The notes beneath the pieces were generated by a model that ran no database searches, had not been told where the DNA came from, and worked only from the letters and a program-made list of their open reading frames with translations. A program made the position numbers and the translations under genes. From Schizochytrium sp. TIO01 (Eukaryota > Sar > Bigyra > Thraustochytrida > Thraustochytriidae): 64,000 nucleotides of DNA. The stretch is from NCBI GenBank assembly GCA_004764695.1, contig SMSO01000031.1:4325048-4389047 (forward strand), read 5' to 3'. Positions 1-64,000 of this stretch are shown one piece after another (within the stretch, counting starts at the first letter, position 1; each line of letters opens with the position of its first letter).

Positions 1-24
1 AGTAGCAGCAGATACTGAGATAGC

Positions 25-54
25 TGTCTATCTATCTATCTATCTATCTATCTT
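25..54. repeat. (TCTA)n microsatellite
   Basis: About seven consecutive TCTA units near the left edge of the window. It is a simple tandem repeat of the type scattered through the intergenic DNA here. Confidence 0.9.
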
Positions 55-462
55 CTATACTCTCTAAAGCAGCTGAGAGGAACGAATGGAAGGAAGGAAG
101 GAGGCTTGAAGGAGAGAGAGAGAGATACTAGGCAGGCAGTAGTGAATGAATGCCTACTGCCATGCTACTCACTGGCATGCTACCTGTTGCGCAACCACTT
201 TCAAGGCGATTCCTGGGGTTCTTGGAGGAGTTCTTGGGGTCCACGGAATCGAGCTCGTTCGCCTTGCAGTCTGACTGGAAGGCAGCAGCGGCGCGAAGCC
301 GAGGGAGGGCAGGGGGAGAAGCAGCAGCGGCGCTGCGTGTGTTATGCACGTAGGCATGGACGCCTCCACTTCGAAGTCGGAGATGCATGGTCGAGCGGTT
401 CGTCGATGGTAAACTTGGAGAAAGATGGATGTAATTCCAATTGACAGCAATAAGGGCGATCA

Positions 463-487
463 CTCACTCACTCACTCACTCAATCAC
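463..487. repeat. (CACT)n microsatellite
   Basis: Five perfect CACT units followed by degenerate copies. Confidence 0.85.
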
Positions 488-884
488 TCAATTATTTTGA
501 CGAAGCGACAGATTGGCGGCGGAGCGATTGGTTGACTCGTGAACATCATCTGTGGATCGATGGGTAAATCCATCGATAGATTGGTTCTTGAGGAAAAGCT
601 TATGGGGAAGCTTCGCAGTGCTCGGCTTGCGAAGCTTGGGCTCAAGCTGTTTGCTGGCACTTGCTAACTTTGGTTTGCAGTACCTGCCTGGGTACCTTAA
701 GGTACGGTGTATTCATTAGGATCTCTTGGCGCGAATCTTGCGCTCTGAGATGGCGTATCTTTGAAACTCAGATCGTGTGGCTTTGAGGCGAATCGTACTT
801 AACTTTGATCAACTTTGGTTTGCGTTGCTTTGATAGCTACTTGAAGAACTTGATAATCTGCTCATTGTGGTGAAGAAGCCTCTC

Positions 885-976
885 TCTCCTTGCTTGCTTT
901 CTTGCTTGCTTTCTTGCTTGCTTTTGCTAGTTGGGCTGGGCTGAGCTGAGCTGAGCTGAGCTGATGAGCTGAGCTG
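885..976. repeat. CTTG and CTGAG microsatellite pair
   Basis: CTTG-type tetranucleotide units, interrupted by TTT, are followed closely by at least five CTGAG pentanucleotide units. The two arrays lie side by side in non-coding DNA. Confidence 0.85.
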
Positions 977-2213
977 GATCCGGCGTGAAACTCGCTGCGA
1001 GCAGTTAGCATTTCAGTTTGGAGAAGGATAGCGGCGTGAACCAAGGGAAGGAGTCCATTCCGCAACCGCCGCTTGTCGCTACCTGGAGCTTGCTACCACG
1101 TATCACATCGGCAATTTGGCTGCTTGGTCTCGGCGTGTATAAATTAGCATCGAATGAATAGCTGTTACTACTGCCTACTTACTTATGTTTATGGAAAACT
1201 TTACCAAAAACTCTGGAGAAGATATGGAAGAACACACCTCTGAGTTGGAGAGAAGATTGCGATGATCTGATCGATCGTTACCTACGTATGTAAACCAAGC
1301 TTTCGCAGTGGCAGAAACGACAGTAGGAGGGGTTTCCAACTGGAAAGGGCATCATAACAACAAAGGACAAATTGCAAAACCGCAGCTACCAGCGGACAGC
1401 TGTGCAGTTGCAATCCTTCTCTACCAAGTGTAAATGAAGATACTCTCTCTAGCTAGAGAGAAGCTCGAACAGAAGAACGAAAGAACAGAACGGCCCCTTG
1501 TAAGATTGCTTCGTTTCGATATATGAATCCGTCAAGTAAACATGCACGCCATGCTTGGAAGACTTGGACCGAATGACGAACAAAAGCAGCGGCACTTTTC
1601 TATGCGCCACTAGATGGCCTTCACTTTGCAGACGAGCTCGGATAAACGAACACATGAATGTCGAACGATCTGGCATCGTCTGTGTCTGAAATAGACTGAA
1701 TCAACTAGATTGTTTACTAATAACGCGGCAAATTGGAAGTCAATGTTTTAGACTGGGGATGTTCAAAGCAATCAAGAAAGGTACCGAGGTGAGCTCAGGT
1801 TGGAAAGTAGGCGTTTAATCCATGGCAGACGAAGCCGGGCGCGTGCGTACTTATTTCACCGTTTTCCAAAGCGTTTTCTGTCTCATGATTGACTCCTCTC
1901 TATATATACATGTATGCAACACATATGTATGTATACCCAGGAAAGGGATCTTGAGGGGGTATCTTACCGGTCGACTGTGCAAAGCACACCATAAATATGA
2001 AGCAACTGAAGCCAAAAGTGCGTACCTAATCTAAGCAGCAAGACAAGGAAGAAAACTTACTGATCTTGATGCGTATTTCTATAGGCTAGAGACAGAATGA
2101 CAAGATTTATTAAGGTTGATTTAGTAGGCATCTGAAGTACACGAAGACGCAGATTTTTCTAACAGCTAGCTAGTTAGCTAACCGGCTGGCTACTTTGTAA
2201 CTCCAAGGGCCAA

Positions 2214-4041
2214 TTAGTTCTCCGTGGATGTTAGCATGGGCACAGGGGCATTTGAGGCTTCTTCTGCGGCACGTTGTAGGACATGGTGGATACAATGCAG
2301 GATTACTGCACGCTCCTTAGCGATGTCAGCACGTAAGAGTTTACGTAAAAGGGAGTCTTGGCCCCCAGGTCGTGCAGTAGCCCGTAGAAATTGCTGCTTC
2401 TCTGCACGTTTACGTTTTGCAATGAGGGCCTCAGTGCGCCGCTGAGGATCATGCGAAAACCTGCATTTGGCAACAGGGCATTTGCCTGTAGCCATGAAGC
2501 GATTGCACAGACGCTGAGGTCTAGGCTCGCCACGTGGGCCTGAAGAAGCCCCTCCCCGCTTGTCTGATTGTTTTCGATTATTTTCTTCCGGCTGCATTGT
2601 TATGATCTGTATTCGAGAATTTCGTCGTAGCAGCTATTTGTTTCGTAGCATCGTTTTGCCCAGAAGGCACAGCATCATTTGAAGTGCTAACTTGGGAGGT
2701 AGTTTCAGCATCCTTTACACTCGAAGCAGTTATAGTGCTTGGCTGTATCGCCCCGGCAGCTTTCGCCTCATCTTCGCGACGAGAAATGTTTGCTTGCGTA
2801 GGGTAATTGCGCCTGCGCTCTGCACGCCAGCGAGCAATCTCCTCAGGTGTAGTCCCAACACGTTGAGCTGCCAAATACTTTGGGTGTAATTCCTCCAATG
2901 GATCCTTCTCCTTCTTTCGACGTTTTGTAGGACGATCCTTTGGTCCTCCATTCTTGTTGTTGTTGCTGCTACTAGTATTATTGTTTGAGCTCAATTTTGC
3001 GCTTTTAGCATTTTGAGATTTGTTGCCATTAGTTTGATCCCGCACAGTACCTTCGGCTTGCTCTCCTTTAACAACAGAGTCAGCATTGGCGCCTGCTGGG
3101 CCCTTGAGGGTGGTCGGGTCCTCTACGGTGTTGCTTTGTTTGCTCTCGATCGATATGTTTGAAAACGCAGCCGAGGATGGAGATACCACACTGGTCTGGC
3201 TGATCTCCGATGTTGTACTGTTCACCTGTTTGCTATCGGTGCTATCATCTTTAGGTGTAGGTGTCATATTCTGGCCGCCTGAGTGTTGCTGTTGCTGAGT
3301 GTTGTTAGCATTACTTTGCCCTCCTTGGCCTCCACGGCGGCCTCGAGGACGTCTTCTGTTCGGTCGCCGCTTGCGTTTGTGTGGATTGTTTCCTTCAGAC
3401 ACACCGTGATCCTCTGTAGCTGCTTCGCCGTCGGCATTCTTGTTCTTATCCAAATCACCTTGATCCTCATTCCCAAAAGCAATAGCGGCAGACCTTTTAA
3501 CTGGACTCAAAGGTGAGCTTCCGCTAGATTTGTTTTGCCTTGGACCGGCCGCAGAGTTCTTCTGCTGACCATTCCGAGGCTGTTTGTGATGGAAACCCTG
3601 CTGGTGCTGGTGCTGCTGTTGCTGTTGATGATGTTGTTGCTGGTGGTGGAGGTGGTGGTGCGAGCTTTTCTGGTGCTGGGGCTGCGCTTGATGCTGCTGA
3701 TGGTACTGCTGCTGTGCCCATTGCTGATGCTGCTGATGCTGATGCTGCTGCTGGTAGTAATATTGCTGGTATTGTTGATAATACTGTTGTTGATACTGCT
3801 GATAATACTGCTGTTGCTGGTGTTGAATTTGCCCTGCACCATGCCAATAGGGCTGCTGCAAATGCTGCTGCGAAAATCCCTGGCCGTCCGGCGAAGGGCT
3901 TTGTGCCATGGAGCTGTTTTGGGAAGGAATAGCCCCAGGCGGGCTTGGAGAAGCGCTTGAGTTCGCCTGTTGCTGATTACTAGATGACGACTGGTCTGCG
4001 CCTTGCGGCCAACCACTCGCGAAGGGAGGCTGATGGTACAT
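2214..4041 (-). CDS. NUFIP1-like CCCH zinc-finger protein (one +1 frame break)
   Basis: Predicted relative of NUFIP1/Rsa1, the factor that helps assemble box C/D snoRNPs in the nucleus. Two minus-strand frames join into about 608 residues. The first runs from the ATG at 4041 to a TAA at 2578. Its N-terminal third is Gln/His-rich low complexity, then basic and Ser/Asn-rich sequence. Near residue 390-415 is a block ending WRAERRRNYPT, which matches the NUFIP1 signature. The second frame carries a CCCH finger (C-x8-C-x4-C-x3-H, about residues 512-531) and a C-terminal helical block beginning LLRKLLRADI, as I recall from plant NUFIP-type proteins. The frames differ by one base, with the break between 2578 and 2633, possibly at AGA-AAA-TAA. 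An intron without a consensus donor is the alternative. The family call is fairly sure; the exact structure is not. Confidence 0.8.
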
Positions 4042-4524
4042 GGTCCACGGCGGAGACCAAAGAAGAAGAGAGACCAAGGCCTACCGCCGGGAACTCACTA
4101 ATTCTTCTTGATAAAGACAACTGCGACCACACCTAGAAAAGCTTACTTGAGCACCACGAGTTTGATCCCGAGTGGCGAACCGGGTCCAAGGTCTGGGTCT
4201 GTGGAGTCTTGTGCGCTAGAATTCCTGGAACATAGAACTTTTGGCACTATTGAAACTTGTGGAATTTACGGAACTTTAAAAGAACTTTTGGAACTCTAAG
4301 AACTTGGGGTGGAACATCATACCTTCAAGGACGATGCGAAGTGACACGAAATCTTCAAGGTTGCTTTCTGACAGATCTGTAATTGCGTAGCCGGAGCTTC
4401 TTTATTAAGCGAGCGCAAACTTATCGACAGAAAGTTGGGCACTTACGTATTTCTTTCTTTGAGGCCTCTCAATCCTAGCTTTTGTTTGACTTGAGAAGCT
4501 TAGCGAGAAGTTGTCCGAGATAAC
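4042..4524. promoter_or_regulatory. Divergent promoter spacer
   Basis: This 483-base spacer separates the starts of the NUFIP1-like gene (-) and the membrane protein (+), so it should hold both promoters. It contains degenerate GGAACTTTTGG-type repeats (about 4226-4312). I see no convincing TATA box. The promoter role is inferred from gene orientation only. Confidence 0.45.
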
Positions 4525-5694
4525 ATGGATGTCATCTGGAAAGAGCTGGAGAAGGTGAACGCAGCCTTGAAAGACGTAGACTTCAAAGAAGCTATAGAAA
4601 ATGCAATCGAGAGGTCGCAGCTGGTAGAATCATCAATCCCGATTGTTATCTATGGGGCTATCCTCGCTCTAAGTTTGCTGATTGTCAGCGTTGCGTGGCT
4701 GAAGCTGTACTCCTCGGTGGAGAATAACAAAACTGAAATTATGAGAAACATCCTCATCGCGTTGCCATTTTCACTGAGCACACTTGCAATCATTGGCGGG
4801 GACCTCTTCGAGTACGCGCAAGAACTTGCTCAAAAGGCTGGATGTAGTTCTAGCAACACGGTCCTTGAGATCCTCAAATGCAACACTCCAGCTTGGAAGG
4901 AGACAAATCTAGGTATGGACTCTGCAATTCGAATTGTCAATACGCCGAATGGATGGGTGTTTACCTCACAAGATCTCATGTTTTCCCTCTCCTTGTTTGC
5001 CTTCCTCCATCTAGAAGGTGCTCGGCTTGGTGTAAGTAGGTTTGTCGTACTTGCCATGGTTCTTATTGGAATTCTTGGCGGTATGGCAACTTGCGTTGGC
5101 TTTGCATTGAGCTACTTTCTCCTCCTCAAATCACAAGAACAGGATACGCAGCAAAAAAGGGTCTCTAAGCTGCCTTTGACTCTCGTTCTTTGCTCTATTG
5201 TTATCACGAAAACAATTGTGGTTCTTCCTAATACATTTGAATATCACCGCAATACATTTTTCATGTGGTCGCTGATAGCAATGGGCATCGCATGTGTTCT
5301 TCCCTGCATTATATTTCGGCCTAGCACCACCAGTTCAAAGAGTCCTGAGGCTAAAAGGCAGAAACTCTTTACTGCACTGTTTTTCGCAACTCTCGCTGGA
5401 GCTAGTGCTTTGCTGCATATTGAAAATCTAATGCGTGCTACACTTTACTTTTTAGCAACTAAGCCTGACGGAGGCCCCGCAGAATTGGCAGAGTATTTGA
5501 CTATGGAACCTTTCACCAAAGACCATTGCCAAAGAGTTGTATCTGCCGACGTAATCCTCGCAACAGCTGCTACAATTTTGTATATGGTATCCCAGGTGTC
5601 TACTCTGCGTGGATTCTACTATGTTATCCTTACCTTTTGCTTTGGGATATCAGTCAGTTTCCCTCTTTTTTTAGGCTGGGAATCCGAACTGTAA
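4525..5694 (+). CDS. Multi-pass membrane protein, unknown function
   Basis: The 389-residue protein starts at an ATG in a single uninterrupted frame. I do not recognise a family. A charged, helical N-terminus of about 35 residues is followed by eight or nine hydrophobic segments, near residues 37-60, 74-92, 150-166, 172-202, 218-234, 246-265, 283-300, 340-356 and 362-382. A soluble loop between the second and third segments contains two cysteines about 17 residues apart. A short basic loop (SPEAKRQK) precedes the seventh segment. There is no classical cleavable signal peptide. It is probably an integral protein of an internal or plasma membrane. The gene diverges from the NUFIP1-like gene. 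Its reality is supported by frame length and strong hydrophobic periodicity; its function is unknown. Confidence 0.75.
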   Translation: MDVIWKELEKVNAALKDVDFKEAIENAIERSQLVESSIPIVIYGAILALSLLIVSVAWLKLYSSVENNKTEIMRNILIALPFSLSTLAIIGGDLFEYAQELAQKAGCSSSNTVLEILKCNTPAWKETNLGMDSAIRIVNTPNGWVFTSQDLMFSLSLFAFLHLEGARLGVSRFVVLAMVLIGILGGMATCVGFALSYFLLLKSQEQDTQQKRVSKLPLTLVLCSIVITKTIVVLPNTFEYHRNTFFMWSLIAMGIACVLPCIIFRPSTTSSKSPEAKRQKLFTALFFATLAGASALLHIENLMRATLYFLATKPDGGPAELAEYLTMEPFTKDHCQRVVSADVILATAATILYMVSQVSTLRGFYYVILTFCFGISVSFPLFLGWESEL

Positions 5695-6793
5695 AGGATC
5701 TAAACTGCTACGGTCATCGGCTGGTGAGAGTTTGGGGGGGGCGGTGTGAAAGCTATGATGTGTCAGTTGAGCCTTGACGTCTATCGGGTAAACGATTCTA
5801 AGATGCTATCGACAATGTGCGACCTCTTATCTTGACTTTACTCACCTTATTATCAATGCGTATGCGCTACCTCTCTTTTACACGAGCTGGTATTTAAGGA
5901 GGGTATACATCATAGAGTATAAGTAAGGACATTGTAGGACCCGAAAAGCAATTTCCGTTCTAATTTGATAGCGATGTCACGGAACGTAGTCAGGTGCAGT
6001 CCATATTCTACAAGTTTGATCCTTCTTCTAGATGGCTTTTTGTCTCGTATTTTAACCAAAGGTTGTGTTCTCCTTATTCTGATTTGTCATGATACCAATA
6101 TTGCTAAATATCTCTTTATCGATACTATTCTGTCTCCTTGGTAGCTCAGCAAAGATCCGCCGGCAACGCTATAGTCGCACCATGTGTATCTTCCTCAAAG
6201 AAAAAGAAAAGTACTAAGCAAGTTCTACGGCGGCAGAACACCTCCTCTTGTCATTGTATTTACAGAATCAAGAGCCTTATCTAGTTCTAAAATACGGGAT
6301 CCATTACAATTTTAAATTTTATTTTCAACATGAGAATTGTAGCTTTGGGTCAAAATTTGAGGAGTTCCTTGTGATTTGGCCGATTCAGCGTTTTGTATAA
6401 TATAGCATGGCTGGCCGGGTCCCATTTGGTATAAAGATCAGGCGTGGCAGTCTTCCCGTGGTGCGTACTCCTATTTAGTCAGGTGAATTATTTACTATAG
6501 ATTTTCAACTTTAGATGTTTAATTGGTTTGTGGATATGGACATCAAGAAAAACAAGAACAAAGAAGATGGAGTTGACGAGATATTTGTTATTAGATTATG
6601 CACATCTTGTCAGTTTGTGGTTCAAACGAGGCGTAATTTGATGAGCTTCTCGTCTCAAAGCACCGCTATACCATGAGAGCAAGACTTGCTCGCGTTTCCG
6701 TTTTTTATGGGGTTAAAATTCAGGGAGTATGTCCCAAGTGAAGCGCAAACAAAGTCTACAAAAGATAGGCACTGTGATCACATACACCTATGT
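5695..6793. other. Convergent intergenic region
   Basis: Non-coding DNA between the 3' ends of the membrane-protein gene (+) and TM9SF (-). It is AT-rich with stop codons in all frames. It presumably contains both 3' UTRs and polyadenylation signals. I see no additional gene or RNA. Confidence 0.5.
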
Positions 6794-8686
6794 TTAATCA
6801 AGCTTAATGCTGGAGTAAATCTGGCGGTTGAAGAAGAAGGCGGCCATGAAGCCAACAACACCAGTGAGAAGAAAGAAGGAAGCGGAGATGAGACCCATGT
6901 AGGCAAAGTAAATAACCGTCGCCACAAACTTGAGCTGTAATCTGCTAGAATAATACAAGCACGAGTAGAGGAAGAGGTAGAGTGCGGAAGAGCCCGAGGT
7001 GAGGAAGGATCGCCACCACCAGTGGTAATCCTCAGAGCAGAGCTGGAAGTAGCACAACACAATCGTAATCTCAGCGCAGGTGGCAACAAGAATGAGCAAC
7101 ACGAGCGTAAGGAAGCCGAATACGTAGTAAGGGCGCTTACCCCAAATGCTTGAAAGAAGGAAGAACAGCTCAATAAAGACAGCACCGAAGGGAAGGATGC
7201 CACCAACCAGAATTGTAACGCCAGGCTTCATATAGAAGGGCTGCTCAGGGATCTGGCGGGGGATCTGGTTGTACCTGCACGGGTTCTTGATCTCCTCACG
7301 CTTGAAACCAGCGAAAGAACCGAGAGCACAGAGCGGCAAACTAATACCGAACCAGAGAACCAAAAGAGCAAACATAGTGCTAAACTTGACTGCGCCAGAA
7401 GATCCAGCGTGCCAGACAAACAAGTTGACGACAAAGAACACGGAAAACACAGTACCCGGGTAGAGAATAGCCGTCAAGTAGAGAGAGCGACGCCACTGCT
7501 TGCCACCAAACATCTTATAGAGACGAGCAGAGACGTATCCAGCCGGGTAACCCATGAAAACAAAGAAGAGAAGCATAGCTGTCATGAGACCACCACGGTT
7601 AGCAGGGCTCAAGAAGCCGAGCAGAGCAAAGAGCATCAGCACAACAGTCATGCAGAGAATCTGCACGCCGCTACCACAGAAGACACTTAGCAACAAGGGT
7701 GAAGTGGCAGGCGGGCGGAAAACATCGCCATGGACAAGTTTCCAACCGAACTCCTCCTGGGTCTCCTCAGCGGACTGCTCCTCGTTGTAGCGAGCGATAT
7801 CTTTGTGGAGAGTGCGCATCATGATCATAGCAACCATACCGGTCAAGAAAAGTACAATCATGAGGGAGTTGGAGATGGAGAACCAGTGGATTTTGTCGTT
7901 CGGGGAACCGTTCAAGTAAATATCCCAACGAGAAGCCCAAGGCACATCGCTTTCGAACCATTCTACATCGTAGGTCCATGAAACCACCTGGCCATCCTCC
8001 ATCACAGGCTGGCCGCCGCTTACATCACAGCTCACATCATTATCGCCAGACCGGGTGTGTTTGACAGACTGGGGCATAACAATGAAACCGACAACACGGA
8101 AGCCTTCGAAGGAGTCCGGGTTCTGGTGGATGCGAATCTGAAACTTGATGTGGTTGTTGATGAAGAAAATCGGATGCTTTCCCTCGGCATCCGTAAAAGC
8201 CTTGTAACCAAGAGGAAATCCCTCTTCGTAGGCATCGATTGGCATATTATCCTCGTAGAGCTGCACAGCCAACGGAAGGTTGTCAATAATCCAGTGGACA
8301 CGGTACTCATCGTCAATCATCTCCTGGAAGGTAGAGATATCATCCTTGGTGTAGCGCAAGGTACAAAGGTGTTTGCAGCTCTCTTGCTTGTTCATATGCA
8401 GGTCGTAGAGCGAGCTCTCGATGGTATCACCAGCAAGAACCTCGCCAAGGTTCTCTGGCGCATTCTCGATCTGCTTAGGCTTGCATACCGGCAGCGAGTA
8501 ATACTCAAACGGCAGCTGGGTCTTGACAGAGATCAGTTTGTTTACCTCAACATCTACCTTGGCGTCCTGCAAAAACTGCTTAGGTGCGACACCCGGAAGA
8601 TAAAATCCCTGTGCGCTGGAGGAGAGACAAGCGAGAGTCGCAACTACAAGAGTTACGGCGCTCGAGGCCCACGAAGCAGAAGTCAT
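6794..8686 (-). CDS. Transmembrane 9 superfamily (nonaspanin/EMP70) protein
   Basis: A 630-residue TM9SF family protein, a Golgi/endosomal nine-helix membrane protein linked to sorting of other membrane proteins. The ATG at 8686 opens a signal peptide (about residues 1-27). The family hallmark FYLPGVAPKQF follows directly. A luminal domain of about 250 residues has the expected conserved cysteines and the LPFEYYSLPVC motif. A first helix near residue 275, a cytoplasmic linker containing LVHGDVFRPP, and then eight hydrophobic helices run to the C-terminus. The protein ends in KLD, the KxD motif used for COPI-dependent Golgi retention in this family. The length is normal and there is no intron or frame break. 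The paralogue (TM9SF2/4-type rather than TM9SF1/3) is a guess. Confidence 0.95.
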   Translation of the reverse strand: MTSASWASSAVTLVVATLACLSSSAQGFYLPGVAPKQFLQDAKVDVEVNKLISVKTQLPFEYYSLPVCKPKQIENAPENLGEVLAGDTIESSLYDLHMNKQESCKHLCTLRYTKDDISTFQEMIDDEYRVHWIIDNLPLAVQLYEDNMPIDAYEEGFPLGYKAFTDAEGKHPIFFINNHIKFQIRIHQNPDSFEGFRVVGFIVMPQSVKHTRSGDNDVSCDVSGGQPVMEDGQVVSWTYDVEWFESDVPWASRWDIYLNGSPNDKIHWFSISNSLMIVLFLTGMVAMIMMRTLHKDIARYNEEQSAEETQEEFGWKLVHGDVFRPPATSPLLLSVFCGSGVQILCMTVVLMLFALLGFLSPANRGGLMTAMLLFFVFMGYPAGYVSARLYKMFGGKQWRRSLYLTAILYPGTVFSVFFVVNLFVWHAGSSGAVKFSTMFALLVLWFGISLPLCALGSFAGFKREEIKNPCRYNQIPRQIPEQPFYMKPGVTILVGGILPFGAVFIELFFLLSSIWGKRPYYVFGFLTLVLLILVATCAEITIVLCYFQLCSEDYHWWWRSFLTSGSSALYLFLYSCLYYSSRLQLKFVATVIYFAYMGLISASFFLLTGVVGFMAAFFFNRQIYSSIKLD

Positions 8687-9231
8687 GATTAGAGAATTAC
8701 CGTTGTTGTTACTGTCTTCACCGTCGCAATTATAAATCCATAAACGTCAGTCTCAATTCACACAGGCTCTATATAAAATGTCAAACATGCCACGAAGTGG
8801 TGATGGTCAGGACCTTCAGCAACACAGCAAGAAAGCCAAGAAATCCGGTCACCATAAATCACGCAAAAACGGCGAGATACAATGTTGGATTCTCCCAGGT
8901 ACAAGAAGCAGCTCAAACAAAAAGAAACGTGGATTGCAAGCGGACTGCCACATGGTCCTCCCACGCCCTGTGTGCGCAATACCTTGGCATCACAGCACCA
9001 AGCCAAGTCACCTACCTCTACTATTTAATTAACGCAGCAAGCCGACGGCCTTTGGGCTCGAGGGCCGGAGCCGATAACCAAAGCCTCTGTTGGGAGCTGC
9101 CCAGTGGCTGCCTCCGCAACGAGAGCGTTGAGTCTGTAGGAGTCCACACGAGCGGCGAATGAAGGCCGCGGCTCCACCGTGCTTAGGCGCGGTCGAGCAG
9201 TCGCGTGTTGGAGATTGCTTCTCCCTCAACC

Positions 9232-9279
9232 TCGCTTGCTCGCTTGCTTGCTTGCTTGCTGCTTACTTGCTTACTTGCT
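9232..9279. repeat. (CTTG)n/(CTTA)n microsatellite
   Basis: About ten tetranucleotide units of CTTG with interspersed TGCT and CTTA variants in non-coding DNA. Confidence 0.8.
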
Positions 9280-10367
9280 CTCAAGGCGTATCAGGTATAA
9301 CCTGACTGACTATTGTTTACCTTATGAGGCCAGTAAGACCCGGCCAACTATTTTTTTCTGACAGATCACTCACTCCCTGGGTACTACTACTACATGTTAC
9401 CACATACTACGGTGTTTTATGTGATGATTTTTTTAAGAAAAAAGGTAAAAGAAAAGATAAAATCGTGAAAAAGTTATTAAAATAGTAGCCTCTAATTAAT
9501 CATGAAACTAAAAACGCTTTCCCAACACTGCGTAAATGATAATGTATATGCGCCATGGTATAATATATCAACTTGGACGAAGGTACGGCTTAGATCATGA
9601 GAAAAGGTGGATAAAAGGAGTATTGCTACTTTCGATCCCTGTTTTATACTCTACACTAGTACTGAATAAATGAGGTGATTTGACCGTGCCAATCCATCGA
9701 AGCCAATATATAAATTGTGGCAAACATCAGTTAAGGGGTCCGCGCGCCATTGGCATACTGGGAATTAATTTGTGGACGCCTTCTTTTAGACGAAGTAGCT
9801 CAATTAATAGGTAGGTAGGTACCCAACCTAGTGGAGGTAGCGGTTATTTGGAAAAGAAAAAATAAATGGTATTAAAAAACGCTTTTTTAATTGGTAATAA
9901 ATTCGGATGGATTCGTCGTCATCGAAAGCTCAAACAGCTTTCAGAGCATTAGAGTGAGGTGGAAATGAACGTCTGTGATGACGAAAACGAGATAAATTGG
10001 AGCTTGATAAGAGCTTAGACATCAGTATTCTACACCCGAAGAACAGGCTTTGAACAATGGCTAGCCAATTCAAGATAATGTCCAGGAGACGCAACAAGAA
10101 ATCTCAGAAATAAGCAGAAATTAAGAGCAAACAGTGAACATTACTTCGTTGAGTAAGGGAAGAGTGATGAAAAAGTTGACGGTGTTGAACAAGACCAAAA
10201 CGATCGACTCGCTGGTGGTATAATAGGGCACTATACTTTTTAAGGAGGGGACTTTTCGAATCAGGACGAACAAAGACGGAATATATGAGTGGTCAAAAGC
10301 GGCGGCGAGAAAATAGAAATGACGGGAAGGCGGTCTTTTTCAGAAATCTTCAGTATGAGATTATATA

Positions 10368-10411
10368 CCTACCTACCTACCTAAATAGATAGATAGATTT
10401 TTTTTTTAATG
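10368..10411. repeat. (TACC)n-(GATA)n-T run compound microsatellite
   Basis: Four TACC units are followed by GATA units and a poly-T tract. The TACC unit recurs at many intergenic positions in this window. Confidence 0.8.
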
Positions 10412-11774
10412 ATTTTTTTTTCCTATGTAATGAATAAAAGGGCGGGGAAGGATGCTACGGGAGTCGATCGTGGCATAGGTTTATCCGTCACTGAAAACCT
10501 CCCTCACAAAAACTGATTATCACTGAGAGCATCGCATTATTATTTTGTTAAGTACGGTGATAAACTTTAAAACTAGTGAAGAGGTACTTTGGCCTTGCCC
10601 TCCCAATAAAAAGTAAAAGATAAAAACAGGCATATTGTAATGAAGGATAGTGTCGGAGTATCACTAATTAGTTTAATTCAGGTTTTCCCGAGCTATTTAT
10701 CGCTTGTAGGTTCTTTAAAAGGGTTAATATTGGGGAGATTCAAGTCGAAGCATGTCAGTAAATCCGAACAAACTTAATCTGATGTTGCGATTTCACGTTC
10801 CAAGTATTGATCCAAACTATCCCAAGTAACTTATTGTCTGTAAAATACGAAGGTTGCAAATTTGAACTAATAGAATGCAATATTAGATAGATTGTGGAGT
10901 TAATGACTTATATTACCCTTTGGGATGAGAGATCCCTAAACCTAAACCACTATTGATTTAGACCTTAATTTCTCTCCCGTTTATCTGTGTTTGAAGGCAC
11001 AAAGTATAATGGAAACTTGAGGCTACCTATTTAATCTGTTTTTTTAATACCATGCCCTACAAATTCTATATCAGCAGATTTTATAAGTAGAACGTGACCA
11101 TAGTAGTGGTCCTTATGTTACGTATGCAGAGCCCAGGCCAAACAAGAAATGAAAATCACACAAAAACCAAATTTTTGTACATTACCCTCGCTTTACTTCA
11201 CTGTAAAAAATATTATCAACCGCACAACTCTAAAAGATTAAGTCTCAATAACGATCGAAACTCCTCAAAGTAGCTTTCGGTGCCGAAAATGAGAACAGCG
11301 AGAAATCCTATTTGTAATATGTTTCAAAACCAGTTCATGGTTTTCAATCACAGATATTAGTAAATCATTGTGCTTCTCGACCTCAACGCAGATACACAAA
11401 AGCATGCCGATGATGGGAGAATGTAAAGCAATCATTAAAATAAAGACGACTTGCTTAATACTTTTACTTGATCTTCGAAAGAACAAAACTTCGCAAAAAG
11501 TGCTAAGTAGTGCATGCTACTAGTACCTTTTCATCATTAAATACGCAAATATCATGAACAAACTCTTGTGTAGATTATTCTACCTCCGTTAGGCCATTGC
11601 AATTCCTCGGCCCAATATCCTCGAGGTGTTCTAGATGTTCTATGGCCTCAGAAACTTTTGTTATAGGACTAAAGGTCGTAAGTATTAGCCTACTCAATTA
11701 ACCTCTCTTTAAGTCATTCATTGATCCCTTCGCCAAAACTTAAAGTCCGCGAGAGCAAGAAAACAGCACCGGCG

Positions 11775-12617
11775 ATGGCTATCGTCATAGCTCTGCGTGC
11801 CTCAAAGCTTGATCAGGAGGACTCTGAGGCATGGCTCCGTAAGCTTTTACGGCGGGCCTCACGGAACGCCAGCGCAAAAGTCGACTGTGAGGACGACGAA
11901 TGCCACAAGCAATGCAGGCAGCTTTTCGAATCTCGATGCTCCGGAACACAAGATCTAACGTTGCCTACTTTTGAAAGGCTCCGCGTTCTGTCAGATCGCA
12001 TGCTTGGAGATTATGATGGAATTAGGCTCGGTGGGTTTCGACGCATTGCAAAAGTTCAAAATGCGAAGGGTTGGGACGTTGTCGTCTGTGAACCGGGCAA
12101 ATCTGAATACAAGCGAGATGCGCCCCATGAGAGCTTTTCGCTCATACGCATACACCTGGAGGGCGATGGAGGTTTGCAAAAACTACGATCCTGCGATTTG
12201 GAGTGGTCGCGTCGGGTGTTATGGATATTGAACCTTCGCGTAGGCCTCAAGAGTGCCAACGCGTACATTTCCACCCTTGGAGGAGGCTACTTTCTTTGCC
12301 GTCAGCTTGATCAGGCTGAGGGAATGGCGCTCCGTCAGTTGGCAGTGGCTTACTACCTGGGCGATCCTATTCTTGCCAGCCAGTGCCGCATTCATCTCGC
12401 TTATAACATCATGCAACGCGGTAGATTAGACCTTGCTCGTTGGTGGATCTTACGCGAGTGGCGCAATGCCAACGCACTACAAAATGAGCTGCTCAAATCT
12501 ATGCTTGCTTCAGCTTGGCATTACCGCCGCCAACTCCTTCGGCACCAGCATATCCTTTCTCAAGCACCACAGGATCGTGTGCGTGATAGTTACGCACGAC
12601 AGCGCTTTGTGCAGTAG
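11775..12617 (+). CDS. Conserved-looking helical protein, unknown function
   Basis: The first ATG of the frame (11775) gives 280 residues. I do not recognise a named family. The C-terminal half (about residues 150-265) is the most structured part. It reads as paired amphipathic helices with the motifs STLGGGYFLCRQL, ALRQLAVAYYLGDP and ASQCRIHLAYN, resembling a TPR-like or alpha-solenoid helical hairpin pair. This pattern looks like a conserved eukaryotic family rather than a chance frame. The N-terminal third is charged and Cys-containing (CEDDECHKQC). No signal peptide or membrane segment is seen. It converges on the next gene across about 0.5 kb. Existence is likely; the function is not assigned. 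Confidence 0.7.
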   Translation: MAIVIALRASKLDQEDSEAWLRKLLRRASRNASAKVDCEDDECHKQCRQLFESRCSGTQDLTLPTFERLRVLSDRMLGDYDGIRLGGFRRIAKVQNAKGWDVVVCEPGKSEYKRDAPHESFSLIRIHLEGDGGLQKLRSCDLEWSRRVLWILNLRVGLKSANAYISTLGGGYFLCRQLDQAEGMALRQLAVAYYLGDPILASQCRIHLAYNIMQRGRLDLARWWILREWRNANALQNELLKSMLASAWHYRRQLLRHQHILSQAPQDRVRDSYARQRFVQ

Positions 12618-13140
12618 TCGATCTCAGTTGTTCTTATTTCTGCAGCATGTGTATACAATCTAAATCACGATTCTACTCACATATGCATTATTCCCTGCTT
12701 CACCTTCTTTTCTCCTATTTACTCTCGACTGCGTTGAATACTTTCCCGGGTTCGAGATTCCGCCTTATATTGAAAATCCAGAGTCAACTTTCCCTTGTAA
12801 AATCTGAAACAATCAGTGACAGCCTACTGATCTCCGAAATTTAAGAAAGACTACCTAGGTAACAACAGTACACATAAATATGAAAGTGATGTTTCCCTTT
12901 TGACTGCACTCGATTCATTGAATATAGAAGATTTCACTGTTAGTCGGACCACCTGAGTGCAATGAATGTGTAAATCGTGAATATTTACATAATTGATGCT
13001 TTGTGTTGATTTCTGCAGTTTGTGATGATTGACTTCGATAGAAGAATCACAGGCAACTCATAGCTAGAAACCAATAGGAAAATAAGTATTTCATATTTTA
13101 ATTACATCATTTTTCAAACAGGGAGAAAATAAAAACCATC
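12618..13140. other. Convergent 3' intergenic region
   Basis: AT-rich spacer between two converging genes. No open frame of interest. It should contain both 3' UTRs. Confidence 0.5.
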
Positions 13141-14935
13141 TTACGGTGAATTTTCAAGGGCATCATGCAAAATATGGGTTGCCATAGTACGGAAAGATTT
13201 GCGATTCGATTCTCGGAGAATTTTTGAAACATGCCCCGCAGCAATACTAGTTGGTTCCAACACTTGATAATAGCTTTGCAACCAGGCTCGAAGCTCATCC
13301 TGAGATATCGTATGCTTCATTGGTACTTCAATGGACTTGCCGCAGCGAGTTTTAATGCGGAGGCACTCATCTGCATGCAAATTTGCGTTAATTTTGTACC
13401 GTAAATGAAGGCTTCGCTCACGATATTGAGCAAGATTTGAGTCTGAGCTGCTTTCCATAGGGATGCCAAAGACACCATGCATACCCAGATACCGCCCGAA
13501 ACTCTCCAGCTTGGGCAAGGCCTCACGAGCGGTTGACTGACACACCAGACGGATACTTTTCGCTTCTTTATGTAACCGCAAATGCTCTCGAATATCATCG
13601 GCACGGCTTGCGATGTAGTCGTTAGTTTCAACACAAGCCCCACCTTGTTGAACATAAAATTCAAGCTTTTGAGAATCCGTTTCGTCGTCATGAAAGATCT
13701 CGAAAACATCCGGGTCGCAAGAATCCCAGTGCATCTCTGGTTCACAATCTTCAACCATCTGCATATTAATCACTTCAGTGCTTAGTTTTTCCGAGCTGCA
13801 CGTCAAGACTCTTTCGCGTACTTGTCGTGCATGGCTAAGCAAATGCATTTCCTGCGTAGCAGAAGAGAAAATGCTGAAAACATCCTCATCCTTCACACAG
13901 AGACTACCAAAGCCAGATTGAATATCTTCTCCAGAATAAGGAGGAGGTCGGGCAGTTTCCTCGACACTCTTGAAGATCGTCTTTGCTGTGTTCATCCTGC
14001 TTTTCCTTCTCAAGGCATTTGGCCTCAACTTTTAGATTCTCTGCAAGAACATTTTCATTTGGACAAGGTATCTGCCCATTCAGGTTTGCTTGCTGTAAAG
14101 GGGTAGCTGTCTGGCTTGTTGTAATCGATGTCATATTTGTTTCGGTGTTGTACGGGGAGGGAGGGGTGAGGTTGCTTGAAACGTCCATCTGGAACTCCCT
14201 CCAAAACAACTGCGTTATTTCTTCGAATGCAGTCTGGTCCATGCAAGACTGAATGTGACGCCGCTTTTTCGTAGGGTTGTACTCTATTTCTTCACCAACG
14301 TGGCCTTCATCACCACTGATATCTACCTTAGGTACCTTATTTATAGCGTCGATCAGCATAGCCTGTGCAAGGCGTTGAAACGCTGTTGGCGCGGTTTGGC
14401 CAGGTGATTGTGCAGTCCACGACCTCCAGGAGGCACGCTCAACGCTTCGAATTAGTGTACCGAGGTCCACTCTACGCACATCTCCATAGTGTGCAGTCCC
14501 AATCTGGCCAACAAGAGTTGCATAACCTTGATCGTATCTCACATTTTCTACAACATAGATAAGCTCGTCAAGCATGTGACCACTGTAGATGAGAGCAATT
14601 TCGCCTTTAAAGACCCCTAGGTGCTTCTTGAATCTGGCCAGGTTACTTACAGCAAGCTCGCTGCTCATGCGTTGAGCAGTCCCTGCAAGCATCTCGTTCG
14701 TACCAAACTTCAAGTTGCCTCGCCTGCCTTTCGACGCCATCACGGGATCTCGAGCAGCTCGCCAAGGTTCCGCAGTTTTCTTGGTCACAATCTTGCTAGC
14801 GCAATCTACAGAAGATAATTTCATGGTACGTATGGATGACGTTAAGGACGCTCGGCGGGCCCTACTCCGCGTAAGGGGGCCTTGGAAGGCTTCAGAGGGT
14901 CCATGTTCCTCACGCTGGGTCCAACTTGAGCACAT
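13141..14935 (-). CDS. Unknown protein in two frames (+1 break)
   Basis: Two overlapping minus-strand frames appear to form one protein of about 597 residues. The first runs from the ATG at 14935 to a TAG at about 13904; the second is open from about 14031 to 13141. They differ by one extra base. The first half has a basic, Arg-rich N-terminus and a compact block (YSGHMLDELIYVVENVRY, then GTAHYGDVRRVDL) that looks like a folded domain. A Ser/Thr-rich linker follows. The second half contains helical sequence with an acidic start and the segments FGRYLGMHGVFGIP and LRAWLQSYYQVLEPTS. I do not recognise any domain. No donor or acceptor in the overlap resembles the confirmed intron. Two separate overlapping genes would be an alternative but are unlikely. 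Confidence 0.6.
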
Positions 14936-16969
14936 CGTGTTGCCGATGCGCGATGCTTGACCTCGATCGCGTTCGGAGGCCAACTTTTGGTCTCTTCGCA
15001 ACTACAGCAATTCCCGAGGAAGAGCGCGTCTCAATGTGGTCAGCGCCTTTCGCGCCACAGAGAAGGTGTCTTAGAAACAGAGATTAAGTCGTGCGAGTGC
15101 CTTTCAGAAACCAGGATGCGCAACAACGAATTAGGGATTTGCTGACCAGAAAAGAAGAAGAACCTTTTCTTCTTATTTTGAATACTTCTTATCACCAAGC
15201 TTTTATTTTTAAATTTAATCTATAAGGTGACTATGATATTCATGAGCCCCCCTCGTTCCCTCTCTTGCTCCAGCGTACTTGCTAAGCATCGTCTGGAACG
15301 GGAAGTCGACGTCTCTTTCCAGTTGATGAATGCACTCTGGGTTTTCAAATTTGCGCGCTGTTTTTTAAAACAGGAGAAACTAACATTCAATTTGAATTTG
15401 AATTTTTGAATTTTTATTTTATTTTTAGCTTTTTATTTAAATTTAGTTAAATGTTTTTTTTTAAGTGGTTATGCGAGCCTTTCGATCAAAGTCGAGGTCA
15501 GATGACCCCATCGTAAGCAGAGCTGAAGCGCCTCACAGAGCATGTCGTTGAAAGTCCTGTCAGCCTTAATGAGCTTGCTTGCTGGTGCGCAGGCGAAGGA
15601 AGGGCAAAACTGTCTACAAGAAAACAAAACAATATGACTCTAGCTACTATTACTATAAACGCTAAAGGCGAAGTGAGAGCGCATGAGAGAGTGGAAAGGA
15701 ACCAGGTGTCTAAGGGAGCAACACTGGAGTAAGACAGCATATGGTAAAAGCTAATAAATTTTGATTTTACAGAGGAGAGAACAGGGGCGTTCTTGCGAGC
15801 TTTTGCTTCTTTTCTGGAGGCCAGTGCCTATAAAACTTTGCGAGTGTGCGATGTAAAAGACTAATAATGAGTATCGAATAAGCATCAAGGGCCTGACAGA
15901 TCCTAAAAACTTAGAAAGTGATGGTGATAGATTCGTTGCAGAGTACCATGGTAAAGTTGGTTCAAGGATTCGTTTTCAGAATCTTCTGCAGATATTCGAG
16001 GAAAGGTCCTTGACACGAGTATCCCATTTATAGGATGGCGTGGCCGTTGAGCAGATAAGTTTAGAACTACATAAAGCTCGAAGGCGGCGCGTGCATCGTT
16101 GTGAAAACAAGTATTTGAAGAAAGAAATGCAGAGTTGAATGCGAGCTGGCTCAGAGCCTGTGGCAGAGCTACAAGTGAAAGCTGGGGCAAAGGCAACGCA
16201 TATGCAGCGATGGTTTGACAAGATTATCACGAACAACTCAGAGGGAGAAAACCAGTAAGTCAAGTGTGTAAAGCAAGGCGAACCCAATCGCTTGCGCCTC
16301 TTGAGGTGGACCAACGCAGGTGCAATCGAATTATAGAACTCGTAAGTAGTAAATCATGATTGACGAGGAATACAAGAAATATATTGAAACAGTTTGATTG
16401 CCAAACTCTACAAATTAATTGCATGGACCTCAGAGTGCATGGCTAATTACCACCCTGAGCTCATCTGAATGGAGAGTGCAATTGGAAGATGTATAATCTA
16501 CCTACTATCCAGGGAGAGATGAACATGGAGAGAAAGGAGTATAGAAACCAAACAATATTATGTCAATTTTCAGGTGTTAACTCCTTCTCAAACAACACAG
16601 GGATATTGAGCGCGTGCAGTTGGTAGACCTTGTGAGAGTGAAAAGAATACAGGGGAGGCGATGTTGATGAAGGTTCTGAACAAGTATAGACAAAATGGAA
16701 GTGATAGATCAATAGTGCTAGCTCACGATTAGCGATTAGCGTCAAGTATTTCATGAATGGAAAATATGCGCATGTGAGGGGGGAAAGGCAGGTTATCAAA
16801 ATAGTCAAGAAAACGCTTGTGAAAGTGAACAAGAAAAATAGGCACACGGCAACAAGACCAAAAGCAGATTTATTTGTGTGACCTTTCAGAAAGGAGAAGA
16901 GGGAGGAGAGGAGAAGATTTTTTGTTGAAAAAATAGTAAAATACTTCAGAAGAGCTTAGAATCGTACGA
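14936..16969. other. Intergenic region between two minus-strand genes
   Basis: About 2 kb with no supportable gene. The left part should include the promoter of the 13141-14935 gene and the right part the 3' flank of PRPF8. AT-rich T runs occur near 15360-15465. Frames near 15498-16850 are short, overlap one another and look random. Confidence 0.5.
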
Positions 16970-19900
16970 TTACATGGAAAAGGGGTTCTCAACGTCTGCT
17001 TGGTTTTCAACATCTTCACCACCATCTGCCCAAGACACAAAATGGTTGGGGCGATGTTCCACCGCGTAAAACTCCTTGGGCTGGCCCAGGACGAGAGAAT
17101 ATTCCATCGTGGAAGCCCAGCGAACGCCCATAAGGTTGTAGTTCCATACTCCGTCCGTAGGAACTAAGAAACTACCAAGGAAGCGGTCCGAAAGCAAGAG
17201 CTGCGGTGTTTCAAAGCATGTGGTATTGTATCCTTGCGCCATTTCAGCTGACACACCTTTGTTTTTCTCGGCCCACTCAAGGCCGGTCTCGGTGACACGG
17301 TATGCGGAGAGTGAGCAAGTACCTGGAGTCAGAGCTACAGTAATAACAACCGATTTTTCTTGGTCCCAGTGCTCACCCATTGCAGCTACAAGCTGCACAT
17401 CTTCTGGTGGCAAATGCTGGAACTGATTAGGCTGAGTGTGGATGATACCGAGCATTTCTAATCCCTCAAGCGCAGGGTGTGACTCTGCGGTTGGCACAGC
17501 AGCAGGCAATTGCACAGAACGATGAGTACCAACTTGAGGGACCATGACAAGAGCACGAACTTCCTTGATTTGCTCCGTATCTGCAGGTGAAGAGCCAAAC
17601 ATATACGCAGCGCATTCGGTGCGCAAGTCGGAAACTCGGACAAGTTTTGTCAAGAGGTTCTTTGGAACGACATAAGTGAATCCGCCTTCCTCCAGGTTCT
17701 CGCCTTCAGTAACATACAAATGTTTTGTACGAAGATGAAGATTAGCAGCCGAGACTGCACGCTGCTTCCAGTCAGTCTTTGAGCGGAACGTCTGGTTTTC
17801 GTAACCCGAAGTAGTTTGCACAACAATCTCGTCACCGTGCTTGTTCACAGTACGAGTCGTCACAGCAGACATCTTTGCCGTGTCACGAGTCTGTTTTTCC
17901 AGTTCTGCCATTTGTTGACGCTGCTCTGAAGGTGGCGCAATCTCCATACCTAGAATGATGTCGCGGATCTCTGAGTTGGTCAACGAGGCAACATTTACGT
18001 TGTTACGTTTGCCGTAGTCATCTAAAATAAGATCCTTCAGGGCAACTTCAACTTCGATCCATTGCTCATCAGACAATGAAGGCCATACGTGGTGAGGTTT
18101 AGTTGTCACACTACGGTCCGGACGCAAGATAATCTTAGTGCGCTCTTGGGACACATGGAAGGGCGCGTAAAATGAGAATGAGACGCGAGAATGCTGTATA
18201 GGAGGAGATAGAATTGAGCCAATCATCGTAAATATTGAAGAGCAGCATCTGCGGCTCAGTTGCGTTAAGGATGAGCTCACCAAACTTTTCGATCTTCAAG
18301 CACTCTTGGAATGGCAACTGCAGTTCACTGGCGCGCAACGTGATGTTAGGGAAAGTCAAGCATATGTGTCTCAAGAGGGTCGAGCATACCCTTCCTCGTC
18401 ACAATAATTTGCTTTGGTTGCTCCTCCACGGGTAGCGAACGGATCAATGCAGCAGTTTCCTCAGCTGTCTTCCACTTCGCCAGCTGTGAGCGACGCTTTT
18501 GACCAGCCCAAACACTAGTGTGCACAATCTTCAAGAATAATTGGCCTGTGCGAGGGTTGAAGATAAACACTGCACCGTTGATTGCCTTGGTTGCAGTATT
18601 ACCATCGTTCGTTGTGTGCACCGTCACACGGTATACATTGGTGTCATCAACAAACCAGATAGTTTGAGCAGAAAATAGTTCACCATAGTTTGAACTCGAC
18701 AAGTGTGGCTCCGTCGGTTCCGAAGAGTAAAGCTGAAGACCCTTACGAATACGCTCGCGCAGGACATACAAGGCTGGATTTGCCTTCATGATTTTGGTCA
18801 TACCCTGAGAAATTAGAGGTTTCAGACCAGGGAACCAATTACCAAAGCCTGAATGAATGTTGTAGCAAAGATCAATACCCAACAAAAGACCCGTTGGGGA
18901 TGGGTAAAGAGTCATATTGTCCGTAGTATAGTCAAGATACTTGGCGCGCACATAGCGATCGATATCGTGCGAATCATAGTCGCCCCAACGCAGCTGCACA
19001 TCAATCCAGTATTTGTCAGACGTAAGACCAGATTCGTAACCATCGCGGTGATCTTGCAACATGCTTGGTTTAGAAATCTGCCACTTTTGTGAACCGAGCA
19101 GCAAAATATCTGCACAGGATACATTCATCTTGTAAGATTTACGTGGGTGAATCGTCTCCTTCTGCACTGTCTCAATATCCAGAAGTTCCATCTGTTGATC
19201 AAGAATCTGGGCAATATCAGTGGTTACACTCTCGTGGATCTTCTGCCACAAGTGGGCCCGGAAGATCTGAATCAAAGAAATCTTCAATGTTGGAATCTTA
19301 CCGTGCATGAAGATACCGGTTAAATCAAGTTGAACCTGGAAACCGACATAGACAGATGATCGATTAATTGTAGGCGACCACCACAACGTAAAGCGACGGT
19401 TAGGAATCTGGTTCAAACCAGTACGTTGAGCATTTGTCAACTTGTTCTTCAAGGACATTGCATTTTCAAAACCGGATGATTTCTCCCAGAACAGTCCCTC
19501 CCAGGACTTGAAGCCAGTTCCCTTGAACATGGTGTGTTCCAAAATTCCTTCAACACCACCAAGAGCCTGAATAACATCAGTTCGGTAGGCATTCAAGTTC
19601 CAAAGCTTACCATCGTGTTTTGTATGAGTCCAATAGAAAGTTGAGAAACGAAGCATCTGGAATTGCTCAAAGTAGTTGCGCACGCGCCAGCCTTTATCAT
19701 ACGCCAACGTGTGACGATCCTTACTAAACAAGGTATTGATACGAGGGATACCGCGAGACCATGAATCTTCCAAATCTTCCAGGGTCAGGCGGCGATTTTG
19801 AGCTGTCGCCTCTTGCCGCTTCAATGCATAGTCAGCCCAGACACGCTGCGAATCAGCAATTTCACTTTCCCAAGGAGCGATATAACGATAAAGGTTTGGA

Positions 19901-22900
19901 ATCATTGCATCTTGCTGGTGACTCATACCCATACGGAAATGTGTTGTCTCGGCATCCATTGATTGTTTGGCATAACGCAAGTCGCTCGCAGCAATAAGCA
20001 CATTACCCATACTCAACATGCCCAGTCCACCAACTTCCTTTGGCGAATACATGACCGCAGGCGGAAAACGCTTCGGATCCTTGGAGTTCAGACCCATCTT
20101 AATGCGTGTTTGGATCTTGTTCTCACACTTTACCAACAAATCGAGAAGCTCTGGCGTACAGATAACCGCTTCACGATATAAGACCATAAGACTGATAAGT
20201 GCTGAATTCCATTTGTTGGCTACCTTAACAAACGTTGTGCTTCCTGAGGACAACAAAATTTGGCGAATGCGGTTCTCAAATCCCTTGATTGATTCTTCGC
20301 TCACACGAAGATACGCCATGGCAGTACGCTCTTTGGTGCGCTCATTCTGCAGAGCCCAAACTCCATCCTTCAACGAGGACAAGGAATTATCCGGGGTTCG
20401 GCATTTGGGAAGGATGCGTACCTCAAAGCCGCACATGTCAAAGAGCACGTTTGGGTTGTCCTTCGAGTACACGCTGACGAAAGATGTATCCCAATCAATT
20501 GTAGTAATGGAACGTGGCAATCTATTTTTGATGCTCCAAAAGGTAGCACGGCCCAGGTTAACATCATGCTTCATGAGACGCATACGAGCATCACGAGGCC
20601 AGCACTTTTTGTTGTTATAGCCAACAACATTCTCATTATTCGGATCAGGATGATCAGTCAGGAATCGTTGAATCAGGTCTCGAGAGTCTTCCTCATCGAA
20701 CTTAAAGTACATGTAAATTTGGTCCACGTAGCGGGTGTACATCCGGATCGGATGCTGCGTTTCGGTCTCCACGTCCGAGAAGCATAGAAAATCGTTCGGT
20801 GTTTCGGGCAATCCAGCAAGCTCAGAGGCGCGACTAAGACCGAGAATGAGGATATCAAGCACCAATCCATAGTACTGGAAAACGAAGGAAGCAAATCCCA
20901 AACCTCGAATGAGTCCATAAGAGTTGGTATGACTCATATCCTTGTAGTTAAGGACAATGTTATTCTTTGCGGTAATGTAATCCGCGATGTTATGATCCAC
21001 CACCAATCGCAAAAGACGATTCATCAAAGTCAAATCAATCTTGTCAAAAACATGGTCCAAACGAGCTTGAAGCATCACACCACACTCGCCGTTTTCCGTC
21101 GTCCAGCCATCCTCCAGGTTATTAATTCCTTGAGACCACTTGTACACAAGAAGCGGAGGTGGCTCTGAATCCGAAGGTTTGATCCAGTTAGGGAAGAGTT
21201 GTCTCTTGTCAGACTCATACCAAAGGTATTGATCCAAATAAGCATCGGTGAGCTTTTCCATACTGTCAATATGGTACACTGGCTGAAGGTGCGAGAAGTA
21301 ATCCTTAAACTCAATATCTACCTCCTTGAATGCACGTTGGGTCAGCAAGTGACGTTTGATACGAGAGAGGGCTTCGTGTGGGTTATCATACGCCTGTTCC
21401 ACCAATGCCAATTCTTCCCTCTCTTTCGAATTCAGCCGCATTGCGTTGATATAACGCTCTTTAAAGCGTTCGAGAGCAAGAATCAGCAGTTTAGTATCAT
21501 GTTTGTACGAAAGGGGTGGAAAAGGAATGTGCGAGAACTTGCGCGACTCCAACCAATGTACCATGGTTGTATAAATTGCTACAGCCTCTTCTGCAGAAAC
21601 ATATGGTCCATCCTTAAGATAGTTGTGCTGACGCTCCTGCTCGGCTTTAAGCCACAAACGAGTCATACGTCCCAAGTTTTTGATCACAACCGTCTTTTCC
21701 AAAGTTGCACCTCTACGAATACGTTCACGGTTGTAGTGTGTCACATTGTCCCACCAGTCAGCCTTGGCTTTGACATAGCGCAAGATCATATTTTCAATAG
21801 GTTGAGGCATGCCAGGAACCTTCCAGCTCACGTTGGCCTTGTAGCAACGCCAAGCCTCAGACAAGTGAGCAAGAATTTGCTTGGCCTTGTTACCAGCCAT
21901 GCCTTCCGGCATCATATCGAGAATATCATGAATAACTGCAGCACGGAGTTGCAGATCGTAGTGCGACTCAACGCGTTGTTTCGTTACGTTCTTAGCAATA
22001 CCCTTACTGTGTCGACCCTCAATATTGCGTCCGAGCAAGTTACCCAGCCATCCTTCAAGGAGCGGGATAATGCCGCGAATGAAGTGCAGCCACACTTGCC
22101 AGTTCGGTGCCCATACGCCAACACCAGGACCACGCTGAACAGGCCCCGTGTTAAAGCGGTAATAAATGACATGCTTGTACATTTTGGCCTTGCGAAGGCT
22201 GTGCATAGCACGGTACTTGTGACGATAAATACCTGTGAGGCCACCAACATGGGCAAATATATATTGCAAACCATCAGCCAATTGGAAAGCATCAACGCTT
22301 CCAAGACGGTATTGGACATGAGTATCAACAATGATTTTGATGAGACGCAATAGCTCGCGCAAAAGATGAAAGGCATTACCAAAACGAGATTTTTTACGCT
22401 CTTTGGTGGTCAGCGTCTTCGTTGGTTTGAGATTAAAATTATAATCTAAGTGCAGGTATTCGAGGTTCTTTTTGTGAATAAGAAGACTCAACATATTGTG
22501 ACCCTGGCGTACGACCTGAAGACCAGCTTCTACCCAGTCAATCTCTGTACACTGGAAGAATTTGGTACCCTTTAGGCTCAACAGCAAGTCGCGCCGGGGT
22601 GCGTGCGGAAGCTGTTCGCCGGCACGCTGGCGACGCTTTAGCAGCAATCGCGACAGATGGAGCTTCAAGAGACGCTGATAGCTTACCTTCACCTTTGTCG
22701 GGTAGCCGCGCGGAGCATGTTCCATGTACCAGTGGTCTACCAGCTTGATGTCAATGCTCCGCTTTGTGTTTCCAGATCGTTTGTTGAATGGAGCTGGTGC
22801 CCAATACAATTCAAGTCCATTGTGTGTTGACTCAGTGTACAGAGGGATGTCACCAAGCATGGGGTCTGCGCCTGCTTCCGGTAGCTCAAAACCCTCCTCG

Positions 22901-24144
22901 CCGTTGAAGAGATCTTCTTCGTCATCAGCCTCATCCTTTGTCGTCGCTTTGCCACGGTTGCGAAAAGACGAGATGGGGTGAATTGCCGCATCAAAGTAGA
23001 ATGGCGGAAGATCAGGATCCTCAGCACGCACTAGAGCAAGGGCAGGGTGATGGTAGACAGCATGGACAATCTTACGCGGTCGAGAATTGTAAACATGAGG
23101 AAACGCAACCTTGTATTCAGTGCGGATTTGCCTCCGTACGATGATCTTGTTAATGTCGTTAAACTCATTCCAATCCTCATCCTGGTCTTCAAGACCGGGA
23201 AATAACGGCTCAAACTTGGGACCCCCGGGGATGGCCTGGTTAAGCGATTTTGCTGTCAGCAAGGCCTCTTCTGTAAAGAGGTAGCGGCGGTTTTCATCCA
23301 AGCTATCTGGGAGCAATTGAGAAGCCAGGCGATATAGGTTACCTAAAGTATCTACGGGCAGACGCCATTTCTTGTAACTCTCTCCGTTGATAAACTTGAC
23401 CTCATCCATGAGAGGTTTGTGATCATAGAACCACTCAATAACTGCAGCATCATCCTCCTCGTCAAGGTCCAATGCAATTGCCTCGAGCGGCTCAACCTCC
23501 ATGATGTTCTCCATGTAATCCATTGGCGGCTCCTCGTCATCGAATGGCGGAAAACGCATGCGCTTAAAGTGTCTCCGGTCACGCTTTTCTCTGCGCATTG
23601 TGATCCACATCGAGCCCCATTGTGCAAGGTAAATGGGCTCTACCACACGTGGAGTTTCATTCACAAATGTGATCGCTCCAGTAACATGGTACAGCACCTT
23701 GACATTGCGCACCTGCTCCCATGGCATAGGCATATTCTCCAAAAGCTTGTATAGTGCATGTGGCACATACTTAAGCGCTCCCAAATACACCCTGCGGTCT
23801 GTACGATACTTTCCCGAGCTCATATCTCCATGATCCCGAACAATCTTTCGCAAGTGCTCAGGCGGCAGCAGCTCCTTGTTCGCTTCGCTGCCGCCCGTGC
23901 GACGTTTAGGACCATATCTACGACCCTGGATCTTGCGCCATGCGCTCGAAGATTCCGAAGGATCCAACTTGGCCTCAGTCTCGTGAAGAGAAATATTGTT
24001 TCTGCTGCCCCCTAGACTAGAACTATCGTTATCCTTATCACCATAGCGTCCTCGCCCTTGGCCACGTTTGCCACCTCCTCGCGAGAGGCCTGGCGGCGGC
24101 GGCGGCGGTGGTGGAGGCGCCGTGCCCCCTGCACCCGCTACCAT
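16970..24144 (-). CDS. PRPF8: Pre-mRNA-processing-splicing factor 8 (two +1 frame breaks)
   Basis: The U5 snRNP core protein that scaffolds the spliceosome's catalytic centre. About 2390 residues, close to the usual 2335. Near-complete identity to the family runs through the N-terminal domain ([29 protein letters not shown]), the reverse-transcriptase-like and linker regions ([38 protein letters not shown]), the endonuclease-like region, the RNase H-like domain ([13 protein letters not shown]-type) and the C-terminal Jab1/MPN domain. The ATG at 24144 precedes a divergent Gly/Pro-rich start with nine prolines. The gene is intronless. The reading frame breaks twice near the end: at 18349-18351 (CCC then TAA) and near 18157-18163. 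Each is restored by dropping one base, with the flanking residues uninterrupted relative to the family. The breaks fall between the end of the RNase H-like domain and the Jab1/MPN domain. I take this as one gene with sequence errors or recoding, not a true pseudogene. Confidence 0.97.
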
Positions 24145-25463
24145 CACGTGTGGTCAGGAGTGAGTGTCTCTCAAGATCGAGTCGGCTTCCGATATCTCTT
24201 GCCTCAAATGGTCTCGTCTCGTGGGATCAGAAGATGACGGCTGAAGTGAACTCCAAAAAACGTGAACGCGAATTTCTAAAATTCGCCCCGCGACCGCAAT
24301 AGAGAAGAAGCCCTCAAATGCCAAAGGGCTTTTACAGGTGAAATATGGGCGAAGGTTTGATTCCCTAGCGACGAAAGGAAGGACCGCGACGAAAGCGGCG
24401 CTCCGTATCGCGCGAAGCCAGCCTGCTGATTGCTCTCGAGGGCCTCCAATCGTGGCTTCTGTAGAAGTTTGATTTACCCACATTGTACATGGCTCACTCG
24501 CCACATTAACCACTTCCTGGTGGTGGGCTTAATACACCCTATCTCCAGCTATGAGAAACTGGCGCTTCTGGTTTTTTCCCAGCTTTGGTCAATCTTGTTA
24601 TGTTGGTTATTAATTACTCAATCTCGCACTGGTTATGTACTGGGAGTGAAGAGATTGGATGCACAGAAATGAAATAATCCTTTGCGAAGATTGAGATGAG
24701 GCATGTAGAAGGATGCTTGCACAGGGAGGATGCAGCTGAGGTGTGAGGGTGCTAGTTTGTGCTTCATAGGTATGAGTTTATAGCGTCTATAGATATCTTG
24801 TTTTTTAATTAGCTTTTCCGTTTTGTATGGCGTTTGGGATATCTGATTTGAGACTAGCTCTGGAGCGAATTTGGGAGATTTTAAGGGTTGCCAAAGATGG
24901 AACGATGAGGAACTTGATGTGCTATGATAACGCACTTGAAATAGCGTGCGAACCAGTTGAAGTGGTAAAGAGGAGATACTCTTTATAGATACATCAAGAC
25001 ACCGGCTACTTGTGATTGTCCGAATAATATGCAAAGCTCATGTTCCAACCCAGATTTGCTAGCTTAGTTCCACAGTACTTGCGTATTTTTTTTCTTTCTC
25101 AGCAACCACAACTGCGTTGCACCATGCAAGGAACACCCTTGTGTAATTTCGATAGGAAACGCAATGCTTTGAGCTCCTCAGTTTCACTATCTCTTATAAA
25201 AACGCATCTAAGACCATCATTTAATCTGACGCAGGTCTGTATTTCACATTCTTCCCACCTGCAACTCCTATTCCGAATGCCATTGTTATCATAGAATCAT
25301 GGATTTACTTGGAGAATTGAGAAGCACCACGAGTGACATATATATTTTTTAAAGCACTAAAACTTTATTAGAAACAAGCAAATCTACAACAATCTCTCGA
25401 CAACCGCGGCGTGGGAGCGAAGCAGAGCACCTGAGAGCGTTCTGCAAAGGCTCTTGCAGTAGG
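24145..25463. promoter_or_regulatory. Divergent spacer between PRPF8 and BUB3
   Basis: This 1.3 kb stretch separates two diverging genes and should hold both promoters. Small frames on both strands (24154-24513, 24633-25034) have no recognisable content. A TATATATTTTTTAAA stretch lies near 25338, about 120 bases upstream of BUB3. The promoter role is inferred from orientation. Confidence 0.45.
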
Positions 25464-26435
25464 ATGGATCGTGCGCAGACGCTTTCGCACACGTTCAATG
25501 ACGGCGTGACAAGCGTGCAGTTCGCTGATGGTGACAGTCATCTCCTTGTCGCCTCCTGGGATGGCAGCGTGACGCTTCTGGACACGGACTTGGACAGGCT
25601 CTTGGGCAAGTATCATCACGCTTCGGGAGTTTTGGCGGCCGCCTTTGCATCGAGCGATTGCAAATCCGCCGTGAGTGGAGGCCTCGATCGCAAAGTTCTT
25701 TTGCACGAATTCGAAACTGAGATTCGAGACACGCTTGGATTCCATGAAGCACCTGTACGATGTGTTTCTGCTCTCAAACCCCTTAACCTTGTTGCTACAG
25801 GCAGCTGGGACTCAACTGTTCGAACTTGGGATGTGCGTCAAAAAGGCTCTGCAACAACTCTCAAGCAGCCCCACAAAGTCTTTGCAATGGATGCCGATGG
25901 TGATAGGCTTATCGTCGCGCATGCTGGCCTTTCTGTGCACATTTTTGATATGCGCAAACCTTCAGAACCTCTTCAGGAGAGAACACAATCCTTAGGATTT
26001 CAGACCCGCTGCACTCGCTTTCTTCCTGGAGGATCGTCGTTTGCTCTCGGCTGCACGGCTGGCCGCGTGGTTGTGGACTACCTTGAAGGTGATCGCGAGT
26101 CTTTTAAGTTTAAGTGCCACCGTGCGAATGATAAGATCTACCCTGTCAATGCAATCGCTCCCCATCCTGTGCATGGAACATTTGCAACTGGTGGAGGGGA
26201 CGGCAATGTGGCAATCTGGGACCCCGTAAATCACAAACGCGTCAGTCACTTTAAGTTTGACGAGACCATCGCGGCTCTGAATTTTAATTCATCTGGGTCA
26301 CGCCTTGCCATCGCAAAGTCATACACGTTTGAGAGTGGTGAAGATCTCGCTCGCCAATCCCGAAATTCAGTTCTCATCTTGCCAATTCAAGACTCTGAAG
26401 TAATGCCTCGTGTCAAGCGCCAGAAAACACATTGA
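25464..26435 (+). CDS. BUB3: Mitotic checkpoint WD40 protein BUB3
   Basis: A 323-residue seven-bladed WD40 propeller of the BUB3/RAE1 group. It binds the GLEBS motifs of BUB1 and BUBR1/MAD3 at kinetochores in the spindle checkpoint. Family hallmarks in order: LLVASWDGSVTLLD, AVSGGLDRKV, HEAPVRCVS, ATGSWDSTVRTWDVR, GDRLIVAHAG, QTRCTRF, FKCHRANDKIYPVNAI and ATGGGDGNVAIWDP, followed by a final blade with LAIAKSYTFE. The FKCHR...IYPVNAI block and the short inter-blade loops favour BUB3 over RAE1. It ends in a basic tail (RVKRQK). There is one frame and no intron. An AATAAA lies about 28 bases after the stop (26463), a likely polyadenylation signal. The length equals the human protein within a few residues. 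Confidence 0.93.
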   Translation: MDRAQTLSHTFNDGVTSVQFADGDSHLLVASWDGSVTLLDTDLDRLLGKYHHASGVLAAAFASSDCKSAVSGGLDRKVLLHEFETEIRDTLGFHEAPVRCVSALKPLNLVATGSWDSTVRTWDVRQKGSATTLKQPHKVFAMDADGDRLIVAHAGLSVHIFDMRKPSEPLQERTQSLGFQTRCTRFLPGGSSFALGCTAGRVVVDYLEGDRESFKFKCHRANDKIYPVNAIAPHPVHGTFATGGGDGNVAIWDPVNHKRVSHFKFDETIAALNFNSSGSRLAIAKSYTFESGEDLARQSRNSVLILPIQDSEVMPRVKRQKTH

Positions 26436-26801
26436 TTTTATTTTATTTTTATTTTCCAGCGACAATAAAGTGGTTTTTTCTACTTCACACTTAGCTTCTG
26501 ACCTAAAGATCTTGCAATGCCATGATGCGTCCTAATATTGCGCATTTACACGAAGAGTGAGAGATTGCGGCTACGAGAACTTCTCATTCACGTTGATACT
26601 TTTGTTTACCCCCACCCTCAAACTGCCACTATCTAAACAACGTAATCCACCTGATTCTGTACTAAATGTTGTATTTGCTGTTTCGAACCAGGTAGAACTA
26701 TCGCAACAAACAAATCCCCGACAAGATAAGAAAAGTCAAATGCTAAGTTTACATAAGTAATTATGAGTAAAGGAACGGTGCAACCTTCCCAATACGATGA
26801 T
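26436..26801. terminator. Short convergent 3' region
   Basis: A 366-base spacer separates the BUB3 stop (+) from the stop of the IQ/WW scaffold (-). An AATAAA at about 26463 serves BUB3 by position. The two transcripts may have overlapping 3' UTRs. No other feature is seen. Confidence 0.45.
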
Positions 26802-29695
26802 TTAATATTGGGCGTAGCCAGTTTGCTCATCGTACACTTCACCTTCATAGTATTCGTAAGGCTGTTCTTGACCATACTCACCATACTGCATCTGTGTGGT
26901 TCCTCCCAAAGGCTGCTGTTCAGTTTCCCAAACGCATTCCCCAGTATTATGGTTGTACATGTACCTTTGTCCAGTTGCGTCATCTGTATAAGTCTCCCAT
27001 TCGGAGCCACCAGCCGGAGCAGAGGCAGATACTTCATATCCATCTGCCTGGACACTAGCAAGCTCAGGAGGCATTTCCCTGTAGCAAATATTATCTTGTT
27101 AGTTCACAAAATCATAGAGCTGAATCAAATTTACATTTCTGCAGATGAATCACCTTGAGCATGATCACACTTCCACCCTAGAACGAAATATAATTTTTTC
27201 CCATTTTGTACTTACCAAGTTGTCGTACCTGTGAGTTGATCATACCAGTACGGATAACCAGAGTCTTCGTCAAAGAGTTCAATCCAATCCGCAGCAGGAG
27301 CTTCTGCCACTGATGCTGACTGAAAAGCTTGCTGAACTGGGTTTTGCTTTGGTCCACCGTCTTGAAACCACTCGAACGAATGCGACGCCAATGCTCCTTT
27401 CAAATGGATTGCGTCATAGCATTCGTCGCAATATATATCATCACACTCGTGGCAGCGACGAGTAGCTGCAACACCATCGCATTCAATGCACTTCAGTAAA
27501 TTTTTCTCCCGTTCTCGTTTAGCAACGATGACAGGATCCTCAATTACCCGACCATCAAGAAGTGCAAGCATACCATCTTTTTTCGTATAGCCATCTGGAG
27601 GAGGCTCGAAAAGAACTTGCTGGGTATAGAGGTTACGAAACACAAAATCATTAGAAGTGCTATCAAACTCTTCAACCCATGATCGAGCCCAAGAACACAT
27701 CTCCTCGAGGTATTCTTTGCGACGATCTGCAGCCTTTCTTCGACCCAACTTTCCTCGAAACAAGCTTTGAACTTTCTGTATTTGTAACTCATCCTGCTCC
27801 TGAGCAGCACGTTTTGCGTGGTTCTTTAATTGAAAAATTAATCGGCCACGATGACCACGGTAAATTGCTTGCAGGCGCAGCGCAGCACGTTCTTTAATGG
27901 CAAGCTCGGCAGCAAATTCTTTTCGACGCTCGGCCATTCTCTTGTACGCCAAGCGAGAGCGGTAAGCCCGTTGCACCATAATTGCTGCGCGTGTTTTGCG
28001 CTGGTGCACTCGCATTGCATCAGCCTTCCGTTTTGCAAGTTTTCTGCGTTGTAAGGCCTGCATTTTAGCTGCTGCGTTGTCTCTACGCGCTCGACGTAAA
28101 ATGTGATACGCCAATTGGCCTTGTCTTCGCCTCCATGCTGATTGAACTTTCAAGGCAGCGCGATTTTCAGCTTCAAGCCGAGCTTTGCGAGCTTCCATAC
28201 GTTTCCGAGCCAATCTGCCTCGAAATGCTGTTTGAGTCTTACGGGCCGCATTGAAAAGAATCTGTTCCTCACGTAGATTAGCTACTCGTTGTTTTGCATG
28301 ACGCCCACGAAACATGGTTTGAAGTTTAGCAGCAGCCGCATGCTGCTCTTTAAGCGTTTGCTGATACTTGAGATACTGAAACCGGAGTCGCCCCTGATAA
28401 CCCCTCCAGCAACGTTGGATCAATTGAGTTGCATTGGACATGGCAACAAATTCTTCATTGTTTCGTTCAAACTGAAAATTTCGGACCCATCTTCGCATTC
28501 TTGAGGTCAATCGCGCGCGCTGCAGACGTCCAATGATGTGAGCTAGTTTTCCTGCACCTTGCATCATCTGATATTTTAGATGTTTTGATTGAAGCCTCAA
28601 GTATTGCGAGTAATTGCTCCACAGTTGCAATGCTTCTGATATTCGTTTTCGATCGCGAGCTTCAAATACACTACTCATTTTAGAGACTGCCCAGCGTTGA
28701 ACGTATGCCTTGGATTTTGTGCCATGGACTACCTCTGGATATTGTCGTTGGAGAATCGCCATCTCATCATGAACAAGTGCTGTAAGCGATTGCACATTTT
28801 TAATGGAAGAGCTAAGTTCTTTTCGAAGAGCAGAAGCGCGGTCGCGTCTGCCACGACCTGGACGAGCGCGTTTTTTGACATTTGGTTTCCGGTTTTGCTC
28901 TGACTCTGGCTTTTGGTTCCCTTCATATGTTACTTCTATTCGTGTTGGTACCTCAACTCCCGGTTGCTTGCTCATAAGCGCTTCAAAGTAGCGTATTTCC
29001 TCCTCGGAGAGACCTAAGTGAGATTGGGCTTTAGCCCGCGTATTTATTTCAGCTTGCAAGCGCTCCTTCTCCTCATCAGTAGGCTCTTGAGGCAATGGAT
29101 TTGCAACTTGGCTTCCTTTTGCGACAGGAGGAAGCTGGAAAATAGGTAGCACATGTTTATCTTCGCGAAGCCCTGCTTCGAAAACAGGTTCCCCAGTGTT
29201 TGTAAGCGCTGGGAGAAGATTATGTGCTACGCCTAGTGGGGCGTTTTGTATTGATTCTGAAATTTGATTTTTAGATCTCAGCTGCTGAACACCATCTCCA
29301 TCCCCGGAATTGGTGAGAGCGCTAAGAACCTGATAATCGGCTGAATTTGCTAATTTTTCACGCAACCGTGCTCGAGTCGCTTCAAGCTGCTCCAACACTG
29401 CACGTTCTTCAGCCATCAAATCGTTTATTTGGTCAATGTCTCTCCTCTGCTTGCGTCCATCTCTCCTCTTACTACTACTAGTATGTGCCTCGCCATATCG
29501 TTTTGTGCCTTTTGCGATCGTACGGGATCGCTGCCTTCGTGGCTGTTTTCTGTTGTTGTTCCCATGAAATTTGCCAAAATTACTCGATGCAATCTGAGGT
29601 AAAAGTCCACTTTCTTCTTCACGCTCAGAATTGGCAACAGTGATGTTGTCCTTGCCGCTCACGCGATCACTCACAGTTGTGCCAAAGACGAACAT
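26802..29695 (-). CDS. IQ-repeat, B-box, double-WW scaffold protein (two exons)
   Basis: Exon 1 (29695-27216) and exon 2 (27078-26802) join in phase to encode 918 residues. The N-terminal 300 residues are basic and low in complexity, with a coiled-coil-like segment near residue 110. From about residue 415 to 650 there are about eight IQ motifs, for example LIQRCWRGYQGR, LQTMFRGRHAKQR, VQRAYRSRLAYKR and VQSLFRGKLGRRK, which should bind calmodulin or centrin. Next comes a B-box-like zinc module (CIECDGVAATRRCHEC...CDECYDAIH). Two WW domains follow; the first is split by the intron, with its second Trp codon shared between exons. The second WW (GSEWETYTDD...NHNTGECVWE) is followed by an acidic Tyr/Gln-rich tail. 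The architecture suggests a cytoskeletal or basal-body scaffold (inference). The start codon is uncertain because the frame stays open upstream without an ATG. Confidence 0.85.
27079..27215 (-). other. Spliceosomal intron, 137 nt
   Basis: On the minus strand the intron begins GTAAGT and ends TTGCTACAG, with ACTAAC about 20 bases before the acceptor. Removing it joins TG to G as TGG and completes the first WW domain (TTTWEMPPEL). This is the best supported intron in the window and defines the local splice consensus. Confidence 0.93.
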
Positions 29696-30466
29696 GACGC
29701 GACCACCCAAGACCTTTGAAACGCGGAAACCAAGGTCTAGAAAGCAGCTGCGGACTCTATTCAACGAGGCATGGACTGAACCCGCCCGATGGATGCTGAT
29801 TTCACTCCTGCGTACAGCTAAGCTGCCGCTCTTTTGCTCGTCGCGGTAGACTCTGGCGCAGAAATTTTGAACCAGACAATAAGGAAAGTGAACATAGAAA
29901 TGAAGAATATCCGTTGAGAGCTATCGTGCACGATATATTTGTAAATATAATTTTTTATGTCATAAGATTTTTGTTTTTGTTTAATTTTAATTAATTTAAA
30001 AATAATTAACTAGGTATCTCTCCAAGTTGGTACTAAGATCCTGGTTAGTACGAGTACAGAGCTCAAATGATTTTAAATTAAAAAGCTTTAACTTCCTTGC
30101 AAAAGTTCTTAATTCTTCTCAGACTACAACCGTGGTGCCTAGTACCTAGGTACCTCTTGTGTGACCAGAAAAGGTATCGTGTGAAGGCGAACATAGACAT
30201 TCAAGATATGAGAGATGCAGGATGTAAAAGTGCAAAAGGAGACAGCTTTGGACTAAGTCCTTCTTTCCTTTTTCAATTTTCTCATCACGACAAGATAAAT
30301 ATCTATCCAAAAAGACACCTGTTCGGGTGATTCAATTGTGTAGGGGAAGAGTTGAATGGATACCTCTTTCTCTAAGTTGAGCTTCCGATTTAGACTTGTC
30401 GGAATGTGTATAAGCCGAGTCTAGAAACAAGAAATGGATGTCAACATTTAAAGATAACTTTTTACC
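29696..30466. other. Intergenic region, AT-rich
   Basis: Between the start of the IQ/WW gene and the end of the GST gene. The part next to 29695 remains open in the IQ/WW frame without an ATG, so it is 5' UTR or part of a longer N-terminus. Very AT-rich at 29935-30010. A CCTAGGTACCT element lies near 30145. No gene is seen. Confidence 0.5.
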
Positions 30467-31154
30467 TTACATCTTCGAGCGTTGCTTATCAAGCATTTTC
30501 TTGAAAAAGCCAAAGACTTTATGAGTCTCCTGATGCTTAGGAAGCTTCTCCAGGCGCTGAATCCAGCTCTCAACAGCAGGGTACTTGGAGAAGTCGAAGA
30601 GGGCAAGGTTGTGGCTTGCACACTGACCAAGATCCTCGTAGCAGGCGATATCTGCAAGGGTAAGGGAGTCACCAACAAGAAAGTCCGCCGTGCTAAGCTG
30701 GTCATTCATAATTTGGCAGGCATTCTCAGCCTTGCGGATGTTCCCCTTGATTTCCACCTCGTTAAACTTAATATCTGGCCGGAAGTGAGGTCCAAAGACA
30801 CCAAAGGTAAGGACGCGCGTGTTGTGGTGATGCCAATGAAGCCACTGCTGAATCTTGGCACGCTTCACAATATCTTGAGAGGGGTAAAGATCCTCGAGTT
30901 TGTACTTTTCCGCAATGTACGTCAGGATGGCGTTGGACTCCCAGAGAATCATTCCATTTTCTGTATCCTCAATGGCCGGAACATTGCCTGTAGGCACCTT
31001 AGCGAGGTACGAGGCGCTTCTAGATCCGAGTGGTTTTTCATTCTTAGAGCCAGGCATTGTCTCTACCATTTCATACGGGATTTCCCTTCATCGCAAGAAG
31101 CCACATAATCGCGCGAGCAGGCTGGCTGCCAGCGACGCCGTAAAGCTTGAGCAT
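30467..31154 (-). CDS. Glutathione S-transferase-like protein (one +1 frame break)
   Basis: A cytosolic GST-fold enzyme expected to conjugate glutathione to electrophiles. The full protein of about 228 residues starts at the ATG at 31154 (LKLYGVAGSQPARAIMW), the beta1-alpha1 element with a Ser in the position used by theta-like enzymes. It continues to AMKGNP in that frame, which then stops (GTA TGA) right after a CCC at 31077-31079. The next frame picks up exactly at YEMVETMPG. It continues through the thioredoxin-fold end (KVPTGNVPAIED, WESNAILTYIAEKY: the cis-Pro and Glu-Ser glutathione-binding motifs) and the helical C-terminal domain (FLVGDSLTLADI). One extra base in the CCC run explains the break. 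The class is uncertain (theta or nu-like). Confidence 0.88.
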
Positions 31155-32226
31155 CTTGAGCAAGAGCAAGCGGCACTTCTGCAAGAGTCTTTACCTCCGA
31201 ACTTCTCCACCTCAGGCTGTTTCCCACTCAATGAGCTCCCGCGTTGGACGAAACGTGGAGGTCACGAGCCTCAATATCTCAGCTTGCTACTTTGATGTTG
31301 CGGTTTTGGTTCTTGACACAGCCAGCTAGATCTGAGTCGGCTTCGGTAAAACCTCTTTGATTAACACAATCTTCGCCACTAGTGTTTACGATAGATAGCA
31401 TTAATATCATCAATCCGCTCATGCCACCCCTCGAGGTCCCAAGTAAACTCGATACTACCAGTGTGAGGTGCGGGGTGGACTCGTTCCAGGATTCTACTTT
31501 ATTTAGGTCCAGTCATTGATATACTTTATACTGGGAACTATAAAATCCTTTCTCGCATGAATTCTGATAATTAGATAGCACCTCCACCTCCTCGGGCAGC
31601 TTCTCAAAACAATTTCCTACTAGTGTCCACTTCGAACCCAGACAATGGGTCCTACCCCTGCATCCTTTAGCCCCTTTAAAAAAATGAAAAACTACAATTA
31701 AAAGACCTATTTGGCGAAGGTTTTTGACCCTGGTGTTGCTTACATAAGTAGTAATGGGTTAGCGTCGCAGATATTGTTTACTGTATAGTGGAGTGCTTTT
31801 ATTTTATGCATGATAGTATTGATTGGCGGTGCTGAGTTGAGATTTCTAAATCTTTTTCTGCAGAATTCTCTCTTGGTACCACAGCAGTTGGAGCTAATTG
31901 ACGTATCAATTTTGATTACGTCCCATTTTGTATTATATGACTCCTTTCTTTGAGCGATGATTGGTGTTGAATTGATTGAATTTCATTTTAACGTTGGTTT
32001 TCAAGTTAATGTGTTATCATTCGTGGTTAGCTAGCTACCTTAAGTAATCTTCGTTGAGCCACTTAAATTCAATCTATCGCTCCCAAACCTTCTCCAGAGC
32101 GTCGCCGGAGCCTCGCGCTGGAGCCTTCCTTCTCGGTCATCTTCATTATTGTTTTCTTTGTCGAACTTCTCTCCTCTATCTTCAGTCCACGTTAGGCCTT
32201 CTCGGCTCGATCAATCTCACCCAAAG
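31155..32226. promoter_or_regulatory. Divergent spacer between GST and NUP43-like genes
   Basis: About 1.07 kb between two diverging starts, so it should contain both promoters. It is AT-rich in its middle (31680-32000). No open frame of interest and no clear core promoter motif were found. Confidence 0.45.
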
Positions 32227-33348
32227 ATGGCAATGGTACTTGCTGACGACGGCTTCGGCCATCCTGCTAATTCTGGAGCCCTTACTGTGTCGCCAGCTGG
32301 TGCAGAGGTCCCCACGAAGCCTCTATGGGAACATGTTGTTCCTGCAGCTACTTGCTGCAAGTTATTGCCTGGCAGTGCTCTCACGGGCTTGCCGGTGTCT
32401 CTTTGTGTTGGCACCTCCTCTGGTCGTCTTCAGATTTGGGGCGAAGACGACGCACAGCACATCGCGCAACACTCCATGAATGATTCCATTTCCTGCATCT
32501 CCGTGCTTACAGCACGCCAGGAACTACCTGTGATTGCCGCAGGTGATAACTCTGGCAACGTGGGCATGTTCAGGTTGCAGGCTTTAGGAGATGATGCCGA
32601 TGTTGGAGACATGGATGAGGATAGTGATGAGGGAGCAGATAGGAGTGGAGCATCGCAGCCGCTGGTAAATTTAGGACGATTAGATCTCTATGACTCGTGC
32701 ACTACAACGGTAGCAATGAACCCGTTCCGCTCAGGAGTTGCAGCATCAGGGTCTGAGGACGGTAGAATGAATATGCTATACCTTGGGGAGACTCTGCAGA
32801 CGGATGGCATTAGGTCAGAGGACTCAGCATGTGTCAATGACATTGTGTTCTGGACTCCAGATGCTATAGTAGTGGCTGGGTCCAACCCGGGTGGTTTACT
32901 CCGCACCTGGGATGCGCGTGCTCCGGACTCCATGCAGGTCCTGCCGGGGGCGGTGGGTGCAAACGCACGAATGACATCATTGGCTGTGCACCCAAGCGTG
33001 CCGTACCAGCTTGCATGTGGTGATGATGCAGGTGGCATTTCCCTTTGGGATCTTCGCACAGGGCGCTGCGCAGGGCGTCATGTGACACATCAAGAGACTG
33101 TAACAAGCCTTGTCTATCATCCTGACCGCCCACAGGTCCTACTCAGCGCATCCGATGATGGCATGGTGCGCGCTTTGAACACCCACTTTCCCAGAGAGAG
33201 CATGCAGGCCCCGCTGTATTCGTTTAATGGTCTTGCATGCACAGGGATTGATGTTTGCGGCGACGAACTGTCTGGTCCTCTGCTCATGGCTGCCGGGGAG
33301 AATGAGACTGTAACTCTTACACCACTCTACCAGATTCTGAGAATGTAA
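32227..33348 (+). CDS. NUP43-like WD40 nucleoporin
   Basis: A WD40 propeller of 373 residues starting at the ATG at 32227 (MAMVLADDG); the frame extends upstream without another ATG. Recognisable blades: SLCVGTSSGRLQIWGED, VIAAGDNSGNVGMF, GVAASGSEDGRMNML, DAIVVAGSNPGGLLRTWDAR, QLACGDDAGGISLWDLRTGR and QVLLSASDDGMVRAL. An acidic insert (about residues 125-145, DDADVGDMDEDSDEGAD) splits the first part. The spacing of the blades and the LLRTWD...HPSVPYQLACGDDAGGISLWD pair resemble NUP43, the Y-complex subunit of the nuclear pore. Other small WD proteins, such as WDR-type adaptors, are possible. There is one frame and no intron. It diverges from the GST gene. Confidence 0.72.
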   Translation: MAMVLADDGFGHPANSGALTVSPAGAEVPTKPLWEHVVPAATCCKLLPGSALTGLPVSLCVGTSSGRLQIWGEDDAQHIAQHSMNDSISCISVLTARQELPVIAAGDNSGNVGMFRLQALGDDADVGDMDEDSDEGADRSGASQPLVNLGRLDLYDSCTTTVAMNPFRSGVAASGSEDGRMNMLYLGETLQTDGIRSEDSACVNDIVFWTPDAIVVAGSNPGGLLRTWDARAPDSMQVLPGAVGANARMTSLAVHPSVPYQLACGDDAGGISLWDLRTGRCAGRHVTHQETVTSLVYHPDRPQVLLSASDDGMVRALNTHFPRESMQAPLYSFNGLACTGIDVCGDELSGPLLMAAGENETVTLTPLYQILRM

Positions 33349-33996
33349 CAAACACGATGACTATTTTGAAAGGGACTACTGTGAACAAGTATATCAATTT
33401 ATGCTGCTCCTCTAGGTTGTTCAATCTCTTGTTATTTTTTACGTTTCTATGCCTCTTCTTGGACGTCTTTCCTCATTTTTATGGCCCATGGCTAGTTGCT
33501 TAGTTATAGCACAATACCACGTATGGCTTACACATCTAGGCTGTACCTTGCCGGAAAACGAGATAGTACAAGTTTTCCTATGAGAAGTGCAGAAGGGCTG
33601 GATCTGATGGAAACTTGAGCATCTTGGCATGAAATCTTTATGTCATGAAAATAACAAGAACTACTTACAAGATTTATATAATAACTCTGAGAAGTAAGGC
33701 ATGGCATAGCAAGCCACATATAATAACGAAGATGACTTGACTTTTTTCAAGATAAGAAAAACATATATGTACGTTTGAGTTGTATTTATATTTATGCTGG
33801 AGCATTACATCCATTTACATTTGGCTCAGCTATTAACCACGTAGAATGCAACTCTTAAATTATACATTTGAGGTGAGCGACTAATCAGAATAACCACCAC
33901 TTCTTAATTTTTCAAATAAAATTACAGTAAACTCCAAGGCTAATAGGCATCATGGGTTTTGTAGTACATCAATGATTGACTCAACAGAATACAGCA
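33349..33996. other. Convergent intergenic region
   Basis: Spacer between the NUP43-like gene (+) and the seven-helix protein gene (-). AT-rich, no gene seen. It should hold both 3' UTRs. Confidence 0.5.
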
Positions 33997-35401
33997 TTAA
34001 CGGGTCGCTGGTTGCTTGTTCTCCTGTGAATCAAAGTAGTTCGAAAGAAGCCTTGCCAAAAGGGTTGTTTTTGGTCGCGATGGTCTCATAGAAGCGTTGG
34101 TGAGCTGTAGGCTTACATCTGGGGTTCCTTCATCACCTTCGTGCGTCCGAGACACCATTGAACTTCCTGCAAAATCTGTAGAGCTCCGCGCAGCAAGAGA
34201 CGCGCTTGATTTCTTGCGCATGTCTCCCCTGAACTTATCTCCTACTGCTAGAAGTCGACCGTCACCACTTTCAGTAATAACTATAACTGTACCACGCGTT
34301 AGTTCCGTCTCCGAAAGACCCCTTTCATTATCTACCCCCTCAGATATGATAGTGGGAAGCCCATCATGATGACCTTGCGCTTGTTCAATAATCAAGGTAC
34401 GAACTACTACCCGCGCTGTCAGTGGGATGGTAAGCCACACAATCGGTAAAAGGTAGTCATAGTATGTGCGCAATAAGGGAATTGCAGCAAAGCAAATGTA
34501 GATCACCATTTGGCTAACAGAATGAAGGAACACATGGTTTTGAACTGATTCCATGCGTTCTTTTGTTTGCTTGATTTCGATGGATTGCAGTTGGCGATAG
34601 GCATCATCGAGTTGTATGATAAGAGTGCGTTTTAAGTGAATGGCCTGCATTGCTATAATGGCTAAAATAAGTGCAGTTCCTCCCATACAGGCAATCCAAG
34701 TAACGACATCGACACGACGGTTATTGACACCATATGCGACAAAAACAAGTGCCCCAACAACCCAGTGGCTACTTATCATAGACCACGTTGAGAAGACGCC
34801 GCGTGACATAATATTTTGAGCGCCTGGCACATGCTTTTTTTACTAATGTGGAAATCAACGCAGGCTGATATAAGCTGGAACATACATAGAAAGTTGAGCG
34901 CCCAAACCACCAGAGCAGAGTTGGGGCGAGGTCTTCTCCTACGTGCTGAGTAGTCGGATAAATCAACATTAGCACACAACAGCTGCATAAAATCGGGGAG
35001 GTAATGAAGAAATAAATCAAGAGTGTGAAGAGCGTGGTGTGCTCTGTGATGCGTCTTGGCTTGCGGAATTTAGACATTTTGATTGTTTGTGATTGATAAA
35101 ATTTGCGTAATGTCCGTAAATATGAAGGTAGATATGCACAGTATACGAGTAATAAATTAAGAAGGAGGAAACCCCAAAGGGCGCGTATGGCTGTCGCGTT
35201 AAGGTGACAGTCCATGCCCGCTGCCGAAACCCAGTCAGACGCCCCTGTCCAGCCAGGTTGACATAAGCATTGATATTCTGAGGATGCCCCCAATGCAGCG
35301 TTAATCAGCGCATCAGTACTATTAACATGCACACACTCTCCGTGGCCTGAGCAGGCCATACTAGGCTTTGCAGAAACATGTTCTCCTGTACACTGATACA
35401 T
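33997..35401 (-). CDS. EGF-like, seven-helix membrane protein (one +1 frame break)
   Basis: Two minus-strand frames join to about 467 residues. An N-terminal Cys-rich EGF-like module (about residues 4-62: CSGHGEC..., YQCLCQPGWTG...) would be outside the cell. It is followed by about seven hydrophobic helices: WGFLLLNLLLVYCAYLPSYL, LFTLLIYFFITSPILCSCC, WWFGRSTFYVCSS, WVVGALVFVAYGV, VTWIACMGGTALILAIIAM, SQMVIYICFAAIPLL and LLPIVWLTIPLTARVVV. A soluble Ser/Thr-rich tail of about 120 residues ends the protein. The frame break lies between 34769 and 34839; dropping one A from the A7 run at 34834-34840 gives a smooth join (LVKKHVPGAQ). No signal peptide is encoded from the ATG at 35401. A branch-like CTAAT and a CAG sit just upstream, so a 5' exon may be missing. 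The function is unknown; a receptor-like role is only inferred from topology. Confidence 0.72.
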
Positions 35402-38007
35402 GTCCTGCGAATTCGCGTTTAATTATTAGAGTTTTGCACGTAATAGTGTCGCGAGGTTTCCCTAATAGATAGGTCTGCGAACAGCTTGCACCTGCTCTAG
35501 CCTAAATAGAGTTTATTTTGAGACTAGGGAAAGTTGATGCTGCGTGTAAAAAATAAGATCCTAGTTCGTGGACACACCTCTATGGATGATGAACGAACAA
35601 TCTGGGACGGCAAAAGCGGATCCGTGGATTCAGAATTGCACCGACTTTTCAGCTAAGCGAAGAGAAGGATTTACGATTTTCGAATCGCGTGTTTCTACCT
35701 TCGCCCCTCTAAGGGTTCTTTTAAGCAGGGAGTATTCGTTTGGCACAAATACACCCAGCGGTTGCAGTTAATTGAATAATAGTTGTTCTTAGAATTCACT
35801 CAGCAGCTCAGCTTTAGGTAAGCGACTCTCCTGCCAATCAAGCAGTGTGCCGTGCTCTTCTACTGCACCCTCCTGTTATCACTCCTACTCCTCCAAAAGC
35901 CTGATGGTTCTAGTCTCGTGGATAGGTACTCCGAAGGATCTATTTCAGCGAACTGAATACTTCAGTACGTGTGTGAATCGCTTCACGATTGCTCCGCACA
36001 ATCTTCGATCAATCAGGTAGGCACTGCCTACAGCCAGATAGTGGGGAGACTTGCTATTTATTTGGCGACCAGAAGACCTCTTGAATATTTATATTTGCAC
36101 ACGTGCCTCTGAGGTAACTGTGGCGGCTGTATATACTGGTCTAACAGTTGTAAATAAAGGATACCTACTTTCAAAAAAAATAAAACCTCCAATCAAGCCG
36201 CTTAAAGCGCAGATGAATACAAGATTTCGGTATCTTTTCTCTCCTGGAGTGATCCCTGTTAAGTACACCCGCCTTCAAACAACCTACGCTAAGCGTAAAT
36301 CGTTATCCAGATCAAACTGCTGCACGTTGCGGCCTTCCCTGTGGCTTCCTGCTCCTTGAAGATGCAAAACAGGGCAACCAATTCACAGCTTTTCCTAGTT
36401 CTTCAGAAGATCTGAAGCCGGGGAACGATCATTCAATACTAAGAAGAGCACTTTACGAGCGAAGTAATGGGGAATCGCTTCGCTGCTCCCAGTGTCTGTG
36501 TCGTTCCTCTCGCTTTCTATACTTGCCAAACTAGAAAAATAGTTTGATCCTAAATGTTGAATAACTGAGCGAATCGTGTTCCACGCGCCCCGAAATGGAT
36601 CGACGAGTCAAACTAAATTAGTCCAGGCAGTCAAGCAGCTGGGTAAGCCTTTCAGTTCAGGTTATAGTTGAAGATTCCTCTTCCTCAGCCCGCTCGCTGG
36701 CACCAAATAGCGAGCGAGCGAGTGAGGGTCCGTACCAAGGTACCACGAGGAGTACGTCGGAGCCGCAGTATTATTGAACTGCACACAACAAATATACAGA
36801 GACTAGTACCATTATTTCATTCTCTCTTTCTTTTTCTTTCTCCAATTCATTTCTTTCTTAAGTCGCGGAAATCATAAAACCTGTACCACTCCTTGCAAGA
36901 CTAACCAAAAGCAACGAGCACGAGCAAACCCCTCGAGACACAGGCCCATTCGATCTTGACAGCGGGTGTCGAAGAGGAAGCTAGTGATCAACGGAGAAGA
37001 GCGTCTCCACTAAGTTCGAAAGAGCTCTGGTATTTATTCCTCTGGAAAAAAGGACTCCTAGGTAGAAAAGGATCAGCACCAGCGAAAAGCCCTTGTGTTT
37101 CTTGAATAACAACTGCTAGGTACTGGGCAGAGTGTCATAGTCTGGAGGCCTTGTGTCTGCGAACTCTGGCTCGACTTTTAGCAAAAGCAAAAGTACCTTT
37201 GATTGAATGGTTGATTCAACACGATTGCAGAGTGATGGAGTGCAAAGTGTGCACTGCACCTAATCGTCATTCACTAGGTAGGTAAGTTGCAAGGCTATTA
37301 TTATGGTAACTAGAGATCAAGTGTTCATTCACAGCAACGCTGGCAATGATGACAATTGGAAGGTTATGAAACGGGAACTATTTTAGTAGGTTTGCAGAGG
37401 CGGAGACTCTTCTCGCAAAATGAACCTCCCTCTCTCCCTGATTCAATCCTTAATTATGGAGACTTTTTAAAGTTTTTCTGCTAAAGCCTGAATGTGGTTC
37501 TCTTTGTAAGAATAGAATGAAATATAGAACCACTCTATTATGAGCGCGAAAAGCAACGAGTGAGTGCACCTCAATTGCATTGAGGCAAGCCAATTGTCAT
37601 CCATTGCTGACTATTGTAGTAAATAAGCAGGTCTGATATTTAAAAGAAAATATGATATTTATTCATAGAAAGGTTTTGTTGTTGTCGATCTTCATTGATA
37701 GGTTTAGCTGCACTAAATTCGTTTACGTCTTTGTCATCGTCATTGAGGGCCGCGGGTACAATAATAAAGATTGTACTACTACTACAAGGCATGTATTTTT
37801 CTAGCAACAACAAAGAGAGACATGTTGAAAAGGAGGTGAGTCAGGTTTCCGTTCATATCAGTGGTGTCCCGGTACCAAATGTGCCAAGACGAGTTATTTG
37901 TTGCTTGTAATTCTTGCAAGCAACTCCTCTCCCAGGTAGCTAATAGACACATGTATGAATGTATATATGCATGTATGGTATGGTGGTATCGCATGAAATG
38001 GCAATCC
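35402..38007. other. Intergenic region, 2.6 kb
   Basis: No gene is supported. The left end may hold the promoter and a missing 5' exon of the seven-helix protein gene; the right end holds the 3' flank of the Myb gene. Short frames (36051-36359, 37695-37910) have no recognisable content. TAGGTACC-type motifs recur. Confidence 0.45.
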
Positions 38008-40683
38008 TTAAGCAGCAGTAGTCTTGGCAGCTACTTGGAGGGACTGCTCTTTTTGAGTTTTAGTGGTGGCACTATCTGTGGCTTGAGAACTGTTGGGACT
38101 GCTATCGGCTGCACGCACGCCAGCTTCGCCTGTCAAGGTGGCCTGAGCATCGTTGGCGTTGGCCATGTTGGAATTGTTCGAGTTGTTCATAGGAGAGACA
38201 GCCACAAGCGCAGCCTCGAGCGCCTCAATAGAGAAATCAAATTCCTGAAAGTTGGAGGCATTGGGCGTCTGCGATGGCATCTGGAAGCCAGACATGTAAG
38301 AATCATTGCGGCCAAAAATCGCATTGCTCTGGGGCGCACCGTTGCCGCTACCAAAATAAGAATTTCCGTTGCTACTTCCATTAGAACCACCAGCATGCTG
38401 GGAGTAAACGTTTGACTGGTTCTGGCCTTGTGCTGATCCATCTTGTTCAAGATTACGGGACTGCTGGCTCTGATGCTGCGGCGTACGAGCGCCCCACTTG
38501 CTAAAGAGAGGAGTGTTCCGGGCAGAGAGCAGCGGTGCGAGAGGAGAATTTACATCAAACCGAGGAGAAAACAGCTGCGAGCCACCCTGTGCAGGAGTGG
38601 GTGGCGCGATGAACATATTTGCAAAGCTGGAGTAGTTTCCGAACATTGGTGAGCCAATCACGCCCTGCGACAGGTTGAGGCCGGCCATTTTTGGGCTCAA
38701 TTGACCAAGAAGGCTCACGGCTTCTGCAGAAGCTGGGGTCAGCTTGGCCAACGATCCGAGTTCAAAGTCTGCCATACCACGGGATGTGTTCGGGAAAGTT
38801 TCAACTTGGAGATCCGGGCGTTTTACAATGCCCTGCTTAGCCTTTACGGTGCGGCGCTGCTTCACAGGCTTGCCCACACTGAGCTGTTTGGAAGGGTTGG
38901 GGCGTTTAAGACCGCCCATGGACTTCTCTGGGAGGCTGTCACTGCTGATGGCTCTCAACTTCCGTGACGAGCTGTCCATTCCTTTTCCCTTGGGCATTGT
39001 GCCAAGCCCTTGATGCAATCCAAGAGTCTTGGGTCCGAGATCCTGTGAAAGAATTGTCGGCGGTGGTGGTGGCGGCAAGTTCATGTTCTCAACTTCACTG
39101 GACATCTTCATACCAGAGCCGTTTCCACTGGAAGAATCGTGCGACAGTTGCATGGATGAAGATGAAGACACAGAGTATGCAGGATTTTCTGCGTTAGCAC
39201 CATTGGCGGAGCCAATAGGGTTCAAAGGCATGCGGGTAGCCTTGTTGTTACTGCTGTTGATAAGGTTGTTTGTGTTCATACGGTTCTGGTCCTCAGCTTC
39301 AAGAACAGGGGACGCTGACGAAACGGAGAGAGTTGAAGCTGGGGTATGATCGTGACGAAGGTCCCCGCATAAAGAAGGTGGGTCATCGAGCACAAGTGCA
39401 TCTTCGCTTTCTTTCTCTTCCTCATCCTGGTCCAATTTATCACAGAAATCCATGCCCTCCTCAGGCTGTTTGGGAAGAATCTTGCCGTTCTTTGTGATGA
39501 TCACATGCTTAAGAAGTGGGTGGTCGGGCATTTCTGCGCCAGTTTCTGCTGCACGAGCTGCCTGGCGAGCAAGGCGGCGCATTGTTGAGTAGTAGCGGTT
39601 CTTGATTGCATTATCAGTGCGTCCGTGCACATACTTGGCAATTTCCGCCCACTGGTTACCAAGCTTGGCGTGGTACTCAAAGATAATCCGGTCTTCCTCC
39701 TTAGTCCAAGTGCCCTTCTTGACGTCCGGGTTGAGATGGTTATGCCAGCGCTCGCGGCACTGCTTTCCAATTCGGCCAGGGAGCTCGGCAGCAATAAGAG
39801 ACCAAGATTTAGCTCCAAGACGTTGTACGGTAGCATGCAAAGTGCGGTCCTCCTCGGCGCTCCACGGGCGCTTGGAAAGCGACTTCTCTTCTTTACCACC
39901 AATGTGCATGAATGCGAATTTCTTGGCATTGTGGTTGTTATTGTTCTCGTTGGGCGAAGGTGACATCAAGCTTGAAGCGTGGTGCAGGTGAGCACGTGCG
40001 TGGTGATGTGAGTGCATATACGGCAACCTTGCGTGGTCGTAAAACATTTTTGAGCCTTGGCTCTGAGAGTGGAGTTGTGCATTCATAATGGAGGACATTC
40101 CCGCAGATCCACTGTTGTTAGAGTAGCCATGGTGCTGCGCCATGACAATACGATTGGAAGCACCATTCATTCCAGATGATCCATGGCCATGCATGGATGA
40201 AAACTGCTGTTGCGAATGGTGGTGGTGGTGTTGCTGGTGGTGGTGATGGTGCTGCTGCTCATGCGAATATTGGTGATGATAATGGTGCTGGTGTTGGTGC
40301 TGATGGTGCTGGTGATGCATATGATGTTCACGGTTCATGGTTGACGACATGGAGAGGCTAGCGATACTGTCTTTGTTTTGCTGGGTGGAAAGTGGCAACA
40401 AGTAGCTCCGTGATTGCATAGCAATCGGTCCGAGCTTGAGCCTAGAAGCGGTAAGAACTGCAGCGAGAGGTGCTGATGATGAAACCGCGTTTGAAGAGCT
40501 CAACTGCGTTGAGTTGGTCGTCGAAGTGGTGGTACTGCTGGTGCTCGCCACGCTTACCTCGGCACCGAGGTCTGCACGTTTCGAGCTTGCACTTGCGCTG
40601 GCGGTGGCAAAGGGCTTTGTATCCGTCGAGTTCGGGTGATTGTTCGAGCGCTCCTTGGAGTCTGCGTCGTTTGCCATTGACAT
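38008..40683 (-). CDS. R2R3-Myb transcription factor
   Basis: An 891-residue nuclear DNA-binding protein. Two Myb repeats lie at about residues 268-372. R2 runs from [15 protein letters not shown] to [16 protein letters not shown]3 runs from [47 protein letters not shown]. The spaced tryptophans (W-x~19-W-x~19-W; in R3 the first is W of GTW and the last is replaced by Y) and the recognition helices are typical of animal-like c-Myb/plant 3R-Myb repeats. An N-terminal region is Ser/Thr-rich and then strongly His/Gln-rich (about residues 120-165). The C-terminal 450 residues are Ser/Asn/Pro-rich with a KRPNPSKQ...[11 protein letters not shown] basic stretch that may be a nuclear signal. The ATG at 40683 is followed by a second ATG two codons later. 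There is no intron. Target genes are unknown. Confidence 0.93.
40190..40330 (-). repeat. CAC/CAG-type triplet tract coding His/Gln
   Basis: Within the Myb coding sequence, an imperfect run of CAC, CAT and CAG codons encodes clusters of His and Gln (about residues 120-165). The mixed codon use suggests selection on the amino acids or old repeat expansion. Confidence 0.8.
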
Positions 40684-41982
40684 ATGCTGCTGCTTTACCG
40701 AGCTCGCGAGGACGAGACGGCTTTGTCTTTCAAGGCCAAAGCCTACTGCTCCCTCACAACAATGTCTTTCACTCCCTCACTCAACCTCTCACTCCTCTCT
40801 CTCACTCAGTCGCTCCCTCACTCCCTCACAACCCTGTCTTGCAATTAGCACTGCTGCTCGCCTGTGCTCGACTCAATTCCAGTCTTGTCGCTCACCAACC
40901 GAGCACAGCGCCCCTGCGTCCCAATTCTTCGGCGCTTTTGTCACTACTAGCCCGTCGAATCAGAAACTAGCTGCTAATTTCCCTGATGAGTGATCAAGCA
41001 AGGCGAGAATAGTGAATGAATCACTCAATCCCATCTATTGCCGGCCTTGATTTTCGATCGAAGTCAACGATAACACGATAACAGAACTATGTTTCTCTCG
41101 AACCTCTTACCGGATCCCTTAGGCCTCCCTAAGGCCATTTAGGACTCCACCTCACTTCTCGTGCCGCGCGGGGATAAGGCTCACCTAGCTGATTCCATAG
41201 CACCTGCGCTTTCTTACGAGATGCTGCGGCAGCCCACTCTTCCTCTGTCCCTCTCTGTCTTTGCCCCTCTCAGAGTGTCTTTCCTTGTTTTTATTTTAAG
41301 AATAAACTAAACTAAACTAAACAATAGCTTTAAAGGGAAAGATGAAGAAAACCTAGTTGGAAACACCTCCGATTCTTTTTGGGAGAAGAGCACCGCTAAC
41401 AGGCTGATTGCTTCGAGTTGCTGCACAAGTTGCAAGATGGAGGTGAAGGAGCAGGCGGCAGCGAGCTTTACTCTGGAGTTTATTGAGCACGCTGAGCTTG
41501 TTGGACTTGAAGTTTCCAATGGATTTGATGAATGAGGGCGGAGCTGATTGACGAAGACAGAGAATTTGAAGAATGTGCGACAGGAAGAAAGGCGCGAATC
41601 AACAAGCAATTCAACGCGCTGATAACTTGAGCTAACTAGATGGGAAGGTCCTTGAACACACATTTTCATGAACGAAACCTCGTCAGGCTTAGCTTCAATT
41701 TCGCTGACAGACCCAAGCTCAAGCTCGAGTTGGCTCGGCCTTTACCATGCGTAAGCTTAGAAGGCTTTTTCACTCTTGGTTTGGCGCCTCTTCAAGTTGT
41801 CTTTCTTGTGTTTGATCAGGTGAGTTCTCTTCTCCTTCTTCCTGCTCGTCTTGCCACAAACTTCCTTGCTTCCTTCTACCTCCTTCCTTCCTTCCGTCTC
41901 GACGCTCTGCAATGATGTCTTAATTCTCTTCTCCAAGCAAGGCGAGCTTAGTAAGCAGTTCCCTGAGAGCAGAGTTTCTCGA

Positions 41983-42052
41983 GCTAGGTAGGTACATACA
42001 TACATACGTACATTTATACATACACTCATACATACTTAGGTACCTACCCACT
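41983..42052. repeat. TAGG/TACA microsatellite cluster
   Basis: Imperfect tandem TAGG and TACA tetranucleotides, ending in TTAGGTACCTACC. The two ends are partly inverted copies of each other. Confidence 0.75.
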
Positions 42053-43135
42053 CACTCGAATGGGTTTACATGTAAATTGATTCTAAATAGTTCTTCTGGG
42101 TAGCAAGTCGAAGATGTTTCTTCAACACCATCGCTCTTTTCCAGCACAACTCAAAAGCTTAGGAGCCTTCGACAGGCGACCTCTAACAGTCGAAGTATAT
42201 GGAAATTCCGCGAGCTGGTCAGGATAAGATCGGGTCCCTTGTTCAATAACATTATAGAGTCCTTTGTTTAATTTGGCGCCGATTTCGCTCAATCAATTTA
42301 CACCGATTCTGCATTACTATTTGTTTTTACAATCATGTTATTCGATCTCGGTTCGCGTTATCGAGGGCCAAATGACGAGCATGCCGATACGCGGATGCTG
42401 TGCAGCCGACTTTTTGGGGCAAATGGCACAGGCTGCTGCTTCATTTGGAGTGACTCAATTCGCTTGAGAGAAGAAGCTGCGGAGATCGATTGGGTAATGT
42501 GGCGGCTGGGCTCACCAGGCCGCGGCTGGAGACGTAGGTTAGCGCCTCTGTGCACCAAGTTTGACAAAGAAGGTAGTTTTTGCTTCATTTTTCTTTTTCT
42601 TCGCTTATAAAAGTACCTAGGTATGTACAAACATATAGGTACTCCAATATTTTATTTTATTTAAAGTTAAAAATCAACTTCATTTTTATTTCTTCTTATT
42701 AATTTTTTTAATATAAAGTTTACACTCTGTCACAGTCGGAGCGGGACCTTGCCATTTTGATAATTTACACGGTTTCTGATTTTGCATGTAGCTCAGGCGA
42801 TATACATTAGCTTGCCATCAGGTCGAAGGACAAGAGCATGGATTAAGTCGATTGTCTGGTTTCATGGAGCGGCTTCAAAGCTATGGTTTAAATTGTATAC
42901 TGGCATCGTCGAGCACGGGAACAAGAGGACTTAAGACTGACCCTCCCACGTGCTCTTGCGCTGACCCTTCCAATATAGGGCAAGGAAATTTCAATATCAA
43001 CAATGAGATCTTGTATACGGATAAGGCAGACGCTGGGCATTACTATTATTTTAGACCTAACTTTAGACTAAGCCTGCAAGTTGAAATGTAGCTCAATGAG
43101 ACATGCCACAAAGTAGCAGCACCAAAGTTCGCAAG

Positions 43136-43161
43136 AAAAAAAAAAAAGAAAAAAAAAAAGA
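43136..43161. repeat. Poly-A tract with G interruptions
   Basis: A run of As broken only by single Gs, in non-coding DNA. Confidence 0.8.
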
Positions 43162-46100
43162 GGCATCACTCAGACTTGGATTTAATATTATTCAATTTCG
43201 AAACTCCATGGTTATACAGAGGCACCTTGCACTTAGCGAGAAGAAGCTTCTTTTACGAAGAAGAATTTGTGCGTCCATCTTCCTTCTTAATTTTTTTAGG
43301 GGGACCTTGCAACAGAAGCTGAGTCCACTAACTTCACGCTAAACTATTTGCTAAAAGCTTGGCAGTATTTTTCAGTCTTTGATATCTTCTGCAAAATTAT
43401 TCAGCTCAAGAAAGCACAGGAGTATGCCTTCTGTCATGAGCAATCGAAATCAAGCCTTAAATTATATTACATTGATACATTCATGCATTCTCATCAAGTT
43501 TTATATACATTGATAGAGTTTTGAAGCACGAGGGCCTCGTACTTTAAAATCTTTGTCTCGTGTTGCTGTGCTGCTCTGGGTGCTGCCCTTAGTTATTCGG
43601 AGTGGCAATTGGAATATATTGTGTGTAGTCTTCGCCAAAAGGACCATTAGAACTTGTAAAAGCTTGCAGGAACAAGTTGGCAAGACTACAGGCCCTGCAA
43701 GTTGCATATGTTGCAACAACGAGAAGGAATTAATGATTTATTGAGTAAGGAGGCGAGAAAGATCAGTAAAGAGAGACACACAGAGAGAAGGAGAGTCAAA
43801 CTCAGCGCTTGCGTTTGAGAGTGCTAATATTTCTCTATGAAGTAGCTATTGTTCTTTATGCGTGCAGCTAATGGAGGACCTATGCTAGCTGTGTAGAATT
43901 GTCCATTTTCTTTAATTTTGGCTTGAGTCAAAGAACTCCGTCAGAATGACCTACCCTATCTCTGAGTCCAGATAGCTAGAAATAAATAGTGTCACTTCTT
44001 GTTTTTGTCAGGACTCTTCTCATTACTTGAGCTACTGTAGCAGTCTTGCACTACTGCATCATGTGGCTAGGTCATCGTGCAAAGTTCTGTGTTGCATTGG
44101 ATGCCTTTTCCTGTGGTCGATCTTGATGCGGTGTTTCTTTGGTCTTTCACTTCTAAGTTCTTTTCGGTTGTTTCTCGTCAAGTTTCGCAGAATTCACCTG
44201 CCAACTTTCTTTTTCGCAAGCTGAAGGAATAAGAAGCCCAAATTGAGGCATACAGGACCTCAAATTAGCGGCGGTCTTTGCGGCGCGGAGTGGCACCCTC
44301 CAGCGTATGAGCGGGTTGTCTGGCAGACATACGCGCACACACTTCTGAAACGGTCACCAGCTAAAAAGTTTTCTCACAACCTACGTACTTACATTCCTCA
44401 TGCTCCTTTCAAGGTCATCGACATTTGCTAGGAGTAATTATTACCTACTAAAGAAAAAAAGTAGAACCTCTCGTTTCAAGTTGGTAAGACAAGGGCTCTT
44501 TATTCTTAATTTTTTTCCTTTTTAAAAGTATTATCTACAGTGATGGAATGTCATTTCGAGCTGGAAAAGTTTGATATACCAGGTATGGTACACACTAGCT
44601 AAAGTATGAATAGAACGCGCTGCTCTGGGGGTTCCCTGGGCTTCTTATAAGCACTCGCGTGAGTACAGTTGGATATCACTGGCAGCTACCACCGATTTGT
44701 TTGCAATTTATCTAATCTGTTTTATTTTGTTTTGTTTTATAATTGTTGTAACAAGGTGCCAATAGAAGTCTCACGACTCAGAAGAGAACAGTCAGTAAAA
44801 GGAACGAGCGCATTGATGAAAGTTTTGTTTGTTTACAAACGCGTCTCTGGAGAAAAATGGGGTATTACTGTATTTTATTTATTGAATTTCAAGTCGAGAA
44901 TACGAATCGATTCACGTAACAGCTTGAAACCCTACTGATGAACCTTGATGGTTTTATTTTAACTTTCATTCATTGTGGATTTTCTTCCCTCAGAGGTTGT
45001 CAGTGCGTCAGTACCTGCGAGCCCTTCAGTCTACGTACGTGACTCTACAGATAAAGAGGTAAAGTGGAGGTCCATAGATGCTCCTGATCACTCAGCCCTT
45101 TATAATAATCAAAGAAAAACTTATATACTAGTATGCACCTTTTCAATGGCCAAGATGGAGAAGATAATATTGTCTGCTAGCAGAGCCAAAAAAATGCCCT
45201 TGATTTGTTTTTCGAATTGAAAGAAGAACTGTTCAGTAGATATGGCAGGAGTTTTGAAAAAAATATGTTCCAGATACTTCGCCAAACCTCTCTAAATGAC
45301 TTAGGAAGCTCCAGCTATCGTCTCTGACTTAAGTTTCGTCATTTCCACTGCTGGACTGGAAACCTTAACGAGTTCCGATATAAACCTTCAATTTTCTTCC
45401 CACACGATAGAAAGTCTCGCGAGTCTTTCGGGTCTTTCTTTTCTTCTTTTTATTCATACTAAATAGTAGAAGTAAATCTTTGGGTTAATTTTTTATTTTT
45501 TTTTAATTTAAATAACTTAAACATGTTTTCGTGTCTGTTCGCGAGGTTGAAGAGGCGGCGCGACTTATAGGCTAGCGAAGAAGTAAAAAGTGGGCGCGAA
45601 TGTGCGTGTGAAAGATATTATGATCACGTTCTGCGATACTACGATACATACTATTATGATGCAAGGAGGAAAAAGGAGTCTTCAAATTATTATCTGCTCT
45701 CTGCTCGGAAAAGTGGAAGAAATGTGCCGATCGTAGCGAGTACCAATAAAGATCTTAAAGTATTTTTATGGTTGTGGAAGATAAGCCCATGAGAGAATAC
45801 AACAAACTATATTTCTTTGGATTCTCTTATCTGACTACATGTGATAAAGCATCTTAAGATTGCAGGCAGCTATCCTCCGAACACATGATAAAACTGTAAG
45901 CATTATGCGGATCAGCATAGATTTATATGTCGATCAAAACAAAGCTGGAGTCGTAACTTCCGAGCACAGCAAAAGCAGCATCGTGAATCACGAATTATAC
46001 AGCGTCAATGACTTTCATTCTTAGTTGGAACTATAAAATGGCGCGTAACTGTAAATCAAACTGCCTCGCGCATACCACCAGTGCACAGGTGCTTTGTTGT

Positions 46101-48082
46101 GCCTCTTTTTTCTCTTTTTAACTTTTTGAAGGCGTTTCCGAATACGTAAACTTAGGTGAGATAGTACATTGTAGGATGAATCTAGATATTCAATTCTTTA
46201 AATTTACTCATAAACTCCAATCCAGTAATATGATAAGGGAAATTGTCTTTAAGATGTTCCGGACGTAAATTGTATGTACAGAAATAATTCTAATGGTCAT
46301 GAGATACTGCTATCAATCCTTTGTCCCGAAACAAAGCAAATAACTCGCGGCAAACCATTATGTATATGTATATATGTGAACCTGTACATTGCAAGTGGTC
46401 ATAAAGAAATTGCAGTTGTTTTCATTACAAGGACCAAAATCCAAAGATTCAAAGCTGTGAGCTTCGCCAAGGACTTCCTAATATATGTCAATACAATTTT
46501 TGGGGGACAAGCAATCGCAATGATTTCTGCTTTTGAAAAATACAACAGCGGATAATAATAAGAGCCGTTCGATCAGGATATTCTAACTTTAGCTTCGGTT
46601 GGACTAGGTTTGTGCAGAGCTCTCACAACGATTAAATCTGTCAGATTCAGGCTCTGTCTCCGAGCATACGAATTCCACTCTCAAAATTTAAAGGCACACT
46701 TCATCTCAATGTTGCACTCAAAACGCGCGGTGAAAATGCGATATCGTTGCTCCCCAATGGTTGTTTTCATTGTGTAATACATGAAAAAGATAATGTTTAG
46801 GTTGTGCTTGCGGTAAAGTAAGGATGGTTTACCTCCTTTCATCACACTTTGGTATTTCTAGGTTTTTGTCGGCACATATGCGTACCTCACTTCAGTGGGG
46901 GCAAATACTTTACCAGAGCAGTAAGAATATTGAAGAATCTCTTATCCAAGGCTTCTCTCAAAGACTCACTGTTTGGCGTATAATTTACCTTCCAGCTGGC
47001 CTTTTATGCAAGTGACAAGACCGTTAGCTCTCTTAATTTCTAGCTGAGGAAGACTACTTCCCGCTGAGTAAAAGCAAAGGACTTTGATAGATAGATATCA
47101 ACAATGTCCCAAAAGCTGTGAACAGCCACATCAGAGGCCCTTCTCCTTTACAATATGTTATTTAACAGTAAAGTATTCCTTTGCCCCGGGACCACTATGA
47201 GCTAGCTTCTATTTGCATCAAAGAAAAAGAAGAAAGAGTGTCAGTCCTGGAGGTGGTTGCTGGTGAATAACTGCCCCACGGGGCTCAAAGAGGTCTGATA
47301 TTTTCTTCCAGCCGAGATTGCTTGTTTTGCTAGGGCTACCATGAATGTCTATCAGTTAACATTCTTTCTGAAATCACCCACACCCTGTACTAATAGTACG
47401 TCATTTCCCTTCAGAATCGTTAACCCCCCACGCCCACCTTCTTAACATTATAGAACGGGTAAAAAGCCCGGATGCAATGCTGCTAGCCCATGAATTACAA
47501 CAAATTTCAAGCAGCCCAAAATGTCTTTCACACTAGCTTTATCAAACTGGCTACGGCTGCGGAAAGCTCCCTGTAGCAATTTCGATGTTACCTATGGAAA
47601 CCCATGTCCTTTGCCTGCTTGCGAATCTATGCCAACCTCTCTTAAAGCGTCAATGGTACATTCTTCGCAACCGAAATTTTAACGTCAACTCTCGCTAACG
47701 TATATTTTATAAAAGTGACGTAAGTAAGAACGCTAATAAGGTGTGTACTTATGTTCTGAGGACCTTTCGGCGGGGATACCTAAGTTTTTTGGCGCGGAGC
47801 TGGTTCTCAAATCTTTCCAAAGGTGCCCTTTGTTGATGTTTCCAAACGAGCCAGCATTGCTGAGCAATAGTTATTAGACGACGGTTTCCAATTCTGGCTT
47901 CGTGTCAAACCCTCCATGCTGTCAGAATTCCTTTAGTTGAAAAGTATTCTTAGCACCAGGCACGAAGATCGGTGTTTTCGCAATGGCAGGCCTGCCTCCT
48001 GTTCTTGGTGCTCTAGCATCAGCAAGGTACGTACAGCATGCGATAGAGTGCTACGCTCTGTGAAGAGGAAACCTGAGAGTCC

Positions 48083-51000
48083 ATGCAATGTTTCTGGGCT
48101 CCACTAAGGGCACTTTACGGTATCAAGACTGACAGTATGCTTGGTTGCACTCCTGCTCTTCATCATGGACAAATTTTCAAAACAAACTTCGTACTAAAAC
48201 TTAGTGAGCAGAATAGCTTATTTACAGCTAGATATCCTCGCGCGAAACAAGCTGATTCAAAGACAAATTCTGCAAGAGACAGCAACTCCAAAGAGAAAGA
48301 ACATTTTAGGCAAGCGAATCGACAGCTGCAAACGGAGAATAATAACTGTCAACATCCCTCACAATATGAAACCCATACCGAGACATTTTTGGAAGATGCT
48401 TTTGCAGATTTATTGCTCTCGCGTGATCCCAAGTCATTAACTAAACCTCAACTAGCAATTCTGGAACAGGTCCATGCACGGCGGCAAGCTGAGCAGGACG
48501 CCAAGGAAAAATTACTTCAGTTCCAGCTAGAGGTTACACAGCATTTATCGCCTAAAAAAGAAGCCAAAAGTCAGCGCATTCATCCTTCCTCACTTGAGAT
48601 TAACACAAAACCTGAAAGCTTTTTAGAACAGCCTGCTAAAAGGAGACTCTCTGGAAGTCCCTCCAGATATGAAATTGACAGAAGGGGGTCCACAGATGCA
48701 AGAACTCTTCGATCCCCATCAGCCCAGTACTTTGAAGAAGTTGAGCGTGATGTTCAGTCATGGCTGGATGGCGAGCGTTGTAGTAACGACGCACTTGGAC
48801 CAACTCCAGCAGAGCAGAAACAAAGTGACTTTCTAGTTGATGAACCTCGAATTGGCGGCTCCAATGGATCAAAGAGCAGATCTAGCTCTATATTTGTACC
48901 CAAAGCTCCATCAAATGAGGAACGACCTCCATCAACAACACAAGGGAAAATATCTCCTCGCAAGTCGGTTTTTAAACCCTCTCAGAAAGATCTAACGCGG
49001 GCCACATCTTCTAGGATAAGTGATGGAATTCCAAGCGCGGCATCAGAAAAAAGCTCCAGGCACATACTACAGGGTCAAGTACAAGCTGAAGCGCAACTTT
49101 TGGAGAGCAAAGTTGAGCTACTCAAAACTGCCGTTCCAAATAAACGTGTTTTTTTTGAAATTATGCAGTGCCAACACCTTGAGTTTTTGTCTGACCAAAC
49201 AAACGCACACGTTGCTTCACAAATTGCAATGATTAAAAATGCAGAGCAAGCAGGGTTTTACCCGGAGCCACTTGCTGTACTTAAAGATGAAAAACAACGA
49301 GATAGGGAAACGATTCTGGACCTATCTTATCGTGGACTTGGCGATGATAAACTTATAGCTGTTACATCACTAGCACTGGGAGATCTCCAACTCGAAAGTC
49401 TTGATCTATCAAGTAATAGACTCTCTGATAAAGGCGGAGCTGCAATTTTTCAAGATCTTGCTTCCGAGCAAATCATACTAACCAAAAATATTCGTCTTAT
49501 CTTAGCCCGGAATTCTTTAGCCTTGAGTTCATGTGAGGTATTATCAAAAGCGATCAAGGTGCAGAACACAGGTTTTATTTGTGAACTTGACCTCTCACGG
49601 AATCGACTAGACTCTACCTGCACACGAGTACTTGCTGAATCACTTCGTTGCGAGACAGCTCTCAAAATGCTCAATATTTCATATAATCCAATCGGAGTAG
49701 CTGGGGCTTTACATATTGCTGATGGACTACGCGATAACTCGAGTTTGCAGATACTCTCTTTAGCATGGACTCAAATTACAGGCAAGGGAGCGCTTGCTAT
49801 AATTCGGGCGATCATTCGGACCGAGTGTCTTGAGTTAAAATCTTTGGACTTAAGTCGGAATGCAATTGGTCGAGCCATCGTAGGCGACCAGAGTTCATTG
49901 CCACCTGCAGTAAATGGCAGTATCCTTGGTACACTCATGAAGCTCTTAGAAAACAACTCTTCAGTGCACCTAAATGCAAAAGGCCAACATACCACATCTG
50001 GGAGTGGTGGAATTGAACACAGTGCTTCATCTTCCCGTCTACCCAAAAAGAAAAAATACGAGCCATACCTTGGACGAAGTACATCTCGACAAGAGTTACG
50101 TAAGTCTTCCCTAATTCACATCAATCTGAGCTGTAATTTGTTCTCTGAAGGAGTCTGTCATCGATTTGCAGACGCCCTACAAAATGATCGAACCACTGTG
50201 GGTGTTCACCTTGATGGTAACGCAGCCTTTCTTGATCCTCTAGGTAATGTAATAGTGCGACCTCCTAGTACAGAGATGCAAGATGGACAAACAACTACTG
50301 ATTTGGATGCTAGCGAAACCTTGCAAGAGTTTATCCGGCAAACTGAAATCCTACCTTTTGACGTACGTTTTGATATGATTGCATCTGCTTTTCACCCCCG
50401 TGCTACTTGCTGGCTTTGCGCAGGGTTTCTGCCAAAGCGTTTCAACATTTGTGCTGCAAAGCAGAATGTTGTGTGCCTTCATACAAGCTTTGACGTGCCA
50501 CCTTGGTCTGGTTGCCCGATGGTAGAATGTAAATTCGCAGAGGCTAGATCCATCGATACAATAGAACCTTCGAGCACGAAGCTGTCTAGTAAAATAGAGC
50601 GAATTGCAACCACTGCTATGCGACTCGGTGAAGAACTTTTTGATATGGCCGAATATGCTGTTAACCGAATTTGTCCTCCGGGAGAGGTAGCATTTTTCTT
50701 TACTGTCAACGGTATTCCTGTCATTAGTGATTTAGAACAGCAGGTACAATGGAAGTCCACGCATGCTCACGATCGAGTGCTACCTCCCCCAGCTCAAGAT
50801 CCTGACAACTTCTATGTTAATATTGTATCGATTGAGCCACGCCAATCGCTGTCCCGCAAAGCACTGGGCCATGACACAAAGCTGGGATATTCCGACGCAA
50901 GTTTCAGGCTTGCACACTCTCCATCAACGTGGGCGTTGAGACAAGAAACAGACGGCATGCTCTCCGGCTCTGATCTATCAGCTAAAGTCTCGGAAAGCAT

Positions 51001-52369
51001 CGCACAATCAAGAAAGAAGCAATATGACCCAATGTGTTTATACATCCCAGGTGCTTTGAAGGAATTTTGGTATCGTTGTCCACCGAGGAGTTTAGAATTG
51101 AAACCCGGCCCAAACATCATTGAACAAAATGTAGATACAATTAAATCTACATCGTGGGTCAACCACCGCCTGAAGGCTCATTTTCGTGCTCAATTCGGAC
51201 GTGATGCTCGTGTACAACTTTTTGAGGCAGACTGGGTTGCGAGCGAGATTAGTAGTGTCATTTCGTCTCGAGTTGAACAGGAACGTACAAGAAGCCTCCT
51301 CGACGAAAGATATGATATTCTCTCAGACACATTTCTATACTACACGTCTAGCGATTTGGCGAATGATGAGCCAAGATCGGGTATGCTGATAAGCCAAGAA
51401 GGGTTCATTCAGTTTTTTGAACACATCTCTGAGGAGTCATCATCTGTATTAAGCCTTTGTAAGGAAGAGCAAGCACTCGAACTATTTAACCTTGCAGTGA
51501 GTGAGCAGCAAGATAGATATATAAAGGAATTTAGAGCACGAAAGCTCACTATGACCCGACAAGCAACAGGAGATCTAGTATCCTCTGGTGCAATGGAAGG
51601 ATCCCACCTTGCATGGGGTATTACACGTCCTCGCTTCATGAATCTTCTCCTTAAGATAGCTTTAGCGAGCTTTGAAAAAGAAGAGCCACGTGAAAGCGCA
51701 GCTCTATCGAAACTGATGACCTCTTTTGTGCTTGTGAGAGCACAGCGTTTTGATCGTCGAGGTTACATTCAAACTCGCTTACATGATACAAGTGTACATG
51801 AAATCCTACGTCGCAACATCCCCACGATGTTACGTTTATATGCGAACAATACTGGTAGATATCAGGGTGGATTTGAGGCTGCTTGGATGTCTGTTGGAGA
51901 ATGGATACGTGGTTTGAAGCAAGCAGGGTTCCTGGCAACATCCAATAATCCAGCTCTCGGTTTTAATATACGGGGAAGCCAATCAGGAACATCAAGCAGC
52001 ATACCCATCCAGCGTCGATCAAGTGCATCAAACCCTGCGAGTGATTTTAGTTCATATGGCGATCTTCATCAACGAGCAGCTACACTCGTTTTTGCTGCTT
52101 GCATCCCACAAACCCCTCATGACGAGCCAACACATGATCGATACTTCAAAATGGATTTCATTTCCTACCTGCTGGCAATGAGCTGTGTAGTGGCATATTC
52201 GGTGTCGCAGGACTCCGTGCAAGATTTTGTTGTAACTGGTGTACCTGTAGACTATGAGGAGTTTGTTCGTCGGAGTACAATTCGTCACACAGCACCAAGC
52301 CAAGAATATGACCGATCCAAACGAAATTCGACCAAGGAAATGCTACGTCGCATGAGCAAAGTATTGTAA
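48083..52369 (+). CDS. Large leucine-rich-repeat protein
   Basis: A single frame of 1428 residues. Residues about 40-340 are charged, Ser-rich and probably disordered, with a helical segment near 105-150. From about 409 to 610 there are five or six leucine-rich repeats of the ribonuclease-inhibitor type: ILDLSYRGLGDD, LESLDLSSNRLSDKGG, CELDLSRNRLDS, LKMLNISYNPIGVAG, LQILSLAWTQITGKG and LKSLDLSRNAIG. A last repeat-like unit (IHINLSCNLFSEG) follows a Ser-rich insert. The remaining 700 residues look folded and contain a cysteine-rich stretch (CWLCAGFLPKRF) and helical sequence near the C-terminus. I do not recognise the C-terminal part. Such proteins are common in flagellates, but no role is shown. 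The N-terminal 40 residues may not be translated; see the findings for an alternative first exon. Confidence 0.85.
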   Translation: MQCFWAPLRALYGIKTDSMLGCTPALHHGQIFKTNFVLKLSEQNSLFTARYPRAKQADSKTNSARDSNSKEKEHFRQANRQLQTENNNCQHPSQYETHTETFLEDAFADLLLSRDPKSLTKPQLAILEQVHARRQAEQDAKEKLLQFQLEVTQHLSPKKEAKSQRIHPSSLEINTKPESFLEQPAKRRLSGSPSRYEIDRRGSTDARTLRSPSAQYFEEVERDVQSWLDGERCSNDALGPTPAEQKQSDFLVDEPRIGGSNGSKSRSSSIFVPKAPSNEERPPSTTQGKISPRKSVFKPSQKDLTRATSSRISDGIPSAASEKSSRHILQGQVQAEAQLLESKVELLKTAVPNKRVFFEIMQCQHLEFLSDQTNAHVASQIAMIKNAEQAGFYPEPLAVLKDEKQRDRETILDLSYRGLGDDKLIAVTSLALGDLQLESLDLSSNRLSDKGGAAIFQDLASEQIILTKNIRLILARNSLALSSCEVLSKAIKVQNTGFICELDLSRNRLDSTCTRVLAESLRCETALKMLNISYNPIGVAGALHIADGLRDNSSLQILSLAWTQITGKGALAIIRAIIRTECLELKSLDLSRNAIGRAIVGDQSSLPPAVNGSILGTLMKLLENNSSVHLNAKGQHTTSGSGGIEHSASSSRLPKKKKYEPYLGRSTSRQELRKSSLIHINLSCNLFSEGVCHRFADALQNDRTTVGVHLDGNAAFLDPLGNVIVRPPSTEMQDGQTTTDLDASETLQEFIRQTEILPFDVRFDMIASAFHPRATCWLCAGFLPKRFNICAAKQNVVCLHTSFDVPPWSGCPMVECKFAEARSIDTIEPSSTKLSSKIERIATTAMRLGEELFDMAEYAVNRICPPGEVAFFFTVNGIPVISDLEQQVQWKSTHAHDRVLPPPAQDPDNFYVNIVSIEPRQSLSRKALGHDTKLGYSDASFRLAHSPSTWALRQETDGMLSGSDLSAKVSESIAQSRKKQYDPMCLYIPGALKEFWYRCPPRSLELKPGPNIIEQNVDTIKSTSWVNHRLKAHFRAQFGRDARVQLFEADWVASEISSVISSRVEQERTRSLLDERYDILSDTFLYYTSSDLANDEPRSGMLISQEGFIQFFEHISEESSSVLSLCKEEQALELFNLAVSEQQDRYIKEFRARKLTMTRQATGDLVSSGAMEGSHLAWGITRPRFMNLLLKIALASFEKEEPRESAALSKLMTSFVLVRAQRFDRRGYIQTRLHDTSVHEILRRNIPTMLRLYANNTGRYQGGFEAAWMSVGEWIRGLKQAGFLATSNNPALGFNIRGSQSGTSSSIPIQRRSSASNPASDFSSYGDLHQRAATLVFAACIPQTPHDEPTHDRYFKMDFISYLLAMSCVVAYSVSQDSVQDFVVTGVPVDYEEFVRRSTIRHTAPSQEYDRSKRNSTKEMLRRMSKVL

Positions 52370-53723
52370 GGCTAGGTCATACTTTTTGTTTTCTGCGTTT
52401 TAAAATCTCATTGCTGATATGAATTTCTGAAGTATATATCTCAATCCTGTAGCAGTTATAGAATTCTTCAGTTTTCTAATGTAAAGAACTAATGCGTAGT
52501 TCCTATAAAGTGAATCATAACCCCGAGTTTCCTCCATTCGTTCAGGTTTCATGGTTTTAAAAAATAGTATATATATCATCCTTCTACCTTCTACGAAGTG
52601 TAAAGAGGGAAAATCAGCTAACCCTATCCTTGCTTCTTGCAAGACTGAACCGCTTCAATGGCACGATATCCTTGGTCGATATAAAATATGCACGATAACC
52701 CCAAGTATGTCCTTAGAGTCATATTATTAAAAGACAAGGACACCTATCCTAGCAACAGTGTTCTAATCCATTTTCCTGCCAAAAAAGCAAGATATTGAGC
52801 CGAGGAGATGTGGTTTAAAAGTAATAAAATGAGTCAAAGGGTGGCGGGTGACGAAAATGAAACATTTTCACGGTTTAGAGTGAGTTTTAAAGGAAAAGAG
52901 GAACAACATGTTATATGTATATCTTTCTATAGAAAGAGAGGCAGTTGAGGATCGCGAAACTTGGAGGAGACACGATTTAATAGTCCATAGCTGTTTATGC
53001 TGTCATTGCCGCACGTGTTTGCCTTCAGATAAGATTGCCAGCATCTGCAGTCAGCCCTGCGCGTAGTTTGTTGCTACATCGTGTCTGTCGCTAGTTGTCA
53101 AGCTCTACATGGGGCATGACTTCTGACAGAGCAGGAGAAAGAGACATCAGTATTACTTTTATTGCAAACAGGGACTTGCTGGCACTGTTACCATCACTAC
53201 GAGTTTTGTCTGTTTGCTTCTTTTACTTATTTTCCTTTGTAACAACTGTTGCGGCTGCTATTTCTGTTGATAGAAGCAACTTAGTAGTAATAATGTAATG
53301 TAGCTAGGGTATGGGTGAAGAAGTAGAATAAAAAGGGAAAAGAAGGTTGCTCGACAATTCAGTTGCCAACGGGGCGGGGTCTTGCCGCCGTGTTGTTGCT
53401 TTGGTTGCTGATCAAGGGGGCGGCAGGTCTGTAATACAAGCTTTGTTTTACTTCGCGCCAGTCGCGAGCTCGAGCGCTTGTTTCAGACGCGGCCAAGGCT
53501 ACTCTACAACACAAAGCGTTGGGCTAACTAATTGGTTTTAACCCGCTTACCGTGTGAGCTTGTTCGCAGTGCTCGTGGGCGACGCGCTGGTTCAATAGAA
53601 ACCCTCTCTGAAGCTTGTAAGGAAATCATTCACAGAGAGTAGGTACGCACTATCTATCTGGGAAACCCGTACGCTAAGTATCCTTTCACCATTTTCTCTT
53701 CATCAAATACCCCGAGGCTAGCC
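52370..53723. other. Intergenic region between two plus-strand genes
   Basis: 3' flank of the LRR gene and promoter region of the KH gene. Short frames only. The KH frame is open from about 53643 without an ATG. No RNA gene is seen. Confidence 0.45.
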
Positions 53724-55628
53724 GTGGACTCACGGGCGGCTACCACAGAGACCAAGGTTGGAGATTCCCGGAGCATCAACCACTGTCTCTCAGATCAATC
53801 CAATTGGCACTCAGAAAAGAAAAAGAAAGGTCATCTGATAGATCCTGAAGCCTGCGGTGAGCCATTCCCCCTTGCTGTCCCAATCAAAGCTCATCACAAG
53901 TCGCCTCACCTTGATCAAAATCTGCTAGAGTTTTCAAGTGAGATTAATCTGAAACAAGAAGGCAAACTGATTCAACACGAGAATTTTCAGCATCCTCAGC
54001 TGAGCCAGTATTGGTCGGAGAGAATGAATTCCAGTGCTGAGCCGTTCGGAGTACCCCCTGGGGCTCATGGAGGCCATCATCTCGGTACCGGAATCAGCGA
54101 AGGTTTTGGTCACGCATCGCGAGCAAACCTTGGAGCAGATAATGTTGAGACGCCCTCTCCTATGTCTGTATGGGGTCTGTCCTTGCCGGGGACTGCAGTG
54201 AAGTCAGATGATTTTGCCCAAGCTTTGAGCTTCATTCTCCAGTGTAAAGATAATGACTACGCGGAGTCCGAAAACTTCCTTCGAGGTGCTCTACGCCTAC
54301 TGCGTCAGCGAATGAATCTTGATGATGAAGAGCACAGTACTTCGGATGAAGTCGCAACTAGCAAAGAGTTTGATGCTTTCATCAGCGATGACACTGATGA
54401 CAAGCAAACTACGCTTGTTCTCCTAGTGCCAGGGCAATCCCACATCATTGGTCATCTTATTGGCAAATCTGGATCTGAGATTACAAAACTCGAGAGTGCA
54501 GCCAACGTGTCAATTCGTGTAGAGAGCAAAAGCAAGATGCCTGTGGGTTCCTCTGAAAGGCGAATTTTCATTGTAGGCTCAGTGGCCAACTCTGTGTTCA
54601 CACAGCAGCGCATAACGCAGCGTATTCATGAGAAACTTCGTGAGGAGGGCGTGAAGCAGGAGCTGATCAAAATCGTGATCCCACATGAAAGTGTTCCACA
54701 CTTGATTGGCAAGGGTGGGTCCAGTATCAAGCGCCTACAGGAACTATCACATGCACGTATTCAGGTTGAGCAGGAAACGTCGGTAGTACCGGGTACCATC
54801 GGTCGATCTGTCACCATTCAGGGGTCCCAGTACGAACGCTCGATGGCACAGTATTTGATTTCGCGCCAGATGACGGAAAATCGTTCAACCCCGAAGGAAT
54901 GGCAAGGTGGCCTTCCGCAGCCTCAAACTCAACATCTGAATGGCCCCTTTCCACTGAATCTTCTTCTTGAAGACCCAGTTCCTGGCGTTCCTCCTGTACC
55001 AGGGCTTGCTCCATCATCAGCTCCCCCAGGTGCTCCTTCGGGGCCTGCAAATGCGAAAGCAAACTTTTTTAACTCGCAAGGTATGACCCAGAGCAGTGCT
55101 GCTGGAGGGCTAGGACCTGGTGGTGAGTCAGATAGCGTCGAAAGTCAGGGGTACGTTGATCCGGACAAAGGTTGGTTTAATGGAAAACCTGATGATGCAG
55201 GCCCGCAGTGGCAAGCTGGGGATGACCAACAGGGCCAACACTTGCTCCAACCGCCATCGCAGCAACAACCCTCTCCACCATTCATCAATGACTCTGGAAA
55301 TGCGACGATAAATGGGGGCCTTGAAAATGCCAATGGGGGAGACGCATATATCAATACCACCCAACAATACGAGCGTTTGGTGCCAAACGGTGCGGTGGCT
55401 CACCTTATTGGACGTAATGGTAGCGTGATTTCGGATATTCAAAAGAAGTCTGGAACTCGCATTAGTTTTTCCAAGAACCCCGGCCCGCGGGCTGCTGAGG
55501 TTGGCATGGGCATGGGTCACTACCAAAAGGTCACAATTATTGGAACGCCCTTTGCTATCCAGTTGGCTCAATCCATGATCTCCAAAAAGATTATTGAGCA
55601 CGTGGGTGAAGACTTTGAGCGGCTTTGA
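53724..55628 (+). CDS. Triple KH-domain RNA-binding protein (PCBP/Nova-like)
   Basis: An RNA-binding protein with three KH domains, each with the GxxG loop. KH1 (IIGHLIGKSGSEITKLES) and KH2 (VPHLIGKGGSSIKRLQE) lie side by side in the middle. KH3 (VAHLIGRNGSVISDIQKKSG) is near the C-terminus. The linker between KH2 and KH3 is Pro/Gly/Gln-rich. This 2+1 layout is that of poly(C)-binding and Nova-type proteins, which act in splicing, stability and translation of mRNAs. The frame given opens with GTG; the first in-frame ATG is at 54024 (534 residues from there), upstream of KH1. Either 54024 is the start or a 5' exon joins within 53643-54023. The N-terminal 100 residues otherwise look like normal coding sequence. 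The domain call is certain; the start is not. Confidence 0.9.
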   Translation: MDSRAATTETKVGDSRSINHCLSDQSNWHSEKKKKGHLIDPEACGEPFPLAVPIKAHHKSPHLDQNLLEFSSEINLKQEGKLIQHENFQHPQLSQYWSERMNSSAEPFGVPPGAHGGHHLGTGISEGFGHASRANLGADNVETPSPMSVWGLSLPGTAVKSDDFAQALSFILQCKDNDYAESENFLRGALRLLRQRMNLDDEEHSTSDEVATSKEFDAFISDDTDDKQTTLVLLVPGQSHIIGHLIGKSGSEITKLESAANVSIRVESKSKMPVGSSERRIFIVGSVANSVFTQQRITQRIHEKLREEGVKQELIKIVIPHESVPHLIGKGGSSIKRLQELSHARIQVEQETSVVPGTIGRSVTIQGSQYERSMAQYLISRQMTENRSTPKEWQGGLPQPQTQHLNGPFPLNLLLEDPVPGVPPVPGLAPSSAPPGAPSGPANAKANFFNSQGMTQSSAAGGLGPGGESDSVESQGYVDPDKGWFNGKPDDAGPQWQAGDDQQGQHLLQPPSQQQPSPPFINDSGNATINGGLENANGGDAYINTTQQYERLVPNGAVAHLIGRNGSVISDIQKKSGTRISFSKNPGPRAAEVGMGMGHYQKVTIIGTPFAIQLAQSMISKKIIEHVGEDFERL

Positions 55629-56604
55629 CTTGGACACATTACACCATATACCTGAAACAAGATGATATGTTGCCTGACTTTTCCCAAAACATTTATTTAC
55701 AGTACATGCGCATGATCATGCATAGATACGAGAAGTTGCGTTGTGTCTAGGAAAGCACTTGTGATCACCCTAGTATATATTTGCCCATTTTCTCTGTGCA
55801 AATTTTTCTCTATAGAAGTAGGTCCCCGCTTAAACGAATGGCCGCCAGTAGACCAACTTTAAGTAGCATAGCTTGCTTTATTCATGTGTGGTATAGGCGG
55901 TGCTCGTTTCTGACAGTGTTAAACGCTCATGTAAGCTACATATATTGCATGAACCCCAAAAATGACTGCTGGAACTTTTACCATGGTGTGCTAGAGGAAT
56001 CGTCCAAGTAGAATGCTTACTGCACAGACTGAAGGGATGCCGTTATGCAAAAAGCAGAACAAGGACAAGGACAAATCCAATTTAAATCAAAAGAAAGTTC
56101 AACCAAAACTAGACCAGGGAAATGATGATAAAAAACTGAAGGGACAGGAATAAAAGAAAAAATATTGTTGAAATTTTGATATGAAGGGTTACTTCAAGAT
56201 GCTAATGGGCTTCTGAATTTGTTGATATATGGTAGGGTAGTATGTGCTCTGATGCTCTTACTCACCAATACGTTTTTTGGGTTATTCTTCGGTATCAACC
56301 CCCCAGGTGGGTCGAGAGCGGCGGATATTTTAGGAAAGTTCAACTGAGAGAAAATGAATACGCCGTGATACACATGGCTTGTTAGACATTGTGAACACCA
56401 CGACCTTCTTCTTCTTCCTCCATAAGTTCGCCTTTCGGATTAGATCTTGTTTCTTGGATTATATTTTGCGCCATGCATTTAGAAGATTTGTTTTGTTCGT
56501 TGGGTCACACATGGTAAGCGGAGCGGATTTTGGGCACAATAGATAGAGAGGGGCTGACTAAGGCACAGGATACACAATTGCTTGTGAAGTCGCTTACAAT
56601 GCCA
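55629..56604. other. Convergent intergenic region
   Basis: Spacer between the KH gene (+) and SAS6L (-). AT-rich, with only short frames. It should hold both 3' UTRs. Confidence 0.5.
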
Positions 56605-57435
56605 TCACTTGCGAGCCGAGTTTGACTTAGAATGAATTTCGCCGCTTGGTCGTCGAATCTGCAGAAGTAGAGATGGGTTCTTCAACTTTACAAGTGCATT
56701 GACGTCAGATAATCGGGCCTGCATAAGCGCGAGGCGCGACTTCATGGCATTATAACGATATGCAATGTGCTGGCGCACGAGGTCTTCGCTGGATCGTGCG
56801 AAATCACATGTGAGTAGTTCCACGAATTTATACTCCATGTTTTTAATGAAATCCAGCCTCGAGGGTCCGTCCTCTTGTAGTACGAAGATTGCCAGGTGGG
56901 TATTGGGTTCCTTAATGCAGCTGTTCAGCATCCTCGTAAGGACCTTGGTATAATCTTCAAACTCTACCATTAGCTTTTGCTGCTCCTGCATCATGCGGAA
57001 CCCACTTTCGTCCACTGTGTGCGTGTAGTGAAAGAACAAGTCTGTCTCGCTGCTAAGCTCGATTCGCAAGGCTTCAGGCTCCGCATCGCTTCCCAGAACC
57101 AGCACCTTTACCTTGATAGCTTCCAGTGTACCCACATCTTGAGGCCCATCACGGCTTTCCTGGTATCTCAGTTCTAGCGGAACTTCACGATCGAAAATGC
57201 ATCTCCACCCATGCTGTACGCTTGGATCCATGGCCTCGATAGCGGAGAAGTCAAACTGTGTTAGACCCACGCTTGAAGCTGCCATAATATTGTTGGGATC
57301 ATTTTTTCCAGAATTATTGTAATGACGAGGACTTCCACCTAGAGATCGCGACGATGTTGACAGCCCGCTGCTTCCTGTGCGACGTCTGCTTAGACCTGCG
57401 CTAGCGACCGACCTCGGGGAGTAGCTTGAGTCCAT
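56605..57435 (-). CDS. SAS6-like (SAS6L) protein
   Basis: A 276-residue protein starting at the ATG at 57435. A Ser/Arg-rich N-terminus of about 70 residues precedes a SAS-6 N-terminal-like domain (about residues 95-215). This is the XRCC4-type fold that in SAS-6 drives ninefold cartwheel assembly of centrioles. The diagnostic blocks ELSSETDLFFHYTH, RMMQEQQKLMVEFEDY and NMEYKFVELLTCDF, followed by a helix (YRNAMK-like, RLALMQARLSDVN), match the SAS6L subfamily. Unlike true SAS-6 it has almost no coiled-coil tail. SAS6L is known at the apical complex or basal body of apicomplexans and other flagellates. In this organism a flagellar basal-body role is inferred. One frame, no intron. Confidence 0.82.
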   Translation of the reverse strand: MDSSYSPRSVASAGLSRRRTGSSGLSTSSRSLGGSPRHYNNSGKNDPNNIMAASSVGLTQFDFSAIEAMDPSVQHGWRCIFDREVPLELRYQESRDGPQDVGTLEAIKVKVLVLGSDAEPEALRIELSSETDLFFHYTHTVDESGFRMMQEQQKLMVEFEDYTKVLTRMLNSCIKEPNTHLAIFVLQEDGPSRLDFIKNMEYKFVELLTCDFARSSEDLVRQHIAYRYNAMKSRLALMQARLSDVNALVKLKNPSLLLQIRRPSGEIHSKSNSARK

Positions 57436-58818
57436 GGTGCTGGAGAAAGCTTCTGTTGACCAGCAAGTAGATAACAAATCCTCCAAAAGTTCGTATCCTC
57501 TCCGTACTCCAAGTTTCGCACCAGCTACGAACTGTCCAGGAGCTGGCTGCGTCGAGCGGCGCGATTGCTCGTACTGAGCCCTGATCAACGCTTTCTGTTT
57601 ATGTGCCGCGCTGCTGCGAATTGATTAACTTTCTTTTACTTGAGTAATTTCTTGTTTCAATTTTAAAGAAGACAGTAGTAGTAGGCTTTTTATTAGTACC
57701 TAATAGTAATTTGTAAGAGGAGGACAAAAGGAGAAAAGCACTGAAGACCCAAAAGACGGTTACGAATTCTCAATGCTTTTTCCTTTAATTAGTGCGGGTC
57801 CTGTACAAAGTCGTCTTTCTTTTCTTCGCGCGGAGAACTTAAATTATCAAGGATGCAATAGCTTAGAAATGCCTAGTTGAGAGAGAAGGTGGCAGACAGA
57901 GTGAGATATTTCAGAGTTGATATTGAAAGACACGAAGCGCTAACAGCGAAAGAATATATTGGAAACTTGGGGATTTAAAGCAAGCAAGTTCGTCGAGATG
58001 ATGCACTAATGGAATTACAAACAGTGAAAGGGATCATGAATTGTCCAATTATGTCGAAGAGTTCACTTCATCAGCGTCGAGAAACTAATACTACTACGTA
58101 CCTAGGTAATAGCTTTTAGTACAAAAAATAGGTCAAGCATCACAAAAAGGTAGATATAACAGAAAGAGAAGAGAAAGAAGGAGAGAGAGCATGCACGCAA
58201 GGAATCATTGGCCTCTTACTTGCTTGAAATAATGATGGACGAAATACGCCAGCGATGCACTAGACCTTTTGTACAGTGGTTGCTTCCTTCACCAAAAGGT
58301 CATCAATATACTTTTTAGAAGCAACTGCGAAGAAAAGCTAGCCAGCAGCACCTTAAATGGACTACTCACCCCCACAGAGTGTCCATGTAGATGAACTTCA
58401 CGAAGGACCTATAAGATTTTTGATTTTTATTATATTTTACTGCTATCAAGTAGCTTAGCTGTAATAACCAAGGATAACAATTCATGCACTTTCATGAATA
58501 GATAATGAATCTGCTTAGCTATTAGAAGACTGTAAATAGAGGAAATAGCGAACGATCTTTTCTTTTCTGCTTTGAGCACAATCTAGGGAAATATGCATAT
58601 TGTCCAAATGATTGTATGGAGCAATATAATCTTTATTGAAGAGCGATGCCAAAAGAGAAATAGCTTAACGAGAAAGAATATGAAAAAAATTAAGCGCTCG
58701 CATGAAAAAAGGTAGAATGAGACGAGCTAGAATCAGCTGATCAAACGCAAGATTTCACGAAAAGGTGAGGGCAATGGAAAAACAACAAACATATGATTTG
58801 TGACAATACGGGGTTTAG
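57436..58818. other. Intergenic region between two minus-strand genes
   Basis: About 1.4 kb containing the SAS6L promoter side and the 3' flank of the pseudokinase gene. The SAS6L frame stays open upstream to 57588 with only a TTG, so the extra 51 codons are probably untranslated. A TACGTACCTAGGTAAT motif lies near 58096. No gene is seen. Confidence 0.45.
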
Positions 58819-60333
58819 TTACACAAGACGTTTAAGTTCAAGAAGAATTGTGTCCATAGAAGGACGATGTTTGGATTTGTGGTTTAAGCACTCATGCATA
58901 AGTCGCTCGAGTGGCCTGAATTCCTTTGGGGCAAAATATCCCTGAGGAGGAAACTGCTCGCTGAGTACAAGTTCCTCAACCTGACTCAGCGTGTAATGCT
59001 TATAAAAAGGCTGCTCACGGGCAAGCATCTCATACATAATGGCTCCGTACGACCAAACATCAATAGACTCATCGTACATATCGCCACGAAAACACTCTGG
59101 ACTGCGATATTGCGGAGAGGTAACACAGGTTGATGTGCGTTCAAAGGGGCCCGATTCTCCGGGTGCGCGCATGCGCTTAGCCACCTCAAAATTGGTGAGC
59201 TTGGCGGTATAACTAAATCCATTCATGTGCAAATCAGGGTCAAGCGAGGAGTATGCGCCTGGCTGATCAGTACCTGACTGGGCTCGCCAAACTGGAGTAG
59301 GTTGCTTCCCATTGCCAGAAGTGGAGTTTTTCTCACTAGAGTTACCGAAGATGTTACTAAGAGAGCGACTGAGTCGAAAGTGCTTACGCATGGCTGCCGC
59401 CCAGTTACCACTGGTAGGGAAATCTGCATAGACCATCATTACATTTTCAGAGGTAAGATCACGGTGTACGATACCTTGTTCATGGAGAAATACGAGGGCT
59501 TCGGCTATATCCATGGAATACTTACGTACTTCAATATAGGATAGCCTTTCATGACCCGTAGCGCGATGGAACACGAGGTCAGAGAGCGAATCGACAGCAA
59601 ATTCAAAAGCAATACGGCGCTCAAGGACATCGTCGAGTCCACGATATTCTTCGTACCCGAAGAATTGTATGATGTTAGGATGCTCGAGCTTTTGCAGGAT
59701 ATTAAGCTCGTTGTTGAAGATTTGATTATGGTCAGGGAGGCATGTAGGAGCTTGCAAACGAAGTTGCTGAACATATACAATGCCATGCTTTTCGGAAACT
59801 GCACGAAATGAGTGTTTACCTGAGACTGGACTGCGACTAAGGTCATCGAGCAAGTTCAACTCGCCCGTGAGCCTTTTAAGTTTGGCAGGGACGATGATAT
59901 CTCCAAAGTCTCCTTGCGCTGTCCAATTATTGGAGATTGCGTGGCCACTTGAAGACGTTTGCAAGATTGGGAATTCATCGGAGTCTATCTCATCATTAAG
60001 GCTCAGTGATTCGCTTGATGGACTTGCTTCCTTCTGTGTCCCACGTCTTTCGCGGGATGACATTTTCACAAGCTTAGATGTAGCATGTGATATCTGAGAA
60101 ACTATTGTTTTCCTGGCGGGGGGGACACCTTGGGGCTGACCTTGCGTCTTTGATTGAACAGAGGCCGAGTCCTCCGCAGCCTGTGCTTCAAGAAACATAT
60201 CAAGATGTCTACAGTGTCCAGCTTCTCTAAACTCGGCACACGAGCAGGAGGGGCCTGCCCATCGTTTGCGCTGCTTACATTGTTGAAGAGCGTTGAAAAG
60301 TCCTTGGCCAAGACTTGGCTTGTGGAGCGACAT
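58819..60333 (-). CDS. SWIM-finger protein with kinase-like (pseudokinase) domain
   Basis: A 504-residue protein from the ATG at 60333. Residues 30-43 form CxC-x8-CxH (C30, C32, C41, H43), the SWIM zinc-binding pattern. Residues 60-160 are Ser-rich and probably disordered. A tyrosine-kinase-like (TKL) fold spans about 165-504: alphaC Glu209 (NNELNIL), HRDLTSEN (290-297), the YRSPE segment (409-413), DVWSYG (425-430) and a final helical lobe ending PSMDTILLELKRL. Three catalytic features are missing: no glycine-rich loop, Gln189 (VYVQQL) in place of the ATP-binding Lys, and NFE (381-383) in place of DFG. About 75 residues (298-377, Ser/Gly-rich) are inserted between the catalytic loop and that position. 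It probably lacks kinase activity and acts as a binding or allosteric module (inference). One frame, no intron. Confidence 0.88.
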   Translation of the reverse strand: MSLHKPSLGQGLFNALQQCKQRKRWAGPSCSCAEFREAGHCRHLDMFLEAQAAEDSASVQSKTQGQPQGVPPARKTIVSQISHATSKLVKMSSRERRGTQKEASPSSESLSLNDEIDSDEFPILQTSSSGHAISNNWTAQGDFGDIIVPAKLKRLTGELNLLDDLSRSPVSGKHSFRAVSEKHGIVYVQQLRLQAPTCLPDHNQIFNNELNILQKLEHPNIIQFFGYEEYRGLDDVLERRIAFEFAVDSLSDLVFHRATGHERLSYIEVRKYSMDIAEALVFLHEQGIVHRDLTSENVMMVYADFPTSGNWAAAMRKHFRLSRSLSNIFGNSSEKNSTSGNGKQPTPVWRAQSGTDQPGAYSSLDPDLHMNGFSYTAKLTNFEVAKRMRAPGESGPFERTSTCVTSPQYRSPECFRGDMYDESIDVWSYGAIMYEMLAREQPFYKHYTLSQVEELVLSEQFPPQGYFAPKEFRPLERLMHECLNHKSKHRPSMDTILLELKRLV

Positions 60334-60992
60334 GATGAACGTATTAAAGCTCGATCAAACCTGTTGCAAGGCTATGTTCGTTCCTGAGTACTTTAAAAGA
60401 TCACTTCTCGCACGTTTCAGAAAATACTAGCTTCGAAGTTGAAGGTCGCCAAACCAAGCAGCTGGCGTAATAAATCCGCTTGATGTGAGTACAATGACTA
60501 CACCTTTCTCAAAAGTATTGAACCCCAAGTTTTGTTTGTGTTCCACTTTAATCTCTAGGTGATCAGAAGCAAACACAGGGTGGTACGTAAATGTTCAATG
60601 AGTTTGCTTCTTTTGTTTTGTGCGACACGTTGTTATTTTCTTTGAATATGAGACTTGCTTGTTGCAATGCCCTTGCTTGCAGTGAGGGATGTTTTCGCAG
60701 TGTGCGCTCGTTGATTCTAGTCGGTGTTGTCTCAGGTTTACAATTAGAAGCTCTTAGATACTTGCACCTTTTTCGTCACAAACTTCTCCGAGAAAAGAAG
60801 ATGTTGCCCAAGAATCCCAGCGCTTCTAGTTCGTGCACGTGACCGAAACGAAGCCGCACGTGCAAAATCAAGAGTCTTACAATGAGTTTTCCCAAGCCCA
60901 AGCGAACCCAGTTTGCAGTACTCTGTGTGCAGAGAAACTCCTGCACTGGCGAGGGAGCGAGCCAGCGAATAAAGAGCAAACGAACGAGCGGG

Positions 60993-61015
60993 CGAGTGAG
61001 TGAGTGAGTGAGTTG
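60993..61015. repeat. (GAGT)n microsatellite
   Basis: About five GAGT units in non-coding DNA. Confidence 0.8.
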
Positions 61016-62129
61016 ATCTGCCAAGCTAAGCTATCTGCTGTCAGCTGTTTGCTTGTATTTCACAAAACAACAATCGCACGTGCAAGTGAATCTACCAGCT
61101 TGCACTCAGTATTGATTGATCTTGAAGGCTCTGAGTGCCTGCACCCAGCCGTTCACGGCCTTGTGCAAAGACCGAGCCGCTGGGGTGCGGTGCTGCCGTC
61201 AAGGGGCTCAATAATGCCAGTCTGCAGCGACGTGGCATGCATGTATGTATGTATGAAGGCAGAAGTTAGTACCACGGGAAGGAAGGAAAGGAAGCCAGGC
61301 CTGCCTACCTACTTGCTAGCTAGGCATCTAAGCAGTCACCTTTGCTCGAGCGAGCTTTGTCAGAGGAGTGAGTGAAAGAGTGAGTGTGGCCACAGTGTGT
61401 GTGTCTCTTCTCTCTCTCGCCCACGCACCTTAGAAGGTCCCTACGCATCCTACCCACTCCCTCACGGACTACCCAGGAGGCTAAGACGCCGCTAAGCAGA
61501 AACTAACCAAATCGCCTGTAATCATCTGCACGCGCGGAGTGAATGAATCAAAGAGCGAATTCATCGATGTAGTAGCAATGTTTCAACGAGTCAATCCTTG
61601 GGCATGCAATCCTGAGTAATACCATCGTCATCGTCAGCAGCATCGGCATCACCGTCTCCGTCATCGCGTGGTCCCTATGTCAGCCAAGTTCGCAAAGCGA
61701 GCGAGTGTTCTTCCTCTCCACCTGTTCGCCTTGACGCTTGATTCTGCGTCAGTCTGTCTGTCAAGCGGCGCTTTCGTATGAGTCAATGAATGACAAATGA
61801 ATCAATCAATCAATTGACTGAAGATTGCTGTGCTGATCCTTCAGGTCGATCGGTTGTCCTGCAGAAGAGTCCATGCTGGACAACGCCTTGCATGCCCACC
61901 TCTGTGAAGCTTCGCTCGCGGTCAGTCACCACATCATCGCTTCATCGCTGACAATGAATGATGATGTGAGTGAGTCACGTGTGCTCTCTCTCCAAATGAG
62001 GTGAGTGAATGACGATCATGGAAACTAACTCAGACCTAACTCAGAACTGCTGAGCGGAGATAGGCTCCAGCGAGAGAGCGAAGAGTGCTGTCATGTGCAT
62101 TTATTTACATGGGATGCGGGAGAAGAGGC

Positions 62130-62250
62130 AATCAATCAATACATCAATCAATTAATGTCAATTCAATAGTAGTATTAACGATTGATTGATTTCTCTCTCA
62201 ATCAACAATCAATTCAATCAATTAATTAATTAATTAATTAATTAATATTA
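62130..62250. repeat. AATC/ATTA tetranucleotide arrays
   Basis: Clusters of CAAT, ATTG and then about eight perfect ATTA units. The ATTA run is self-complementary over most of its length. Confidence 0.85.
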
Positions 62251-63112
62251 CCGCCTCACTCACTCCCAATCACCAATCACAGTACAGAAGCCTCCGGAGG
62301 ACTCGAGGCCGCTTGCTGGAAAGACAAAACATCAGGAAGGACAGACCTTCGGGGCTGGGAGGCGAGGGGGCGAGCGAGATTGCCTCCTCGAGACGCGTGA
62401 CGGCACCACGGTGGCAGAAAGCGAGCAAGCTCAAGAACACGCGACCGGCATGTGCTCCTGAAGTGAGCGAGCCCAGCGGGAAATGCAGCTGCATGGACAA
62501 CTCCACATGTACCCCTCTCACACACCATCGCTACATATCGTTGAGCTGACAGGGCGGAGCTCGTTATCGGGGCAGGAAACGAGTGAGAGCGGCGCATGGC
62601 ATTTACACACCTCGTTTTGAAACGGCTGAATAAGTCGCTACAAATTCAGTCGTTACGTATTTGAAACGGAGGGTTTCATAACCGATTGGAACCAGCTCTG
62701 CCTTTGAGTTGCTCATACAGCAAATGATAGCGCGGCCATTGAGTCCATAATAAGGTTGCACTGAAAAGACGGATAGCTTCAAGAGCGACAGAGTAGTGGA
62801 ACGCAGAACTCTCGTAGAGAACATGATGATTAGATTGGCATGACCAATTTAGGAAAAGGCTTGCGGGCATTCTGTTTATATATGTATCTATAGCTCATTG
62901 GATTGAGGTCGCAACGCTTGACTCATGTGCCTCAAGGAAAACTAGAACAAAGGCTAAAGCTGCTACATGTTCTTGGGTCTGGTTCTCGGCACTTTGCTCA
63001 CTACTGGCGCCAAGGATCACCCGCGAGGAACCACCGTTGCAGGCCTGTCGAGAATGCCTCAGAATTCCTATTGGACGAGGAGCTTCGTAGATGTAAGCAA
63101 CTCAATCCAATG

Positions 63113-63137
63113 AGTAGGTAGGTAGGTAGGGAGGTAG
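63113..63137. repeat. (TAGG)n microsatellite
   Basis: About five TAGG units with one GAGG variant. Confidence 0.8.
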
Positions 63138-63351
63138 GTGCCTGCTATAGAATGGCACGCTGTAATTCACTGAGCGTTTGCTAAATCTTGAAGAATGCGG
63201 AATTGAAGGTTCCAAACATCTACGAGGCGCGTGCTGAGCGAGCAGAAGACGAACAGCTGCCGAGTCCAAAGTCTGCGGTTAGTTTTCGCAGCACGTTTGC
63301 GTTTATGCTTTTCGAACCAGGGCAAGCGTTTCAACAAGGAGCTCCAGATCA

Positions 63352-63529
63352 CTTAAACATGTTGGCAACATGTTTCATGTCCTTGGATCGATCTTCTTCA
63401 GTATCCAGCTCAGGAGATTCTGGGAAACAACGCATGACCCCTTAAACATGTTGGCAACATATTTCATGTCCTTGAATTGATCTTCTTCAGTATCCAGCTC
63501 AGGAGATTCTGGGAAACAACGCATGACCC
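63352..63529. repeat. Two-copy 89-bp tandem duplication
   Basis: The 89 bases from 63352 are repeated immediately from 63441 with only a few substitutions (for example ACATGTTTC against ACATATTTC and TGGATCG against TGAATTG). Both copies end in CGCATGACCCC. It is a recent direct duplication in non-coding DNA. Confidence 0.93.
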
Positions 63530-63670
63530 CCTTCATCGTAAGAACTAGTTTAGTTGGGCTAGCTGGAGTAACCTAATTTGTAGTTGAGTCACTGCTCGGC
63601 ATGAGTCACTCGCCAGAGACCAGCATAGGAGAGGAAGCGGTACATTCTGTCGACAACAGAGTAGAAGTAG

Positions 63671-63822
63671 AAAATAGAACCACCTGATTAAATTTGATTT
63701 CTAACGTAAGTTATAAAGTATAAAATAGAACCACCTGATTAAATTTGATTTCTAAAGTAAGTTATAAAGTATATAATAGAACCACCTGATTAAGTTTGAT
63801 TTCTAAAGTAAGTTATAAAGCG
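63671..63822. repeat. Three-copy 51-bp tandem repeat
   Basis: Three consecutive copies of a unit containing ATAGAACCACCTGATTAA and GTAAGTTATAAAG, with period 51. The copies differ at a few positions. Confidence 0.93.
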
Positions 63823-64000
63823 TACGGTACCAGTGATGGCCTGCTGTATGGCCGAAACGAAGAAGACTAAATATAAACCTCTGGAGCAATGAACCCAATT
63901 CTGTAAATATTCGCAACACCCACCGCACATAAAATTTTGGCGAGAGGTTTGCATTTCTTTGTCCGTGAATGAGAATATTTCGCTAATAAACATCTAAAAC

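Follow-up and report, generated by a model that had tools for sequence, protein, structure and literature searches.

The open reading frame at 58819..60333 on the minus strand of the window, the whole 64,000-nucleotide stretch of Schizochytrium sp. TIO01 DNA analysed here, raises the question of whether a protein that joins a putative zinc finger to a kinase-like domain is an enzyme or acts without catalysis. The frame is present as the initial annotation claimed, encoding 504 amino acids and a stop codon, and an in-frame stop lies seven codons upstream of the ATG. We consider it probable that the gene product is a pseudokinase whose N-terminus bears a SWIM-like finger, itself probably zinc-binding, and that it serves as a non-catalytic scaffold or allosteric partner.

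The C-terminal 350 residues form a clear protein-kinase fold, scoring 116.3 bits (2.1e-33) against Pfam Pkinase (PF00069) and exceeding its curated cut-off of 31.7. By homology and model, the stretch from the N-lobe to the catalytic loop covers residues 151-300 (59434..59883, minus strand) and the C-lobe covers residues 376-504 (58822..59208, minus strand). For most of the domain, an AlphaFold model with an input alignment of 14 prokaryotic kinases had block pLDDT values of about 70-97, mostly 75-97, and compared with solved kinases it gave a Z of about 30 over 260 residues. The best solved relative by sequence was B-Raf (phmmer, 2.6e-17, or 4.5e-21 with the insert omitted from the query), which is itself active, distant in sequence and without a finger of this type. 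The domain had been called TKL-like, and B-Raf as top hit agrees with this, but other groups are close (78.7 bits for B-Raf, with TYK2, VKR2 and PKC iota little lower) and Pkinase outscores the TK/TKL model PK_Tyr_Ser-Thr (94 bits), leaving the assignment weakly supported by these sequence comparisons. No relatives of the pseudokinase were found in viral contigs, and matches in phage and plasmid records were partial and confined to parts of the kinase domain.

Within this retained fold, three of the usual motifs (Gly loop, VAIK Lys and DFG) are lost, as initially read. The model predicts strands beta-1 at residues 159-168, beta-2 at 173-182 and beta-3 at 185-194; because beta-3 spans these last residues, Gln189 of the VYVQ stretch (186-189) occupies the VAIK Lys position (59767..59769, minus strand) and Tyr187 the Ala position. 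This register agrees among the phmmer B-Raf alignment, an HMM built from own-genome kinases and the predicted structure, whereas a MAFFT alignment with prokaryotic kinases was a few residues out of register at beta-3. DFG has become NFE at residues 381-383 (59185..59193, minus strand; sequence and own-genome HMM), and in place of the Gly loop there is no GxGxxG and at most one Gly (G172). HRD is kept within HRDLTSEN at residues 290-297 (HRD itself 290-292, 59458..59466, minus strand, by sequence and own-genome HMM), as is an APE-like segment, SPE, at residues 411-413 (59095..59103, minus strand, by sequence). The conserved alpha-C Glu is Glu209 (59707..59709, minus strand, by alignment and own-genome HMM), and the residues kept in all are E209, H290, R291, D292, the catalytic-loop Asn N297, F382, E413, D425 and R490. 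A pseudokinase misses at least one of the VAIK Lys, HRD Asp and DFG Asp, and here Gln189 and Asn381 replace the first and the last. The VAIK Ala lines the adenine pocket of kinases, and Tyr187 would block this pocket, which argues against ATP binding. From these motifs, catalysis is very probably dead.

Several proteins, namely WNK, CASK and PRPK, are active despite missing the beta-3 Lys or the DFG Asp (PMC4718504). The protein could likewise be a non-canonical active kinase. As in WNK, loop residue K173 or R177 would then stand in for the Lys and, as in CASK, Asn381 would replace the Asp and give activity that is metal-independent or weak; Asp292 of HRD, Asn297, Glu209 and SPE in the activation segment are all intact. 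An Arg also lies roughly at the WNK loop-Lys site. This explanation is very unlikely, since neither the Lys nor the metal-binding Asp is left, the Gly loop is missing and the Tyr at the VAIK Ala position should fill the adenine pocket. A WNK-like kinase combines a Lys on the glycine-loop strand with an intact DFG, and the pseudokinase has Arg at the likely position and has lost DFG.

Two segments, a linker and an insert, flank or interrupt the kinase domain. The linker at residues 60-150 (59884..60156, minus strand) is probably disordered, as predicted from low pLDDT. Between the catalytic loop and NFE lies an insert at residues 303-373 (59215..59427, minus strand), which had been described as 75 residues of Ser/Gly; an insert of about 70 residues is there, but it is Ser-rich instead because it holds 11 Ser and 7 Gly in 71 residues. 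It had been called unusual but is not unique, since the own-genome kinase L005 carries about 76 residues at the same site. Inside the insert, an in-frame GTAAGC...CAG stretch of 96-129 nt is a possible intron and would suit a decaying or mis-modelled gene with unrecognised introns, in which the defects are recent or artificial. Splicing of the insert, however, cannot yield substitutions at several separate motifs. The 504-codon frame is unbroken and the kinase part shows coding-like codon usage in each 28-codon block, insert included, so the gene is not a decayed pseudogene. An upstream exon that might supply the SWIM hairpin was also rejected, as the minus strand upstream is without coding signal. 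We regard decay or a faulty gene model as extremely unlikely.

Other genes in the window include one with the N-terminal domain of the centriole-cartwheel protein SAS-6 (PF16531, 1.1e-40) at 56605-57588 on the minus strand, which adjoins the pseudokinase gene. We also observed an EMP70 gene, a presumably Prp8-like gene identified by reading its ORF, and ORFs matching DUF4807 and DUF2834 on the plus strand (11721-12614 and 4525-5691, respectively). With its SAS-6, EMP70 and Prp8-like genes, the window is eukaryotic.

The CxCx8CxH motif lies near the N-terminus, as annotated, at residues 30-43 (CSCAEFREAGHCRH; 60205..60246, minus strand), conforms to the SWIM (PF04434) ligand pattern CxCx(n)CxH and has ligand surroundings that fit SWIM (PSCSC..F..G.C.HL). 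The motif is rare by chance: when the 504-aa protein is shuffled with its composition kept, a CxCx(5-16)CxH pattern turns up 0.05% of the time. Against a home-made HMM of 13 SWIMs (10 bacterial and three from the same genome), the finger scored 10.9 bits, higher than all 1773 full shuffles, but among 1997 decoys that kept the four ligands fixed, 58 did as well. The Pfam SWIM model (cut-off 19.6 bits) gave no match to the finger, either in the protein or in the genome search. In a SWIM finger a beta hairpin lies ahead of the CxC and a helix behind the CxH, with the ligands clustered. In the low-to-medium-confidence model of the N-terminal finger region (residues 1-57; 60163..60333, minus strand), a helix at 8-22 and no beta hairpin precedes the CxC loop and, at low pLDDT, a further helix starting at C41 follows the CxH; the prediction is too weak to display a zinc cluster. 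Foldseek with the 75-residue N-terminus gave no meaningful match, and no paralogues of the N-terminus were found at a useful E-value.

The initial SWIM label survives in part: the metal-ligand half beats shuffles against SWIM, but the finger falls below the Pfam cut-off and no hairpin is predicted. We call it SWIM-like rather than a proven SWIM, as its sequence resembles the metal-binding half of such a finger, and we find it likely that it binds zinc. The alternative is a pseudokinase without a functional finger, in which CxCx8CxH arose by chance or does not bind metal, the N-terminus is disordered and the dead kinase alone matters. The Pfam miss favours such a protein, as do the helix at 8-22 where the SWIM hairpin is expected, the weak, near-neutral codon signal of the first 140 codons, and a P of 0.0005 per protein that is not negligible over a genome-wide kinome. 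Set against these points are the residues flanking the ligands, which suit SWIM, and a better SWIM-like finger in a second kinase of the same genome; we judge a non-functional finger unlikely.

This second kinase, L067/L089, emerged from a CxC...CxH scan of sampled own-genome kinase ORFs, which returned two proteins, the pseudokinase and L067. Its finger (CTCPEWKLNKEPREARTCEH; pattern CxCPxW...CxHL) is preceded by a strand-like stretch, YILRRSGHVYE, and scored 11.7 bits against Pfam SWIM, under the 19.6-bit cut-off. The L089 ORF (L089 197-3451, 1084 aa; G000:C24:3199596-3202850) runs from ankyrin repeats through a SAM-like stretch, itself under its cut-off, to the finger, a Ser-rich linker and the kinase. 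Like the pseudokinase, L067/L089 thus has a SWIM-like CxC...CxHL finger, a Ser-rich linker and then a kinase domain; unlike it, L067/L089 has ankyrin and SAM-like domains, the strand-like stretch before the finger, and a kinase whose VAVK, HRD and DFG are all intact, making it apparently active. A common origin through the kinase domain was unsupported, as L067 comes 39th when 46 ORFs are ordered by how closely they resemble the pseudokinase domain, and the two fingers are no more alike than either is to other SWIMs. Because the kinase domains of the two proteins are not closely related, the SWIM-like pairings look independent; finger and kinase occur together at least twice in this genome and were probably joined separately.

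The pairing is unusual without being unique, and it has a known precedent. MAP3K1 (MEKK1) has a SWIM at 228-266 in addition to its kinase domain (PMC13072407), with the finger N-terminal to the kinase as in the pseudokinase, but MAP3K1 belongs to the STE group, is active and carries PHD/RING and TOG domains, whereas the pseudokinase is short, its kinase domain is dead and Pfam finds no RING in it. The pairing of a SWIM finger with a pseudokinase had been annotated as not known; since MAP3K1 (PMC13072407) and L067 already combine finger and kinase, what may be new is no more than the joining of such a finger to a dead kinase. In a literature search on SWIM and pseudokinases, covering few subscription papers, the matches listed used swim in other senses, judging by title, and the absence of literature on SWIM-pseudokinases is weak evidence. 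TKL pseudokinases, including IRAK-like and other proteins of Phytophthora infestans as well as BSK8, MLKL and IRAK3, share a kinase fold with lost catalytic residues, but the motifs lost are different and none is described with a SWIM finger in PMC3019232.

Loss of catalytic residues is itself at the usual level in this genome. Among 62 distinct kinase ORFs, a sample that over-represents both good matches to the kinase model and intact kinases, six (about 10%) miss a canonical residue: the pseudokinase (Q, NFE), L080 (GFG), L096 (HRN, GFA), L097 (HRN, NFG), L107 (HRN) and L005 (HRN, DFA). Only in the pseudokinase is the beta-3 Lys missing. In P. infestans, 9% of kinases are inactive, mostly TKL, and about 10% is the level reported for this and other organisms (PMC3019232). 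L096, L097, L107 and L080 are further predicted pseudokinases, and the related TKL-type kinases L007, L018, L059 and L060 have QRD for HRD. The CMGC-like L005 (G000:C31:3925783-3929448) has its long insert before DFA, and by eye its ORF also includes a cyclin-like region, recalling reports of CDK-cyclin fusions in Phytophthora (PMC3019232). Two pairs of loci gave identical kinase scores, each pair split between a short contig and a long one: G000:C9:109514-110281 with C33:3536035-3536802, and C14:87090-87851 with C31:41409-42170; these are duplicated or haplotypic assembly stretches.

Pseudokinases commonly act without catalysis (PMC4718504, PMC3019232), and a plausible mechanism can be outlined. 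The ATP pocket would be empty or nearly so, given Lys to Gln and Ala to Tyr at beta-3 and Asp to Asn and Gly to Glu at DFG, while the C-lobe and the kept HRD/Phe spine may maintain a rigid docking surface. One partner, either a protein or a nucleic acid, could bind to the finger and a second to the kinase-like domain, the latter typically an active kinase or the substrate of one; two such docking sites would suit a scaffold or allosteric partner, not an enzyme. The disordered Ser-rich linker and the insert may provide phosphorylation or flexible docking segments. A further idea, raised with some doubt, is that SWIM-finger kinases and pseudokinases make up a class specific to this lineage. Fingers would have been joined to TKL-like kinases repeatedly, and one member would now be a dedicated ATP-independent zinc-finger scaffold paired with active sisters; as a whole, this is unlikely. 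By itself, one pseudokinase is ordinary where about a tenth of a kinome is usually of this sort. Should the finger prove real and the dead kinase conserved, the protein would represent a second type of SWIM-kinase architecture outside animals and a small example in which to study how protist kinase scaffolds are directed by their fingers.
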